This document shows positions 1-64,000 of a stretch of DNA of 64,000 bases, one piece after another. The stretch is taken from assembly GCF_004342445.1 (NCBI RefSeq), contig NZ_SLWW01000002.1, positions 248,001-312,000 of the forward strand. The letters are read 5' to 3'. The translations under genes and the position numbers were made by a program. The first letter of the stretch is position 1. Each line of letters begins with the position of its first letter. The notes under the pieces are model-generated. The model was not told where the DNA came from. It did no database searches and saw only the letters and a program-made list of their open reading frames with translations. Origin of the DNA: Rhodovulum euryhalinum. Lineage in GTDB: Bacteria; Pseudomonadota; Alphaproteobacteria; Rhodobacterales; Rhodobacteraceae.

Positions 1-1
1 C

Positions 2-157
2 GCGATCACGTCCTGCGGGTCGGGGGTGAACGGGGCGATGCTGAACCTCGCGCTGGAACTTGTGGGCCACCGCAACCACGCGCTTTACGACGGGGCCTGG
101 ACGGAATGGGGCATGTATAACGATCTGGCGGTCGAGACGGGGCCTGCGAAATGCTGA
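2..157 (+). CDS. sseA: 3-mercaptopyruvate/thiosulfate sulfurtransferase, C-terminal end only
   Basis: Only the last 51 codons lie in the window; the 5' end is beyond base 1. The visible part starts with the rhodanese active-site loop (TSCGSGVNGA, the cysteine being the persulfide-forming residue) and continues with ALYDGAWTEWG, the usual C-terminal signature of SseA-type two-domain sulfurtransferases, which move sulfur from mercaptopyruvate or thiosulfate to an acceptor. The stop overlaps the next start by 7 bp, so the two genes are probably co-translated. The family is clear; the exact substrate cannot be told from this fragment. Confidence 0.8.
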   Translation, partial: AITSCGSGVNGAMLNLALELVGHRNHALYDGAWTEWGMYNDLAVETGPAKC

Positions 158-1335
158 ACCTGCTGTCCCCGCAGACGCCCGACAAGATCATCGGCCTGAT
201 GCAGGCCTTCCGGGCCGATCCGCGAACGGACAAGATCGACCTGGGCGTGGGGGTCTACCGCGACGACGAGGGCCGGACCCGGGTGTTGCGTGCGGTCAAG
301 GCCGCCGAGGAACGGCTGTGGCGCAGCCAGGACACCAAGGGCTATGTCGGGATCGAGGGCGATCCGGCTTTCCTCGACGCGATGCGGGGGCTGGTGCTGG
401 GCGGTTCCGTGGCGCCCGAGCGGGTGGCGGCGGTCGCCACGCCCGGCGGCACGGCGGCGGTGCGGATCGCGCTTGACCTGGTCCGGCTGGCCAACCCCAA
501 GACGCGGGTCTTCGTGCCCGATCCGAGCTGGCCGAACCATGCGGCGATCATCGGGTTCGTCGGCCTCGAACGGGTGGATTACCGGTACTACGATGCCGTG
601 GGACGGACGCTCGACATGGCCGGCCTGCTGGCCGACCTGGAACGGACGGGGCCCGGCGATGTCGTGATCCTGCATGGCTGCTGCCACAACCCGACCGGGG
701 CGGATCTGAGCGCGCGGGACTGGGCCGAGGTGGGCAAGGTGCTGGCGCGGACGGGTGCGCTGGTGATGGTGGACCTCGCCTACCAGGGGTTCGGCGCGGG
801 GATCGAGGCGGATGCGGCCGGGCTGCGCGCGCTGGCGGCCAGCCTGCCCGAGATGCTGGTCGCGGTGAGCTGTTCCAAGAATTTCGGTCTTTACCGTGAA
901 CGGGTTGCGGCGATTCTGGCGGTGTCGGCCGATGCGGCGACCGCGGGGTTGGTGCGGGGCAACCTGTCGAACCTGAACCGGCAGACCTATGCCTTTCCGC
1001 CCGACCATGGCGCGCGGGTCGTCACCGAGATATTGGGGGACGCGGCGCTTTGCGATCAATGGATGGTTGAGCTCGACTCGATGCGGTTCCGGATGCAGGA
1101 GTTGCGCACGGCGCTGGCTGAAACCCTGCGCGACATCAGCGGATCGGACCGGTTTGCCTATCTGGCGGGGCAGCGGGGCATGTTCTCGCTGTTGGGTGCC
1201 AGTCCCGTGCAAGTCGCGAAAATGCGTGACGAAAAAGGGGTTTACGTGATCGGGGATAGCCGGATGAACGTGGCCGGCCTGACCGAGGCGAACATCCCGC
1301 GGGTGGCCGAGGCGATGCTGGCTGCGGGGCTTTAG
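151..1335 (+). CDS. Aromatic amino acid / aspartate aminotransferase (class I)
   Basis: 394 aa, a normal length for the PLP-dependent class I aspartate/tyrosine aminotransferases of the TyrB/AspC type. Such enzymes exchange amino groups between aspartate, tyrosine or phenylalanine and 2-oxoglutarate in the cytoplasm. The N-terminal DLGVGVYRDDEG, the central CCHNPTG and the motif SCSKNFGLYRER are all present; K243 in the last should form the Schiff base with PLP. The start overlaps the stop of the upstream sulfurtransferase gene. A strong hairpin lies between this gene and the convergent amtB. Substrate preference is inferred only from family resemblance. Confidence 0.93.
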   Translation: MLNLLSPQTPDKIIGLMQAFRADPRTDKIDLGVGVYRDDEGRTRVLRAVKAAEERLWRSQDTKGYVGIEGDPAFLDAMRGLVLGGSVAPERVAAVATPGGTAAVRIALDLVRLANPKTRVFVPDPSWPNHAAIIGFVGLERVDYRYYDAVGRTLDMAGLLADLERTGPGDVVILHGCCHNPTGADLSARDWAEVGKVLARTGALVMVDLAYQGFGAGIEADAAGLRALAASLPEMLVAVSCSKNFGLYRERVAAILAVSADAATAGLVRGNLSNLNRQTYAFPPDHGARVVTEILGDAALCDQWMVELDSMRFRMQELRTALAETLRDISGSDRFAYLAGQRGMFSLLGASPVQVAKMRDEKGVYVIGDSRMNVAGLTEANIPRVAEAMLAAGL

Positions 1336-1369
1336 GGCGCCGCGACCGATTATCGGAATTCCATATGGC

Positions 1370-1397
1370 AAAACGGCGGGGCCTTGGCCCCGCCGTT
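1370..1397 (-). terminator. Rho-independent terminator of glnK-amtB
   Basis: A perfect 12-bp inverted repeat, AACGGCGGGGCC / GGCCCCGCCGTT (1372-1383 and 1386-1397). Read on the minus strand it is followed by TTTTGCC, starting about 25 bases after the amtB stop. The U-tract is on the minus side only, but the hairpin may also slow transcripts arriving from the convergent aminotransferase gene. Confidence 0.8.
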
Positions 1398-1421
1398 CGC
1401 GTTTCGCACGACCCCTTCGGA

Positions 1422-2780
1422 TCAGCTGTGATAGGCCGCCTCGCCGTGGCTTGTGAGGTCGAGGCCCTGACGCTCGCTGTCGCTGTCGACCCGCAGGCCC
1501 ACGGTCATGTCCACGAGCTTGTACAGGACCAGCGAGACCAGGCCGCACCACACGATGGTGACGCCCACGGCCTGTGCCTGGATGATGGTCTGGCCGATCG
1601 CCGAATAGTCGTCGCCACCCTGGCCGCCGAACATCGAGCCGCCGAACAGGCCGGTGCCCAGCGCGCCGACGATGCCGCCGATGCCGTGGATGCCGAACAC
1701 GTCCAGGCTGTCGTCATAGCCGAACTGGTGCTTCACCTTGGCCACGAAGAGATAGCAGATCGGCGACACGATCAGACCCAGGAGGATGGCGCCCATCGGA
1801 CCCAACTGGCCACAGGCCGGGGTGATGGCAACCAGACCGGCGACCATGCCCGAAGCCGCGCCCAGCATCGAGGCCTTGCCGCGCAGCAGTGCCTCGACCG
1901 CCGACCAGGACAGAATCGCCGCCGCTGTCGCCACGAAGGTGTTGATGAAGGGCAGGCCGGTGAAGCCGTTGGCCTCGAGGTTCGAGCCCGCGTTGAAGCC
2001 GAACCAGCCGACCCACAGCATCGAGGCCCCGACCATGGTCAGCGTCATCGAGTGCGGCGCCATGTTGTCCTTGCCCATGCCGATCCGCGGTCCGATCAGG
2101 ATCGCGCCCACCAGGGCCGCCACGCCGGCGTTGATGTGCACCACGGTGCCGCCCGCGAAGTCAAGCGCGCCCATGTTGAACAGCAGGCCCGCGCCATCCC
2201 AGACCATGTGGGCGATCGGGAAGTAGACGAAAGTCGACCACAGCGCCACGAACAGCAGCACCGCCGAGAACTTGACCCGCTCGGCGAAGGAGCCCACGAT
2301 CAGCGCCGGCGTGATGACCGCGAAGGTCATCTGGAACGCGATGAAGACATATTCGGGAATCACCACCCCATCGGTGAAGGTAGCCGCCGTCGAATCGGGC
2401 GTCACGCCCGACAGGAACAGCTTGCCGAGGCCGCCCCAGAACGGTGAGGTGCTGCCGCCGAAGGCGAAGGAATAGCCCCAGAAGACCCAGATCACCATCA
2501 TCATGGCGGAGATCAGGGTACATTGCATCAGGACCGACAGCATGTTCTTGGTGCGCACGAGGCCGCCATAGAACAGCGCAAGACCCGGCATGGTCATGAA
2601 GAGGACCAGGATCGTCGCGGTCATCATCCAGGCGACATCGCCCTTGTCCATGGTTTCGCTTACCTCGGCCACGGCCTCGACGACCTCTTCGACCACGGTG
2701 GTATCCTGCGCGAGGGCAGGAAGGGCCGCAGCCGCGGCCAATGCCGCCGCGAGGCCCAGGGTTTTCTTGATGTTCATCAT
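1422..2780 (-). CDS. amtB: Ammonium transporter AmtB
   Basis: 452 aa Amt/MEP/Rh family channel for NH4+/NH3 uptake across the inner membrane. It begins with a cleavable-looking signal sequence ending ALAQ and an acidic linker, followed by about 11 hydrophobic segments. Family motifs include FYGGLVR, FYAGST-like LFYGG, the pore-histidine region FPIAHMVWDGAG and the second histidine region FGIHGIGGIVG. It lies 33 bp downstream of glnK on the same strand, the standard glnK-amtB operon, in which unmodified GlnK trimers plug the channel when nitrogen is plentiful. Two adjacent ATGs occur after an AAGGA ribosome site; the first is used here. Confidence 0.97.
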   Translation of the reverse strand: MMNIKKTLGLAAALAAAAALPALAQDTTVVEEVVEAVAEVSETMDKGDVAWMMTATILVLFMTMPGLALFYGGLVRTKNMLSVLMQCTLISAMMMVIWVFWGYSFAFGGSTSPFWGGLGKLFLSGVTPDSTAATFTDGVVIPEYVFIAFQMTFAVITPALIVGSFAERVKFSAVLLFVALWSTFVYFPIAHMVWDGAGLLFNMGALDFAGGTVVHINAGVAALVGAILIGPRIGMGKDNMAPHSMTLTMVGASMLWVGWFGFNAGSNLEANGFTGLPFINTFVATAAAILSWSAVEALLRGKASMLGAASGMVAGLVAITPACGQLGPMGAILLGLIVSPICYLFVAKVKHQFGYDDSLDVFGIHGIGGIVGALGTGLFGGSMFGGQGGDDYSAIGQTIIQAQAVGVTIVWCGLVSLVLYKLVDMTVGLRVDSDSERQGLDLTSHGEAAYHS

Positions 2781-2813
2781 CTTCCTTGTCTCTCTATCCC
2801 TGAAATTCGCGCG

Positions 2814-3152
2814 TCAGATCGCGTCTTCATTGGTTTCGCCGGTCCGCACGCGCACCGCCTGGTTCACGTCGAGGACGAAGATCTTGCCGTCGCCGATCTT
2901 GTCGGTCTTGGCGGTCTTCGCGATCGTCTCGACGACCTGATCGGCCATGGCGGACGACACGACGATCTCGAGCTTGACCTTGGGGACGAAGTTCACGGCG
3001 TATTCCGCGCCGCGGTAGATTTCCGTGTGGCCGGACTGGGAGCCGAAGCCCTTGATCTCGGTCACCATCATGCCGCGCACGCCAATGGCGGTGAGCGCTT
3101 CCCTCACCTCCTCCAGCTTGAACGGCTTGATTGCAGCAATGATCAGTTTCAC
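2814..3152 (-). CDS. glnK: Nitrogen regulatory protein P-II (GlnK)
   Basis: 112 aa, exactly the P-II length, if translation begins at the GTG at 3152, which has GGAAGG eight bases upstream. A longer reading frame to 3422 exists but adds non-homologous sequence. The protein starts MKLIIAAIKPFKLEEV; the T-loop RGAEYAVNF carries Tyr51, the site of uridylylation by GlnD, and the C-terminal KIFVLDVNQAVRVRTGE matches the P-II consensus. It senses ATP/ADP and 2-oxoglutarate and controls AmtB, encoded immediately downstream, and the Ntr system. GlnB and GlnK cannot be told apart by sequence alone; the amtB neighbour favours GlnK. Confidence 0.96.
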   Translation of the reverse strand: MKLIIAAIKPFKLEEVREALTAIGVRGMMVTEIKGFGSQSGHTEIYRGAEYAVNFVPKVKLEIVVSSAMADQVVETIAKTAKTDKIGDGKIFVLDVNQAVRVRTGETNEDAI

Positions 3153-3270
3153 GTCATGACCCTTCCGGTTCTGGCAGGCGGTCCTGCGGGATTTCACGAG
3201 GCAAGGAGGGGCCGCAGGGGCGGGGGAGACAAGAAAACCCCGGCGTCGGGGGCGGGTGAGGCGCGGAAGT

Positions 3271-3289
3271 TTGCACATTTTTTGCACAT
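3271..3289. repeat. Short direct repeat TTGCACAT in the glnK / PBP divergent promoter region
   Basis: TTGCACAT occurs twice, separated by TTT, so the copies recur every 11 bp, about one helical turn. It lies in an AT-rich patch of the 259-bp gap between divergent glnK and the penicillin-binding protein gene. The pattern suits a regulator binding one face of the helix. It also resembles a sigma-54 element (TTGCAC-N5-TTGCA) but lacks the GG of the -24 box and points away from glnK. Function unproven. Confidence 0.35.
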
Positions 3290-3411
3290 AAAGATTTGGA
3301 CGATTAATTTTTATGCGTAAATGAAAGGGCCCTTGCGCGTGCCTGGGAACTCCACATTGCCGTGCGGGCGGGGTATGGTGCCGAGAGGCAGGCAGAACAA
3401 TCGGAACGGCA

Positions 3412-5583
3412 ATGAGCAGCAAGGGCCGCAGAACACCGCCGCTGGTGGCGGAACGGCGCTATACCGGCAAAAAGGCGCCCGCCAAGAAGCGCGCGCCCAC
3501 GCGCCGCGGATCGGGCGGCGGCCGGCGGCGCACGGCGCGCCGGCACAGCAATCCAGTGGTGGCGGCGATCACGGGGCTGTTTCGCTGGATCCTGCGGCTT
3601 GTCTGGCGCATCGGCTCGCGGCTGGCGCTGATGACGGCATTGGTGGTTGGGCTTGCGGTGCTGTACTTCCACGTCCAGCTTCCGCCGGTCTCGGCGCTGC
3701 TGGACGGGCGCAACCGCGGGTCGGTGACGCTTCTGGACCGGCATGGCGAGGTCTTTGCCTGGCGCGGTGAACAGTTCGGCGGGCAGATCAGCGCCGGCAC
3801 CGTGGCGCCCGCCCCGAAACACGCGGTCATCGCCACCGAGGACCGCCGCTTCTATCGCCATTTCGGGGTGGACCCGCTGGGCGTTGCGGGGGCGGTGCGG
3901 ATCAACCTGTCCGAGGGGCGGGGGCCGTTCTCGGGCCATGGCGGGTCGACCATCACGCAGCAGACCGCCAAGCTGCTGTGCCTGGGCGTGGCCTATGACC
4001 CCAAGCAATGGAAGAGCGAGGCCGAGTACGAGGCCGATTGCCGCCGCACCACCCTGGGCCGCAAGGCCAAGGAGGCGGTCTATGCGATGGCAATGGAGGC
4101 CAAGTATACCAAGGACGAGATCCTGACGATCTATCTGAACCGCGCCTATCTGGGCGCCGGGGCGCGCGGGTTCGAGGCCGCGGCGCAACGCTATTTCGGC
4201 AAGTCGGCGAACCAGGTGACGCCGTCCGAGGCGGCGATGCTGGCGGGGCTGCTGAAGGCGCCGACGACCTATGCGCCGACCAACAACCTGGAACGCTCGC
4301 GCAACCGGGCGAACCTGATCCTGGGGCTGATGCAGGACCAGGGCTATCTGAGCGCCAAGGACGCGGCGATCGCCAAGGCCAACCCGGCGGTGCTGTCGCA
4401 GGCGGCCGAATCGCGCTCGGGCGGGTATTTCGCCGACTGGGTGATGGGCGCGGGCCCCGATTTCCTGACCCGGGACACCACCGAGGACGTGATCATCCGC
4501 ACGACCTTTGATGCGCGGCTGCAAAAGGCCGCCGAAGACGCGCTGCGGGACGTGTTCGAGACCAAGGTCAAGCCGGGGTCGAAGGCCGAGGCGGCGATCG
4601 TGGTGATGTCGGCGGATGGCGCGGTCAGGGCAATGGTCGGCGGGCGCAAGACCAGTATCGGCGGGTTCAACCGCGCGACCATGGCGCTGCGCCAGACCGG
4701 GTCGGCGTTCAAGCCCTTCGTCTATGCCGCGGCGCTGGACCTTGGCTTCACGCCGAACGCGACCGTGGAGGACGAACCCTACACGATCAACGTGCCGGGG
4801 TCGGGGCGCTATTCGCCCGAGAACTATGACCGCCGGTTCCACGGACGGGTGACGCTCACCGAGGCGCTGCAACATTCCTACAACATCCCCGCGGTGAAGG
4901 TGTCGGAATCGGTCGGGCGCGAGAACGTGCGCCGGATCGCGGCCGATTTCGGGCTGGACAGCGACCTGGCGCTGGGCCCGGCGCTGGCGCTGGGGGCCTC
5001 GGAATCGACGCTGATCAACATGACCGGCGCCTATGCGGGCATCCTGAACGGCGGGTCCAGCGTGACGCCCTACGGGCTGGTGGATCTGCGGCTGAAGGGC
5101 GAGCGCGAGCCGCTGATGGGCCAGGACGGCGGCATGGGCGAACGGGTGATCTCGGAACGCGCCGCCCGCAGCCTTGTCTACATGATGACCCGGGTGATCG
5201 AGGCCGGCACCGGGCAGCGCGCGAAACTGCCCGGCTGGCAGGTCGCGGGCAAGACCGGCACCACCTCGGCGGTGCGCGACGCGTGGTTCGTGGGCTTTAC
5301 CGCCGAGTATGTGGCGGGCGTCTGGATGGGCTATGACGACAACACGCCGATGTCAGGGGTCACCGGCGGCGGGCTGCCCGCCGACATCTGGCGCGAGGTC
5401 ATGGTGCGGGTGCATGACGGGCTGACGCCGCGGCCGCTGCCCATGCTGGTGCCCGAGCCGCCGGAGAACGCCCCGCGGCAGGAGGCCCGGCCGCATGGCG
5501 AGGCCCGCCCGGGTGGCGGCGACATGGCCGAACGCATCCTGCAAGAGGTGCTGGGCGTGATCCTGGGAACGAACCGGAACTGA
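3412..5583 (+). CDS. Bifunctional penicillin-binding protein (glycosyltransferase/transpeptidase, PBP1 class)
   Basis: 723 aa class A PBP that polymerises and cross-links peptidoglycan in the periplasm. A very basic cytoplasmic tail (residues 1-48, rich in Arg/Lys) precedes one membrane anchor (about 71-88). The GT51 domain follows, with EDRRFYRHFG (catalytic Glu143) and GGSTITQQTAK. The transpeptidase domain has SAFK (Ser431), SYN (489-491) and KTG (614-616), all intact. The C-terminal tail is rich in Pro, Arg and Gly. It is divergent from glnK and convergent with mlaC, so apparently monocistronic. PBP1A versus 1C cannot be settled here. Confidence 0.93.
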   Translation: MSSKGRRTPPLVAERRYTGKKAPAKKRAPTRRGSGGGRRRTARRHSNPVVAAITGLFRWILRLVWRIGSRLALMTALVVGLAVLYFHVQLPPVSALLDGRNRGSVTLLDRHGEVFAWRGEQFGGQISAGTVAPAPKHAVIATEDRRFYRHFGVDPLGVAGAVRINLSEGRGPFSGHGGSTITQQTAKLLCLGVAYDPKQWKSEAEYEADCRRTTLGRKAKEAVYAMAMEAKYTKDEILTIYLNRAYLGAGARGFEAAAQRYFGKSANQVTPSEAAMLAGLLKAPTTYAPTNNLERSRNRANLILGLMQDQGYLSAKDAAIAKANPAVLSQAAESRSGGYFADWVMGAGPDFLTRDTTEDVIIRTTFDARLQKAAEDALRDVFETKVKPGSKAEAAIVVMSADGAVRAMVGGRKTSIGGFNRATMALRQTGSAFKPFVYAAALDLGFTPNATVEDEPYTINVPGSGRYSPENYDRRFHGRVTLTEALQHSYNIPAVKVSESVGRENVRRIAADFGLDSDLALGPALALGASESTLINMTGAYAGILNGGSSVTPYGLVDLRLKGEREPLMGQDGGMGERVISERAARSLVYMMTRVIEAGTGQRAKLPGWQVAGKTGTTSAVRDAWFVGFTAEYVAGVWMGYDDNTPMSGVTGGGLPADIWREVMVRVHDGLTPRPLPMLVPEPPENAPRQEARPHGEARPGGGDMAERILQEVLGVILGTNRN

Positions 5584-5604
5584 AATCCGCGCCCCGCCCG
5601 GGCC

Positions 5605-6222
5605 TCAGCCCATGCGGCGCAGGTCCTGGATCAGCGCATCCAGATTGCCGCGGCGCTGGTCGAGCAGGGCGCCGATCTCGGTGCGCTCGGTCGCCAGCAT
5701 GTTCACGCCTTCGATGAAGATGTTGAAGAACAGGTCGCGCCCGGACCGGTCGGAGACCAGGAACACCACGTCGAAGGGCGCCTGGCCGCGCAGCATTGCC
5801 GTGGTCTTGACCTCGTGGAAATTCTTGTAGGGCCGCGCCTCGCGCACCTTGAGTTCGCCGCCGATGAATTCGCGGAAGCGGCGTCCATACTTGCGCGAGA
5901 TATAGCCCTGGAAGGCGCCGGTGAAGGCGCGCATCTGCGCCGCGCTGGCCGAGCGCGCGGCCACCCCCAGCGCCGAACGCGCGATGATCGGCACGTCGGC
6001 GTAACGGGCAAAGATCCGCTCGAACTCGGGCAGCATCTGCGCCTCGGACCGGCCGGAATTGATGACGCGGTTGATGTCGCCGATGACCCGGTCGATCAAC
6101 TGAGCGGCCTGATCGGTGGTCAGGGCGTCCGCCCCGCGCGGCAGCGCCAGCAACACACCCGCGCCAAGACCGGCGGCCAGCAGGTGGCGGCGGCGGGGAT
6201 CAGCGGGCGGGAACGTCGGCAT
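5605..6222 (-). CDS. mlaC: Phospholipid-binding transport protein MlaC
   Basis: 205 aa periplasmic Tol/Mla toluene-tolerance Ttg2D/MlaC family protein that ferries phospholipids between the MlaA outer-membrane lipoprotein and the inner-membrane Mla transporter. The start at 6222 follows GAGGA by five bases inside the 3' end of mlaA, giving a 23-bp overlap. The N-terminus PRRRHLLAAG followed by a hydrophobic stretch resembles a Tat signal. The mature part shows the family pattern FARYADVPIIARSALG, YISRKYGRRF and FFNIFIEGVNM. The transporter genes mlaFED are not in this window. Confidence 0.9.
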   Translation of the reverse strand: MPTFPPADPRRRHLLAAGLGAGVLLALPRGADALTTDQAAQLIDRVIGDINRVINSGRSEAQMLPEFERIFARYADVPIIARSALGVAARSASAAQMRAFTGAFQGYISRKYGRRFREFIGGELKVREARPYKNFHEVKTTAMLRGQAPFDVVFLVSDRSGRDLFFNIFIEGVNMLATERTEIGALLDQRRGNLDALIQDLRRMG

Positions 6223-6967
6223 AGGGGTCCTCATACGGGTCGAAATAGTTCGGCTGGGCGCCGCGGCCAAGCTGGAACCGCCGGTTCTGAAGATAGATCT
6301 GGCGGCTTTGCGCATAGCTGTCGGCACTGTCGTAGAGAATCGAGTCGACCAGGTCGCGCCGTTCGTAGCGCTGGTTGAGCCCCGACAGTGCCCGCGAGCC
6401 CGCCGCCGTGTCGCGCTGGTCGGCATGGGGCAGGTGGCGCAGCGGGTTCATCGCGAAGTCGACCACGCGGCCCAGCGTGTCGCGACCGGTCGAGGGGCCG
6501 AGTACCGGCAATTCGACATAATCGCCCTCGGCCACGCCCCAGACATGCAGCGTCTCGCCAAAATCGGTCGTGATCGCGGTCGCGCCCATCGCCGTTGCGG
6601 GATCGAACAGACCGCCGATCCCGATGGTCGAGTTGATCAGGAAGCGCGTGGTGTTCTGCGCCGCATCGCCAGGGCGCAGTTGCAGCAGGCTGTTGATCAC
6701 CGCGCCCGGCAGCGACAGGTTCGAGGCGAAATTGCCAAGGCCGGTGCGCATGGGGCGTGGCACCACGCTGCCATAGGCGATGGACGCCGGGCGAACCACG
6801 GTCCGGTCGAGCGCCACGTTCGCGCGGTGCATCTCGCGGTTCTGCGCCTCGTGCGGATCGGACAGGCCGGTGGGAATCGGCGCGGCACAGCCGGCCATCA
6901 GGACAAGCGCCAGAGTTGCCGCAAGAAGGCGCGGCCGGTGAGACGGGACTATCGCGAACCGGGACAA
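6200..6967 (-). CDS. mlaA: Outer-membrane lipoprotein MlaA (VacJ)
   Basis: 255 aa. A lipoprotein signal peptide ends in the lipobox LMAGC (Cys27). The rest follows MlaA/VacJ: DPHEAQNREMHRANVALD, NTTRFLINSTIGIGGLFD, DFGETLHVWGVAEGDYVELP and a tail with NLRRFQ-like repeats. MlaA removes mislocalised phospholipid from the outer leaflet of the outer membrane and hands it to MlaC, encoded immediately downstream with a 23-bp overlap. Transcription must begin in the 174-bp gap shared with the divergent RidA-like gene. Confidence 0.94.
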   Translation of the reverse strand: MSRFAIVPSHRPRLLAATLALVLMAGCAAPIPTGLSDPHEAQNREMHRANVALDRTVVRPASIAYGSVVPRPMRTGLGNFASNLSLPGAVINSLLQLRPGDAAQNTTRFLINSTIGIGGLFDPATAMGATAITTDFGETLHVWGVAEGDYVELPVLGPSTGRDTLGRVVDFAMNPLRHLPHADQRDTAAGSRALSGLNQRYERRDLVDSILYDSADSYAQSRQIYLQNRRFQLGRGAQPNYFDPYEDPYADVPAR

Positions 6968-7141
6968 GGGCGGAATCCGGACCAGACCTAGACAACCGGG
7001 CTACCGAACCATGCCCGGCCCCGGATCTCAAGGCCCAAGACCCCGACCTTGACAGGGAAACGTCTTCATTTTTCGGTTTCGCCCGGCCGGACCCGGCTGT
7101 AGCGTCGGCAGCCAACAGGAACAGTCTCCCGGAGAGCACCC

Positions 7142-7606
7142 ATGAGCGGACGAATCGAGGCCCGGCTGGCCGAGCTTGGCGTCACCCTGACCGAGGCCCC
7201 GGCCCCGGCGGCGAACTATGTGCCCTATGTCGTCTCGGGCGACCTGGTGTTCGTCTCGGGCCAGATCGCGATGGAAAAAGGCACCTTCATCACCGGCAAG
7301 CTGGGCGCCGACATGGACGTGGCGGCGGGTGCTGCAGCGGCGCGGACCTGCGCGATCAGCCTGCTGTCCCAGGTCCGGGCGGCCTGCGGCGGCGATCTGG
7401 ACCGGCTGCAGCGGGTGGTCAAGCTGACCGGTTTCGTCAACTCCACCCCCGAGTTCGGCGACCAGCCGAAGGTTGTGAACGGCGCGTCCGATTTCCTGGT
7501 CGAGGCGCTGGGCGATGCCGGGCGCCATTCGCGCTCCGCGGTCAGCGCGGCGTCGCTGCCCTTTGGCGTGGCGGTCGAGATCGAGGGCATCTTCGAAATC
7601 CGATGA
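7142..7606 (+). CDS. RidA/YjgF-family protein
   Basis: 154 aa YjgF/YER057c/UK114-fold protein. The start ATG follows CCGGAGAGCACCC. Motifs include NYVPYVVSGDLVFVSGQI near the N-terminus and FGDQPKVVNGASDFLVEALG and HSRSAVSAASLPFGVAVEIE in the second half, typical of the longer RidA-like subgroup. RidA proper hydrolyses reactive imines and enamines, but members of this longer group often lack a proven activity. It is the first of four genes joined by ATGA overlaps or short gaps. The family is certain, the reaction is not. Confidence 0.88.
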   Translation: MSGRIEARLAELGVTLTEAPAPAANYVPYVVSGDLVFVSGQIAMEKGTFITGKLGADMDVAAGAAAARTCAISLLSQVRAACGGDLDRLQRVVKLTGFVNSTPEFGDQPKVVNGASDFLVEALGDAGRHSRSAVSAASLPFGVAVEIEGIFEIR

Positions 7607-8367
7607 CCGCGCTGCCCCCGGCCTTTCTGGCCGCGCCGATCGCCCACCGGGCATTGCACGACCGCACGGCGGGCCGCCCCGAGAACTCGATCGAGGCGGT
7701 GCGCGCGGCGGTCGCAGCGGGCTTTGGCATCGAGATCGACATCCAGCCCGCCCTGGACGGGGCGCCGATGGTGTTCCACGATTACGACCTGAAGCGGCTG
7801 ACCGGCGCCACGGGGGCCATTTCCCAGCGCAGCCGGGCGGAACTGCGCGAGTTGCCGCTGCTGGGCGGGGTCTGCGCGATCCCGACGCTAGAAGACGTGC
7901 TGGACGAGGTCGCGGGCCGGGTACCCCTGCTGATCGAGATCAAGGACCAGGACGGCGCGATGGGGCGCGGCGTCGGTCCGTTGGAACGCGCGGTGGCGCG
8001 GGTGCTGGCGGGCTATGACGGGCCCGTTGCGCTGATGTCTTTCAACCCCCATTCGGTGGCGGAGCTGGCCGAGGCCGCCCCGGACATCCCGCGCGGGCTG
8101 ACCACCTGCGCCTATCAGCGGCCGGGCTGGCCCGCCCTGCCCGGCCCGGTGCGCAGGCTGCTGCGCGCGATCCCCGATTTCGACAGAGTCGACGCCGCGT
8201 TCATCTCGCATCGCTGGTCCGACCTCGCGCGGCCGCGGGTGGCCGAACTGAAGGCGCAGGGCGCGGCGATCCTGTGCTGGACGACCCGCAGCCCAAGGGA
8301 CGAGGCCGCGGCGCGGTCGGTCGCGCAGAACGTCACCTTCGAGGGCTATGTCCCGCCACTGGCTTGA
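7603..8367 (+). CDS. Glycerophosphodiester phosphodiesterase
   Basis: 254 aa GDPD/TIM-barrel enzyme that hydrolyses glycerophosphodiesters to glycerol-3-phosphate and an alcohol. The metal and catalytic motifs are present in order: IAHRAL, RPENSIEA, GIEIDIQ, VFHDYDLKRLTG and LLIEIKDQ. It has no signal peptide, so is probably cytoplasmic, like UgpQ. Its ATG overlaps the stop of the RidA-like gene in an ATGA, so the two are translationally coupled. Confidence 0.93.
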   Translation: MTALPPAFLAAPIAHRALHDRTAGRPENSIEAVRAAVAAGFGIEIDIQPALDGAPMVFHDYDLKRLTGATGAISQRSRAELRELPLLGGVCAIPTLEDVLDEVAGRVPLLIEIKDQDGAMGRGVGPLERAVARVLAGYDGPVALMSFNPHSVAELAEAAPDIPRGLTTCAYQRPGWPALPGPVRRLLRAIPDFDRVDAAFISHRWSDLARPRVAELKAQGAAILCWTTRSPRDEAAARSVAQNVTFEGYVPPLA

Positions 8368-8413
8368 CCCGGGCGGGCCCCGGCCCATCTGACCCCGAGG
8401 CAGGGGAGCAGGG

Positions 8414-9598
8414 ATGACCGCGGCGCAGGTGGAAATCGAGGTCTTGTCGTCGCTGGCGCAGATCGCGCCCGGGGACTGGGATGCCTGCGCCTGCCCCGAG
8501 GCCACGGGCGGCGGTCGGCCCGACGATCCGTTCACCACGCATCGGTTCCTGAAGGCGCTGGAGGACAGCGGGTCGGTCGGCCCGGGCACCGGCTGGCATC
8601 CTCAGTACCTGGTCGCCCGGCAAGGCGGCGCGGTCATCGCCGTCGCGCCGCTTTACGCCAAGACCCACAGCCAGGGCGAATACGTCTTCGACCACAACTG
8701 GGCCCATGCCTATGAACGGGCGGGCGGGCGGTATTACCCCAAGCTGCAGATCGCGGTGCCCTTCACGCCCGCCACGGGCCGGCGGTTCCTGGTGCGTCCC
8801 GGGGCCGAAGACACGGGGATGGCGGCGCTGGTGCAGGGCGTGGTCAAGCTGGCCGCGCAGAACCGCATTTCCTCGGTCCATGTCACGTTCTGCACCGGGG
8901 CCGAGGCCGGGGCGGGGGTTGCCATGGGGCTGATGCACCGCGTCACCCAGCAATTCCACTGGGAAAACCACGGCTATGCCGATTTCGACGGCTTTCTCGA
9001 GTCGCTGTCTTCGCGCAAGCGCAAGAACATCCGCAAGGAACGCGCCACCGCGCAGGGATTCGGCGGCACGATCACGGCCTATGCGGGCGATGCGATCCGG
9101 GCCGAGCACTGGGATGCGTTCTGGCGGTTCTACCAGGATACCGGCGCGCGGAAATGGGGCACGCCCTACCTGACGCGGGCGTTCTTCGACCGGGCGCACG
9201 AGACGTTGCGGGGCGACATGCTGCTGGTGCTGGCCGAACGCGACGGGCGGGCGGTGGCGGGTGCGCTGAACTTCATCGGGCGGTCGCGGCTTTACGGCCG
9301 CTACTGGGGCTGCATCGAGGACCATCCCTGCCTGCATTTCGAACTGTGCTACTATCAGGCCATCGACCACGCCATCGCCCGGGGTCTCGACACCGTCGAG
9401 GCCGGGGCGCAGGGCGCGCACAAGCTGGCCCGCGGCTACCTGCCGGTGGCGACCCATTCGCTGCACTGGATCGCCGATCCGGGGCTGCGGGCCGCGGTCG
9501 GCCAGTTCCTGCGCGCCGAGCGCGACGCCGTCGAGGAAGAGATCGAGGTGCTGACCGACTATGGTCCGTTCAGGAAAACCGTGACGGAGGAGACATGA
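8414..9598 (+). CDS. GNAT/FemAB-like acyltransferase (DUF482 family)
   Basis: 394 aa protein of the COG3146 type, a GNAT-fold family found widely in Proteobacteria and described loosely as peptidoglycan-biosynthesis related. A strong ribosome site, GGGGAGCAGGG, precedes the ATG. Recognisable stretches include WDACACPE near the start, [13 protein letters not shown] at about residue 200 and [20 protein letters not shown] in the last third. It follows the phosphodiesterase gene by 46 bp and overlaps the pterin dehydratase start by 4 bp. The substrate is unknown. Confidence 0.85.
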
Positions 9599-9888
9599 CC
9601 GACAAGCTGACCGAGGCCCAGCGCGCGGCCGACCTGGCCCCCCTTCTGGCGGCGGGCTGGCGCATGGTCGAGGGCCGCGATGCCATCGCCCGGACCTACA
9701 ATTTCGCGAATTTCGTCGAGGCCTTCGGCTTCATGGCCCGCGCCGCGCTGTGGGCCGAAAAGCTGAACCACCACCCCGAATGGTTCAACGTCTACAAGAC
9801 CGTCGAGGTCACGCTGTCGACCCATGACGCGGGCGGGCTGACGATTCTGGACGTGGAACTGGCCCGCCGGATGGACGCGCTGGCCTGA
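9595..9888 (+). CDS. phhB: Pterin-4a-carbinolamine dehydratase
   Basis: 97 aa. It matches the PCD active-site signature exactly: EKLNHHP, then Tyr after five residues, His nine residues further on, and a later Asp (VELARR region). The enzyme dehydrates 4a-hydroxytetrahydropterin to recycle the cofactor of aromatic amino acid hydroxylases and may serve other pterin roles. It is the last gene of the RidA/GDPD/GNAT set, coupled to the preceding gene by an ATGA overlap. No phenylalanine hydroxylase gene is seen nearby. Confidence 0.92.
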
Positions 9889-9918
9889 GGGGGATGCGGA
9901 GGAGTGGGTAGGTTTGAG

Positions 9919-9943
9919 CCCATGTCGACAGATGCCACATGGG
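9919..9943. repeat. Inverted repeat at left edge of the AT-rich island
   Basis: CCCATGT (9919-9925) and ACATGGG (9937-9943) form a perfect 7-bp inverted repeat with an 11-base spacer, 30 bp after the phhB stop. It could be a terminator stem without a U-tract, a protein site or a boundary of the inserted segment. No matching copy was seen on the right side of the island. Confidence 0.35.
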
Positions 9944-10045
9944 TCGCGAACGACCGGTTTGCCGCAGACGTGAGAACCGGCGGGGTCATATTTGCAGAGA
10001 TCCCTTGTCACAAACATTTCCAAGCCAAGTGCCCGCTAATTATTA

Positions 10046-10735
10046 TCATTCCACCTCATCTGACTTAATCAGCTCTGGATCGACGTGGTCGGTTAGCATC
10101 TTGCAAAGGACGACATCGACCGCCAAGAGCAGGCCGTCAGCGGAGTCTATGTCTTTGAGAACTTCTGCGTTGAGACAGAAGTCTTGTCTCGGGTTGTGAA
10201 CTAATTCGTGGCGAAGAGAAAAAATCCTCTTTAGGCTATTCAGGTATTCCGGCTCAAAGCAGACTGCGGTCTCTGGCCGATCCTTTATTCGTATTTTTAG
10301 GCCAATAGCTTCTCCCCAAACACTCTTGCCCAGAAATTTTGAAAAGACCCTATCTATCTTGTCTGTGTTTTGAAACGACGCATCGCTCGAAACCAGTTCA
10401 AGAGGATGAATCTGCCGCTTATAGATGTCGATCAAGTCTTCGATGTCATACTTTATGTTGTGGATGTTCTTTAGTTTGGGGATAAAAAAATCTGGGGCGC
10501 ACTGCCTAAAAATAGCGTCAAGCATGTCCCTGAAATAGACTTCGACATGCGTCACGAACGTAATGACGACACTTCGCTCCAGAAGCTTAGAATGTGTGCT
10601 CGCTGTTGTATTCTCGAGCAAATCCTTTCCTGCCTCTTTGCACTGGTCGACCGCATCTCGAAGGTTTCGATAGGGACGCGAGTGCCTAAGCGCTCGTGTC
10701 TCGCGATTTGAAAGAACTTCATCAAAATCCGGCAC
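10046..10735 (-). CDS. HEPN-like domain protein, probable ribonuclease-type, horizontally acquired
   Basis: 229 aa, starting at a GTG with AGGAG six bases upstream. All-alpha in character and similar in layout to the MAE_28990/RiboL-PSP class of HEPN proteins. A helix with FVTHVEVYFRDMLDAI occurs at about residues 60-75, and the C-terminal helix carries RHELVH (Arg175-x4-His180), the R-x4-6-H motif that forms the RNase active site in HEPN toxins and defence proteins. Base composition is unlike its neighbours: 24 of 60 bases are G or C at 10441-10500, with AT-rich codons throughout. No partner antitoxin, nucleotidyltransferase or integrase gene adjoins it. Family assignment is by motif and layout only. 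Confidence 0.7.
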   Translation of the reverse strand: MPDFDEVLSNRETRALRHSRPYRNLRDAVDQCKEAGKDLLENTTASTHSKLLERSVVITFVTHVEVYFRDMLDAIFRQCAPDFFIPKLKNIHNIKYDIEDLIDIYKRQIHPLELVSSDASFQNTDKIDRVFSKFLGKSVWGEAIGLKIRIKDRPETAVCFEPEYLNSLKRIFSLRHELVHNPRQDFCLNAEVLKDIDSADGLLLAVDVVLCKMLTDHVDPELIKSDEVE

Positions 10736-10981
10736 GCAACGCTCCTGTTAGACGTTAATATGATATTCTCTCCAATTGGTCTTGTATGCAAGTAGCAAGA
10801 ACTTGGACGAGGCGCGGACATCTCGACTTGGCAAGGTGGTGTCGTGCCAGCCATGTGAGCGGCCATTGGTGCCAGAACCATGAACGGCAGCAAAGTCCCG
10901 CAAATCGCCCCCCCCACCCGTCCCGCCCGACGCCTGATCTCGCGCCGGGCAGGCAGGCCGGTTGACCTGCGGGGGGTGGCG

Positions 10982-11470
10982 TCAGATCGCCTCGAGCATC
11001 GCTTCGCCCGCCGACACGCCACATTCGCCGGGGCTTTCTTCCAGGTTCAGCACCTTGACCACCCCGTCCTCGACCAGCATCGCATAGCGTTTGGACCGCG
11101 ACACCAGGCCCACCGGCAGCGCGGTGAAATCCAGGCCGATCGCCTTGGTAAAGGCGCCGTCGGGGTCGGACAGCATGGTGATCCCGGCGGCGGTGGCGCC
11201 GGTGGCCTCGCCCCAGGCCTTCATCACGAAGGGGTCGTTGACGGCGACGCAGATCACCTCGTCCACGCCCTTGGCGGTCAGCTTGTCCATCACCCGCACG
11301 AAGCTGGGCACGTGCGCCGAGTGGCAGGTGGGGGTAAAGGCGCCGGGCACGGCAAAGATCACGACCTTGCGGCCCTTGACCCTGTCGGACAGCGGCACCT
11401 CTTGTGGCCCCTCGGCGCCGAGCCGGATGAAGGTGGCCTCGGGCAGGCGGTCGCCGGTGGAAATCGTCAT
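10982..11470 (-). CDS. Peroxiredoxin (Prx5/AhpE-like)
   Basis: 162 aa. VPGAFTPTCH contains the peroxidatic cysteine (Cys49) in the Pxxx(T/S)xxC setting. FVRVMDKLTAKGVDEVICVAVND is the usual Prx5 helix and strand, and a further cysteine in SPGECGVS near the C-terminus could resolve the sulfenic acid. The enzyme reduces peroxides in the cytoplasm with thioredoxin or glutaredoxin as donor. The ATG at 11470 follows AAGAGGAGGGAC. It is divergent, across 81 bp, from a flavoprotein reductase gene. Confidence 0.94.
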   Translation of the reverse strand: MTISTGDRLPEATFIRLGAEGPQEVPLSDRVKGRKVVIFAVPGAFTPTCHSAHVPSFVRVMDKLTAKGVDEVICVAVNDPFVMKAWGEATGATAAGITMLSDPDGAFTKAIGLDFTALPVGLVSRSKRYAMLVEDGVVKVLNLEESPGECGVSAGEAMLEAI

Positions 11471-11551
11471 CTTTGTCCCTCCTCTTGGATTGCAAACGGT
11501 TTCACCCGTCAGATAGGGTCTGGCCCGGATCATGCCAGAGCGGAAGGCCCA

Positions 11552-12757
11552 ATGTCCCACATCGTCATCATCGGCGCCGGTCAGGCGGGCGCGGCGCTGG
11601 CCGCGAAGCTCAGGGCGTTGAACCATGCCGGCCCGATCACCCTGATCGGCGAAGAGGCCGCGCCGCCCTACCAGCGGCCGCCGCTGTCCAAGAAATACCT
11701 GCTGGGCGAGATGGCACTGGAACGGCTGTACCTGCGCCCGCCCGAATTCTATGCCGAGAACGGGATCGAGTTGCACCTGGCCGAGACGGCGGTGGCGGTC
11801 GACCGCGCCGATCGCAGGGTGATCGCGGGCGGCAGGGCGATTGCCTATGACCAGCTTGCGCTGACCACGGGCGCGGTGCCGCGCCGGCTGCCCGGGGCCA
11901 TTGGCGGCGAACTGGCGGGCGTGCATGTGGTCCGCACGCTGGCCGACGTGGACGCGATGGCGCCCGACTTCCTGCCCGGCGCGCGGGTGCTGATCGTGGG
12001 CGGCGGCTATATCGGGCTCGAGGCCGCGGCGGTTGCCGCGATGAAGGGGCTGGAGGTCACGCTGGTCGAGGCCGCCGACCGCATCCTGCAACGGGTGGCC
12101 GCGCCCGAAACATCAGCCTGGTTCCGCGCCCTGCACCGCGCCCACGGGGTTGACCTGCGCGAGGGGACGGGGCTGGTGCGGCTGATCGGCGAGGGGCGCG
12201 TCACGGGGGCGGAACTGACCGACGGCACCGTGCTGGAGGTGGATTTCGTCATCGCGGGCATCGGCGTGACGCCCGCCACGGAACTGGCCGAGGTCGCGGG
12301 GCTGGCCACCGAGAACGGCATCGCGGTGGACGCGATGGGCCGGACCTCGGACCCGCGGATCTGGGCGGCGGGCGATTGCACCAGCCTGCCCTTCCGCGGG
12401 GAACGCATCCGGCTGGAGAGTGTGCAGAACGCCATCGACCAGGCCGACGCGGTGGCGGCCAACATGCTGGGCGCCGGGGTGCCTTATGACCCGAAACCCT
12501 GGTTCTGGTCGGACCAGTATGACGTCAAGCTGCAGATCGCGGGGCTGAACACCGGGTATGACCGCGTGATCCTGCGCGCCGGGGACCGCGAGGGCAGCGT
12601 GAGCCACTGGTATTACCGCGGCGCGGAGCTGCTGGCCGTGGACGCGATGAACGACCCGCGCGCCTACATGACCGCCAAGCGGCTGATCGAGGCGGGCCGC
12701 TCGCCCGACCCTGCGACGGTGGCCGCGGGCGATCTCAAGGCGCTGATGGCGGCGTGA
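11552..12757 (+). CDS. FAD-dependent ferredoxin reductase-like oxidoreductase
   Basis: 401 aa pyridine-nucleotide-disulfide-fold flavoprotein of the putidaredoxin/rhodocoxin reductase type. The FAD site IVIIGAGQAGAALAAKL is at the N-terminus, a second dinucleotide site VLIVGGGYIGLEAAAVAA is near residue 150 for NAD(P)H, and the second FAD contact WAAGDCTSLP follows. YQRPPLSKKYL near residue 45 is typical. Such enzymes pass electrons from NAD(P)H to a ferredoxin for P450 or Rieske oxygenases, but neither lies nearby. The stop overlaps the rsmD start (GTGA). Confidence 0.9.
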   Translation: MSHIVIIGAGQAGAALAAKLRALNHAGPITLIGEEAAPPYQRPPLSKKYLLGEMALERLYLRPPEFYAENGIELHLAETAVAVDRADRRVIAGGRAIAYDQLALTTGAVPRRLPGAIGGELAGVHVVRTLADVDAMAPDFLPGARVLIVGGGYIGLEAAAVAAMKGLEVTLVEAADRILQRVAAPETSAWFRALHRAHGVDLREGTGLVRLIGEGRVTGAELTDGTVLEVDFVIAGIGVTPATELAEVAGLATENGIAVDAMGRTSDPRIWAAGDCTSLPFRGERIRLESVQNAIDQADAVAANMLGAGVPYDPKPWFWSDQYDVKLQIAGLNTGYDRVILRAGDREGSVSHWYYRGAELLAVDAMNDPRAYMTAKRLIEAGRSPDPATVAAGDLKALMAA

Positions 12758-13314
12758 GGATCATTGCGGGGCGATACCGGGGCCTTGGCCTTGCCTCGGT
12801 CGGCAAGGGCGATCCGGGCGCGCATCTGCGGCCGACCGCCGACCGGGTGCGCGAAAGCCTGTTCAACCTGATCGTGAACGGGGGCTATGGCGACCCGGTC
12901 ACGGGCGCGCGCGTGCTGGACCTGTTCGCGGGCACCGGCGCGCTGGGGCTCGAGGCGCTGTCGCGGGGGGCGGCGCAGATCACCTTTGTGGAGGACGGGG
13001 CCAGGGCGGCCGCGCTGATCCGCGAGAATGTGGCGAAATGCCGGGCCGCGGGCGAGACGGCGCTGATCCGGCGCGATGCGACGCGGCTGGGCGCAAATCC
13101 CGGCGCGGCGTTCGACCTGGTGTTCCTCGACCCGCCCTATGGCAAGGGGCTGGGCGAACGGGCGCTGGCCGCCGCGCTGGCGGGCGGCTGGATCGCGCCG
13201 GGTGCGCTGATCGTCTGGGAGGAAGGCGTCGAGGTCGTGCCGCCCGGGGACCTCGTGCCGCTGGATACAAGGCGCTATGGCGATACCGTGATCTCGATCC
13301 TGCGCCACGGCTGA
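12754..13314 (+). CDS. rsmD: 16S rRNA (guanine(966)-N(2))-methyltransferase RsmD
   Basis: 186 aa SAM-dependent methyltransferase that modifies G966 of 16S rRNA. It begins at a GTG overlapping the upstream stop and reads MRIIAGRYRG, the conserved RsmD start. LRPTADRVRESLFN, the SAM loop VLDLFAGTGALGLEAL and the catalytic DPPY (FLDPPYGKG) are all present. Length is normal. Confidence 0.95.
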   Translation: MRIIAGRYRGLGLASVGKGDPGAHLRPTADRVRESLFNLIVNGGYGDPVTGARVLDLFAGTGALGLEALSRGAAQITFVEDGARAAALIRENVAKCRAAGETALIRRDATRLGANPGAAFDLVFLDPPYGKGLGERALAAALAGGWIAPGALIVWEEGVEVVPPGDLVPLDTRRYGDTVISILRHG

Positions 13315-13356
13315 TCCCGCTTGCGGCGCCCCGGGCGGGTCCCCATTTTCTCCCGC

Positions 13357-14298
13357 ATGACCGAGCTTGCCCCCGATACCGATGCCGCCCTGATCGCCGC
13401 TGCCCGTGCCTATTTCGCCGAACGGCGGGCGCGGGTGCCGGGTTTCGTGCGGGCGCGGTTCGGGATTCGCGGCACGTTCGGGCTGCACCGGCATGCGCTG
13501 GGCTGGGACATCGTCCGGGCGCCGGTCAACGTTCTGCTGTCGCCGGTGCTGATCCTGTCGCGGATCGGCGGGCATGCGGCGGGGCGGCTGGGGGCGCGCG
13601 AGGCGTCCGGCTGGCTGTTGTCACGGCGCGTGCTGTTGCCGACCGCGGTGGCGCGGGCGGCCGAGCGGGCGATCGCCGTGGACCTTCTGGAACTGCCCTG
13701 GGGCGGACCCGGCGAGGCGAGCGAGGCCGACGCGCTGGCCCGCGCGATGCTGGCCCAGCCCGCGCTGGCCCGGCTGATCGCCGAGCGGCGCGAAGCGGGC
13801 GCGCTGAGCGCGCGGGCGCTGTCGGATTATGGCGGCGCGCGCTCGGCGGTGGCCGAGATGACCACCGCGCTGGGCACGCTGGGCGCTGGCGCGATCGCGT
13901 TCCAGTCGCTGACGCCGGGAATGGTGTCCTTCGCACCGGGACTGGCCGCGGTGCTGGCGCATCAGGCGGCGGTGGCGGCCTTTCCGCTGGGCGGACTTCT
14001 GGGAACGGCCTGGTACGGGATGTTTCCGGCCGCGGTGTCGCCCTGGCTGACGGCGGGTCTTGTCCTGGGCCTGATGGGGCTGGGTGCGCTGGTCGCGGCC
14101 TTTGCGGGGCTGATCGCGGATCCGGTCCAGACCGCGCTGGGGCTGCATCAGCGCCGCCTGAACCGCCTGATCGACGCGATGGAGGATGCCTTTACCGGCG
14201 AGGGGAAACGCGGCTTCGCCGTGCGCGAGCATTACCTTGCGCGTCTGCTCGATCTGTCGGATGCGGGCGTCGCGGCGATCCGGATGCTGACGCCCTGA
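13357..14298 (+). CDS. Uncharacterised membrane-associated protein (DUF6635-like)
   Basis: 313 aa if started at ATG 13357; a TTG in frame at 13321 would add 12 residues. The N-terminal part has a motif FVRARFGIRGTFGLHRHALGWD and a segment of moderate hydrophobicity. The middle holds long hydrophobic stretches at about residues 190-260, suggesting 2-3 membrane helices, followed by a polar tail with LNRLIDAMEDAF. It resembles the family labelled DUF6635 in Rhodobacterales, of unknown function. It follows rsmD by 42 bp and is convergent with the next gene with only 6 bp between stops. Confidence 0.75.
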   Translation: MTELAPDTDAALIAAARAYFAERRARVPGFVRARFGIRGTFGLHRHALGWDIVRAPVNVLLSPVLILSRIGGHAAGRLGAREASGWLLSRRVLLPTAVARAAERAIAVDLLELPWGGPGEASEADALARAMLAQPALARLIAERREAGALSARALSDYGGARSAVAEMTTALGTLGAGAIAFQSLTPGMVSFAPGLAAVLAHQAAVAAFPLGGLLGTAWYGMFPAAVSPWLTAGLVLGLMGLGALVAAFAGLIADPVQTALGLHQRRLNRLIDAMEDAFTGEGKRGFAVREHYLARLLDLSDAGVAAIRMLTP

Positions 14299-14304
14299 GG
14301 CGCG

Positions 14305-15870
14305 TCAGCCGGCCTGGAACATCGGGAAGGTCACGCCCAGCGCCCAGGCCAGGAACAGCCCCAGCCCGATCCCTGCACCCGCAGGCCGCGAACTGGCGCG
14401 GCCGACCCAGCCGCCCATCATCCCGAACAGCAGGAAGAACAGCAGCACCACGGGCAGGATCACCAGCAGGAAGAACAGCCGCTCGAAATCGAGCGCGGTG
14501 GCGAGTCCCAGCGACACGAGAAACGCGCCGCGCGCGACCAGGCTGCGCCACAGCGGCGCGCGCCCGCCCTCGACCATCAGCGCATCGGACAGCATGTAGG
14601 GCACCGTGCCCAGCGCCATCGCCGCGATGATCGAAAGGCGGATCGGGATCGGGTAGAAGCTGGTGACATAGCGGTCCATCGCCAGGCCGAAGACGCAGAT
14701 CCCGTAGAAGGCGACAAGCCCGGCAAGGACCAGGATGCGGCCCACCTCGTCCCGGCCCGGCCAGCGCACCTCGCCCCACCACCACAACAGCGCCAGCGCC
14801 AGCGCGCCGTAGGCGGCAAAGTGCAGCGCCAGGTATTCGGCAACCAGAACCGGGAAGAGATGCGTTTCGACCGGCGACAGCGCCAGCGGCACCACCACCG
14901 CGGGCGCCAGCGCCACGATCAGGAACCGGCGGCGCGGCAGCGGCTCGGGGCGCGGTGCCTCGGCCCGGTCGCGCAGCCGGGCAAGTGGCCAGCCCAGGGC
15001 CACGATTCCCGCCAGCAGCAGCGCGATCCAGCCGCCCATCCGCGCGACCGGCCCCTCGCTCTGGCGCCCGAAGGTGGCATCGAGCCATTCCCGCATCTCG
15101 CGCAGCATGAAGGGTGACCAGATCACGCCGACATGCTCGACATCGGGGGCCAGAACCGCGCGGCGGCCGGTGCCCTCGGCCGGGTTGCCCACGGTTTCGC
15201 CGAATCCCGCCCCGGGGTCGGCCAGATCCAGCGCGGCGCGGGCGTCGGGGATCAAACGGCCTTCCCATTCGCCCTGCACCATCAAGAGGTTCGGCGGCTC
15301 GGTCGCGGTGATCGAATCGTTCGACATCGACACGCCGACGGTGGCCGCCAGGCGGTCGTCCACGCGGGCCTGCCGGATCGCGATATAGCTGCCCATGGAA
15401 TGGCCCATGATCGCCACCCGGCCGTCGGCCCAGGGCTGGGCCAGGGCGGCGTCGATCACCCGTTCCGTCTCGGCCATCAGCAGGATCGCGGTGCCCTCGG
15501 GGCTGTCCAGATCGCCCGACATCGGCACCGGGTTGCGGCCGTGCCCCTCGTAGTCGAAGGCGACCGCGGCATAGCCCGCGCGCGCCAGCGTCAGCGAGGT
15601 CGCCTGCATCAGCGGGCGCGAGCCCGCGAATCCGTGCGAGACGATGACCACCGGCGCGGGCGGTGCGTCGGGCAGCCGGTAGACGGTGGCGGGCGTCGTG
15701 CCGGTGCCGGGCACGGGTTCGATCAGGATGCCCGCGCGCTCGGCCTCGAGCTGCCAGACCGACAGGGCGATTGCCAGAACGGACAGGATTGCCACAGCCC
15801 AGCGGGCGGGGGTCAGCCGCCAGGCGAACCGGTGATGCGTCACCTCGGCATGGGTCGTCATCTGCGGCAC
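14305..15870 (-). CDS. Alpha/beta hydrolase fused to a C-terminal membrane domain
   Basis: 521 aa in two parts. An N-terminal membrane helix (about 24-42) is followed by an alpha/beta hydrolase domain: oxyanion region VVIVSHGFAGSR, FDYEGHG, nucleophile elbow GHSMGS (serine near residue 170), and an aspartate/histidine region ending VEHVGVIW. From about residue 275 to the end the protein is mostly hydrophobic with around eight predicted membrane segments. The hydrolase is probably periplasmic or membrane-facing; its substrate is unknown. Convergent with the preceding gene. ATG 15870 or 15861 are both possible starts. Confidence 0.83.
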   Translation of the reverse strand: MPQMTTHAEVTHHRFAWRLTPARWAVAILSVLAIALSVWQLEAERAGILIEPVPGTGTTPATVYRLPDAPPAPVVIVSHGFAGSRPLMQATSLTLARAGYAAVAFDYEGHGRNPVPMSGDLDSPEGTAILLMAETERVIDAALAQPWADGRVAIMGHSMGSYIAIRQARVDDRLAATVGVSMSNDSITATEPPNLLMVQGEWEGRLIPDARAALDLADPGAGFGETVGNPAEGTGRRAVLAPDVEHVGVIWSPFMLREMREWLDATFGRQSEGPVARMGGWIALLLAGIVALGWPLARLRDRAEAPRPEPLPRRRFLIVALAPAVVVPLALSPVETHLFPVLVAEYLALHFAAYGALALALLWWWGEVRWPGRDEVGRILVLAGLVAFYGICVFGLAMDRYVTSFYPIPIRLSIIAAMALGTVPYMLSDALMVEGGRAPLWRSLVARGAFLVSLGLATALDFERLFFLLVILPVVLLFFLLFGMMGGWVGRASSRPAGAGIGLGLFLAWALGVTFPMFQAG

Positions 15871-15935
15871 TTTCCTTTTGCCAGTCCGGTCGAGGTCAAT
15901 CTAGCGCTGGATCGGCCGCGGACAGGGGGTGCGCC

Positions 15936-16808
15936 TCAACCGCAGGTCGGGTGGAACAGCCCCGCCGGCGAGAGGGTGAAGATCTCGCACCCGTCCGCCG
16001 TGACGCCGACCGAATGTTCGAACTGCGCGGACAGCGACTTGTCCCGGGTCACGGCCGTCCAGTCGTCGCCCAGCACACGGGTCTCGGGGCGGCCGAGATT
16101 GACCATCGGTTCGATGGTGAAGAACATGCCCTCCTGCAGCATCGGCCCCGCGCCCGGCTGACCGTAATGCAGCACGTTGGGCGGCGCGTGGAACACCCGG
16201 CCCAAGCCGTGGCCACAGAAATCGCGCACCACGCTCATCTTGTGGGCTTCGACATAGGTCTGGATCGCGTGGCCGATATCGCCGAAGGTGTTGCCGGGGC
16301 GGACCGCCTCGATCCCCTTCATCAGCGCGTCATGGGTGACCTGGATCAGGGACTGCGCCTTGCGCGACAGCTTGCCGGCGGCATACATCCGGCTGGTGTC
16401 GCCATACCAGCCGTCGACGATCACGGTGACGTCGACATTCAGGATGTCGCCGTCCAGAAGGGCATCGTCCTTGCGCCGTTTCTCGAGGTCCCTGGAAATC
16501 GTCTCGGTCCCGCTTTTCGGAATCGGCTCGCCCGGGATGCCGTGGCAGACCACATGGTTGACCGAGATGCAGCTGGCATGGCGGTAGCCCTTGTAGCCGA
16601 TGGTCGCCGAGGTCGCGCCCTTGGCCTCGACCAGGTCCGTGATCGCGCGGTCGATCGCGCCGGTGGTCTGTCCGGGGCGGATCAGCGGGGCGATCTCGTC
16701 CAGGATCTCGGCCGCGACACGGCCGGCCGTCTGCATCCCGGCGAAATCTTCGCGGTCATGGATGCGGATATTGTCCTTTGTGCGCCGGCCGCGCGATCTG
16801 TCGTCCAC
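15936..16808 (-). CDS. map: Methionine aminopeptidase, type I
   Basis: 290 aa. It removes the initiator methionine from nascent proteins using two metal ions. The metal ligands are all visible: NVDVTVIVDGWYGDTSRMY (two Asp), GHGLGR (His), TIEPM (Glu) and QFEHS (Glu), with the substrate histidine in NHVVCHG. Translation most likely starts at the GTG at 16808, which has AAGGAG six bases upstream; reading further upstream adds unrelated residues. An insertion around ETISRDLEKRRKDD and the polar N-terminal 20 residues make it slightly longer than E. coli Map. Confidence 0.95.
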   Translation of the reverse strand: MDDRSRGRRTKDNIRIHDREDFAGMQTAGRVAAEILDEIAPLIRPGQTTGAIDRAITDLVEAKGATSATIGYKGYRHASCISVNHVVCHGIPGEPIPKSGTETISRDLEKRRKDDALLDGDILNVDVTVIVDGWYGDTSRMYAAGKLSRKAQSLIQVTHDALMKGIEAVRPGNTFGDIGHAIQTYVEAHKMSVVRDFCGHGLGRVFHAPPNVLHYGQPGAGPMLQEGMFFTIEPMVNLGRPETRVLGDDWTAVTRDKSLSAQFEHSVGVTADGCEIFTLSPAGLFHPTCG

Positions 16809-16870
16809 GAGCAACTCCTTGGCCTTTCGCGCGAAACATAAGTCCACGCGGCGACAAAGGCCAGAGCGGG

Positions 16871-17587
16871 CTAGGGCTGCGGCGCAAGGTTCACCGGCAG
16901 GGGATGGGCCAGCGTCACGCCGTCCGGGCCGATCCGCGTGGCATGGCACAGCATCTCGACCCCGGCGGCCTGCGCTGCCCGTGCCGCGGCGGCATAGGCG
17001 GGGTCCAGATCCGCGGCCAGCCGGAACCGTGCGCAGTCGGTGCGCTGGACGAGATACAGAACTGCCGCGCGATGCCCGGCCTGTGCCATGCGGGCCAGTT
17101 CCGCCATGTGGCGGGCGCCGCGTGCGGTGACGCTGTCGGGAAATTCGGCCCAGTCGTCCGTGCGGCGCAGATGCACGTTCTTCACCTCGAGATAGGCATC
17201 AGGCAGGCCGGGTCCCGACAGCAGGAAATCGACGCGGCTTTTCTCGCCATAGGCGACCTCTGGCCGCAGGGTCGGATAGTTGGCCAGCGCGGTCACCCGG
17301 CCTGCCTCCAGCGCCTCGCGCACCACCCGGTTCGCCAGCCCCGCGTCGATCCCCGCCCAGTGGCCGCCGGGCAATTCGGCCAGCCGCCAGCCAAAGCGCA
17401 GCTTTTTCCGGGGGTCGTCGTTCGGTTCCAGCCAGACGCGCAGGCCCGGGTCCTTCAGCCCCATCATCGACCCCGGGTTCGGGCAATGGGCGGTGACCGC
17501 GTCGCCGCTGTCCAGCGTCACGTCGGCCAGGAACCGGTTGTAGCGTCGGATCAGCCGACCCGGCACGAGGGGGCTTTGAAAGCGCAT
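16871..17587 (-). CDS. sfsA: Sugar fermentation stimulation protein SfsA
   Basis: 238 aa, full length for the family. MRFQSPLVPGRLIRRYNRFLADV matches in its first residues, then CPNPGSMMGL, VDFLL and YLEVKNVHL (a restriction-nuclease-like core with D, E and K). E. coli SfsA was described as a DNA-binding regulator of maltose genes, but the fold suggests a nuclease and the role in other bacteria is unclear. It lies 62 bp downstream-side of map on the same strand and is divergent from a cinA-like gene 46 bp away. Confidence 0.93.
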   Translation of the reverse strand: MRFQSPLVPGRLIRRYNRFLADVTLDSGDAVTAHCPNPGSMMGLKDPGLRVWLEPNDDPRKKLRFGWRLAELPGGHWAGIDAGLANRVVREALEAGRVTALANYPTLRPEVAYGEKSRVDFLLSGPGLPDAYLEVKNVHLRRTDDWAEFPDSVTARGARHMAELARMAQAGHRAAVLYLVQRTDCARFRLAADLDPAYAAAARAAQAAGVEMLCHATRIGPDGVTLAHPLPVNLAPQP

Positions 17588-17633
17588 GGGACGCTCCTAT
17601 ACCGGGGCAAGACCCCGGACAAGGAGGCGGAAC

Positions 17634-18365
17634 ATGGGCAACCCAACCGCGGCAATGCTGGTGATCGGCGACGAGATCCTCTCGGGCCGGACACGCGATG
17701 CGAACATGCATTTCCTTGCGGGCGAACTGGTCAAGCATGGCATCCGGCTGGCCGAGGTGCGGATCGTCCCCGACATTCCCGGCCGCATCGCCGAGGCGCT
17801 GAACGCGCTGCGCGGGGGTTATGACACGGTGTTCACCTCGGGCGGCATCGGACCCACCCATGACGACATCACGGCGGATGCGGTGGCGGCAGCGTTCGGC
17901 GTTCCCATCGACGTGCGCGAGGATGCGCGCGCGCTGATGGCAGAATACTGCGACAAGATGGGGCGCGAGCTGAAAGAGGCGCGCCTGCGCATGGCGCGCA
18001 TCCCCGAGGGTGCCAAGCTGATCGAGAACCCGATCTCGGCCGCGCCGGGATTCACCATCGGCAATGTCCACGTGATGGCGGGCGTGCCGTCGATCTTTCA
18101 GGCGATGGTGGCCGGCGTGCTGCCGACCTTGACGGGGGGTGACGCGCTGTTGTCGCAGAACCTGACCGTGCAGCGGGCCGAGGGCGATATCGCGGCCACG
18201 TTGCGCACGCTGGCCGACGCGTTCCCCGACCTGTCGATCGGGTCCTATCCCTTCGTGCGCGATGGGGTCTATGGCACGAACATCGTGATCCGCGGCACCA
18301 ACGGCGCGCGGATCGACGCGGCGATGGCGCAGCTGTCGGCGCTGTTTCCCGAGGCCGCGGCGTGA
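17634..18365 (+). CDS. CinA-like molybdopterin-binding (MoCF) domain protein
   Basis: 243 aa. The start ATG follows AAGGAGGCGGAAC. It consists only of the MoaB/Mog fold: AAMLVIGDEILSGRTRDAN, TSGGIGPTHDDITADAVAAA and a PGF...MAGVPSIF segment. CinA proteins of this N-terminal type hydrolyse ADP-ribose in nucleotide salvage; the C-terminal nicotinamide-nucleotide amidase domain of full CinA is absent. The leader contains a small stem, CCGGGG/CCCCGG, at 17602-17618. The stop overlaps the next start (GTGA). Confidence 0.88.
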   Translation: MGNPTAAMLVIGDEILSGRTRDANMHFLAGELVKHGIRLAEVRIVPDIPGRIAEALNALRGGYDTVFTSGGIGPTHDDITADAVAAAFGVPIDVREDARALMAEYCDKMGRELKEARLRMARIPEGAKLIENPISAAPGFTIGNVHVMAGVPSIFQAMVAGVLPTLTGGDALLSQNLTVQRAEGDIAATLRTLADAFPDLSIGSYPFVRDGVYGTNIVIRGTNGARIDAAMAQLSALFPEAAA

Positions 18366-19084
18366 CGCCCGACCGGCTGTTCGCGGCGCAGGAGGCGACC
18401 TGGCCGCCCGCCGCGGCGACGCGGATCGGCCCCTGGTGCATCCGCGACGGGCAGGGCGGCGGCAAGCGCGTCTCGGCGGCAACGGCCGAGGGGCGGGTCA
18501 CCGAGGCGGATATCGACGCGGCCGAGACGGCGATGGAAGGTCTGGGTCAACCCGCGCTGTTCATGGTCCGGCCGGGGGACGAGGCGCTGGACGCGCTGCT
18601 GGCGGGGCGCGGCTACACGGTGGTCGACCCGGTGGCGGTGCTGGCCGCCCCGGTCGCCAGGATCGCGGCGGACCCGCCCCCGGTCACCGCCTTCACGGTG
18701 TGGGAACCGCTTGCCATCATGGACGAACTTTGGGCCGAGAACGACATCGGGCCGGCCCGCCGCGCGGTCATGGCCCGGGTGAACGGGCCGAAGACCGCCC
18801 TGCTGGGCCGCCAGAACGACCGCGCGGCGGGGGCAGGCTTCGCCGCGATCCATGACGGTATCTGCTTCGTCCATGCGATGGTGGTCGCGCCCGGGCACCG
18901 TCGGCAAGGGACCGCCGTCAACATGATGCGGGCGGCTGCCATGTGGGCACAAGATCAGGGGGCAACCGATCTGGCCGTGCTGGTGACCGAGGCGAATGGG
19001 GCGGCGCGCGCGCTCTATGCTTCCTTGGGGCTCGAGAATGTGGGACAGTACCATTACAGGATGAAAGTGCCACAAATGGCCTGA
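18362..19084 (+). CDS. GNAT-family N-acetyltransferase
   Basis: 240 aa, beginning at a GTG that overlaps the cinA-like stop. The N-terminal half has little recognisable sequence. The C-terminal half carries the acetyl-CoA site VVAPGHRRQGTAVNMMRA and the closing GNAT strand TEANGAARALYASLGLENVGQYHYR. Small-molecule or protein N-acetyltransferase of unknown substrate, part of a four-gene plus-strand chain. Confidence 0.87.
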   Translation: MTPDRLFAAQEATWPPAAATRIGPWCIRDGQGGGKRVSAATAEGRVTEADIDAAETAMEGLGQPALFMVRPGDEALDALLAGRGYTVVDPVAVLAAPVARIAADPPPVTAFTVWEPLAIMDELWAENDIGPARRAVMARVNGPKTALLGRQNDRAAGAGFAAIHDGICFVHAMVVAPGHRRQGTAVNMMRAAAMWAQDQGATDLAVLVTEANGAARALYASLGLENVGQYHYRMKVPQMA

Positions 19085-19087
19085 GCA

Positions 19088-19663
19088 GTGACCGAGAAAC
19101 GCGACCTTCCCACGGCCCTCGACCTGCCTCCGGTCGATCCGCTGCCGCCCGAGACGCGAAAATATTTCGACCTCTGCACCGAAAAGCTGGGGCTCGTGCC
19201 GAATGTGCTGCGCGCCTATGCCTTCGACATTGCCAAGCTGAATGCGTTTTCGGCGATGTATGGCGACCTGATGCTGGGGCCGAGCGGCCTGACCAAGCTG
19301 GAACGCGAGATGATCGCGGTGGTGGTCTCGTCGATCAACCGGTGCTGGTATTGCCAGGTGGCGCACGGCGCGGCGGTGCGGGAACTCTCGGGCGATCCGG
19401 CGCTGGGCGAGGCGATGGTGATGAACTATCGCGCGGCACCGTTGAATGAACGCCAGCGCGCGATGCTGGATTTCGCGGCCAGGCTGACCGAGGAAAGCCA
19501 CAAGGTCGAGGAGGCCGATCGCCAGCGCCTGCGCGATCAGGGCTTTTCCGACCGCGACATCTGGGACATCGCGGCGGTCACCGGCTTTTTCAACATGTCG
19601 AACCGGATCGCCTCGGCCAGCGGCATGGAACCGAACGAGGATTATCATGGCGCCCACAGATGA
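19088..19663 (+). CDS. AhpD-like peroxidase-related protein (carboxymuconolactone decarboxylase family)
   Basis: 191 aa, starting with GTG three bases after the GNAT gene. NRCWYCQVAHG contains the CxxC...H redox signature (Cys86, Cys89, His93) of AhpD-type alkylhydroperoxidases, preceded by LTKLEREMIAVVVSS. The C-terminal half matches the uncharacterised peroxidase-related enzyme subfamily (KVEEADRQRLRDQGFSDRDIWDI). It may reduce peroxides or recharge a thiol partner. The stop overlaps the OmpA-family start (ATGA). Confidence 0.9.
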   Translation: MTEKRDLPTALDLPPVDPLPPETRKYFDLCTEKLGLVPNVLRAYAFDIAKLNAFSAMYGDLMLGPSGLTKLEREMIAVVVSSINRCWYCQVAHGAAVRELSGDPALGEAMVMNYRAAPLNERQRAMLDFAARLTEESHKVEEADRQRLRDQGFSDRDIWDIAAVTGFFNMSNRIASASGMEPNEDYHGAHR

Positions 19664-20601
19664 CGGTGCCGCATCCTCTGGTGCTTGCCGCGCTGGCGGC
19701 GCTGGCCGCCACCGGCCCGGCACGGGGGCTGACCCTGCCCGACCCCGCGACTCTGGCCGCCGAGGAGATCGTTGCGCACACAACCGTCGCGATCCCGGTC
19801 GGCAGTTTCGACGGGACGCGGGTGCCAATGATCGAGGCCGAGGGCGCGGTGACGCGCCGGGCCTGGCACGCCCCCCTGAAAGGGCGAACAACGCTGCAGG
19901 TTCTGGCGCCCCTGCGCGACCAGCTGTACGCTGAGGGGTTCCTGCCGATCCATGAGTGCGGGGCCGAATCCTGCGGCGGGTTCGATTTCCGGTTCGCGAC
20001 CGACACGCTGCCGGAACCGGCCATGCATGTCGATCTTGGCGATTTCCGGTTTCTCTCGGCGCGGCGACTGGGGTCGGCGGGCTCCGCCTACGTGACGCTG
20101 ATGGTCAGCCGGTCGAGCGCGCGGGCCTTCGTGCAGGTGACGCGGGTGGGACCGGCCGAGGATCCCGCGCCCGACGCGGTGTCGAGCAAGAGCAACGGCG
20201 CCGGTGCGGCGCTGGCCGAGGACACGCCTCTGGCCGACCGGCTGGACCTCGACGGCCACGCGGTTCTGGCCGATCTCGACTTCGCCACCGGCTCGGCCGC
20301 GCTGGCCGAGGGCGAATTCGCCTCGCTCGCGGCGCTGGCGCGCTACCTGGCGAACAACCCGGATCGCGCGGTGATGCTGGTGGGCCATACCGATGCGGTC
20401 GGTGCGCTGGACAGCAATATCGCGCTGTCGCGCAAGCGGGCCGAGGCGGTGCGCGGTTACCTGATCGACCGGCTGGGCGTGCCCGCGTCCCGGGTTGCGG
20501 CCGGGGGCGCGGGCTATCTGGCGCCGGTCGCCAGCAACCGGACCGAAGCGGGCCGGATGCAGAACCGCCGGGTCGAGGTCATCCTGACCACCGCGGAGTG
20601 A
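19660..20601 (+). CDS. OmpA-family peptidoglycan-binding protein
   Basis: 313 aa. A short N-terminal hydrophobic signal sequence (residues 3-22) is followed by a domain of unknown function with a cysteine pair in CGAESCGGFDFRF. The C-terminal OmpA domain (about 200-310) contains LVGHTDAVG, NIALSRKRAEAVRGYLI and GRMQNRRVEV, the residues that bind diaminopimelate in peptidoglycan. Periplasmic or outer-membrane anchored. Last gene of the chain; an intergenic palindromic repeat follows and may end the transcript. Confidence 0.9.
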   Translation: MTVPHPLVLAALAALAATGPARGLTLPDPATLAAEEIVAHTTVAIPVGSFDGTRVPMIEAEGAVTRRAWHAPLKGRTTLQVLAPLRDQLYAEGFLPIHECGAESCGGFDFRFATDTLPEPAMHVDLGDFRFLSARRLGSAGSAYVTLMVSRSSARAFVQVTRVGPAEDPAPDAVSSKSNGAGAALAEDTPLADRLDLDGHAVLADLDFATGSAALAEGEFASLAALARYLANNPDRAVMLVGHTDAVGALDSNIALSRKRAEAVRGYLIDRLGVPASRVAAGGAGYLAPVASNRTEAGRMQNRRVEVILTTAE

Positions 20602-20627
20602 GGGCGGGCGCCGCGCGGCCCCATGGG

Positions 20628-20704
20628 TTTCGCCCTGGCTGTCGCCAAGGCGACCCGCCGGGGGCTTTGCCCCCGGACCCCCAGAGTGTTTCAGCCAAGA
20701 AGAA
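20628..20704 (+). repeat. Rhodobacteraceae-type palindromic intergenic repeat, copy 1
   Basis: Begins TTTCGCCCTGGCT and ends GCCAAGAAGAAG, with a strong stem CCGGGGGC-TTT-GCCCCCGG at 20658-20676. The same arrangement recurs at 42626-42708 and, in part, at 51405-51457. Here it lies between the OmpA-family gene and the convergent LysR gene, where the stem could act as a terminator. The AAGAAGAAG tail after the stem is typical of this repeat class in the family. Confidence 0.75.
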
Positions 20705-20796
20705 GCCGCCGCTGCGGCACCATCGGCCTGGTCCGGGCCGGGCCGGCGGGGGGCAACGGACGGATCGGTTGCGGGCCGAGGGGCCGGCCGGAGCGT

Positions 20797-21699
20797 TCAG
20801 ATCACCGCGTCTTCGCCGGAGAACTGCTCGACCAGGAAGTCGATGAAGGCGCGCACCTTGGGCTGGGTGAAGCGGCCCGGCGGGTAGACCGCGTAGATGC
20901 CGAGCTTTTCCAGCGGCAGGCCGGGGATCGCCTCTTCGACAAGGCCCTTTTCCATCGCGTCCCTGAACAGGAAGCTCGGCAGATAGGCGATGCCGAGGCC
21001 CGAGATCGCGGCGTTCAGCAGCGACTGGCCGTCATTTACCGTCAGCCAGCCCGCGGTGCGCACCTGGCGCCTTTCGCCCGAGGGCGCGGTGATCTTCCAG
21101 ACATTGCCGCTGGCCTGGTTGGAATAGTGCAGAAGCTTGTGTTCGTTCAGGTCGTCGATCTTTTGCGGGCGGCCGTATTTCTGGAAATAGCCCGGTGAGC
21201 CGATCATCCGCCGGGCGGTTTCGGCCAGCTTGCGGGCACGCAGCGTGCTGTCCTCAAGCTCGCCCACGCGGATCGCCATGTCGAAGCCTTCCGAGATCAG
21301 TTCCACATAGCGGTTGTTCAGCACCATGTTCACGGTGATGTCGGGGAATTGCTGCAGGAAATCGCCGAGGAGTGGCGACAGGTGATTGACCCCGAAATCG
21401 GTCGCGACCGAGATCCGCAACAGCCCCGAGGGTGCGGACTGCATCGAGGTCACCAGCGCGTCGGCCTCGCCGGCATCGTTCAGCACCTTGCGGGCTCGGT
21501 CGTAATAGGCGAGCCCGATTTCGGTCGGGCTGACGCGGCGGGTGGTGCGGTTCAGCAGCCGCGCGCCGAGCCGAGCCTCGAGCGAGGAGACATGCTTGGA
21601 CACGGCGGATTTGGAGATCCCCATCTTCTTGGCGGCATCGGTGAAGCCGCCCTGGTCCACCACTGTGGCAAAGGCCTCCATCTCGGTCAGTCGGTCCAT
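20797..21699 (-). CDS. LysR-family transcriptional regulator
   Basis: 300 aa. The start at ATG 21699 has AAGGA eight bases upstream and gives a standard LysR length; the frame is open further upstream but without homology. The winged helix-turn-helix occupies residues 1-60 (MEAFATVVDQGGFTDAAKK, AVSKHVSSLEARLGARLLNRTTRR) and the periplasmic-binding-like effector domain follows (YLPSFLFRDAMEKG region). It is of the CrgA/DmlR-like group. The next gene upstream on the same strand is fadH, 169 bp away. The target and effector are unknown. Confidence 0.92.
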   Translation of the reverse strand: MDRLTEMEAFATVVDQGGFTDAAKKMGISKSAVSKHVSSLEARLGARLLNRTTRRVSPTEIGLAYYDRARKVLNDAGEADALVTSMQSAPSGLLRISVATDFGVNHLSPLLGDFLQQFPDITVNMVLNNRYVELISEGFDMAIRVGELEDSTLRARKLAETARRMIGSPGYFQKYGRPQKIDDLNEHKLLHYSNQASGNVWKITAPSGERRQVRTAGWLTVNDGQSLLNAAISGLGIAYLPSFLFRDAMEKGLVEEAIPGLPLEKLGIYAVYPPGRFTQPKVRAFIDFLVEQFSGEDAVI

Positions 21700-21868
21700 C
21701 GGAACATCCTTGGTCACACCCCCGTGCAGGCCCCGACACTCCGCTGCAATTCGGGCAGGAATTTGGAAGGCGCTCGACAATAGTTGGATGATAGCCACAT
21801 CGTCACCCGGGGGGAAACCCGCGGGACGCGCCCGCAGGCGGACCGGCCGGGCACTCGAGTTATTGATC

Positions 21869-23962
<2,094 letters not shown>

Positions 23963-24355
23963 CTACATCGTCTCGATGCAGTGGCGGCGGAACGCCTTCT
24001 TCAGCATGTCGAGTTCGGCGCGCAAAAGCTCGATCTCGGCGCGGATGTCATGGTCGAGCGGTGCGCCGGCAAGGATGGCGAAACTGTCCAGCGTCGCGCC
24101 GCTGGCCCGGTCGCGGATCAGGAAGGTCTGCACCCCGTCGGACAGCAGGTCGGCCGGAATCGGCACGGCGACGGCGAAGCGGCCAGCGCGATATGGGTCG
24201 GGGGTCAGGCGCAGCCCGGCGATCGGCCGGTCCAGATGCACCACCTCGATCGCGGGCGCCCCGGTGTGGGGCTCGACATCCAGCACGCCCTCCCACACGC
24301 CTGCGCGCAGGCGTGTGCCGGTCAGGCGGATCGTGCCTGCGGCCATCTCGCTCAC
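23963..24355 (-). CDS. Conserved protein of unknown function, 130 aa
   Basis: 130 aa with no family I can name. The N-terminal 90 residues look all-beta (alternating hydrophobic pattern, many Gly/Thr/Arg) and the last 35 form an amphipathic helix with leucine heptads (EIELLRAELDMLKKAF), suggesting oligomerisation. Its ATG overlaps the stop of the upstream DUF6478-like gene, so the two are probably made and used together. It ends 79 bp before fadH. Confidence 0.7.
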   Translation of the reverse strand: MSEMAAGTIRLTGTRLRAGVWEGVLDVEPHTGAPAIEVVHLDRPIAGLRLTPDPYRAGRFAVAVPIPADLLSDGVQTFLIRDRASGATLDSFAILAGAPLDHDIRAEIELLRAELDMLKKAFRRHCIETM

Positions 24356-25125
24356 AGCTCAGCCCTTGGCCTGCGGCTCAGCGTGACGTCGCGCAGGGTG
24401 ATCTGGTTCATCTGCGGCCCCTCGAAGATCAGGTCGAGCCACATCTTCTCGACCCGTCTTTCGTTCAGGTCGGTATAGCCAAGGTCGAACTCGACCACGG
24501 CTGCGGACGTGTCCTTGGGCAGTTCGCGGACAAGCTGTTCGGTATTCGGCCCGTGCCGGACATTGAGCCGGGCAAAGATATCCAGCGGCGTCTCGGCCTC
24601 GATCACGGTTTCGAGCCGGATCAGATGCCGCCGCCGCAGGCCCGCGACGCCATCCGCGGGCAGGTCGATCGCCAGCGACAGGAAGGTTCCGTCGAAGCGG
24701 AACACGTCAAGGCGCAGGCCATGGGGTGCCAGATCCTCGGCGCGGGTGTTCCGGATCTGACGCAGGGTCAGTTCCGGGCGGATGCAGTCGTGGAAGATCC
24801 GCGCCTCTGTGCCGAACTGGGTCCGGTTGCCGACCGCCGCTGCCCCGGCGGGCGACAGCGGACCACGGAAGATCTCGGGCCGCCACGCCCAGTCACAGCC
24901 CAACGGTCTGCGCACGCCCCGTGCCGCATCCGGCGGCTGGTTCAGCCGGCCATCCGCGGCATGGATCACCCGGTCGACCCGGCGGCGCAGCTGCGCCGCG
25001 CGCGCCCGCAGCGGCCTGAGGTCGGCCACGTCCAGCGTCCCGGCGCGGTCGGCCGCCCGCCCCCAGGCGGCCAGCGCGTGGCGGAACAGGAACCTGTCGA
25101 ACAGGGTGGCGGGCTTCGCTTGCAT
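24352..25125 (-). CDS. DUF6478-like protein of unknown function
   Basis: 257 aa from ATG 25125. Basic N-terminal helix region (LFDRFLFRHALAAWGRAADRAG), then WRPEIFRGPLSP, a repeated beta pattern, and a C-terminal FDLGYTDLNERRVEKMWLDLIFEGP. This matches a family I know only as DUF6478 in Rhodobacterales; no enzymatic motif is visible. It is coupled to the 130-aa gene by an ATGA overlap, and 55 bp separate it from the lipoprotein gene upstream. Confidence 0.7.
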   Translation of the reverse strand: MQAKPATLFDRFLFRHALAAWGRAADRAGTLDVADLRPLRARAAQLRRRVDRVIHAADGRLNQPPDAARGVRRPLGCDWAWRPEIFRGPLSPAGAAAVGNRTQFGTEARIFHDCIRPELTLRQIRNTRAEDLAPHGLRLDVFRFDGTFLSLAIDLPADGVAGLRRRHLIRLETVIEAETPLDIFARLNVRHGPNTEQLVRELPKDTSAAVVEFDLGYTDLNERRVEKMWLDLIFEGPQMNQITLRDVTLSRRPRAEL

Positions 25126-25180
25126 GGGCGGGCTGCTCGGTCGGTGTGTTGATCGGGTGCAGTGCACACCGCCGCCGGTT

Positions 25181-25987
25181 TCACCCGGGTAAACGTTCGC
25201 GCGGCAAAAAACCGAAAAAACGACGCAATCCGGGCGGCTGTGGCCGGGTAGCGGGCTCTGCCACCGCGGTTGCCTCGGGCGAGGGGGTGGCGGCAGGTTC
25301 GCCGGGGGCGAGCCTGGCGCTTGCCGTGCGGATGCGGTCCGCGAACTCCCGCAGCACCGCCAGCGCCGCCTCGTCGCTGATCGGGGTGGTTTCGAAGCCC
25401 ACCACCGAGGCGGTCACGATCCGGCCGTTCACCTCGAAGATCGCGCGCCAGTGATCGTCCCTCAGCCCGGCCTTCAGCCCCGCGCTCCGGTCACGGGCGC
25501 GCAGGAAGAACAGCCCGTCGCGGTCGAACATCTGGTCCACCGTGACACTTGCGGCCCGCCCGTCACGGGCCAGTGCCGCGCGGCCCTCGTCGGACGAGAA
25601 ATAGCGTGCAAGTACCAGCGCCCGGTCCTCGGGGCTGCCGCCGGGCCCCGGGTTGGCGGCGACCGAGGCGGTCAGCAGCGCATCCGTCGCGGGCGTGGGG
25701 GCGGTCCGGCGGCCGGTGATCGCGGCGCAGCTTGCCATCAGCACGAAGGCGCCGTTCTCACCGTCGCGGGTGGCCGTGCCGTCGATGCAAAAGCCGCGCG
25801 GGCCCGCGATCGCCACCACGCCGTCCGAGAGCGTCACCTTCTGGGGGGCGGCGCGCGAGGCGGCAAAACCGCCAAGCCCCGCCGTCGCCCCGGGGCCGCC
25901 ACCGACACAGCCCGCAAGCGCCAGCGCCACAAGGCCGGCCGCGATTGACCGGCCCCGGGGCAATGGATCAGAGATCCATGTAGACAT
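25181..25987 (-). CDS. Lipoprotein of unknown function
   Basis: 268 aa. The signal peptide ends in the lipobox ALAGC (Cys27). The mature part contains [14 protein letters not shown], a second cysteine in [10 protein letters not shown] that could pair with it, and a basic, proline-rich C-terminus. The start ATG at 25987 and its ribosome site AGGAG lie inside the last codons of ilvD, a 20-bp overlap, so expression probably follows ilvD. Function unknown. Confidence 0.8.
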
Positions 25988-27701
25988 GCTTCTCCTGGGC
26001 GCCGCCCGGATGGGTGACCGCTCCCTTGCGGGTGGAGCCGACAAGCCGGGCGTATTTCCACAGCGCGCCCGAGGCATAGATCGTGTCCTTCGGCCCGGCC
26101 CACGCGGCCTTGCGCGCGGCCAGTTCCTCGTCGGACAGCGCGACCGACAACTCGCCCGTGATCGCGTTGATGGTGATCACGTCACCATCCCGGAGCAGCG
26201 CGATCGGCCCGCCATGGGCCGCCTCGGGGCCGACATGGCCGACGCAGAAGCCGCGCGTCGCGCCCGAGAAGCGGCCGTCCGTGATCAGCGCGACCTTCTT
26301 GCCCATGCCCTGGCCGGACAGCGCGGCGGTGGTCGCCAGCATCTCGCGCATGCCGGGGCCGCCGGCGGGACCCTCGTTGCGGATTACGATGACCTCGCCT
26401 TCCCTGTAGCTGCGCGCCTTGACCGCCTCGAACGCGTCCTCTTCACATTCGAAGACACGGGCCGGGCCGGTAAAGACCTGCTGTTCCTTCTCCATGCCGG
26501 CGACCTTGACGATGGCCCCGTCGGGCGCAAGGTTGCCCTTCAGCCCGACGACGCCGCCCGTGGGCGTGATCGGCGCGGCCGAGGGATAGATCACGCGGCC
26601 ATCGGCCTCCCGCGTGACCATGTCGATTTCCTCGCCGATGGTGCGGCCGGTGGCGGTCATGCAGTCCTCGTGGATGAGGCCCGCCTTCTTCAGTTCCTTC
26701 ATCACGACCGGCACGCCGCCGACTTCGTACAGATCCTTGGCGACGTATTTGCCGCCCGGTTTCAGGTCGACGAAATAGGGCGTGTCGCGGAAGATGTCGC
26801 AGACGTCGAACAGGTCGAAGTCGATCCCCGCCTCATGCGCGATGGCGGGCAGGTGCAGCCCGGCATTGGTGGACCCGCCGGTGCAGGCCACCACGCGGGC
26901 GGCGTTTTCCAGCGCCTTGCGGGTCACGATGTCGCGGGCGCGGATGTTCTTCTCGATCAGTTCCATCACCTTGCGGCCCGACGCCTCGCAATACTGGTCG
27001 CGCGATTCGTAAGGCGCGGGCGCGCCGGACGAGTTGGGCAGCGCCAGCCCGATCGCCTCGGAGACGCAGGCCATGGTGTTCGCCGTGAACTGGCCGCCGC
27101 AGGCGCCCGCGGACGGGCAGGCGACCTTTTCCAGCGCGATCAGCGCCTCTTCGGACATGTTGCCGGCCTGGTTCTGGCCGACCGCCTCGAACACGTCCTG
27201 CACGGTGACATCGCGGCCTTCGTGCCGGCCGGGCAGGATCGAGCCGCCATAGATGAAGACCGACGGGACATTCAGCCGCACCATGGCCATCATCATCCCC
27301 GGCAGCGACTTGTCGCAGCCCGCCAGCCCCACCAGCGCGTCGTAGCAATGCCCGCGCATGGTCAGCTCCACGGTATCCGCGATCGCCTCGCGCGAGGCCA
27401 GAGACGAGCGCATGCCTTCATGGCCCATGGCGATGCCGTCGGTGACGGTGATCGTGGTGAACTCGCGCGGGGTGCCGTGCGCCTCCTTGACGCCCATCTT
27501 CACCGCCTGGGCCTGCCGGTTCAGCGCGATGTTGCAGGGCGCGGCCTCGTTCCAGCAGGTCGCGACGCCGACGAAGGGCTGGTGGATCTCGGCCTCGGAG
27601 ATGCCCATCGCGTAGTAATAGGACCGGTGCGGCGCGCGGGACGGGCCTTCGGTGACGTGGCGGCTGGGCAGGCGGGACTTGTCGATGGGGGGCATGGGCA
27701 T
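25968..27701 (-). CDS. ilvD: Dihydroxy-acid dehydratase
   Basis: 577 aa. It dehydrates 2,3-dihydroxy-3-methylbutanoate and its ethyl homologue in valine, leucine and isoleucine biosynthesis, using an iron-sulfur cluster. The cluster cysteines sit in [11 protein letters not shown] and [16 protein letters not shown]. Other IlvD blocks include [23 protein letters not shown] and ITDGRFSG. The start follows AAGGAAGCC. Its 3' end overlaps the lipoprotein gene. The 114-bp gap to the divergent CPBP gene must hold its promoter. Confidence 0.97.
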
Positions 27702-27815
27702 GGCTTCCTTCGGGTCGTGTTGCCCTTGGGAATAGACGCCGCGGGAATGGGAGACAAGCGATTGATGGGCGCCGGGCGCCGGTCTAGGCTCGGCCGGTCA
27801 ACGGACGCGGGCGCC

Positions 27816-28700
27816 ATGCGATACCGACCCCACGAAAGCCTGATCCAGCCCGCCCGCGCCCGGCCCGAACTCTGGCGGCTGGTGGCGGGCGGCGTGATGG
27901 CCGTGGCGGTTCATCTGGGGCTGATCTACGCCGCCTTCGGGCTGGTCGCGGCGGCCAGCGGCACCGAGATCGCGGCCTCGGTCTTCGCGGGCGTGTTCGC
28001 CACCACGCTGACCGTTGCGGATGCCTTGTGGCTGCTGGCCTCCTTCGGTTGCCTGGTCGTGGGCACGCTGGTCGCGGCGCGCCTGGTGCACAACCGCGGG
28101 CTTGTCTCGCTGACCGGCCCGCCCGGGCGCGCCATCGCCGATTTCGCCCGCGTGCTGTGGGCGCTGGCGCTGCTTTACGCGGCGCTCTGGCTGATCCTGC
28201 CCACCGGCCTCGAGGTAACGCCAAATCTGGGGGGCGGGCGCTGGCTGGCCCTGCTGCCGCTGGCCCTGCCGCTGATCCTGTTGCAGGTCGGCGCCGAGGA
28301 ACTGTTCTTTCGCGGCTACCTGCAACAGCAACTGGCCGCGCGCTTCAAAAGCCCGGCGATCTGGATCGGCCTGCCCGCCGCCCTGTTCGCCTGGGGCCAT
28401 TACCTGCCCGAGCAAAGCGGCGGAAACGCGCTGATGGTGGCGGCCTGGGCGGGCCTTTTCGCGGCGGTGGCGGCCGACCTGACGGCGCGCACCGGCACGC
28501 TGGGGGCGGCGATCGCGCTGCATTTCGCCAACAATGCGGTGGCGATCCTGGTCATCGCCTTGCCCGGACCCGTCGCGGCGCTGGCGCTTTACACCTATCC
28601 GTTCGCCGCCGACGATCCGGCGCTCGGGCCGCTGTTCCTGGTCGACCTGGGGGTGATCGCCGTCTCGTGGTTGGCCGCCCGGGTGGTGCTTCGCGTCTGA
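27816..28700 (+). CDS. CPBP-family intramembrane metalloprotease, copy 1
   Basis: 294 aa, about eight hydrophobic segments. The CAAX-protease/bacteriocin-processing (CPBP, Abi) motifs are present: [15 protein letters not shown] (EExxxR), FAWGH and HFANNAV. It begins with PARARPELWRL, which is echoed in the next gene. Such membrane proteases cleave prenylated or other membrane peptides; the substrate here is unknown. It is followed after 60 bp by a clear paralogue. Confidence 0.87.
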   Translation: MRYRPHESLIQPARARPELWRLVAGGVMAVAVHLGLIYAAFGLVAAASGTEIAASVFAGVFATTLTVADALWLLASFGCLVVGTLVAARLVHNRGLVSLTGPPGRAIADFARVLWALALLYAALWLILPTGLEVTPNLGGGRWLALLPLALPLILLQVGAEELFFRGYLQQQLAARFKSPAIWIGLPAALFAWGHYLPEQSGGNALMVAAWAGLFAAVAADLTARTGTLGAAIALHFANNAVAILVIALPGPVAALALYTYPFAADDPALGPLFLVDLGVIAVSWLAARVVLRV

Positions 28701-28760
28701 GTTGAAGCCGCGCCGCCCCCGCGCTAGCTTGCTCCCGTCCACCCCTATGCCCGAGCCGCC

Positions 28761-29636
28761 ATGCGATCCCCCCTATTCGAGGCCTTTGTCGAGCCCGCCC
28801 GCCTTTACCCCGAACTCTGGCGCCTGCTGCTGGGGCTGGGCGTGGTCGCCCTGATCTATGCGGGCTGCTTTGCGCTGATGCTGGTTGCGGCCTATCCTGT
28901 TCTCGGTCCGCTCAACTATTTCGGCTGGCTCCAGGGCCTGACCGCGCCCACCGCCCCGGGCCAGACGCTGTTCGTGCTGGCCACCTTCCTGGGCATGGGC
29001 CTGGGCGTGCTGATCGCCACGCCCGCGCTGCACTATCGCGAACCGGGCAGCCTGTTCGGCCCCCTACGCGACACGGCGCGCGGCTTTTTCACCGCGCTCG
29101 GCGCGCTGGTGCCGGTCTATGCGCTGCTGCTTTTCGTCAGCGGCGCGCTGATCCCGCTGGAGGGCAACCTGCCCCTTGGCGACTGGGCGCGGGTTTTGCC
29201 GCTGGCCCTGGGGCTGGTGCTGATCCAGACCGGGTCCGAGGAGTTGCTGTTCCGCGGCTACCTGCAACAGCAGCTTGCCGCGCGCTTTGCCTGGCGGGCG
29301 GTGTGGATGGGCCTGCCCGCGCTGATCTTCACCGCGCTTCACTTCAACCCGATGGCGGGCGGGACCGCCTGGGTCGTTCTGGTGGCGATCCTGGTCTTCG
29401 CGCTGGCCGCCGCCGACCTGACCGAGAGATCGGGCAGCCTCGGCTTTGCCATGGGCTGGCACTTCATCAACAATTGCAGCTCGCTGCTGTTCGTGTCGGT
29501 CAAGGGTACGATCACCGGGCTTGCGCTTTACGTCACGCCGTTCGACCTGACAGACGGCGCGATGGCGCCGCTGGCGCTGGGGCTCGACATCCTGGTGATC
29601 CTGGCGATGTGGCGGCTGTTGCGCGCGCTGATCTGA
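28761..29636 (+). CDS. CPBP-family intramembrane metalloprotease, copy 2
   Basis: 291 aa with the same order of motifs as its upstream neighbour: N-terminal [26 protein letters not shown] (EExxxR), TALHFNP and WHFINNC. About eight membrane segments. The identical stretch [12 protein letters not shown] in both genes and their adjacency indicate a tandem duplication. It lies 76 bp before accD on the same strand. Confidence 0.87.
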
Positions 29637-29712
29637 CCGGCCGGGCCACGATTGCATTTCCCGGCCCCGCGGCTTATCTGAGCGGCCAGACCGTTCCGAG
29701 GGTGGCCCGCGC

Positions 29713-30708
29713 ATGAACTGGATCAACAACTACGTCCGGCCCAAGATCAACTCGCTGTTCTCGCGCCGCGAGATGCCCGAGAACCTGTGGACGAAATGCG
29801 ACGCCTGCGGAACGATGCTGTTTCACCGGGAACTCAGCGACAACCTGAACGTCTGCACCTCGTGCGGCCACCACATGGGAATCCGGCCCCGCGACCGGTT
29901 CCTGACGCTGTTCGACGGCGGCATCTTCACCGAGGTGCCGGTGCCCACGCCGCTGACCGACCCGTTGGGCTTTCGCGACCAGAAGAAATACCCCGACCGG
30001 ATGCGCGCCGCCCAGAAGGGCACCGGCGAGAAAGAGGCGATGCTGGTCGCCGAGGGCGAGATCGGGCGTACCCCCGTGGTCTGCGCGGCGCAGGATTTCA
30101 GCTTCATGGGCGGGTCGATGGGGATGTATGTCGGCAATGCGATCATCGCCGCCGCCCAGCGCGCCGTCGAACGGCGCCGCCCGCTGATCCTGTTCTCGGC
30201 CGCCGGCGGCGCGCGCATGCAGGAAGGTATCCTCAGCCTGATGCAGATGCCGCGTTCGACCGTCGCGATCCAGATGCTGAAAGAGGCCGGGCTGCCCTAT
30301 ATCGTCGTGCTGACCCACCCGACCACGGGCGGCGTGACGGCGTCCTACGCGATGCTGGGCGACGTGCAGATCGCCGAACCCGGCGCGCTGATCTGCTTTG
30401 CCGGACCCCGCGTGATCGAACAGACGATCCGCGAAAAGCTGCCCGAGGGATTCCAGCGTGCCGAATACCTGCTGGAACACGGCATGCTGGACCGGGTGAC
30501 GCCGCGCACGAAACTGCGCGAGGAACTGCTGACCATCGTCCGGATGCTGATGGGCCTGCCGCCCGCGGTGATCGCCGACCTGCCGCCGCCCGCCAGCTTC
30601 AGCCAGGGGCCCGCCGAGCCCGAGGCCGAGGATACCGAGAACGCCGCGCCGCCGCGCCGGCCCGCCCCCCCTGATGCCGAGCCGCCCGAGGCGGGCGCCA
30701 AGGGGTGA
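29713..30708 (+). CDS. accD: Acetyl-CoA carboxylase carboxyltransferase, beta subunit
   Basis: 331 aa subunit that, with AccA, transfers the carboxyl group from biotin to acetyl-CoA in the first step of fatty acid synthesis. The N-terminal zinc ribbon has Cys29, Cys32, Cys48 and Cys51. The crotonase-fold core includes [27 protein letters not shown] and [12 protein letters not shown]. The last 40 residues are a Pro/Ala/Glu-rich, probably disordered tail, longer than in E. coli AccD. folC follows 7 bp later, as in many bacteria. Confidence 0.97.
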
Positions 30709-30715
30709 ACGGCCT

Positions 30716-31990
30716 GTGAGCGGGGCGCAAAGCGACGCCCTTCTTTCCCGGATGATGGCGCTGCATCCCAAGATCATTGACCTGACGCTGGACCGGGTGT
30801 GGCGCCTGCTGGCGGCTCTCGACCATCCCGAACGGCGGCTGGCCCCGGTGATCCATGTCGCGGGCACCAACGGCAAGGGCTCGACGGTCGCGATGATCCG
30901 CGCCGGGCTGATGGGTGCGGGGCAGCGGGTGCAGGCCTATACCTCGCCGCATCTTGCGCGGTTCCACGAACGCATCCGCATGTCGGACGGGCTGATCGCC
31001 GAGGACGCGCTGGCCGCGGTGCTGGAAGAGTGCGAGCGCGCGAACGGCGGGCAGCCCATCACCTATTTCGAGATCACCACCTGTGCCGCCCTGCTGGCCT
31101 TTTCTCGCGACCCGGCCGATTTCTGCCTGCTTGAGGTGGGTCTTGGCGGGCGGCTGGATGCCACCAACGTGATCGACGCGCCGCGGCTGACCGTGATCGC
31201 GCCGGTCTCGCTCGACCACCAGCACTACCTGGGCGAGACCCTGCCCGAGATCGCCGCCGAGAAGGCGGGCATCCTCAAGCGCGGCGTGCCCTGCGTGGTC
31301 GGCCCGCAGGACGAGGCCGGGATGGAGGTGATCGAGGCGAAGGCCGCCCGCCTCGGCGCCCCGCTGATCGCCCACGGCCAGCACTGGCATGTGTGGGAGG
31401 AACGCGGGCGGCTGGTGTTCCAGGACGAGCACGGCCTGCTGGACCTGCCGCTGCCCCGGCTGATCGGCGCACACCAGGTGCAGAACGCGGGCATGGCGAT
31501 TGCCGCGCTGCGTGCGCTGGGCATGGAAGAGGCCGCCTGCGAGGCCGCCGTCACCCGCGCCGAATGGCCCGCCCGGCTGCAACGGCTGCGCCTCGGCCCG
31601 CTGGTGGATGCGGCGGGCCGGGCCGAGCTTTGGCTCGACGGCGGGCACAACCCAGCGGCGGGCGTGGCCCTGGCCGAGGCGGTGACGCGCCTGCCCCCCC
31701 GACCGCTGCACCTGATCTGCGGCATGCTGAACACCAAGGATGTCGCGGGCTTCATGCGGCCGCTGGCGGGTGTGGCCGAGACCCTGACCGCCGTCTCGAT
31801 CCCGGGCGAGGCCGCGACCCTTCCCGCCGAAACCACCGCCGCCGCCGCAACGGCCGCGGGCCTGCCCGCGACGACCGCCGACAGCGTGGCCGAGGCGGTG
31901 GCGCGGGTTGCCCGCGAGGTGCCGAACGCGCGGATCCTGATCTGCGGCTCGCTCTATCTTGCCGGAAAGGTGCTGGCCGAGAACGGCTGA
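30716..31990 (+). CDS. folC: Dihydrofolate synthase / folylpolyglutamate synthase
   Basis: 424 aa from a GTG at 30716, just after accD. The enzyme joins glutamate to dihydropteroate and lengthens the folate polyglutamate tail. The ATP site IHVAGTNGKGSTVAM, YTSPHLARFHERI, LLEVGLGGRLDATNV, SLDHQHYLG, LDGGHNP and the closing LICGSLYLAG are all present. It is convergent with zapE, with only 12 bp between the stops. Confidence 0.96.
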   Translation: MSGAQSDALLSRMMALHPKIIDLTLDRVWRLLAALDHPERRLAPVIHVAGTNGKGSTVAMIRAGLMGAGQRVQAYTSPHLARFHERIRMSDGLIAEDALAAVLEECERANGGQPITYFEITTCAALLAFSRDPADFCLLEVGLGGRLDATNVIDAPRLTVIAPVSLDHQHYLGETLPEIAAEKAGILKRGVPCVVGPQDEAGMEVIEAKAARLGAPLIAHGQHWHVWEERGRLVFQDEHGLLDLPLPRLIGAHQVQNAGMAIAALRALGMEEAACEAAVTRAEWPARLQRLRLGPLVDAAGRAELWLDGGHNPAAGVALAEAVTRLPPRPLHLICGMLNTKDVAGFMRPLAGVAETLTAVSIPGEAATLPAETTAAAATAAGLPATTADSVAEAVARVAREVPNARILICGSLYLAGKVLAENG

Positions 31991-32002
31991 TCGCCCCGCC
32001 TC

Positions 32003-33082
32003 TCAGCCCCTGCCCCAGTCCGCCCCCTGCATCTCGCGCAACCGGCTGGCCGTGCGCTCGAACTCGAACGCGCCCTCGCCTTCCATATAAAGCATCTCGG
32101 GCACGTCCGCGGCCGACGCGATCAGCCGCACCCGGCCCTCGTAAAGCGCGTCCACCAGCGTCACGAAGCGCCGCGCCTCGTTGTAGTTCTCGGACGACAG
32201 CCGCGGGATATCCTCGAGGATCAGCACCCGCACGGCGTCCGCGACCGCCAGGTAATCGGCCGGCCCCAGCGGCTTGGCGCAGAGATCCCAGAAACTGGCG
32301 CGCGCCACCCCGTTGTGGAACCGTGGCAATTCCACGGCGCGCCCCTGCACGCGAAGGACCAGCGGCGCACCGGCGCCGCCGGTGAAATCGGCCCAGATCG
32401 CCTCCATCGCCTCGCGCGCCAGCCGGTCGGCCGGGGTGAAATAGACATCCGCCCCGGTCAGACGGTTCTGCCGGTAATCCGTGGGCGAGGCGAGGTGCAT
32501 CACCTCGAGCCGTGCCTCGATCATGCGGATGAAGGGCACGAACCGCTCGCGCTGCAGTCCGTCCTTGTAAAGCGCGTCCGGTTCCCGGTTCGACGTGGTC
32601 ACCACGGTGACGCCCGCGGCGAACATCAGCTCGAACAGGCGCCCCACGATCATCGCGTCGGTGATGTCGGTGATCTGCATCTCGTCGAGGCAAAGCAGCC
32701 TGAGCCCGCTGAACAGATCGGCCGCCACCGGTTTCAGCGCGTCGTCCGCCCCCTGCGCGCGGGCGGCGTGCAGGCCGCGGTGCACCTCCTGCATGAAGGC
32801 GTGGAAATGGACCCGCCGCTTGCCCTCGATCGCCACAGTGCCGTGGAAAAAATCCATCAGCATGGACTTCCCGCGCCCCACGCCGCCCCAAAGGTAAAGC
32901 CCCGGCACCGGATCGGGCGGCGGTGGCTTGCGGAACAGCCCGCCCCGCGGCGCGGGGGGCGGGTTTTCCAGCGCGGCGCGGATGCGCTCAAGCGGGCCCA
33001 GCGCCGCGATCTGCGCGGGGTCGGGGCGCAAGTCGCCCGAATTCACCCGGGCGTCGTAGAGGCGGCGCAAGCTCTGGTCCAT
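32003..33082 (-). CDS. zapE: Cell division protein ZapE (AFG1-type ATPase)
   Basis: 359 aa AFG1/LACE1 family ATPase; in E. coli ZapE acts at the division ring and destabilises FtsZ polymers. Starting at ATG 33082, it reads MDQSLRRLYDARV. The Walker A GGVGRGKSMLMD, Walker B LLCLDEMQITD, sensor TTSNREPDALYKDGLQRERF and arginine-rich C-terminus match the family. It is divergent from the MFS transporter gene across 115 bp. Confidence 0.93.
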   Translation of the reverse strand: MDQSLRRLYDARVNSGDLRPDPAQIAALGPLERIRAALENPPPAPRGGLFRKPPPPDPVPGLYLWGGVGRGKSMLMDFFHGTVAIEGKRRVHFHAFMQEVHRGLHAARAQGADDALKPVAADLFSGLRLLCLDEMQITDITDAMIVGRLFELMFAAGVTVVTTSNREPDALYKDGLQRERFVPFIRMIEARLEVMHLASPTDYRQNRLTGADVYFTPADRLAREAMEAIWADFTGGAGAPLVLRVQGRAVELPRFHNGVARASFWDLCAKPLGPADYLAVADAVRVLILEDIPRLSSENYNEARRFVTLVDALYEGRVRLIASAADVPEMLYMEGEGAFEFERTASRLREMQGADWGRG

Positions 33083-33197
33083 GCCGTCAGGTCTAGGATG
33101 CTGCGGCGCAGAAGGGAAGGTGCGGAAATGTGCAGCTGCGCCGGATTGACGCAGGATCGCAACGGCGGTTAACTCGCCCGGCCTAGCCGGAGCCCCC

Positions 33198-34442
33198 ATG
33201 GACCAGACCCGCGCCACCCTGTTCACGCCCGTCCTGATCGGCGGATGCCTGATCATCCTGATCAGCTTTGCGATCCGGGCCAGTTTCGGCGTGTTCCAGA
33301 TCCCGATTGCCGAGGAGTTCGGCTGGCTGCGCGCCGACTTCTCGTTCGCCATTGCGATCCAGAACCTGGCCTGGGGCATCGGCCAGCCGCTGTTCGCCGC
33401 CCTCGCCGAACGTTTCGGCGACCGCAAGGCGGTGATCCTCGGCGCGCTGGTCTATGCGCTGGGGCTGGTGCTCTCGGCCTATGCGGTGACGCCCGGCCAG
33501 CACCAGTGGCTGGAGATCCTGGTGGGCTTCGGCATCGCGGGCACGGGCTTCGGCGTGATTCTTGCCGTAGTGGGCCGTGCGGCCAGCGACCAGCACCGCT
33601 CGCTGAGCCTCGGGATCGCGACGGCGGCGGGTTCGGCCGGGCAGGTGATCGGCGCGCCGACCGCCGAGGCGCTGTTGCGGGTGATGCCTTGGCAAAGCGT
33701 GTTCCTGGTCTTCGCGGGGCTGATCCTCCTGGTGCTGCTGGCCCTGCCGATGTTGCGCGCGCCGGTGCCTGCCGCCCGAACCGAAGGCCCCGGCATGGCC
33801 GCGGCGCTGGCCCGCGCGCTGCGCGACCCGTCTTTCGCGCTGATCTTCGTGGGCTTCTTTTCCTGCGGCTATCAGCTGGGCTTCATCACCGCGCATTTCC
33901 CCGCCTTCGTGACCGAGGTCTGCGGCGCCATCGACCCCTCTGGCCTTCTGGCCAGCATCGGGGTTGCCACGCCGTCCGCGCTGGGTGCGGTGTCGATCGC
34001 GCTGATCGGACTGGCGAACATCGCGGGGACGATCTACGCGGGCTGGCTCGGCAACCGCCATTCGCGCAAGTATCTGCTGGCGTGCATCTATCTGGGCCGC
34101 ACGCTGGTCGCTGCGGCCTTCATCCTGACGCCGATGACGCCAGCCACGGTAATCCTGTTCTCGGTCGCCATGGGGGCGCTGTGGCTGGCCACCGTACCAC
34201 TGACCAGCGGACTGATCGCGCAGATCTACGGGCTGCGCTACATGGGCACGCTTTACGGGATCGTGTTCTTCTCGCACCAGTTGGGCAGCTTCCTGGGCGT
34301 CTGGCTGGGGGGCAAGTTCTACGACCTTTACGGCAGCTACACGATGGTCTGGTGGGTGGGCGTCGGTGTCGGCGCGCTGTCGGCGCTGGTGCATCTGCCG
34401 GTGCGCGAGACGCCCATCGAGACCCGGACGGCGGCGGCCTGA
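33198..34442 (+). CDS. MFS transporter
   Basis: 414 aa with 12 hydrophobic segments. FGVFQIPIAEEFGW in the first helix and loop, and GDRKAVILGALVYALG (the loop 2-3 motif), place it in the major facilitator superfamily, in a group resembling the oxalate/monocarboxylate type. Substrate unknown. It is convergent with the alpha/beta hydrolase gene (4 bp between stops). Confidence 0.88.
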   Translation: MDQTRATLFTPVLIGGCLIILISFAIRASFGVFQIPIAEEFGWLRADFSFAIAIQNLAWGIGQPLFAALAERFGDRKAVILGALVYALGLVLSAYAVTPGQHQWLEILVGFGIAGTGFGVILAVVGRAASDQHRSLSLGIATAAGSAGQVIGAPTAEALLRVMPWQSVFLVFAGLILLVLLALPMLRAPVPAARTEGPGMAAALARALRDPSFALIFVGFFSCGYQLGFITAHFPAFVTEVCGAIDPSGLLASIGVATPSALGAVSIALIGLANIAGTIYAGWLGNRHSRKYLLACIYLGRTLVAAAFILTPMTPATVILFSVAMGALWLATVPLTSGLIAQIYGLRYMGTLYGIVFFSHQLGSFLGVWLGGKFYDLYGSYTMVWWVGVGVGALSALVHLPVRETPIETRTAAA

Positions 34443-34446
34443 GGGC

Positions 34447-35355
34447 TCACCGTCCCAGGAACGCCTCGATCGCGTCGTGCACCTGCGGCGCGTGGGTGAT
34501 GGGAAGCACGTGGCCTGCGCCCGGCAGGGTCAGTTGCGCCGCCCCGGGATTCAGCCCGGCCAGCCGTTCGGACGCTGTGGGCGCGATCAACTCGTCCGCC
34601 TCGGCCCAGATCGCCAGAACGGGGAGGCCCGCCGCGGCGATCCGGCGGTGGTCGGGGGCGAAATCCCCGGCCAGCAGGTGGCGCATGCTGGACAGCATGG
34701 CGGGCAGGAAACCGCGATAGCGGGTTTCCTCGACCTGCGCCGCGATCAGCGCGCCGGGCACGTTCTGCGCCCGGCCGAGGATCCGCGCCACCGCCCGCAC
34801 CATCACCCCGCCCAGCAACCCCATCGCCGCATCGCCCAGCCCCGGCAGGTCGCGGGCAAGCGCCGCGGGCCAGGGCGTGATCTGCCCCAGCCCCGCCGGG
34901 GCGATCAGGATCAGCCGGCCGACCCGCCCGGGCCGGTCGGCGGCCAGCGCCGTGGCGATGGCCCCGCCCATCGAATAGCCCAGAACGGTCAGCCCGCCGC
35001 CCACGCCCAGCGTGTCGAGTAACTCGTCGATCTGGCGCAGGAAGAAGGCGCGGGTCTGGGGGCCGGGCGGGCGGTCGGAAAAGCCACGCCCGTAAAGGTC
35101 GGGGACCAGCACCCGGTAGCCACGCCGTGCCAGCATCCCGGCCAGCCCCTCCGTGAACCAGCCCCCGGTCGAGATGCCATGCAGGCAGAGCGCGACGGGC
35201 CCGTTTTCCGGGCCGATCCAGCGGTAATGCGTGCGCCCCGAGGGCAGGTCCGCGATCTGGCCGGGCGCGCCCGCACGGGCGGCGGCATCCATCGGGCGCC
35301 GCCGTCCGGCCAGCAGGAAAAGCGCAACTGCCAGCGCCGCCAGAGCCCAGGTCAT
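34447..35355 (-). CDS. Alpha/beta hydrolase
   Basis: 302 aa. An N-terminal hydrophobic segment (residues 2-17) may anchor it or export it. Catalytic features are the oxyanion region LCLHGISTGGW, the elbow GYSMGG, an aspartate in AIWAEADELI and the histidine in GAGHVLPI. The class covers esterases, lipases and meta-cleavage hydrolases; substrate unknown. Its ATG overlaps the stop of the upstream ornithine cyclodeaminase-like gene. Confidence 0.88.
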   Translation of the reverse strand: MTWALAALAVALFLLAGRRRPMDAAARAGAPGQIADLPSGRTHYRWIGPENGPVALCLHGISTGGWFTEGLAGMLARRGYRVLVPDLYGRGFSDRPPGPQTRAFFLRQIDELLDTLGVGGGLTVLGYSMGGAIATALAADRPGRVGRLILIAPAGLGQITPWPAALARDLPGLGDAAMGLLGGVMVRAVARILGRAQNVPGALIAAQVEETRYRGFLPAMLSSMRHLLAGDFAPDHRRIAAAGLPVLAIWAEADELIAPTASERLAGLNPGAAQLTLPGAGHVLPITHAPQVHDAIEAFLGR

Positions 35356-36269
35356 CGCCCGCGCCACGCCTCCAGGATATGGGCCGCAGTCATCAGGTCC
35401 AGATGCGCGCCGCCCCCGTTCTTGAACAGCGTGATATCGTCGTCCGACCGCCGCGCGAAGTTGCCCGAACCGAGGTCGTAGAAATCGGCCAGCACATCCG
35501 CCTCGCGGATTGCGCCACTGGCCAGCGGGATCTTCAACTCGCCGATATGGCCCAGCACCGTGTCGCGGCTGTCGACAAAAATCCGTGCCCGTTGCAGCGC
35601 CGCGTCGTCGGCCTCGCGCATGTCGGGGCGGAAGGCACCGATCAGGTCGACATGCTGGCCCGGGCGCAGCCAGTCGCCGCGGATCAGCGGCTGGGTCGCC
35701 ATGGTTGCCGAAGTCACGATGTCGGCCGCGCGCACCGCGCTTTCCAGGTCGTCTGCCACCGCCATGCCCGGGCAGTCGGCGGCCAGCCGGGCTGCCGCGG
35801 CTGGCGTGCGGTTCCAGACCGTGAACCGCGCGTTCGGGAAGGCGCTGGAATAGGCCTCGTAAAGCGACCTTGCCACGGTGCCTGCCCCGACGATCAGGAT
35901 GGTCTGGCTGTCCGGGCGGGCCAGCCTTGTGGCGGCCAGCAGGCTGTCGCCCGCGGTTTTCCACTTGGTCACGAGGTGGAAATCGACGATCGCCGCCAGC
36001 GTGCCGTCGGTGTCGGAATAGAGGCTGACGCCCCCATTCACCGCTGGCCGGTCCCGGGCCGGATTGCCCGGGAAGATCGTCGCCGATTTCACAGCGATCC
36101 CCAGCCCGTCGATCCAGGCCGCACGGTTCAGCAGCGTGTCGGCCCCGCGATAGACAAAGCTGTCGGCGATCGCGGCGCGCGGCAGGGTGTGGCCATGCTC
36201 CAGTGCCGCGCAGAGGCCGGGCCAGGTCAGCAGCCGCTCGCCCTCGGCGAAGCCGATGATCTCAGGCAT
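35352..36269 (-). CDS. Ornithine cyclodeaminase / mu-crystallin family protein
   Basis: 305 aa NAD(P)-binding protein. ATG 36269 lies inside the last codons of the HAD gene, an 8-bp overlap; a TTG at 36278 is an alternative. Features include KSATIFPGN, the Rossmann site ILIVGAGTVARSLYEAY, NRTPAAAARLAADCP and LIGAFRPDMREADD. Members convert ornithine to proline or act as ketimine, alanine or other dehydrogenases, so the activity is uncertain. It forms a three-gene unit with the HAD gene and the hydrolase gene. Confidence 0.9.
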   Translation of the reverse strand: MPEIIGFAEGERLLTWPGLCAALEHGHTLPRAAIADSFVYRGADTLLNRAAWIDGLGIAVKSATIFPGNPARDRPAVNGGVSLYSDTDGTLAAIVDFHLVTKWKTAGDSLLAATRLARPDSQTILIVGAGTVARSLYEAYSSAFPNARFTVWNRTPAAAARLAADCPGMAVADDLESAVRAADIVTSATMATQPLIRGDWLRPGQHVDLIGAFRPDMREADDAALQRARIFVDSRDTVLGHIGELKIPLASGAIREADVLADFYDLGSGNFARRSDDDITLFKNGGGAHLDLMTAAHILEAWRGR

Positions 36270-36891
36270 GGATCGCAACCTCGGTCTGGTCCAGCACCCC
36301 TTCGGCCATCAGCCGCGCGGCCCAGCCCCCGGCGCCGTCGAACAGGTGGGTCTGCCAGCCGCGTGCCGCAGCCGCCGCGATGTTCTCGGGGCGGTCGTCG
36401 GTAAAGATCAGCCGGTCGGGGGCGATGCCGCTGTCCTGTTCCACGATCTCGTAGATCGCCGGGTCGGGCTTGATGACGCCCAGCCGCCCCGAGACATAGG
36501 CCCGGTCGAACAGATCGAAGAACGGATAGGCGGCGCGGGCGATGTCATAGGTCGGCACGCCGAAATTCGTCAGCGCGAAGACCGGCACGCCCCTGGCCTT
36601 GACCGCCCGCAGGATCTGCGCCGAGCCCGGGATCTCGGGGCTGGCCATGTCCAGCCAGTGGCTTTGCCACATCCGGATCGCGTCGGCCCAGCCGGGGTGC
36701 CGGTCGGCCAGTGCCTCGACCGCCTCGCCCAGGTCGGCGCCCAGGTCGACCGACAGGTTCATGCCATGCAGGTCGACCTCGGCAAACAGCGCGCACCGCC
36801 GCTCGGGGCCGAGGTGGCGGTCATAGAACGCCTCGGGCTGCCAGTCGATCAGCACGCGGCCGATGTCGAAGATCACTGCCTCGATGGGCAT
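36262..36891 (-). CDS. HAD-family hydrolase (YihX/haloacid dehalogenase-like)
   Basis: 209 aa. AVIFDIGRVLIDW holds the nucleophilic aspartate; the second acidic residue of the DxD motif is replaced by glycine, as in YihX-type glucose-1-phosphate phosphatases. FALTNFG is motif II and IKPDPAIYE with FTDDRPENI gives motifs III and IV. Cytoplasmic phosphatase, substrate not predictable. First gene of the unit with the cyclodeaminase-like and hydrolase genes. Confidence 0.9.
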   Translation of the reverse strand: MPIEAVIFDIGRVLIDWQPEAFYDRHLGPERRCALFAEVDLHGMNLSVDLGADLGEAVEALADRHPGWADAIRMWQSHWLDMASPEIPGSAQILRAVKARGVPVFALTNFGVPTYDIARAAYPFFDLFDRAYVSGRLGVIKPDPAIYEIVEQDSGIAPDRLIFTDDRPENIAAAAARGWQTHLFDGAGGWAARLMAEGVLDQTEVAIHA

Positions 36892-36968
36892 GGGGCCTCC
36901 TCTGCTCGGGTCGGCGGCAGGCTAGCGGCTGGCCCGGCTTCCCGAAAGGGGGATTCGGGCGGGCGCGC

Positions 36969-37424
36969 CTATCCGCCCCGGCGGGCGGCGCGCAACGCGC
37001 GTTCCAGCGCGTCGAGAAAGCGCGACCGGTCGGCCGCGGAGAATCCCCGGCCGCCGCCCTGCCGGAACGGATCGGCCGCGCGCAGGTCGGCCATCAGGTC
37101 GCGCGAGGCGAGTTTCGGGCCGATATTGGCCGGCGTGAACGCCTCGCCATTGTGGTTTAGAACCTGCGCCCCCGCCGCCACGCATTTCGCGGCCAGCGGA
37201 ATGTCGGCCGTCACCACCACGTCGCCCGGCCCGGCAGTGTCCGCGATCCACTTGTCGGCCTCGTCCGGGCCTTGCGCCACATAGACCATGCGCGCCAGCG
37301 GATGATCGACCGGGCGGATGCCGCCATTCGCGACATAGTGGATCTCCACCCCGTGCCGCTCCGCCACCCGCAGCGCCTCGGCCTTGACCGGGCAGGCGTC
37401 GGCATCGACGAAGACGCGGCTCAC
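36969..37424 (-). CDS. YaiI/YqxD-family protein (DUF188)
   Basis: 151 aa. The DUF188 signature is intact: VFVDADACPVKAEALRVAERH at the N-terminus, VVTADIPLAAKCV and a polar basic C-terminus. This PIN-like fold with its conserved acidic residues suggests a nuclease, but no activity is established. The start overlaps the upstream fghA stop by 4 bp, so it is co-expressed with the formaldehyde detoxification gene. Confidence 0.92.
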   Translation of the reverse strand: MSRVFVDADACPVKAEALRVAERHGVEIHYVANGGIRPVDHPLARMVYVAQGPDEADKWIADTAGPGDVVVTADIPLAAKCVAAGAQVLNHNGEAFTPANIGPKLASRDLMADLRAADPFRQGGGRGFSAADRSRFLDALERALRAARRGG

Positions 37425-38251
37425 CCGTACAGCGCCTCGGCATGGAAGGCGACGTGATCCTCCATGAAGGTCGAGACGAAGAAATAGCTGTGGTCATAGC
37501 CGCCCTGCATCCGCAGGATGCCTGCGTGCCGCGTCTCGGTGATCGCGGCGGCCAGTGCCTCGGGCATCAGCGAGTCGATGAACTGATCGCCGGTGCCCTG
37601 GTCGATCAGCATCGGCCCCTTGAACCCGTTCGCCCGCAGCGACAGGCAGGCGTCGTGCCGCGTCCAGTCCACCTTGCCCTCGCCCAGATAGGCATGGATC
37701 GGCTTCTTGGCCCAGTCCGACTGGCTGGGATGGGTGATCGGTGCAAAGGCCGACACCGACGCGAACCGCCCCGGATAGGCCATGGCGATGGTCAGCGCGC
37801 CATGCCCGCCCATCGAATGGCCGCAGATCGCCTGGCGTTCCTCGTCCACGGCGAAGGTGTTCACGATCACGCGGGGCAGTTCCTCGGCCACGTAATCCCA
37901 CATCCGGTAATGCGCGGCCCAGGGATCTTCGGTGGCGTTGACGTAGAACCCCGCGCCCATCCCGAGATTGTACATCTCGTGATCCGCCACGCCCGCGCCG
38001 CGCGGCGAGGTGTCGGGAAAAACGAGCGCGATGCCCTGCTCGGCGGCCCATTGCTGGGCGCCCGCCTTGACCATCGCGTTCTCATGCGTGCAGGTCAGCC
38101 CCGACAGGTACCACAGCACCGGCACCGGGCCGTCCCCGGCCTCTTCGGGCAGGAACAGCCCGAAGGTCATGTCGCATTTGCAGGCATCTGAGGCGTGGCG
38201 GTAAACGCCCTGCATGCCCCCGAAGCATTTGTTCTCGGAAAGGGTTTCCAT
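37421..38251 (-). CDS. fghA: S-formylglutathione hydrolase
   Basis: 276 aa esterase-D family enzyme that releases formate and glutathione from S-formylglutathione in formaldehyde oxidation. It opens METLSENKCFGGMQGVYRH, and has LSGLTCTHENAM and the nucleophile elbow CGHSMGGHGAL; GYDHSYFF near the end supplies the catalytic histidine. A ribosome site (GAGGGAGC) precedes ATG 38251. The partner glutathione-dependent formaldehyde dehydrogenase is not in the window. Confidence 0.96.
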   Translation of the reverse strand: METLSENKCFGGMQGVYRHASDACKCDMTFGLFLPEEAGDGPVPVLWYLSGLTCTHENAMVKAGAQQWAAEQGIALVFPDTSPRGAGVADHEMYNLGMGAGFYVNATEDPWAAHYRMWDYVAEELPRVIVNTFAVDEERQAICGHSMGGHGALTIAMAYPGRFASVSAFAPITHPSQSDWAKKPIHAYLGEGKVDWTRHDACLSLRANGFKGPMLIDQGTGDQFIDSLMPEALAAAITETRHAGILRMQGGYDHSYFFVSTFMEDHVAFHAEALYG

Positions 38252-38312
38252 GGCTCTCGCTCCCTCGCTGGCCCGACCAAAGGGCTAGCGTGCCGATCCC
38301 GTTTCGGCAAGC

Positions 38313-39242
38313 TCAGAGCGTCAGGACCCAGGCGATCACCGCCGGAACCGTCAGGATCGAGGCCGCGGTCGAGATCAGGATCGACGTCGACACCCGCTGC
38401 GGCGCGACGCCGTAATGCTGGGCCAGCATGTAGACATTGCCCGCCACCGGCAGCGCGGCCGCCGCGATCATCACGCCCGCGGCATAGGGCGGGACATCGA
38501 ACAGGACCAGCGCGGCCACCGCGACGGCGGCCGGGTGCAGCACCAGCTTGGCAAGGGACAACCAGCCCGCGACCGCCAGCCGTTCGGCCGACTTGGTGGC
38601 CAGCGAGGCGCCGATTGCGAACAGCGCGCCCGGCGTGGCGGCATTACCCAGCAGCGTCAGGAAGTCACCGGCCGGTTCCGGGATCGGCAGCCGGAAGGCC
38701 GACCAGCAAAGCCCCAGCACGATCGACACGATCATCGGGTTCTTCACCAGCCCGACGCCGACGGTGCGCAGGATGCCAAGCGAAACCCGCCCCTCGCGCG
38801 AGGCGGTGATCAGGATCACGATCAGGCTGGAAAACACGATCAGGTCTACCGCCAGCACCATCATCACCGGGCCGACCGATGCCTCGCCCAGCAGGACGGC
38901 CAGCATCGGAATCCCCAGGAACCCGGTATTGCCGATGGCCGCGCATTGCGCCTCGACCGCCGCCTCGGCCATGCCTCGGCCGCGCAGGAAGGCGACCGCG
39001 GTGGCCAGCAGGTAGACTGCCATCGTCCCGGTCAGGTAGGCCGCAAGGAAGGCGGGGTCGATCAGCTCCGCCACCGGCAGGTTCGCGGCAAAGCGGAAGA
39101 TCATCGCCGAAAGCGCGAAGTAGAACACGAACTTGGTAAGGTACGCGGTCGCCTCGGGGGTAAAGAATCCGCTGCGCCCGGCCCCGTAACCAAGGCCGAT
39201 CAGCGCGAAGAAGGGCAGGGTTTCCAGAAAGATCGCCAGCAT
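38313..39242 (-). CDS. AEC-family transporter
   Basis: 309 aa with about ten hydrophobic segments and the auxin efflux carrier family pattern: an N-terminal PFFALIGLGYGAGRSGFF, a central NTGFLGIPML and a C-terminal half with GASLATKSAER and AALPVAGNVYMLAQHY. Bacterial members carry malonate, malate or other organic acids; the substrate is unknown here. No neighbouring catabolic gene points to one. Confidence 0.9.
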   Translation of the reverse strand: MLAIFLETLPFFALIGLGYGAGRSGFFTPEATAYLTKFVFYFALSAMIFRFAANLPVAELIDPAFLAAYLTGTMAVYLLATAVAFLRGRGMAEAAVEAQCAAIGNTGFLGIPMLAVLLGEASVGPVMMVLAVDLIVFSSLIVILITASREGRVSLGILRTVGVGLVKNPMIVSIVLGLCWSAFRLPIPEPAGDFLTLLGNAATPGALFAIGASLATKSAERLAVAGWLSLAKLVLHPAAVAVAALVLFDVPPYAAGVMIAAAALPVAGNVYMLAQHYGVAPQRVSTSILISTAASILTVPAVIAWVLTL

Positions 39243-39317
39243 GGGCGTGGGCTAGCATGCTGCGGCGGCCTTGGAAATGCCGACCTCGGTGTCAGGGCGC
39301 AGTGCCCGGCCGCGGCC

Positions 39318-40295
39318 CTAGCCCGACCCGATCAGGATGCCCGCGCCCAGCACCAGCGCGCCCCCCAGCACCACCTGAAGCGCGGCACGCAGGAACGGCG
39401 TTTCCATGTATTTCTTCTGGATCCAGGCGATTGCCCAAAGCTCGACGAAGACCACGACCATGGCGATGGTGGTTGCCGTCCAGAAATCTGGGATCAGGTA
39501 GGGCAGCGCATGGCCCAGCCCGCCCACCGCGGTCATAACGCCCGAGGCGAGCCCGCGCTTGATCGGCGAGCCGCGCCCCGAGATCTGGCCATCATCCGAC
39601 GCCGCCTCGGTAAAGCCCATCGAGATCCCCGCGCCGACCGAGGCCGCCAGCCCCACCAGGAAGGTGGTCCAGGTATCCTGCGTGGCAAAGGCGGTGGCGA
39701 AGATCGGCGCCAGCGTCGAAACCGACCCGTCCATCAGCCCCGCCAGCCCCGGCTGCACCCAGGTCAGCACGAATTGCCGGTGCGCGGTGCGCGCCTCGCG
39801 CGTTTCGGCGTCCTCGCCGACATGTTTCTCGACCAGTGTGTCGGCCCGCGCCTCGTGCCCGGCCTCGGCGGCGGCCAGATCGCCCAGAAGCTTGCGGGTG
39901 CCCGCGTCCGATGTCCGCTGCGCCGCCTTGAGGTAGAAGGCATGCGCATCGCGCTCCATCATCTCGGCCTCGTCGCGGATGCGCTCGATCCCCAGGTTCT
40001 CGACCAGCCAGACCGGGCGGCGCGCGTAATAGCCCGAGACATGTTCGCGCCGGATCAGCGGGATCACCTCGCCGAACCGTTCGCGGTGCTTCTCGATCAG
40101 GCGCTGGCGGTGGCGGTCCTCCTCGCCGGCCATGTCCTGGAAGACCTTCGCCGTGTCCGGATAATCTGTGCGCAGCCGCTCGGCATAGGTGCGGTAGATG
40201 CGGGCGTCGTCCTCCTCGGACGAGATCGCAAGCGCAAGGATCTCCTGTTCACTGAGATCAGAGAAACGGCGGCGCTGGGTGACACCGGGAATCAT
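39318..40295 (-). CDS. mbfA: Membrane-bound ferritin MbfA (iron exporter)
   Basis: 325 aa. The N-terminal half is a ferritin-like four-helix domain with iron-binding Glu/His (SSEEDDARIYRTYAERL, AGEEDRHR, MMERDAHAFY, AAEAGHEARAD). The C-terminal half is a VIT1/CCC1-type membrane domain (LAGLMDGSVSTLAPIFATAF, GISMGFTEAASDDG). MbfA in Bradyrhizobium and Agrobacterium exports iron and protects against iron and peroxide stress, repressed by Irr under low iron. A near-perfect Irr-type operator lies 14-30 bp upstream, which supports this identification. Confidence 0.95.
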   Translation of the reverse strand: MIPGVTQRRRFSDLSEQEILALAISSEEDDARIYRTYAERLRTDYPDTAKVFQDMAGEEDRHRQRLIEKHRERFGEVIPLIRREHVSGYYARRPVWLVENLGIERIRDEAEMMERDAHAFYLKAAQRTSDAGTRKLLGDLAAAEAGHEARADTLVEKHVGEDAETREARTAHRQFVLTWVQPGLAGLMDGSVSTLAPIFATAFATQDTWTTFLVGLAASVGAGISMGFTEAASDDGQISGRGSPIKRGLASGVMTAVGGLGHALPYLIPDFWTATTIAMVVVFVELWAIAWIQKKYMETPFLRAALQVVLGGALVLGAGILIGSG

Positions 40296-40308
40296 CGGCG
40301 GCCTCTTT

Positions 40309-40325
40309 TTTGGAGCGGTTCCAAA
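40309..40325 (-). promoter_or_regulatory. Probable iron control element (Irr operator) of mbfA
   Basis: On the minus strand the 17 bases read TTTGGAACCGCTCCAAA, with perfect 6-bp arms. Against the published iron control element TTTAGAA-N3-TTCTAAA, 11 of 14 fixed positions match. A possible promoter is TTGAAA (40350-40345) with TAGTTT 16 bases later, the second element overlapping the operator, so bound Irr would block polymerase. The site ends 14 bp before the mbfA ATG. Irr itself is not encoded in the window. Confidence 0.7.
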
Positions 40326-40464
40326 CTATTCCGCAAAAGGCGGATTTCAAGGGCATGTTTGCCGCATCCGCGTGGCCGGAACAGGGGGCCATTTGCCGCC
40401 CCGGTGCGGCTTGCCCCAAGTGAACCGGCCGGTTTAGACTGCCTCACCCAGCAAGCGACAGGCC

Positions 40465-41082
40465 ATGCACGCCAATCCGGGACAGATCAGGAAGGGGCGC
40501 AAGTTCGAGCAGGTGCTGGAAGGCGCCCGCGACGTGTTCCTGCGCGATGGCTTCGAGGGGGCCAACGTGGACGCCATCGCCCGGGCGGCCGGTGTCTCCA
40601 AGGCGACGCTCTACAGTTACTTTCCCGACAAGCGGCTGTTGTTCATCGAGGTGTTCCGGCTGGAATGTGACCGCCAGACCATGGCCGCGCTGGACGAGAT
40701 CGACTTTGCGGATCCGCCGGCCGTGGTCCTGCGCCGCGCCGCCGAGCACATGGTCGCCTCGTTCCTGTCCGAGTTCAACCAGGCCGTATTCCGGGTCTGC
40801 GTGGCCGAATCCGACCGCTTTCCGGAACTGGGCGCGGCCTTCTACCGCTCGGGGCCCCTGCGGCTGCATGACGAACTGGTGGCCTATCTGGCGCGGATCG
40901 ACGGGCAGGGCGCGATGGCGATCCCCGATCCCCATCTGGCCGCCGACCAGTTCATCGAACTGTGCAAGGCCGATCTCTACCTGCGCCACCTGCTGCGCGT
41001 GACCGACACCTTCACGCCTGACGAGATCGCCCGAGTGATCGACGGCGCGGTGGCAACCTTCACCGCGCGCTACGCGGCCTGA
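40465..41082 (+). CDS. TetR-family transcriptional regulator
   Basis: 205 aa. The N-terminal helix-turn-helix (about 15-60) reads DVFLRDGFEGANVDAIARAAGVSKATLYSYF with the usual spacing, followed by an AefR-like all-helical ligand domain (FRVCVAESDRFPELGAAFY). It is divergent from mbfA across 169 bp and could regulate itself or that region, but mbfA has its own Irr-type site. Convergent with the NYN gene, with 3 bp between stops. Confidence 0.92.
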   Translation: MHANPGQIRKGRKFEQVLEGARDVFLRDGFEGANVDAIARAAGVSKATLYSYFPDKRLLFIEVFRLECDRQTMAALDEIDFADPPAVVLRRAAEHMVASFLSEFNQAVFRVCVAESDRFPELGAAFYRSGPLRLHDELVAYLARIDGQGAMAIPDPHLAADQFIELCKADLYLRHLLRVTDTFTPDEIARVIDGAVATFTARYAA

Positions 41083-41085
41083 GCC

Positions 41086-41805
41086 TCAGTCGACGCGGCG
41101 CACCTGCAACTGGTTTCCCACCTTGCGCGTCTCGAACCGTTTCAACTCGCTCACAAGGTCCGACAGCTTGCGCTTGCCATAGCTGCGCGTGTCGAAATCG
41201 GGGTTGTCGGCGGTGATGTACTGGCCCAGCTGGCCCAGCGTGTACCACTCGTCCTCCTGCTCGATCTTGTCCATCGCCCGGATGATCAGGTCGATCGCAT
41301 CCTTGGGCGGCCGCTTGCCCGCGGGTTCAGCGGCGGGCCGGCCCTTGAGTGCGGGAACGGGCTCCTCGACGATGTTCTCGATCAGAACGAAGCGGTTGCA
41401 GACATTGCGCAGGGAAACCGGCGCCTTGGCCTCGCCGATGCCGATCACGTCCAGCCCGTGTTCGCGGATGCGGCTGGCCAGCCGGGTAAAGTCGCTGTCC
41501 GACGATACCAGCACGAAGCCGTCGAAGCGGCCCGAATGAAGGATGTCCATCGCGTCGATCACCAGCCCGATATCGCTGGCGTTCTTGCCCTTGGTGTTCG
41601 CCGTCTCCTGATGCGCCAGAAGGCCCAGCGCCAGAACCTTCTCGGCCCAGGGCTTCAGCCGGTCCGATGACCAGTCGCCATAGACCCGGCGCAGGGCCGG
41701 TTCCCCGAAGGACGTGATCTCCTTGAGGATCGCCTCGGCATAGCGGGCGGGGATGTTGTCGGCGTCGATCAGAACGGCGAGAAGGGGCGGCTTGGGATCG
41801 GGCAT
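41086..41805 (-). CDS. NYN-domain protein with C-terminal LOTUS/OST-HTH domain
   Basis: 239 aa from ATG 41805. The NYN (PIN-like nuclease) domain occupies about residues 6-150 with its acidic residues in LIDADNIP, ASDIGLVIDAMDIL and LVSSDSDFTRLASRI. After a basic linker, a LOTUS/OST-HTH module spans about 165-239 (DEWYTLGQLGQYITADNP, FDTRSYGKRKLSDLV). The combination suggests an RNA-binding ribonuclease; eukaryotic MARF1 has the same two modules. No bacterial substrate is known to me. Confidence 0.88.
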   Translation of the reverse strand: MPDPKPPLLAVLIDADNIPARYAEAILKEITSFGEPALRRVYGDWSSDRLKPWAEKVLALGLLAHQETANTKGKNASDIGLVIDAMDILHSGRFDGFVLVSSDSDFTRLASRIREHGLDVIGIGEAKAPVSLRNVCNRFVLIENIVEEPVPALKGRPAAEPAGKRPPKDAIDLIIRAMDKIEQEDEWYTLGQLGQYITADNPDFDTRSYGKRKLSDLVSELKRFETRKVGNQLQVRRVD

Positions 41806-41932
41806 GACCTGACTGTTACCGGGTTTTCCCGCCGGTGCAATGGCAGATCGGCGCGCGATCCCGGGCCGCCCGCGACGCTGGCGGGCAGCGGTCCCGGCCC
41901 TGGAATGGAGCATCGCAGGGCAGGGTCCGGGA

Positions 41933-42379
41933 TCAGGTCTTTTCGCGGAAGTCGTCGTGGCAGGACTTGCAGGTCTTGCCGATCTCCATCATCGACGCCT
42001 TGAGCGCGTCGAGCGAGCCCATGTCGGCCGCCGCGGCCGCCGCCTTCAGCGCCCCGGCCTTTTCGGTGAAGCTGCCGAAATCCTGCCAGATCGCCGGTTT
42101 CGCGGTTGATTCGGGGTCGTCGGCCTGGGTCTCGAACAGGGCGGGCGCGGTGCCTGCGGTCTCGGCGATCGCGGCGGCCGCGGCGCTGGCGGCGGCGGCG
42201 TCGAAGGCACGGTCGCCCTTGGCCATGTCACTGATCGTCTTCATGTTCTCGCCGATCTTCTCCATCGCCTCCTGGCGTGCCTTGACCGGCGGATTGGTGG
42301 CGTCGGCGGCATAGGCAAGCGTGGCGGTCGCGGCGACGAGCGCGGCGCAGGTCACGCGGGTCATGTGGCTGGGTGTCAT
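41933..42379 (-). CDS. Class II c-type cytochrome (c'/c556 type)
   Basis: 148 aa. The start at ATG 42379 follows GGGAGG by six bases. A Sec signal peptide ends ATLAYA; the mature protein is a four-helix bundle with a single heme-binding CKSCH near the C-terminus, the class II arrangement. PPVKARQEAMEKIGENMK at the start of the mature part is typical of cytochrome c' and c556. Periplasmic electron carrier or gas-binding protein. Rich in alanine. Confidence 0.93.
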   Translation of the reverse strand: MTPSHMTRVTCAALVAATATLAYAADATNPPVKARQEAMEKIGENMKTISDMAKGDRAFDAAAASAAAAAIAETAGTAPALFETQADDPESTAKPAIWQDFGSFTEKAGALKAAAAAADMGSLDALKASMMEIGKTCKSCHDDFREKT

Positions 42380-42625
42380 GGCTGTCCTCCCTTTCCGGAT
42401 GATGCCAAGCCTAGCCGATCGGGCGGCGGGCGGTGGTCACATCGCCGTGGGTGGCGAAGCCCGGCGAGCGGGGGCGCGCCGGGCGAAGCGCATGCGTGGG
42501 CAAGCCGCCGCCATGTCCGCCCGGCGGTCGCGACCGCGGGAATGTTGGCGGTCGCAAACGGATGCCGGGCGGGGTCTGGCGGGGAGTTTGGCTGATACCG
42601 CCCCGGCACGGTGCGGATCGCCGGG

Positions 42626-42708
42626 TTTCGCCCTGGCTGAGGCCAGGGCGACCCGCGCGGGGGGCGCTGCCCCCCGCGACCCCCCGGAGTACTTGCGCCA
42701 AGAAGAAG
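42626..42708 (+). repeat. Rhodobacteraceae-type palindromic intergenic repeat, copy 2
   Basis: Same start (TTTCGCCCTGGCT) and end (GCCAAGAAGAAG) as the copy at 20628. Two stems: CGCCCTGGC/GCCAGGGCG (42629-42650) and GCGGGGGGC-GCT-GCCCCCCGC (42657-42677). Arms differ in sequence from copy 1 but remain paired, indicating selection for structure. Confidence 0.75.
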
Positions 42709-42836
42709 ACAGGAACGCGCCTTTTCCGGATTGGAACCATCGTCGGGGGGAAGGACCAGGAAACGCGCGCCCTTGCGCCGCACAGGCCGTGGCGCGCTGT
42801 GCGGCGGCACCTGGTCATCGACATAGGGGGGAGACA

Positions 42837-42905
42837 AGCGAAGGCCCCGGTGCCGCAGGCTGGGTGGGGGCTATAAATCCGCGGCACCGGGGTAGCGTCT
42901 TCGCT
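42837..42905. repeat. Long inverted repeat of unknown role
   Basis: A perfect 12-bp inverted repeat, CCCCGGTGCCGC (42845-42856) and GCGGCACCGGGG (42881-42892), encloses a 24-base loop containing TATAAATCC. Outside it AGCGAAG (42837-42843) pairs with CTTCGCT (42899-42905). The right side can also fold locally as TAGCG-TCTT-CGCTA (42893-42906). No U-tract follows on either strand. It could be an RNA structure upstream of the DUF2794 gene or a remnant of a mobile element. Confidence 0.6.
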
Positions 42906-43029
42906 ATGAGGACAATGTCGCTCCGAATCCCGGCGGGAACACGGGGCATCCCGGGCCATCCAGGGGTATTTTTACGGCAAGATCCAGGCGGGTCTTGATT
43001 TGCCTGACCGGGAACGGCACGCTGTCGGG

Positions 43030-43374
43030 ATGAATGTCGTGACGCCGACCCCGTTTCCCCGGGCCAGCACGCCCGAGCAGGTTTCCTTTGACCGGGCCGA
43101 GCTTGGGGCCATCCTCGCGGTCTATGGGCGGATGGTCGCCGCGGGCGAGTGGCGCGATTACGGCATTTCCTGCCTGCGCGAGATTGCAGTCTTCTCGATC
43201 TTCCGCCGCACTGCCGAGCACCCGCTTTACCGCATCGAGAAACGTCCCCGGTTGCGCAGCCGCCAGGGGATGTACGCGGTGATCGGGATGGACGGGCAGA
43301 TCCTCAAGCGCGGCCACGACCTGAAGACCGTGTTGCGCGTGCTCGAGAAGGCGCTGATCCGCCCCGTCGACTAG
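43030..43374 (+). CDS. DUF2794-family protein
   Basis: 114 aa, the usual size of this alphaproteobacterial family. The conserved block FDRAELGAILAVYGRMVAAGEWRDY is followed by SIFRRTAEHPLYRIEK and LKTVLRVLEKALIRPVD. No known activity; cytoplasmic. ATG 43030 is chosen because homology begins just after it. The stop overlaps the end of the decayed transposase on the other strand. Confidence 0.88.
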   Translation: MNVVTPTPFPRASTPEQVSFDRAELGAILAVYGRMVAAGEWRDYGISCLREIAVFSIFRRTAEHPLYRIEKRPRLRSRQGMYAVIGMDGQILKRGHDLKTVLRVLEKALIRPVD

Positions 43375-43604
43375 GATGCGGCCCCATGATGTCTTGCCCA
43401 AAGCCGTGTGCATGGGATGAAGACGGCGGCTCGACAGGTGCGGGCGGATTTCCCGTATCGTGTTGCGATCTTCCGGACGTGTTCGAGCTTGTTGAAGACC
43501 TTCTCCACGAGGCTGCGCTGGCGGTCGATCGCGGCGGGATCGAACGATTGCTGGACCCTGCGGTCTCTATGGGTCGGAATGTGGCGTGCGTGGTCGTGGC
43601 GCTC
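43371..43604 (-). pseudogene. Remnant of an IS5-family transposase, C-terminal part
   Basis: On the minus strand, 77 codons plus stop are open and read like the end of an IS5/IS427-group DDE transposase: HIPTHRDRRVQQSFDP, then RSLVEKVFNKLEHVRKIATR, which carries the final catalytic glutamate (VEK) and the K/R-rich helix. The last 15 residues no longer match. No N-terminal two thirds, no start and no terminal inverted repeats were seen. A dead element, cut off on the right before ubiB. Confidence 0.75.
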
Positions 43605-43699
43605 CCATGGCGAACCTGTCCCATGGTGCTGTCATCCATCCCTTCGAAAGGATTGCACCATCAAGCCGTGGGATCAAACACCCAGGCCCGCGCCCGCCG

Positions 43700-45229
43700 C
43701 TAGAGCAGCAGCGCGAGCGCGACCGCCATGCCCCCGGCCACGGCGCCAAGCCCCACCCACAGCGCGGGGTGCAGCGCCGGGGCCCGCGATGGCGCGGGGT
43801 CGGGATTCGATTGCCGGATCAGCGCCGACTCGGCCAGTTCCGGCAGCCGCGGTCCGAACCGCGCCAGCACCCGCGCCGTCCGCGTCAGGTCGCGCAGCAG
43901 CGCCTTGGGTCCGATATTCTCCTTGATGTATTCCTCGACGATCGGCTTCGCGACCTCCCAGATATTGACCGAGGGGTTCAGCGAGCGCGACACCCCCTCG
44001 ACCACGACCATGGTGCGTTGCAGCAGGATCAGTTCGGTCCGGGTTTCCATGCCGAAGCGTTCGGTCACCTCGAACAGATAGGCCAGCAGCTTGGCCATCG
44101 AGATATTGGTGGCGTCCATCCCGAAGATCGGCTCGCCGACCGAGCGCAGCGCCTGTGCGAATTCATCGATATCGCGATCGTAGGGCACGTAGCCCGCCTC
44201 GAAATGCACCTCGGCAACGCGGCGGTAATCGCGCCGGATGAAGCCGAAAAGGATCTCGGCATAGACGCGGCGGGTGTATTCGTCGATCCGCCCCATGATG
44301 CCGAAATCGAACACCAGGATATCGCCGTTCGGTCCGACCTTCATGTTGCCCTGGTGCATGTCGGCATGGAAAAAGCCATCCCGAAGCGCATGGCGCAGGA
44401 ACATCGACAGCACCCGTTCGCCCAGGGCGCGGCGGTCGTGGCCCGCCGCATCCAGTGCCGCGTTGTCGCCGATCGGCTCGCCCTCGCACCAGCCCAGCGT
44501 CATCACCCGCTTGGCCGACAGGGGCCAGATCACCCGCGGCACGACGAAGCCAGCGTCGCCCTCTGTATTCGCGGCGAATTCGCCCGCTGCGGCGGTCTCG
44601 ATCCGAAGGTCCAGTTCGCCCGTCACCACGCTGTCGAAATGCGCGATCACGTCCGTGGGCCGCAGCCGCCGCGAGAACGGCGCGAGGATCTCGATGGTCG
44701 AGGCCGCCAGGTAGAAGGCGTCGACATCCTTGCGGAAATCCCGCTCGATATGGGGCCGCAGCACCTTGACCGCGACGAGTTCGCCGGTCTCGCGCACCCG
44801 CGCCTTGTGCACCTGCGCGATCGAGGCCGCCGCGATCGGTTCGGAAAACTCCGAGAACACGTCGTCGGCCGACCGGCCCAGTTCGTGGCTGACGGTTTCC
44901 TTCGCGACATCGATCGGAAATGGCGGCAGCTTGTCCTGCAGCACGCGCAACTGCACCGCCATGTCGTCGCCTACCACGTCGGGGCGCGTCGAGAGGATTT
45001 GCCCGAACTTGATATAGGCCGGCCCCAGCGCGGTCAGCGCGCGGGTCACCGGCGGTTGCGCCGGATCGCCCTTCTTGCCAAGCCACTTGAACGGCCAGCC
45101 GAGGATGCGCGCGGCCACCCGCACGCTGGCGGGCGCGTCCATCGCCTCGAGCACGAAGCGGTTGGCGCCCGAGCGTTCGAAGGTGGCCAGCGTCTCGACC
45201 AGCCGCAGGATGTTGTGGGGACCGCGCAC
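43700..45229 (-). CDS. ubiB: Ubiquinone biosynthesis protein UbiB
   Basis: 509 aa ABC1/ADCK atypical kinase needed for ubiquinone synthesis; it has ATPase activity and probably supports the hydroxylation steps. The family motifs are AYIKFGQILSTRPD (KxGQ), AAASIAQVHKARV (alanine-rich nucleotide loop), VAVKVLRP and HADMHQGNMKV with VFDFGIMG. The C-terminus has a membrane helix (ALHPALWVGLGAVAGGMAVA). It starts at a GTG that directly abuts the ubiE stop. Confidence 0.95.
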   Translation of the reverse strand: MRGPHNILRLVETLATFERSGANRFVLEAMDAPASVRVAARILGWPFKWLGKKGDPAQPPVTRALTALGPAYIKFGQILSTRPDVVGDDMAVQLRVLQDKLPPFPIDVAKETVSHELGRSADDVFSEFSEPIAAASIAQVHKARVRETGELVAVKVLRPHIERDFRKDVDAFYLAASTIEILAPFSRRLRPTDVIAHFDSVVTGELDLRIETAAAGEFAANTEGDAGFVVPRVIWPLSAKRVMTLGWCEGEPIGDNAALDAAGHDRRALGERVLSMFLRHALRDGFFHADMHQGNMKVGPNGDILVFDFGIMGRIDEYTRRVYAEILFGFIRRDYRRVAEVHFEAGYVPYDRDIDEFAQALRSVGEPIFGMDATNISMAKLLAYLFEVTERFGMETRTELILLQRTMVVVEGVSRSLNPSVNIWEVAKPIVEEYIKENIGPKALLRDLTRTARVLARFGPRLPELAESALIRQSNPDPAPSRAPALHPALWVGLGAVAGGMAVALALLL

Positions 45230-45982
45230 CTAGAGCTTCCACCCCGAATGAAGCGCCGCGATGCCCATCGACATGTTGCGGTATTTCACCTGCTCGAACC
45301 CCGCCCGCCGGATCATCGACGCGAAGGTCTCCTGGTCGGGGAACTTGCGGATCGATTCCACCAGGTACTGATAGCTGCCGCGGTCATTCGCCACGATCTG
45401 CCCCATCACCGGGATCACGTTGAACGAATAGCGGTCATAGGCCCATTGCATCATCGGGTTGGGCATCTGGCTGAATTCCAGCACCATCAGCCGCCCGCCG
45501 GGGCGCAGCACGCGATAGGCCTCGTTCAGCCAGTCCTGGATGCGGGTGACGTTGCGGGTACCGAAGGCGTTGGTCACCACGTCGAAACTGCCGGTCTCGA
45601 AGGGCAGCGCCATCGCGTCGCCCACCACCCAGTCCAGATCGTCGGCCAGCCGCTCGGCATCGGCGCGTTTCTGGCCTTCGACCAGCATCGACTCGGTCAG
45701 GTCGCAGACGACGGCCTGCGCCCCCGGCGCGCGTTTCAGGAACCGGAACGCGATGTCGCCGGTGCCCCCCGCCACGTCCAGCAGCCGCTGCCAGGGCTGC
45801 GGCGCCAGCCAGTCCATCATCGCGTCCTTCCAGACGCGGTGGATGCCCGCCGACATCAGATCGTTCATCAGGTCATAGCGCGAGGCGACGCGGGTAAAGA
45901 CCCCGTGGACCATCCCCGCCTTTTCCTCTTCGGCCACCGTCTGGAAACCGAAATGGGTGGTGTTCTGGGCTTGCTCTGTCAT
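45230..45982 (-). CDS. ubiE: Ubiquinone/menaquinone methyltransferase UbiE
   Basis: 250 aa SAM-dependent C-methyltransferase of the ubiquinone pathway. [22 protein letters not shown], the SAM loop [24 protein letters not shown] and [10 protein letters not shown] are the UbiE signatures. It ends at the base next to the ubiB start, so both are in one transcript, and it is divergent from mutM across 85 bp. Confidence 0.96.
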
Positions 45983-46067
45983 GGGCCTTGCCGTTGATCT
46001 GCCGCGCCCTTCTTATAGGGCGCCCTGCGGGGACTACAATGCGAACCGGACCACAAGGAAGGCCCCG

Positions 46068-46919
46068 ATGCCCGAATTGCCAGAGGTAGAGACAGTGCGT
46101 CGCGGCCTGTCGCCGGTGCTGGAAGGCCGGGTGATCGCGCGTGCGCAGGTCAACCGCCCCGACCTGCGCTGGCCCTTCCCCGAGGGCATGGCCGCGCGGC
46201 TGACCGGCGCACGGGTGATCCGGCTGGGGCGGCGGTCGAAATACCTGCTGGCCGATCTCGACACAGGCGAGACGCTGATCTGGCATCTGGGCATGTCGGG
46301 CCGGGTGCTGGTGTCGGGGCAGATGCTGGGCGACTATGTCCACGCCCATCCCGCGCCCGAGAAACACGACCATGTCGTTCTCGACATCGAGGGCGGCGCG
46401 CGCATCACCTTCAACGACCCCCGCCGCTTCGGCGCGATGGACCTGATCGCGACCGACTGTCTCGACACCCACCGGCTGCTGGCGGGGCTCGGGCCGGAAC
46501 CCCTGGGCAACGCCTTCGACGAGCCCTATCTCGTCGCCCGCCTGCGGGGCCGCATGACCCCGATCAAGGCGGCGCTGCTGGACCAGCATGTCGTGGCGGG
46601 GCTGGGCAACATCTATGTCTGCGAGGTGCTGCACCGGGCGGGCATCTCGCCGAAACGGCAGGCGGGCCGGATTGCCGCACCCCGCGCGGCGCGCCTCGTG
46701 CCGGTGATCCGCACCGTGCTGGCCGAGGCGATCGAGGCGGGCGGGTCCAGCTTGCGCGACTATCGCCAGACCGACGGGGAACTTGGCTATTTCCAGCATG
46801 CGTTCCGCGCCTATGGCCGCGAGGGCGGGCCCTGCCCGACCCCCGGTTGTGGCGGGACAATCGTGCGAATCGTCCAGTCCGGGCGGTCGACCTTCTACTG
46901 CCCGCAATGCCAAAGATAG
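46068..46919 (+). CDS. mutM: Formamidopyrimidine-DNA glycosylase
   Basis: 283 aa. It removes 8-oxoguanine and ring-opened purines from DNA and nicks the abasic site. ATG 46068 exposes the catalytic N-terminal MPELPEVET (Pro1 and Glu2 after Met removal). The helix-two-turn-helix region [14 protein letters not shown] and the C-terminal zinc finger with CPTPGCGG and FYCPQCQR are intact. An in-frame extension upstream lacks homology. It lies 61 bp before the enoyl-CoA hydratase gene. Confidence 0.97.
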
Positions 46920-46980
46920 CTTGAAAGCCGCCGCGGGGCTGGTAAGGCTTCGGGCTCGAACGGAACGGAGGCGAGCCCGG

Positions 46981-47757
46981 ATGGCTTACAAGACGCTGAT
47001 CGTCGAGATCGAGGACCATGTAGCGCTGATCCGGCTGAACCGGCCCGACGCGCTCAATGCCCTCAACGCCGAGTTGATGGGCGAACTGGCCGACGCGGTG
47101 GCCCAGTCCGACGCCAATGACAAGGTGCGCTGCATCGTGCTGACCGGCTCGGAAAAGGCGTTCGCCGCCGGGGCCGATGTGCGCGAGATGAGCACCAAGA
47201 GCTTTGTCGACGTGTTCGCGGGCGACCTCTTCACCCCCGAAACCGAACGCCTGCTCGCCTGCCGCAAGCCGATCATCGCGGCCGTCTCGGGCTATTGCCT
47301 CGGCGGCGGCTGCGAACTGGCGATGATGTGCGATTTCATCATCGCCTCGGACACCGCCAAGTTCGGCCAGCCCGAGATCAACCTCGGCGTCGTGGCCGGC
47401 ATCGGCGGCACCCAGCGCCTGACCCGCTTCGTCGGCAAGTCCAAGGCGATGGACATGCACCTGACGGGGCGCTTCATGGACGCCGAAGAGGCGGAGCGTT
47501 CGGGACTGGTCAGCCGCGTGGTTCCCGCCAAGAAGCTGATGGAAGAGGCGATGGCCGCGGCCACCAAGATCGCCGAGAAATCCGCGCTGACGGCGATGGC
47601 GGTCAAGGAATGTGTCAATCGCAGCTACGAGACGACGCTGCGCGAAGGCATGTTGTTCGAGCGGCGCATGTTCCACATGCTGTTCGCCACCGAGGACCAG
47701 TCCGAGGGCATGCAGGCCTTCGTCGAGAAACGCGAGCCGCAGTTCCGCGACAAGTAG
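46981..47757 (+). CDS. Enoyl-CoA hydratase
   Basis: 258 aa crotonase-family enzyme, probably hydrating trans-2-enoyl-CoA in beta-oxidation. ATG 46981 begins [10 protein letters not shown], close to the family start. Core motifs are [26 protein letters not shown] (oxyanion glycines and catalytic Glu) and [20 protein letters not shown] (second catalytic Glu), followed by [13 protein letters not shown]. It sits between mutM and rpsT, as in other Rhodobacterales. Confidence 0.95.
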
Positions 47758-47959
47758 GGGCGCGGCTCCGACAAAAGTCCGATGGAATTCCGATAGCGGT
47801 TTTCGGTCTTTCCTTCCGCCCGGATCTGACCTATAGGCCGGGGCTTACATGCGTGTGAGGCCCGCTTTGGCCGGAATCAGCCGGTAGTGCAAAACCCGGC
47901 CGGGGCTCGTATCGCGCGACAGTTTTGACGACGAGACCCGGAGAAGGGAACCACAACCG

Positions 47960-48226
47960 ATGGCAAATTCACCCCAGGCCAAGAAGCGCGCCCGCCAGGC
48001 CGATCGCGCCTATGCCGTGAACAAGGCGCGCCGTTCGCGCATCCGCACATATCTGCGCAAGGTTGAAGAGGCGATCGCCTCGGGCAACCAGGAGGCTGCC
48101 GTTGCCGCCCTGCGCGAGGCCCAGCCCGAGCTGATGCGCGGCGTGACCAAGGGCGTCGTTCATAAGAACACCGCCGCCCGCAAGATGTCGCGCCTGTCGG
48201 CCCGCGTGAAGGCACTCGGCGCCTGA
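47960..48226 (+). CDS. rpsT: 30S ribosomal protein S20
   Basis: 88 aa, full length. [20 protein letters not shown] at the N-terminus and [20 protein letters not shown] at the C-terminus are the conserved S20 blocks that bind 16S rRNA. A purine-rich AGAAGGGA lies upstream. The 202-bp leader after the hydratase gene should contain its promoter. A rho-independent terminator follows. Confidence 0.98.
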
Positions 48227-48816
48227 TCGGCCATAAAAACAAGGCTTTTGAAGGGCGTGGCGCAGGCCGCGCCCTTTTGCATTTTCAGCGATTGTCCGGG
48301 GCGCGTGGCGCCTCTGCCACGAGGTCCGGATTCGTTTCCGGCAAAGCCGAAGTCAAGGTCGAAGTTCTGTTGCGCCTCTCGCGGGGGGCGGTCTACCGTC
48401 CTTGAAGCGATTCACAACGACTTGGGGGGACATGGCGCACGCGGTTCCCGTGAACGTTCCGAGGGCCGTCTGGTGCGCGGCCGGCACGTTCCCGGGGGTT
48501 ATCCGAAATTCGCGACGAGGGGGATCCGCGAAGATCGGACGCGACACAGGCATTGCTCGAACGGCAGTATCCGGGCCCGCCTGAGCCTCATGTCCATGGT
48601 TGCCCGCGCGGAAGCGGAGCAGAAGAAACCGGAGCCGGTGCCTGGCAATCAGGCTTGACCGGGAGGTCTTTCTTTTGCCCGTCTGACCGGAAGAGGTGCG
48701 GGAAAAGACCTTGGAGTCACCCTTGTCGAGGGCGCAAGGGGACGGGTGTCTGCGGCCGGAAAGGCGCGGGCATTTCGTCTGCCAAATGGTCAGGGACGGA
48801 ACGAAAGCGGGCGAAG
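48227..48816 (+). other. 590-bp gene-free dnaA leader
   Basis: Between rpsT and dnaA. After the rpsT terminator I see no supported gene; short frames at 48248-48658 and 48402-48584 match nothing. I looked for DnaA boxes (TTATCCACA) and found only one poor candidate, TTATCCGAA at 48499-48507, and no AT-rich unwinding tract, so there is no evidence for an origin here. A 7-bp inverted repeat GGTCTTT/AAAGACC (48665-48671, 48704-48710) could shape the dnaA mRNA leader. Confidence 0.6.
48251..48278 (+). terminator. Rho-independent terminator of rpsT
   Basis: AAGGGCG (48251-48257) pairs with CGCCCTT (48270-48276), with extra pairs inside the loop, followed by TT on a run of four T. It starts 25 bases after the rpsT stop. 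Confidence 0.8.
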
Positions 48817-50169
48817 ATGACAGACGACACCTGGGGACGCGTGTGCAAGGATCTGGAGAGGACGATCGGAAAGAACAACTTCGTCACGTGGATCGCGCCG
48901 CTTGAATTCCGGGCGCTGGAGAACGGAGTCGCGCGGTTCGGCGTGCCCACGAATTTCGTGGGCGAGTGGGTGAACCGCAATTTCGGGGACAAGATCCTCG
49001 AGCAGCTGGGCCGCAACGGCGTTGCCGTCGACCGTCTGGAATTCGCCGTATCCAGCGTCAAGAGTCCGGCCAATGCCGCGTCGCGCCCGGCGCCCGTGGT
49101 TCAGGCCGATCAACGGTCGGACACCGATCTGCCCGGCGCGCCTCTGGACGCACGCTTCACCTTCGAGACCTTCGTCACCGGCAAGCCCAACGAACTGGCC
49201 CATGCCGCCGCGCGCCGGGTGGCCGAAGGTGGCTCTGTGACGTTCAATCCGCTGTTTCTTTACGGCGGCGTCGGTCTCGGCAAGACCCATCTCATGCATG
49301 CCATCGCCTGGGAACTGCGCGAGCGCGCGCCCGAGAAGAAGGTGGTCTATCTCTCGGCCGAGCAATTCATGTACCGCTTCGTGCAGGCGCTGCGCGAGCG
49401 CGACATGATGGGCTTCAAGTCGCTGTTCCGATCGGTCGACGTCCTGATGGTGGACGACGTGCAGTTCATCGCGGGCAAGGACTCGACGCAGGAGGAGTTC
49501 TTTCACACCTTCAACGCGCTGGTGGACCAGAACAAGCAGATCATCATCTCGGCCGACCGCGCGCCGGGCGAGATCAAGGATCTCGAGGACCGGATCAAGA
49601 GCCGCCTGCAATGCGGCCTCGTGGTGGACCTGCACCCGACCGATTACGAATTGCGGTTGGGAATCCTGCAACAGAAGGTGGACATGTACCGCCAGCAATA
49701 TCCCGGCCTCGTGATCGCCGACGGGGTGCTGGAATTCCTCGCCCACCGGATCACCACCAACGTGCGGGTTCTGGAAGGCGCGCTGACGCGGCTGTTCGCC
49801 TTTGCCTCACTCGTGGGCAAGGAAATCACGCTGGACCTGGCGCAGGATTGCCTGGCCGACATCCTGCGCGCCAGCGAGCGCAAGGTCACCATCGAGGAAA
49901 TCCAGCGCAAGGTCAGCGAGCATTACAACATGCGGCTGGCCGACATGGTCGGACCCAAGCGGCACCGCACCATCGCCCGCCCCCGCCAGATCGCGATGTG
50001 GCTGTCCAAGCAGCTGACCCAGCGCAGCCTGCCCGAGATCGGGCGCCGGTTCGGCGGGCGCGACCACACCACGGTCATGCACGCGGTCAAGCGCATCGAG
50101 GAGTTGCGGGTGGCGGACTTGCAGATCGCCGAGGACCTGGAGATGCTGCGCCGCATGCTTGAGGGCTGA
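48817..50169 (+). CDS. dnaA: Chromosomal replication initiator DnaA
   Basis: 450 aa ATPase that binds DnaA boxes and opens the origin. From ATG 48817 the protein reads MTDDTWGRVCKDLERTIG, the oligomerisation domain I; FTFETFVTGKPNELAH opens domain III. Walker A GGVGLGKT is at residues 150-157, Walker B LMVDDVQF near 210-216 and the DNA-binding signature GGRDHTTVMHAV at 413-424. Domain II is short. It is followed by dnaN after 116 bp. A long in-frame extension upstream is without homology. Confidence 0.98.
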   Translation: MTDDTWGRVCKDLERTIGKNNFVTWIAPLEFRALENGVARFGVPTNFVGEWVNRNFGDKILEQLGRNGVAVDRLEFAVSSVKSPANAASRPAPVVQADQRSDTDLPGAPLDARFTFETFVTGKPNELAHAAARRVAEGGSVTFNPLFLYGGVGLGKTHLMHAIAWELRERAPEKKVVYLSAEQFMYRFVQALRERDMMGFKSLFRSVDVLMVDDVQFIAGKDSTQEEFFHTFNALVDQNKQIIISADRAPGEIKDLEDRIKSRLQCGLVVDLHPTDYELRLGILQQKVDMYRQQYPGLVIADGVLEFLAHRITTNVRVLEGALTRLFAFASLVGKEITLDLAQDCLADILRASERKVTIEEIQRKVSEHYNMRLADMVGPKRHRTIARPRQIAMWLSKQLTQRSLPEIGRRFGGRDHTTVMHAVKRIEELRVADLQIAEDLEMLRRMLEG

Positions 50170-50285
50170 GCCCGCGCGGCGATGGCCTTGACGCCCTTGC
50201 GAAAGTCTCGGACAGTCCAGAAAACGCTTGAGCCGGGGGGCCGAACCGCTAGGGTTCGCCTCCCGTCTGCATGAGGAGCGAGGGC

Positions 50286-51404
50286 ATGAAATTCAGCATC
50301 GAACGCGGCACCCTGCTGAGGGCGGTCGGTCAGGCGCAATCGGTGGTCGAGCGGCGCAACACCATTCCGATCCTCGCCAACGTGCTGATCGAGGCGGAGG
50401 GCGACAAGGTCAGTTTCCGGGCCACCGATCTGGACATCGAGGTTGTGGACAAGGTGACCGCGCAGGTGGAACGGCCGGGCGCGACGACGGTGCCCGCGGT
50501 CACGCTGCACGAGATCGTGCGCAAGCTGCCCGATGGCGCGCTGGTGGAACTGGCCGATGACGGGGCCGCGGGGCGGATGACGGTGCGTGCCGGCCGGTCG
50601 CATTTCACTCTGGCAACCCTGCCGAAGGAAGATTTCCCGGTGATGGCCTCGTCGGAGTACAGTTCTAACTTCTCGGCCCCTGCGCCGGTGCTGCGCCGGC
50701 TGTTCGACAAGTCCAAGTTCGCGATCTCGACCGAGGAGACGCGCTATTACCTGAACGGCGTCTACATGCATGTGGCCGATGGCGAGGGCGGCCGGGCGCT
50801 GCGCTGCGTGGCGACCGACGGCCACCGCCTTGCGCGGATCGATGCGCCGCTGCCCGAGGGGGCCGAGACGATGCCGGGCGTGATCGTGCCGCGCAAGACC
50901 GTGGGCGAGTTGCGCAAGTTGCTGGACGATGACGACGCGCAGATCGCGGTATCGGTCAGCGAGACAAAGGTGCGCTTTGCCACGCCCGAGATCACCCTGA
51001 CCTCCAAGGTGATCGACGGCACCTTCCCCGATTACAGCCGGGTGATCCCGACCGCCAATGCGCGCCGGCTGGAGGTGGACGCCGCCGAATTCGCGCAGGC
51101 CGTCGATCGGGTCGCGACGGTCAGTTCCGAACGCTCGCGCGCGGTCAAGCTGGCCCTCGAAGACGACCGGCTGACCCTGTCGGTCAACGCGCCGGACAGC
51201 GGCGCGGCCGAGGAGGAACTGGCCGTCGCTTATGGTGACGAGCGGCTGGAGATCGGATTCAACGCGAAATACCTGCTGGAGATCGCCAGCCAGGTGGACC
51301 GCGAGAACGCGGTGTTCCTGTTCAACTCGGCAGGCGATCCGACCCTGATGCGCGAGGGCAACGACGCCTCGGCGGTCTATGTCGTGATGCCGATGCGGGT
51401 CTAG
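50286..51404 (+). CDS. dnaN: DNA polymerase III beta subunit (sliding clamp)
   Basis: 372 aa clamp that tethers DNA polymerase III to its template. From ATG 50286: MKFSIERGTLLRAVGQAQSVV, then RNTIPILANVLIEA, TDGHRLAR and the C-terminal AVYVVMPMRV that ends nearly all DnaN proteins. Three repeated domains of about 120 residues fit the length. A GCCCGG-CTCTG-CCGGGC hairpin follows the stop immediately. Confidence 0.98.
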   Translation: MKFSIERGTLLRAVGQAQSVVERRNTIPILANVLIEAEGDKVSFRATDLDIEVVDKVTAQVERPGATTVPAVTLHEIVRKLPDGALVELADDGAAGRMTVRAGRSHFTLATLPKEDFPVMASSEYSSNFSAPAPVLRRLFDKSKFAISTEETRYYLNGVYMHVADGEGGRALRCVATDGHRLARIDAPLPEGAETMPGVIVPRKTVGELRKLLDDDDAQIAVSVSETKVRFATPEITLTSKVIDGTFPDYSRVIPTANARRLEVDAAEFAQAVDRVATVSSERSRAVKLALEDDRLTLSVNAPDSGAAEEELAVAYGDERLEIGFNAKYLLEIASQVDRENAVFLFNSAGDPTLMREGNDASAVYVVMPMRV

Positions 51405-51457
51405 GCCCGGCTCTGCCGGGCTGCCTCCGGCGGGGATATTTGCGGCCAGAAGAAGGA
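51405..51457 (+). repeat. Intergenic repeat, copy 3 (variant), carrying the recF ribosome site
   Basis: A stem GCCCGG-CTCTG-CCGGGC directly after the dnaN stop, then GCCTCCGGCGGGGATATTTG and the tail GGCCAGAAGAAGGA. It is a shorter variant of the repeat at 20628 and 42626. The AAGGA at its end is six bases before the recF GTG, so the repeat appears to supply that gene's ribosome binding site. Confidence 0.6.
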
Positions 51458-51463
51458 CAGGGC

Positions 51464-52576
51464 GTGCCCAGGCTCGCGGTGACAGGGGTGACGCTGGCCC
51501 AGTTCCGGTCGCACGAGCGGGCGCGTCTGGCGTTCGATGGGCGCCCGGTGGCGATTTTCGGTCCGAACGGGGCGGGCAAGACCAATCTTCTGGAGGCTGT
51601 GTCGCTGCTGTCGCCGGGACGGGGGCTGCGCCGGGCGGCGGCCGAGGATCTGGCGCGGGCGCCGGGCGCGCTGGGCTGGAAGGCCGGTGCGGTTCTGCAC
51701 TCGCTCTGGCAGGTGCACGAGGTCGAGACCTGGGCCGAGCCCGGCGGCACCCGGCAGCTTCGGATCGATGGCAAGGCGGCGTCGCAGGTGGCGCTGGCGC
51801 GGCTCGCGCGGGTGTTGTGGCTGGTGCCGGCGATGGATCGGCTGTGGATCGAGGGCGCCGAGGCGCGGCGGCGGTTCCTGGATCGGATCACGATGAGTTT
51901 CGAGCCGGGCCATGCCGAGGCGGTTCTGGCCTATGAAAAGGCGATGCGTGAACGCAACCGCCTGTTGAAGGACGAAGCCCGAGACGTTCACTGGTATGCC
52001 GCGCTCGAAGGGCAGATGGCCGAGGCGGGCGCGGCGATCGGGGCGAACCGGCGGGCGGCGCTGGCCCGTCTGGTGGTGGCGCAGGAGGGCGCCGAGACGG
52101 CTTTCCCGGTGGCGGAGTTGGCCCTGTCGGGGCCGGTCGGGTCCGATCCCGCGGATGCGGACGCACTGGCGGATGCGCTTGCCGCGGGCCGCGGGCGCGA
52201 CATGGCCGCCGGGCGCACGCTGACCGGGCCGCACCGCGCCGATCTGGAGGCGGTGTTCGCCGCCAAGGGTGTGCCGGCGCGCCATTGTTCCACAGGCGAG
52301 CAGAAGGCACTGCTGATTGCGCTGATCCTTGCCAATGCCCGGGCGCTGGCAGAGGATTTTGGGGCGCCGCCCCTGCTGCTGCTCGACGAAGTGGCGGCGC
52401 ATTTGGATGCCGGGCGGCGCGCGGCGCTTTACGACGAGATCTGTGCGCTGGGGGCGCAGGCGTGGATGACCGGGACGGGGGTGGACCTGTTCGAGACTCT
52501 GGGCGAGCGGGCGCAGTATTTCGAGGTGTGTGACGCCTGCGGGGCCAGCATCGTGACCGAAAGGGATGCGCCATGA
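51464..52576 (+). CDS. recF: DNA replication and repair protein RecF
   Basis: 370 aa SMC-like ATPase that helps load RecA at gaps. Chosen start is GTG 51464 with AAGGA six bases before. Walker A GPNGAGKT spans residues 33-40, followed by NLLEAVSLLSPGRGLR; the signature STGEQKALLIALILANA and Walker B PPLLLLDEVAAHLD lie in the C-terminal third. The stop overlaps the LysE-family gene start by 4 bp. Confidence 0.96.
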   Translation: MPRLAVTGVTLAQFRSHERARLAFDGRPVAIFGPNGAGKTNLLEAVSLLSPGRGLRRAAAEDLARAPGALGWKAGAVLHSLWQVHEVETWAEPGGTRQLRIDGKAASQVALARLARVLWLVPAMDRLWIEGAEARRRFLDRITMSFEPGHAEAVLAYEKAMRERNRLLKDEARDVHWYAALEGQMAEAGAAIGANRRAALARLVVAQEGAETAFPVAELALSGPVGSDPADADALADALAAGRGRDMAAGRTLTGPHRADLEAVFAAKGVPARHCSTGEQKALLIALILANARALAEDFGAPPLLLLDEVAAHLDAGRRAALYDEICALGAQAWMTGTGVDLFETLGERAQYFEVCDACGASIVTERDAP

Positions 52577-53193
52577 CCGTGACGCCGGGCGAGCTGTTGC
52601 TGTATGCGGGGGCGCTTTTCGTCCTGTTCCTGACGCCCGGCCCGGTCTGGGTTGCGCTGACCGCGCGGGCGCTTTCGGGCGGGTTCCGGGCGGCCTGGCC
52701 GCTGGCGCTGGGCGTGGTGATCGGCGACGTGCTGTGGCCACTGCTGGCGATCCTCGGGGTAAGCTGGGTGGTCGCGACCTTCGACGGGTTCCTCGTGGTG
52801 CTGCGCTACGTCGCAAGCCTGGTGTTCCTGGTCATGGGGGTCCTGCTGATCCGCCACGCCGATGCGACCATCGCCGCGGACAGCCGACTGACCCGCCCGG
52901 GCATGTGGGCGGGGTTCCTTGCGGGTCTGGCGGCGATCCTGGGCAACCCCAAGGCGATCCTGTTCTACATGGGGGTACTGCCCGGCTTCTTCGATCTGGC
53001 GCAAGTCGGGGGGCCGGACATCGCGGCCATCGTGGCGATCTCGATGGTGGTTCCGCTGGCAGGCAACCTGGTCTTCGCGCTCTTCATCGACCGGGCGCGG
53101 CGCATCCTGACCTCGCCCGCAGCGCTGCGCCGCACCAACCGGGTGGCCGGGCTATTGCTGATCCTGGTGGGGCTGGTGATTCCCTTTACCTGA
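52573..53193 (+). CDS. LysE/RhtB-family amino acid exporter
   Basis: 206 aa with six hydrophobic segments. FLTPGPVWVALTARALSGGFRAAWPLALG and FLAGLAAILGNPKAILFYMGVLPGF each match the LysE/RhtB pattern (TPGP and NPK motifs). It exports an amino acid or derivative through the inner membrane; substrate unknown. It sits between recF and gyrB, coupled to recF by an ATGA overlap. Confidence 0.92.
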   Translation: MTVTPGELLLYAGALFVLFLTPGPVWVALTARALSGGFRAAWPLALGVVIGDVLWPLLAILGVSWVVATFDGFLVVLRYVASLVFLVMGVLLIRHADATIAADSRLTRPGMWAGFLAGLAAILGNPKAILFYMGVLPGFFDLAQVGGPDIAAIVAISMVVPLAGNLVFALFIDRARRILTSPAALRRTNRVAGLLLILVGLVIPFT

Positions 53194-55689
<2,496 letters not shown>

Positions 55690-55691
55690 TC

Positions 55692-55718
55692 CCGCCGCGG
55701 CCGTAAGGGCCGCGGCGG
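55692..55718 (+). terminator. Hairpin terminator after gyrB
   Basis: CCGCCGCGGCC (55692-55702) pairs perfectly with GGCCGCGGCGG (55708-55718) around a 5-base loop GTAAG, starting two bases after the stop codon. No immediate U-tract; TTTT comes about 12 bases later. Confidence 0.65.
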
Positions 55719-55858
55719 AACCGGTTCGAATTTTCGCGAACATCCACCTGTTTCGCGCATCTTCGTGCTATTTCCGCCCGATTTTGCACCGACCCTCGCG
55801 GCATGGACGCCCGACGCAAGACGGCGCCGGGTGTTACCGCAACATGCGAGGACACGAC

Positions 55859-56137
55859 ATGGCCTGGACCACCCGCAAACCCTGTACCGTTGCCGAGGAC
55901 GACATGCTCCATTGCGGCGACAACGTCGCGGTGGCGGCGATCGCGGCGCTGCTGCTCGGCCCCTTTGGTATGTTCTATTCCACGAGGACCGGCGCCATCG
56001 TGATGATCGTTCTGACCGTCCTGGTCGCGCTGCCGACGCTGGGCTTCGGGGTGCTGCTGACCTTGCCGCTCTGCGTGCTCTGGGCCGTGCTCGCGGCGAT
56101 GCGCAACGCCTCCGGCTCTGCCCTGCAACACGCTTGA
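55859..56137 (+). CDS. Small membrane protein, hypothetical
   Basis: 92 aa from ATG 55859. A short polar N-terminus (AWTTRKPCTVAEDDMLHCGD) precedes two hydrophobic helices (AVAAIAALLLGPFGMFY; IVMIVLTVLVALPTLGFGV with a continuing hydrophobic stretch). Two cysteines near the N-terminus. I do not recognise a family. The coding case rests on composition, membrane pattern and the position between gyrB and the DUF808 gene on the same strand. Confidence 0.5.
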   Translation: MAWTTRKPCTVAEDDMLHCGDNVAVAAIAALLLGPFGMFYSTRTGAIVMIVLTVLVALPTLGFGVLLTLPLCVLWAVLAAMRNASGSALQHA

Positions 56138-56219
56138 TCCGGCCGGCCTGGCCGAACCGCGTTGCCATTCGCGCACCAGGGGTTATCCTCCGCCACGGTT
56201 CGGCAGCGGAGTAATAAAT

Positions 56220-57185
56220 ATGAGCGGTCTTCTGGCGCTCCTCGACGACGTCGCGGCCATTGCCAAGGTGGCGGCGGCCTCGGTCGATGACGTGGTGGGG
56301 CAGGCGGTCAAGGCCTCCTCCAAGGCCGCTGGCGCGGTGATCGACGATGCCGCGGTGACGCCGAAATACGTCCACGGCTTCTCGGCTGACCGTGAAATTC
56401 CGATCGTCTGGAATATTGCCAAGGGGTCGCTGTTCAACAAGCTGGTGATCCTGCTGCCGCTGGCCCTGGTGCTGTCGCTGTTCGCGGCATGGGCCATTGC
56501 GCCGCTCTTGATGCTGGGGGGCGCGTATCTGTGCTTCGAAGGGGCCGAGAAGGTCTGGCACGCGATCAATCCCGCCGATCACCACGAGGACGATCTCTAC
56601 CGTGAGAAGCTGAGCGATGCGCATCTTGAGGAGAAGAAGGTCAAAGGGGCGATCAAGACCGATTTCATCCTGTCGGCCGAGATCATGACAATCACCCTGG
56701 CGGCGCTGCCTGCCGGGCTGCCGTTGTGGATGGTCGCCGCGGCGCTGGCCGTTGCGGGTGTCATCATTACCGTTGCAGTCTACGGGGCCGTGGGCCTGAT
56801 CGTGAAGGCCGATGATGCGGGTCTTGCCCTGGCCGCCAAGGGGCGGCTGGCGGCGACCCGGGCGCTGGGCGTCGGGATCGTGCGCTGGATGCCCTCCTTC
56901 ATGCGGCTTCTCGTGATTGTGGGTACGGCGGCGATGATCTGGGTCGGTGGCGCGATCATCGTCCACGGGGTCTACGAACTCGGCCTCAAGGCGCCCTACC
57001 TTGCGATCCACGACCTTGCCGTGGCCGCCAGTCAGGGTGTTCCGGAGCGGGCGCATGCCGCGGTGGAATGGGCGGTGACGGCGGGAATCGACGGCCTGAT
57101 CGGCCTTGCCATCGGCGCGGTGCTGATTCCTCTGGTGAAATACGCGATCCTGCCCGTGGCGGGCCTGTTCACCCGCAAGCGCTGA
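56220..57185 (+). CDS. DUF808-family membrane protein (YedI-like)
   Basis: 321 aa. It begins MSGLLALLDDVAAIAKVAAASVDDV as E. coli YedI does, with KYVHGFSADREIPIVWNIAKGSLFNK and YLCFEGAEKVWHA as further family blocks. About five membrane segments, several long and alanine/leucine-rich. Inner-membrane protein of unknown function, 82 bp after the small membrane protein gene. Confidence 0.9.
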   Translation: MSGLLALLDDVAAIAKVAAASVDDVVGQAVKASSKAAGAVIDDAAVTPKYVHGFSADREIPIVWNIAKGSLFNKLVILLPLALVLSLFAAWAIAPLLMLGGAYLCFEGAEKVWHAINPADHHEDDLYREKLSDAHLEEKKVKGAIKTDFILSAEIMTITLAALPAGLPLWMVAAALAVAGVIITVAVYGAVGLIVKADDAGLALAAKGRLAATRALGVGIVRWMPSFMRLLVIVGTAAMIWVGGAIIVHGVYELGLKAPYLAIHDLAVAASQGVPERAHAAVEWAVTAGIDGLIGLAIGAVLIPLVKYAILPVAGLFTRKR

Positions 57186-57349
57186 CCTGCCGGTGTGCCG
57201 CAGCCGCGTTCGCTGCGGCAACGCCCCGTTCTCTTTCACCCTCTAGACTGCTGCCGGTCGACGAGTACTCGCGGCGCGGCGGCTCTTGCCGTCGGCAGGT
57301 CCGGGACCGGTGCAAGTGGCGGACCCGGCAAGTCATGCAGCGGGGAAAC

Positions 57350-57826
57350 ATGGCCCATCGCGACAGAACCCGAACCGGAGCCCAGATCGCCGCGCTGCCC
57401 ATGCGCTGGGGGTCGGATGGAACGCTGTATGTCCTGATGGTCACGGCGCGCGGTTCGGGGCGCTGGGTGATGCCGAAGGGCTGGCGCCTTAACGGCGGCG
57501 CACCCTGGAAGACGGCCGAGCACGAGGCGCTGGACCGGGCAGGCGCAATCGGCCATGTCGGCATCAACCCGATCGGCCGCTACCGGTATCACAGGGTGAT
57601 GTCGCACGGGCTGGTGGATTCCTGCGAGGTCGAGGTGTTCCCGATGGTGGTCGAACGCCTTCGGCGTGACTGGAAGAACCGAAAGACCCGCCGACGCCGC
57701 TGGTTCGAGGTGAGTGAAGCGGCCGGGCATGTGCAGGACGTGGAACTGGCCGCGCTGCTGCAATCGCTTTCCACCAAACCGCCCAGGCGGACAGCGCTTC
57801 GGCGTCTGCTGTCCTGGTTCGACTGA
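57350..57826 (+). CDS. Nudix-domain protein with degenerate Nudix box
   Basis: 158 aa. GRWVMPKGWRLNGG and the following helix resemble diphosphoinositol-polyphosphate-type Nudix hydrolases. In the box, the consensus REUxEE is replaced by HEALDR, so at least two of the metal-binding acidic or arginine positions are lost and activity is doubtful. A basic stretch RRDWKNRKTRRRRWF follows. It is convergent with idi. Confidence 0.8.
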   Translation: MAHRDRTRTGAQIAALPMRWGSDGTLYVLMVTARGSGRWVMPKGWRLNGGAPWKTAEHEALDRAGAIGHVGINPIGRYRYHRVMSHGLVDSCEVEVFPMVVERLRRDWKNRKTRRRRWFEVSEAAGHVQDVELAALLQSLSTKPPRRTALRRLLSWFD

Positions 57827-57835
57827 AAGGGCCTG

Positions 57836-57867
57836 CCGGGCGCCCGGAAACTCAACCGGGCGCCCGG
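57836..57867. terminator. Bidirectional terminator-like hairpin between Nudix gene and idi
   Basis: CCGGGCGCCCGG (57836-57847) is repeated at 57856-57867 and, being self-complementary, pairs with itself around an 8-base loop AAACTCAA. It lies in the 54-bp gap between convergent genes. No U-tract on either side. Confidence 0.6.
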
Positions 57868-57880
57868 GCGGACAGCCGCC

Positions 57881-58411
57881 TCAGGCGGGCGACAGGGCGC
57901 CGAAGATGCTCTCGCGGTGCTGGTCCAGATAGATGCGCAGCCAGGGCGTATAGGCGTCGGGCTCGTCCCTCACCGCGTGGTCGAGGTCGTGCAGATCGAT
58001 CCACTTGACGTCCATCACCTCGTCGGGGTTCATCTCGATCCCGAGATCGGGCCCGGCGGGCGCGACGAAGATGTCCACCACCTCGTGCTCGATCAGCCCG
58101 TTGCCCACATCGGCGCGGTACTCCACCTGCTGGCGGAAGTCGAGCGAAAGACCGGTGATCCCCAGTTCTTCCCTCAGCCGCCGCCGGGCGCAGTCCTCGG
58201 CGCTTTCGTCCCAGCGGGGATGGGTGCAGCAGGTGTTCGTCCAGAAGCCGGGCGTGTGGTACTTGCCCAGTGCCCGGCGCTGCAACAGCACGCGGTCGCC
58301 ATCCATCACGAAGACCGAAATCGCCTTGTGCCGAAGGCCCTTTTGATGGGCCTCCAGCTTTTCGACGGGCGTCAGGTCGCCGTTGACCCAGGCCGGGATC
58401 ATCTCGCTCAT
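57881..58411 (-). CDS. idi: Isopentenyl-diphosphate delta-isomerase, type I
   Basis: 176 aa, the same length as the product of orf176/idi in the Rhodobacter capsulatus photosynthesis cluster. The enzyme interconverts IPP and DMAPP, feeding carotenoids and the bacteriochlorophyll tail. Active-site motifs are FWTNTCCTHPR (Cys) and the Nudix-like region CARRRLREELGI, with MNPDEVMDVKWID (Glu). The start overlaps the bchP stop by 4 bp; last gene of the operon. Confidence 0.95.
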   Translation of the reverse strand: MSEMIPAWVNGDLTPVEKLEAHQKGLRHKAISVFVMDGDRVLLQRRALGKYHTPGFWTNTCCTHPRWDESAEDCARRRLREELGITGLSLDFRQQVEYRADVGNGLIEHEVVDIFVAPAGPDLGIEMNPDEVMDVKWIDLHDLDHAVRDEPDAYTPWLRIYLDQHRESIFGALSPA

Positions 58412-59589
58412 GTGTATTGCGGCGAGACGAGGCCGGTCAGGTGGGCAACGTTCTTGATGCCGATCTTGATATGGGCCAGCGGGCGCTTCTTCGTCAGCTT
58501 CTTGTTCATGTAGCTTTCGAAGGTCAGCTTCTGCACGTCCACGTCATGGCAGAGCGAGACGAAGCGCTCGCGCCGCTCGTCGCTATGGTAATAGGCGTCC
58601 TGCATGCTTTGCAGGGCGCGGAAGGTCATCTTGTGGTCCTTCATGAACATCTGGCGTGCCAGTTTCAGGTCCGACGCCCGGCCCGAGGCCAGCGCCGCGG
58701 ACACCGCCATTGCGCCGATGCGCCCGCCATACATGGCGTAGTAGATGCCCTCGCCCGAGGACGGCGCGACGGTGCCTGCGGCATCGCCCACCACGACCAC
58801 GTCGCGGCCGTTGTCCCAGCGATCCATCGGGCGCAACGGGATCGGCGCGCCCTCTTTGCGCAGCGTCTCGGCCTGCTCCAGCCCGGCCATCCGGCGCAGA
58901 TCGGCGGTCGCCTGCTTCAGGTCGAACCCGTCGACGCCGGTGCCCATGCCGACCGAGCAGGTATGCCCGTGCGGGAACACCCAGCCGTAGAAATCGGGGC
59001 TGATCCGGCCATCATAGATCACGTCGCAGCGGTTGGGCTGGTAGTTACCCACCGCCATCGGGGCATCGATGATCTCGTGATAGGCAATGACGTAGGGGAT
59101 CTTGTCGCCGCCCGGCACCTCGGCGCGGGCCACGTCCGAGCGCGCCCCGTCCGCACCGATCACGTATTTCGTCTGAAGCCGGATTTCCTCGCGGCTTTCC
59201 TTGTCGCGGAAGACGAGGAAGGTCTTTTCCTCCTCGCGCTCGATCCGCAGGAAGGTGCCCGTGAACCGCGTGGCGCCGGCACGTTCGGCCCGGGCACGCA
59301 GGAACGGGTCGAAATCCTTGCGGTCGACCATGCCGACAAACCCGTCCTCGATCGGGATATCGACAAAGCGGCCCGAGGGCGAGATCATGCGCGCGGTGTC
59401 GATCTTGGCCACGAGCTGCTGGTCGGAAATATCGAAATCCTTCATCAGGCGGGGCGGGATCGCGCCGCCGCAGGGCTTGATCCGGCCCTCGCGGTCGATC
59501 AGGGCGACCTTCTTGCCCGACCGGGCCAGGTCTTCTGCGGCCGTAGCCCCGGCGGGGCCGCCACCAACGACGACAACGTCAAAGATCAT
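58408..59589 (-). CDS. bchP: Geranylgeranyl diphosphate/bacteriochlorophyllide reductase BchP
   Basis: 393 aa flavoprotein that reduces the geranylgeranyl tail of bacteriochlorophyll to phytyl. ATG 59589 gives the FAD site FDVVVVGGGPAGATAAEDLA at the N-terminus; IKPCGGAIPPRLM, VIGADGARSDVAR and VVVGDAAGTVAPSSGEGIYYAM are BchP/ChlP signatures. It follows the PucC-family gene by 5 bp and overlaps idi by 4 bp. Confidence 0.96.
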   Translation of the reverse strand: MIFDVVVVGGGPAGATAAEDLARSGKKVALIDREGRIKPCGGAIPPRLMKDFDISDQQLVAKIDTARMISPSGRFVDIPIEDGFVGMVDRKDFDPFLRARAERAGATRFTGTFLRIEREEEKTFLVFRDKESREEIRLQTKYVIGADGARSDVARAEVPGGDKIPYVIAYHEIIDAPMAVGNYQPNRCDVIYDGRISPDFYGWVFPHGHTCSVGMGTGVDGFDLKQATADLRRMAGLEQAETLRKEGAPIPLRPMDRWDNGRDVVVVGDAAGTVAPSSGEGIYYAMYGGRIGAMAVSAALASGRASDLKLARQMFMKDHKMTFRALQSMQDAYYHSDERRERFVSLCHDVDVQKLTFESYMNKKLTKKRPLAHIKIGIKNVAHLTGLVSPQYT

Positions 59590-59594
59590 CTGCT

Positions 59595-60884
59595 TCACTC
59601 CCCCGGGACAAGGCCCGCGTTTTCTGTTGTGGGTCGGTTGGAATCCATGATCCTCCACGCCATCCAGGCGGACAGCAGAAAGAGGATCGCCTCGGTCAGG
59701 AACACCGTCCCGAAGGCCGGTGCGTCGTCAATCATGGTGCGCATCACGTCGGCCGCCGCTGCGCCCAGCAGCCCGCCAAAGCCCGCGGCAATCGCCTGCG
59801 CCGCGCCCCAAAGACCCATGCGCGTGCCCTCGCGCGCGCCGCGGCCCTCGCCGGCCAGCGCCATCATCGCGCTGATCGCGGCCACCGTGAACATCCCGTT
59901 GAAGAAGCCCATCAGCACCACGGCGGGCGTCAGCGGCAGATGCGCACCGTAATTTCCCAGCCACGTGATCGTGACCAGTGCCGCCGCCGAACCAAGGCAG
60001 CCTGCGATCACCCAGGTTCTCAGCGCGCCGATGCGCAGCACGGACGAGCCGATACCCACCACGATCATGCCGACGAAGACGCCACCATGCTGGGCGCCGG
60101 AAAGCGAGGTCGACTGCCCGGGCGTGAAGCCGAAGACGAGGCCCGAATAGGGTTCGAGGATCAGTTCCTGCATGAAATAGGCCGACATGGACAGGAACAC
60201 GAAAAGGGTGAAGATGCGCGCGCTTCGCTCGGCCCAGACTTCCTTGAAGCCTTGCCAGAACGGCATCTCGTCGGGCTCGCGCCGCGCGACGACGCGTTTT
60301 TCGATACCCCAGACGGCCAGCGTGGTGACGATCACCGCGCCGATGGTGACGGTGGCGACGATCTTCAGCAGCAGCGCGGGAGTGTAGGGGTCAAGGAAGG
60401 CGCCGACCGTGCCCGCGGTGATGGCGATCCCGGCGATCATCATCAGCCAGGTGATCGTGGCCGCCGCCGCCCGGCGGTCGGGCGCGGTGGCGGTGGCCAA
60501 GAGCGCCAGAAGCGACGTTCCCGAGGCCGCGACGCCCACCCCGATCAGTGCATAGGCGAGGATCGAGATCGCGAGACCGGCCAGGTGGTTGGTCTCCATC
60601 ACGACGACGCCCAGTGCGGCCGAGAACCCGCCAAGCGCAAGCATGGCCATGCCCCCGATGATGAAGCGCGTCCTCTGCCCCTTGGTATCGGACAGAAAGC
60701 CCCAGTTCGGCCGGGTGATCTGGATCGCGTAATGCAGCCCCACCAGCAGACCCGGCAGGATCGCGGGCAGCGCCAGTTCCACCACCATCAGCCGGTTCAG
60801 CGTAGAGCTTGTCAGCACCACGATGGCACCAAGACACATCTGGACAAGGCCCAGCCGGACGATCTGGAGCCAGCCCAGCGTCAT
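59595..60884 (-). CDS. PucC/LhaA-family transporter (orf428-type, BCD family)
   Basis: 429 aa with 12 hydrophobic segments, in the PucC/LhaA/Bch2 family, which is related to MFS transporters. It corresponds in size and position to orf428 between bchG and bchP in Rhodobacter. MTLGWLQIVRLGLVQMCLGA opens the protein, and GALRTWVIAGC and GEGRGAREGTRMGLWGAAQA are further recognisable parts. PucC and LhaA help assemble light-harvesting complexes, perhaps by handling bacteriochlorophyll. Start overlaps the bchG stop by 4 bp. Confidence 0.92.
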   Translation of the reverse strand: MTLGWLQIVRLGLVQMCLGAIVVLTSSTLNRLMVVELALPAILPGLLVGLHYAIQITRPNWGFLSDTKGQRTRFIIGGMAMLALGGFSAALGVVVMETNHLAGLAISILAYALIGVGVAASGTSLLALLATATAPDRRAAAATITWLMMIAGIAITAGTVGAFLDPYTPALLLKIVATVTIGAVIVTTLAVWGIEKRVVARREPDEMPFWQGFKEVWAERSARIFTLFVFLSMSAYFMQELILEPYSGLVFGFTPGQSTSLSGAQHGGVFVGMIVVGIGSSVLRIGALRTWVIAGCLGSAAALVTITWLGNYGAHLPLTPAVVLMGFFNGMFTVAAISAMMALAGEGRGAREGTRMGLWGAAQAIAAGFGGLLGAAAADVMRTMIDDAPAFGTVFLTEAILFLLSAWMAWRIMDSNRPTTENAGLVPGE

Positions 60885-61789
60885 GCGCCGGCCCCCAGCA
60901 TGCGGATCGCGAAGGCCGAGATCATCATGCCCGAGACGTAAAGGACGACGCCCACGCCGTTATACCAGGGCGCCTTGCCCTTGGGATCCTTCATCATCAC
61001 CGACATCGCCCAGAACTGGACCAGCAGAACGGCGGTGACGCCAAGCGCATGGAACGGCCGGTCCCAGAGGAACAGCAGCGCGATCACCACCACCTGTGGC
61101 ACCGCCATGACGATACTGGCCACCCAGGCGGCCTTTTCCGGGCCAAGCGTCACGGGCAGCGAGTTGACGCCCATCTTGCGGTCGCCCTCAAGCGCCTTGA
61201 AATCGTTCAGCGTCATGATTCCATGCGCGCCGATCCCGTAGAGCAGCGCTATGATGACGACATAGACGGACGGCGCGCCTGCCGACAGCACCGCCGCCCC
61301 CGTGAACCACGGCAGGGATTCGTAGGACAGGCCCACCAGCCCCGGCCCCCACCAGCCGGATTTCTTCAGCCGAACGGGCTCCGCCGAATAGGCCCAGGCC
61401 GCGGCCACGCCGAGGATCGTGGCGACGAAACCCCAGGGGCCAAGTTGCCAGCCGATCACCAGCGACAACAAGGACATCGCCAGCGCGATCCACAGCCCCC
61501 AGCGGCCCGGGATGCGCCCCGAGGGGATCGGGCGGTAGGGTTCGTTGATCGCGTCCACATGCCGGTCGCACCAGTCGTTCGCCGCCTGGCTCATGCCGCA
61601 GACCACGGGGCCTGCCAGCACGATGCCCAGCAGCACGAGCCCCGGCTTGGACAGGGGCGAGACCCCCGACGAGACCGTGCCGCAGAGATAGGCCCACATC
61701 GGCGGGAACCAGGTGATCGGCTTGATCAGCGTCACCATGGCGGCGGGCTCCGGCAGGCGCCGGGTCTGGAGGTTCGAGATATCGGTCAT
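60881..61789 (-). CDS. bchG: Bacteriochlorophyll synthase BchG
   Basis: 302 aa polyprenyltransferase of the UbiA superfamily that esterifies bacteriochlorophyllide a with geranylgeranyl or phytyl diphosphate in the membrane. The two aspartate-rich sites are QAANDWCDRHVDAINEP and MTLNDFKALEGDRKMG; ITWFPPMWAYLCGTVS and CGMSQAAND are typical of BchG. About nine membrane segments. ATG 61789 chosen; an ATG at 61825 would add 12 polar residues. It is 55 bp after ppsR. Confidence 0.96.
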   Translation of the reverse strand: MTDISNLQTRRLPEPAAMVTLIKPITWFPPMWAYLCGTVSSGVSPLSKPGLVLLGIVLAGPVVCGMSQAANDWCDRHVDAINEPYRPIPSGRIPGRWGLWIALAMSLLSLVIGWQLGPWGFVATILGVAAAWAYSAEPVRLKKSGWWGPGLVGLSYESLPWFTGAAVLSAGAPSVYVVIIALLYGIGAHGIMTLNDFKALEGDRKMGVNSLPVTLGPEKAAWVASIVMAVPQVVVIALLFLWDRPFHALGVTAVLLVQFWAMSVMMKDPKGKAPWYNGVGVVLYVSGMMISAFAIRMLGAGA

Positions 61790-61844
61790 GTCTTCCGCAT
61801 GCTCTCCCTGGCCCGGTCCGGGCATCTGTTCCTGTCGGCGGGGC

Positions 61845-63269
61845 TCACTCGCCGCTGCCGTCCCTGCTCAGAAGCCCGTACTTGCGCAGCTTCACGTAAA
61901 GGCTCTGGCGCGAGAGCCCCAGCATCTCGGCGGCGGCGACCCGGTTGTTTCGGGTCAACTCGACCGCCGTCTCGATGCACATCTTTTCGACCACATCCGT
62001 CGTTTCGGCCACGATGTCCTTCAGCGTGGCCGAACCGACCAATTCCATCACCGACCGCATCGCGTCGTCCGACACCGCGACGCCGGGCTTGCGGACGCCT
62101 TCCAGCCGGCTGGCGTCGCGGATCACGAAGACGATGCAGGGGTGGTCCTGTTCGGACAGGTAGGTGGCCGAGATTTCAACCGATACCTGCGCGCCGTACT
62201 CCCCGGCCAGCTTGGTTGCGAACATCCGCATCTGCCCGGTGCGGGTCGCATTCTCGACCAGCACACGCAGATCGACGCTACCCCGCACCAGGTAGTCACC
62301 CAGCGACCGGCCCTTGACCGAGGAGACCTGCGGCGCATCCGCAAGCCCGAGAAAGCTTTCGTTCGCAGTCAGGATCACGCCATCGGGGTCGGTGAAGACG
62401 ATGGCGTCGACGCCCTCTTCGAAGAAGGCGCGCAGCGTCTCGGTCATTTCGTTGCCGCCCGCCGCGGCGGCTTCGACCGGGTCGATCCGGCACAGGATCA
62501 GCGGCTCTCCCGCGGCGCGGAAGGCGGTGGGCATGATCCGCACCGGCGTCCGGGTGCGCCGGGCCTCTGCTTCGAGCGGGCCGGCCGTTTCGTCCATTGC
62601 CCGCAGGTTCAACGCCTCGACGAATTCGGCCCGGCGGCGGCCGTCGAATTCCTGGGCCACGGCGTTGCCGATCAGGTCGCTGCGCGCGACGCCCAACAGC
62701 GCGCAGGCCGCCGGATTGGCATCGATCACGCGGCCTGATTTCGTGCCGACGAAGACAAAGGCATCCCGCGTCGCCTCGCTGAGCACGCGATAGCGGGTGT
62801 CATATTCGCGCTGGGTCTCGTAGTCCCGCTCCAGCGCCATCTGCGCCTCGATCAGCTGCATCTGCATCTCGGCGATGGGGCGCAGGTCGCGGCCCAGAAG
62901 CAATAGCACGCTGCCATCCGGACCGATGCGGTGGAACGAGTAGCGCACCGGGAAATCCCAGTTCTCGCCATCCCGGTGGTTCAGTTCGACCGGCTTGGCG
63001 CTGTCGCCGCCTTCGGCGAACAGGTTGAGCTTGGCCTCCAGCTTGGGCTGGCTGTCCTCGGTCAATACATCGCGGATATCGCGGCCTTCCCAGTGGTCGA
63101 GCGCACCAAAGGACCGATGGCCCGCATTGACGAGCACCGAGAGAATCCGGCCTTCGAGCGACAGCACGATCGCGATATCCGAGGCCGCAGCAATGACCTC
63201 GCCCAGCATTTCGGGGGCGATCAGCGGTATCGCACCGCTGCTCCAGTATTTTGTGCCCCTTGAGCTCAC
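61845..63269 (-). CDS. ppsR: Redox-responsive photosynthesis repressor PpsR (CrtJ)
   Basis: 474 aa repressor of bacteriochlorophyll, carotenoid and antenna genes under oxygen. An N-terminal domain (about 20-130) is followed by a linker helix (LIEAQMALERDYETQRE), PAS domains at about 160-265 and 285-390, and a Fis-type helix-turn-helix at about 435-466 (NNRVAAAEMLGLSRQSLYVK). Cys260 and Cys431 align with the redox cysteines 251/249 and 424/420 of the Rhodobacter proteins; Cys189 and Cys378 are extra. It starts at GTG, 37 bp after ppaA. Confidence 0.96.
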   Translation of the reverse strand: MSSRGTKYWSSGAIPLIAPEMLGEVIAAASDIAIVLSLEGRILSVLVNAGHRSFGALDHWEGRDIRDVLTEDSQPKLEAKLNLFAEGGDSAKPVELNHRDGENWDFPVRYSFHRIGPDGSVLLLLGRDLRPIAEMQMQLIEAQMALERDYETQREYDTRYRVLSEATRDAFVFVGTKSGRVIDANPAACALLGVARSDLIGNAVAQEFDGRRRAEFVEALNLRAMDETAGPLEAEARRTRTPVRIMPTAFRAAGEPLILCRIDPVEAAAAGGNEMTETLRAFFEEGVDAIVFTDPDGVILTANESFLGLADAPQVSSVKGRSLGDYLVRGSVDLRVLVENATRTGQMRMFATKLAGEYGAQVSVEISATYLSEQDHPCIVFVIRDASRLEGVRKPGVAVSDDAMRSVMELVGSATLKDIVAETTDVVEKMCIETAVELTRNNRVAAAEMLGLSRQSLYVKLRKYGLLSRDGSGE

Positions 63270-63306
63270 CCCAGATCAAACGGCCGATCCGGCCGCCTCC
63301 GCATCG

Positions 63307-64000
63307 TCAAATCCTCGCCAGCCGGTCGTTCGGGGCCGGAACGGGCGCCCGGACGCCGCACAGCTTCAACGCCTCGCGGGGGTCGACCGTCGCATGATCG
63401 GCCCCGGTCAGCGCACACACGTCCTCGGTGCCTTCGACCACCCGTCCGCCGATCACGATCGGCACGCCCTCGCCGCAGGCGGCGCGGATCTGGCCGACCA
63501 GCCGCCGCGCCGAATCCAGTTTGTGGCGGCACGAGACCGAGATCGCGATCATGTCGAAGCGGCGCGCGGCCACCTTCTCCAATATCTCGTCCTCGGTCTG
63601 GCCGAGGCAGAGGCAGACCGAGATGCCCATCCGGCGCAGCTGGCTTGTCGCGGTCATGCCGCCCAGCGTGTGGAATTCCTCCAGCGGCACGATCAGCATC
63701 ACGTTCGGTGCGTCGGCGGGTGTCATCGCGTCGGTGACCCAGGGCGCGCTGAGTTCGCGCATGATCGCCTGCAGGCGTGCCGAACCGATGGTGACATCGG
63801 CAAAGCTCAACTCGTCGCGGCACCAACGCTCGCCCAGCTCGCGCGCGGCCGCGGGGATATATCCGTCGAGGATCGCCGAGACGCCGACGCCCTTGCGCTG
63901 CAACTCGGCCACCGCGTCCGTCCGCAGCGACTTGTCGCCTTTCAGGATGTCGCTGCAGAACCGGTTCAGCATGGCCTCGTCGATCGCATGTCCGGATTGC
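63307..64000 (-). CDS. ppaA: PpaA/AerR, B12-binding antirepressor of PpsR (5' end outside the window)
   Basis: 231 codons visible, frame still open at base 64000, so the N-terminus lies beyond the window; an internal ATG at 63972 is probably not the start. An all-helical cap (RKGVGVSAILDGYIPAAARELGERW, FADVTIGSARLQAIM) precedes a B12-binding Rossmann-like domain with VPLEEFHTLGG, an E-x-H-x-x-G version of the DxHxxG cobalamin motif, and VIGGRVVEG. AerR/PpaA counteracts PpsR in response to light and oxygen. Upstream of and co-directional with ppsR, as in Rhodobacter. Confidence 0.9.
   Translation of the reverse strand, partial: QSGHAIDEAMLNRFCSDILKGDKSLRTDAVAELQRKGVGVSAILDGYIPAAARELGERWCRDELSFADVTIGSARLQAIMRELSAPWVTDAMTPADAPNVMLIVPLEEFHTLGGMTATSQLRRMGISVCLCLGQTEDEILEKVAARRFDMIAISVSCRHKLDSARRLVGQIRAACGEGVPIVIGGRVVEGTEDVCALTGADHATVDPREALKLCGVRAPVPAPNDRLARI

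Follow-up and report, generated by a model that had tools for sequence, protein, structure and literature searches.

The gene at positions 10046-10735 (minus strand, GTG start, 229 codons) of the window, the 64,000-nucleotide stretch of Rhodovulum euryhalinum DNA analysed here, has been read as a horizontally acquired, partner-free ribonuclease of the HEPN_RiboL-PSP family (Pfam PF18735) that would serve as a one-gene abortive-infection effector; we put the probability of this reading, in which both the RNase activity and the role in defence are predicted, at roughly 0.55. As a lone gene that was acquired alone and has been kept functional, in a family whose members often form one half of defence-type operons, it is best read as a self-sufficient effector; the branch of the family to which it belongs seems to travel without a partner gene, and so is probably a self-contained one-gene defence. 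The first-pass annotation had offered three possibilities (a stand-alone defence RNase, half of a split system, or a protein using a partner elsewhere). The lone insert, the purifying selection and the lack of a GmrSD_N gene anywhere in the genome favour the first of these, as a prediction.

Composition and family of the gene

The gene is single-copy in its genome and has a GC content of 0.47 (GC3 0.53), against 0.67-0.72 (GC3 0.74-0.91) for six neighbouring genes and 0.68 for the surroundings. This is 7.5 SD below the mean of the 690-base windows outside its region, and all 15 of the lowest-GC 690-base windows in the 64 kb overlap it. The much lower G+C originally reported is thus borne out, with 24 G/C among the 60 bases at 10441-10500 on exact recount, and no stretch of the window is richer in A+T than the one holding the gene. 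Eight further copies make up a branch of nine, seven of them full length. They come from Arenibacterium (L035), Palleronia (L036), an alphaproteobacterial MAG (L037), Salinihabitans (L038), a Natronohydrobacter MAG (L039), a Rhodobacteraceae MAG in which the copy lies on two contigs (L040 and L041), genome G073 (L003/L083), and an 8.2-kb plasmid of Acinetobacter lwoffii (L042; 44% identity over 85%). At all seven full-length loci the HEPN gene is more AT-rich than its flanks (GC 0.25-0.47 vs 0.35-0.70), so that its composition reflects the lineage of the gene as much as recent transfer.

By profile match and motif, 10046-10735 encodes a HEPN protein of the PF18735 family. The match to PF18735 (33.6 bits, curated cut-off 28.4, E 4.7e-8) is the sole Pfam hit listed up to E 10; of the HEPN families named in the first-pass annotation, RiboL-PSP was therefore found and MAE_28990 was not. 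NCBIfam and PHROGs gave weak hits only (E 0.05 and 0.011). Within the branch, the curated cut-off is exceeded by the window, L036, L039 and L083 proteins and just missed by that of L038 (28.0 vs 28.4); the L035 locus reached 23 bits in a DNA search with PF18735, and the L042 protein had no match up to E 0.01. A second profile was built from 27 other PF18735 proteins of the same bacterial family (30 loci were listed, from which L075 and L076, members of this branch, and L082, below the cut-off, were dropped, matches without a locus being left out). It finds all seven full-length branch proteins, with E 6.5e-9 for the window and 3.9e-5 for the plasmid copy in a database of 7 sequences with filters off. 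The R-x4-H string is present in 27/27 of these other members, and in the profile alignment Arg175 (codon 10211-10213, minus strand) and His180 (10196-10198, minus strand), both in frame, fall on the conserved R-x4-H of the family; its occurrence in the window protein is therefore not a matter of chance, and the originally proposed HEPN identity with this motif is upheld. It is also kept in all seven full-length branch proteins, including the 39%-identical plasmid copy. When the profile of the branch was compared with one of eight PF18735 members, no significant match emerged (probability 2.2%, the aligned columns excluding the motif).

Structure prediction, by way of a homologue, is compatible with a HEPN fold. 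The window's own protein modelled poorly (pLDDT 40.8, from 8 rows of which 3 are fragments), whereas the best of five AlphaFold models of the L038 protein, 66% identical to it, reached pLDDT 68.7 (range 45.6 to 68.7) and pTM 0.74, with L038 placed first above 5 full-length rows. In this model Arg174-His179 lie at the end of a helix (161-179), and a region of about 80 residues separates the second and third long helices. The top 13 entries in a comparison with the PDB comprise 12 HEPN or HEPN-MNT toxin-antitoxin entries plus YutE, with Z 7.8-9.3; a Z near 9 can be reached by helical bundles through a common arrangement, the confidence of the model is modest, and the comparison leaves room for families missing from its list. 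Foldseek returned no match to the L038 model at E<=0.001, nor did a viral structure library, in whose list one entry is a HEPN-domain protein at E 2.9, and among solved structures there was no sequence match up to E 1.

Extent and acquisition of the insert

Similarity to the nearest relatives (L037, L040 and L041) runs from about 9911 to about 10888 (minus strand), which sets the foreign stretch at about 1 kb, close to the roughly 1.1 kb first estimated, and its foreign origin is supported. To the left lies the host gene phhB (9595-9888, plus strand), convergent with the host peroxiredoxin gene on the right (10982-11470, minus strand); both names are those of the first-pass annotation. The stretch consists of a leader region (10736-10888, minus strand), alike by blastn in L037 and L040 only, the HEPN gene, and a 3' flank (9911-10045, minus strand) that is alike in L041. 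No codon-position signal is seen in either flank. Substitutions in the leader are spread over the three positions (12/14/14 vs L037, 7/10/9 vs L040), as are those in the 3' flank (9/10/6 vs L041), while the HEPN gene itself gives 15/6/48 vs L037 and 14/6/36 vs L040. An indel sets the L040 leader apart from those of the window and L037, and a 61-residue similarity between the translated leaders of the window and L037 has been read as homologous noncoding DNA. An out-of-frame ORF of 109 codons (10552-10881, minus strand) runs from the leader into the HEPN gene. Stops break this frame in L037, L040, L036, L003, L038 and L039; L035 alone keeps it open almost throughout, and the leader of L035 is dissimilar. 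A protein partner encoded within the island is thus not supported, as had been surmised, and no MNT nucleotidyltransferase or other second gene lies there, the neighbours being phhB and the peroxiredoxin gene.

Near the ends of the island, which are known roughly, the only inverted pair is one of 12 nt with 83% identity; no convincing transposon with terminal repeats was found there or at the L083 insert. An integron cassette was also considered, from words near the HEPN start codon that resemble what we take to be the attC pattern.

The distribution of the gene is patchy. It is present in 1/16 genomes of the genus (that of the window), in 4/295 of a family sample and, by profile search, in 4/390 of the order (one a distant 32.5-bit match), the window's own genome being counted in each; the figures for the class and phylum are 2/385, the second match being weak (E 6.8e-4), and 1/398. 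The interval from phhB to the peroxiredoxin gene was compared in 11 other genomes of the genus and holds no HEPN gene in any of them: it measures 0-148 bases in nine, 1597 bases in G299 and 921 bases in G309, the content of the last two being different. The 921-base interval of G309 (L046) carries an apparent transposase remnant, recognised by eye. In G297, G300, G301 and G302 the DNA matches to the two host genes are not adjacent. A second such case is found in the genus of G073, where a gap of 27-40 bases in G1317 and G1318 corresponds to one of about 0.9 kb in G073, holding the HEPN gene only. The gaps of the window and of G073 have thus each gained this gene and no other, as two single-gene inserts of about 0.9-1.0 kb in different genera, and horizontal acquisition of the HEPN gene is supported. 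The gap occupied in G073 contains in G1319 a different AT-rich insert of about 0.74 kb (L095; G1319:C2:971300-972850); lying between a stop codon and a terminator-like hairpin, this gap is possibly a slot for single-gene inserts.

A phage origin was also considered, and no match to support it was found: phage records held no branch member, and viral contigs gave no match with the window, L042, L038, L061 and L086 proteins, in searches by short patterns that reach close relatives only. Plasmid records yielded one match, and none with the L086 protein as query. The copy on the Acinetobacter plasmid lies, with a PemK/MazF gene and a hypothetical gene, between two oppositely oriented Xer-site-like sequences. 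By a pattern that we take to be that of Xer sites, four such sequences in alternating orientation occur at L042:2384-7651, against 0.03 expected.

Partner genes in the wider family and competing explanations

At 17 of the 27 other PF18735 loci, a same-strand ORF of 348-431 codons and similar GC stops no more than about 45 bases from the HEPN start. Fifteen of these encode GmrSD_N proteins (PF03235), one a TIR protein and one a ParA-type ATPase; among the remaining ten loci, a contig end truncates four, three carry ORFs of host-like GC upstream, and L057, L078 and L080 have no such ORF. The TIR-domain gene (L065:1950-3038) occupies the GmrSD_N place upstream of its RiboL-PSP HEPN gene, and the C-terminal part of its product matches PD-T7-3 (PADLOC, E 2.3e-7); the ATPase gene (L069:2112-3173) is likewise tightly upstream. 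No GmrSD_N-like neighbour was seen at any of the seven full-length branch loci, so the solitary state looks old rather than the product of fresh decay. A mechanical count of nearby same-strand ORFs does register some at the window, L036, L038 and L039: those at the window are frames over host genes, that at L039 is a methyltransferase, L038 has an 80-codon ORF just before the HEPN gene, and L036 a 450-codon frame after it.

Control by a protein encoded elsewhere in the genome has been considered as well, and three of the hosts (G073, G282 and G1261) do carry one PF03235 match each on a contig other than that of the HEPN gene. However, a genome-wide search, covering five of the seven full-length hosts (those of L036 and L042 were left out), found no PF03235 match in the window's genome, which is 99.96% complete, or in G128, and a gene arriving alone in distant hosts would need such a partner in every one of them; a distant partner is accordingly considered unlikely.

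The GmrSD_N genes at 15 of the 27 loci, with the finding that all five of the GmrSD_N partners scanned with PADLOC match both NsnA and PD-T4-2_A, also raise the prospect that the window gene is the orphaned effector of a PD-T4-2-like two-gene system, drifting since the loss of part A. Two of the nine branch copies do look interrupted by insertion sequences. In the Rhodobacteraceae MAG the HEPN gene (L040:8421-8545 and L041:1-118) is split by an IS66-type element with similar terminal repeats at its ends and an 8-base target duplication, the two contig ends matching IS66-family transposase or transposase DNA about 2.4 kb apart in one Sulfitobacter plasmid record. In L037 (8505-8617) the HEPN frame enters IS5-family transposase-like sequence (matched in one plasmid record) before the R-x4-H, one side being seen. 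The chance of two in nine would be 0.003 at an assumed 1% per gene and 0.07 at 5%, both cases being metagenome assemblies; a cost of carrying the gene and a relaxed need for it would look alike in such hits. Against drift, dN/dS between the window gene and L037, L040 and L041 is 0.09, 0.14 and 0.19 (silent sites being saturated in pairs further apart), the protein being under purifying selection; the motif has persisted in every full-length copy out to the divergent plasmid one, and none of the seven full-length loci shows a GmrSD_N-like gene alongside. Orphaning thus seems an improbable account of the present gene. The suggestion of half of a split system fits as possible ancestry, but not otherwise, the usual GmrSD_N partner being absent from the whole genome.

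The leader has also been considered as the source of an antitoxin RNA, in a type III-like pair of the kind described for AbiF: it is about 150 nt long and contains one imperfect direct repeat (20 nt, 70%), and the RNA that neutralises AbiF of C. difficile starts, in the available text of that report (PMC12373285), 168 nt upstream of the gene. Yet there is no Rfam match up to E 1, leader and 3' flank both fold about as their shuffles do (z 0.97 and 1.06 for the leader, -0.46 and -0.68 for the flank), and the leader, shared by blastn with L037 and L040 alone, has diverged at about double the rate of the gene (0.27-0.32 vs 0.13-0.14) with no codon pattern. We regard an RNA antitoxin as quite unlikely, though one of a kind not yet described could be missed by Rfam and folding alike.

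The genes around the branch copies, mostly named by eye, are for the most part ordinary ones and do not form defence islands. The G073 copy adjoins a monomeric isocitrate dehydrogenase and the L035 copy a radical-SAM protein (our own reading except where confirmed by Pfam), and a methyltransferase gene stands alongside that of L039. Two copies have a mobile gene only a few kb away: L035 a phage-type integrase, L038 a Y2 transposase. When the flanking frames of ten loci were compared all against all, none of the genes adjoining the HEPN gene proved to be shared; the similarities found were the noncoding leader of the window, L037 and L040, and a protein encoded 6.7 kb away in L083, with similar proteins at a distance of 5.3 kb in L036 and 6.8 kb in L037. 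A tree of these divergent proteins (FastTree, midpoint-rooted) gives the branch a support of 0.997, with L078 and L080 as its sisters (0.903). The latter two also have no GmrSD_N-like gene beside them. L080 has as neighbours SduA (Shedu), a type III-type methylase, a ResIII protein and a MobA/MobL relaxase, and L078, which has a 138-codon ORF 113 bases upstream of its HEPN gene, lies near DruA and an ATPase matching MzaB. A compact island at L099 comprises a MobA/MobL relaxase, SduA, a RiboL-PSP HEPN, a resolvase-like gene (by eye) and type III-type R-M genes. A role outside defence, such as RNA processing or binding, would suit the ordinary surroundings and the lack of branch members in phages and viral contigs, but is doubtful in view of the patchy presence in genus and family, the plasmid copy with its PemK/MazF neighbour and nearby Xer-like sites, and the position of both sister copies near defence genes.

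Proposed action and comparison with known systems

As a self-sufficient effector, the protein would be produced as a dimer in low and harmless amounts, kept inactive by its own extra region, the approximately 80 residues that lie between long helices two and three. A phage product or the state of infection would lift this self-inhibition; R175-H180 of the two subunits would form a single RNase site at the dimer cleft, and the active dimer would cut host and phage RNA, so that growth stops. We infer the dimer, its RNase activity, self-inhibition and trigger, the defence role and the partner-free action from family and context. A more tentative proposal, which we hold to be possible but somewhat less likely than not to be correct, is that the whole branch unites sensing and self-restraint within a single protein and spreads, one gene at a time, into intergenic gaps, at a cost visible as the insertion-sequence hits. 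If so, a direct comparison of related proteins with and without a partner could reveal how a HEPN RNase is silenced and switched on, and lone effectors outside the models of the defence catalogues could sit in ordinary gene gaps, away from defence islands. No solitary RiboL-PSP HEPN was among the literature matches listed, though one may still be in print.

The protein resembles the Ribo L-PSP-HEPN family described by Anantharaman et al., 2013 (PMC3710099) in its profile match and in having the R-x4-H in place; the table of that paper, as far as available, names endoRNase L-PSP as a fusion partner and ParB as an operon partner, and the gene analysed here shows neither arrangement. PF18735 is also given for PD-T4-2 in the accessible table of a review (PMC10952713), and PD-T4-2, according to the available text of Vassallo et al., 2022 (PMC9519451), guards its native strain against T4. 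In the same bacterial family, relatives combine a PF18735 HEPN and a partner that matches PD-T4-2_A and NsnA, whereas the window gene has no part A beside it or in its genome, and no PADLOC model fits it. PADLOC matched none of its families to the window protein and gave two weak matches only (E 0.003 and 0.01) for six other branch proteins; it is also without a match for the HEPNs of two loci that do possess part A, so that a non-match is a weak test of PD-T4-2/Nsn membership.

The HepT/MntA (HEPN-MNT) pairs provide the closest solved folds to the L038 model, but the listed HepT chains have about 124-152 residues, compared with 229 and an insert in the window protein, and the island has no second gene. 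AbiF and AbiD1 have been described as distantly related HEPNs; of an antitoxin RNA like that of AbiF there is no sign at the window gene by Rfam or folding. Tha, a HEPN RNase of S. aureus prophages, differs, in the available text of its description (PMC11087260), in its length of 301 aa, its prophage location and its separate inhibitor gene ith (Ith). By the same account, growth was not slowed by expressing Tha alone, and a phage tail protein acts as its trigger (PMC11087260); an R-x4-H HEPN tolerated alone and set off by a phage protein, a likeness by description, is the working model adopted here for the window gene.
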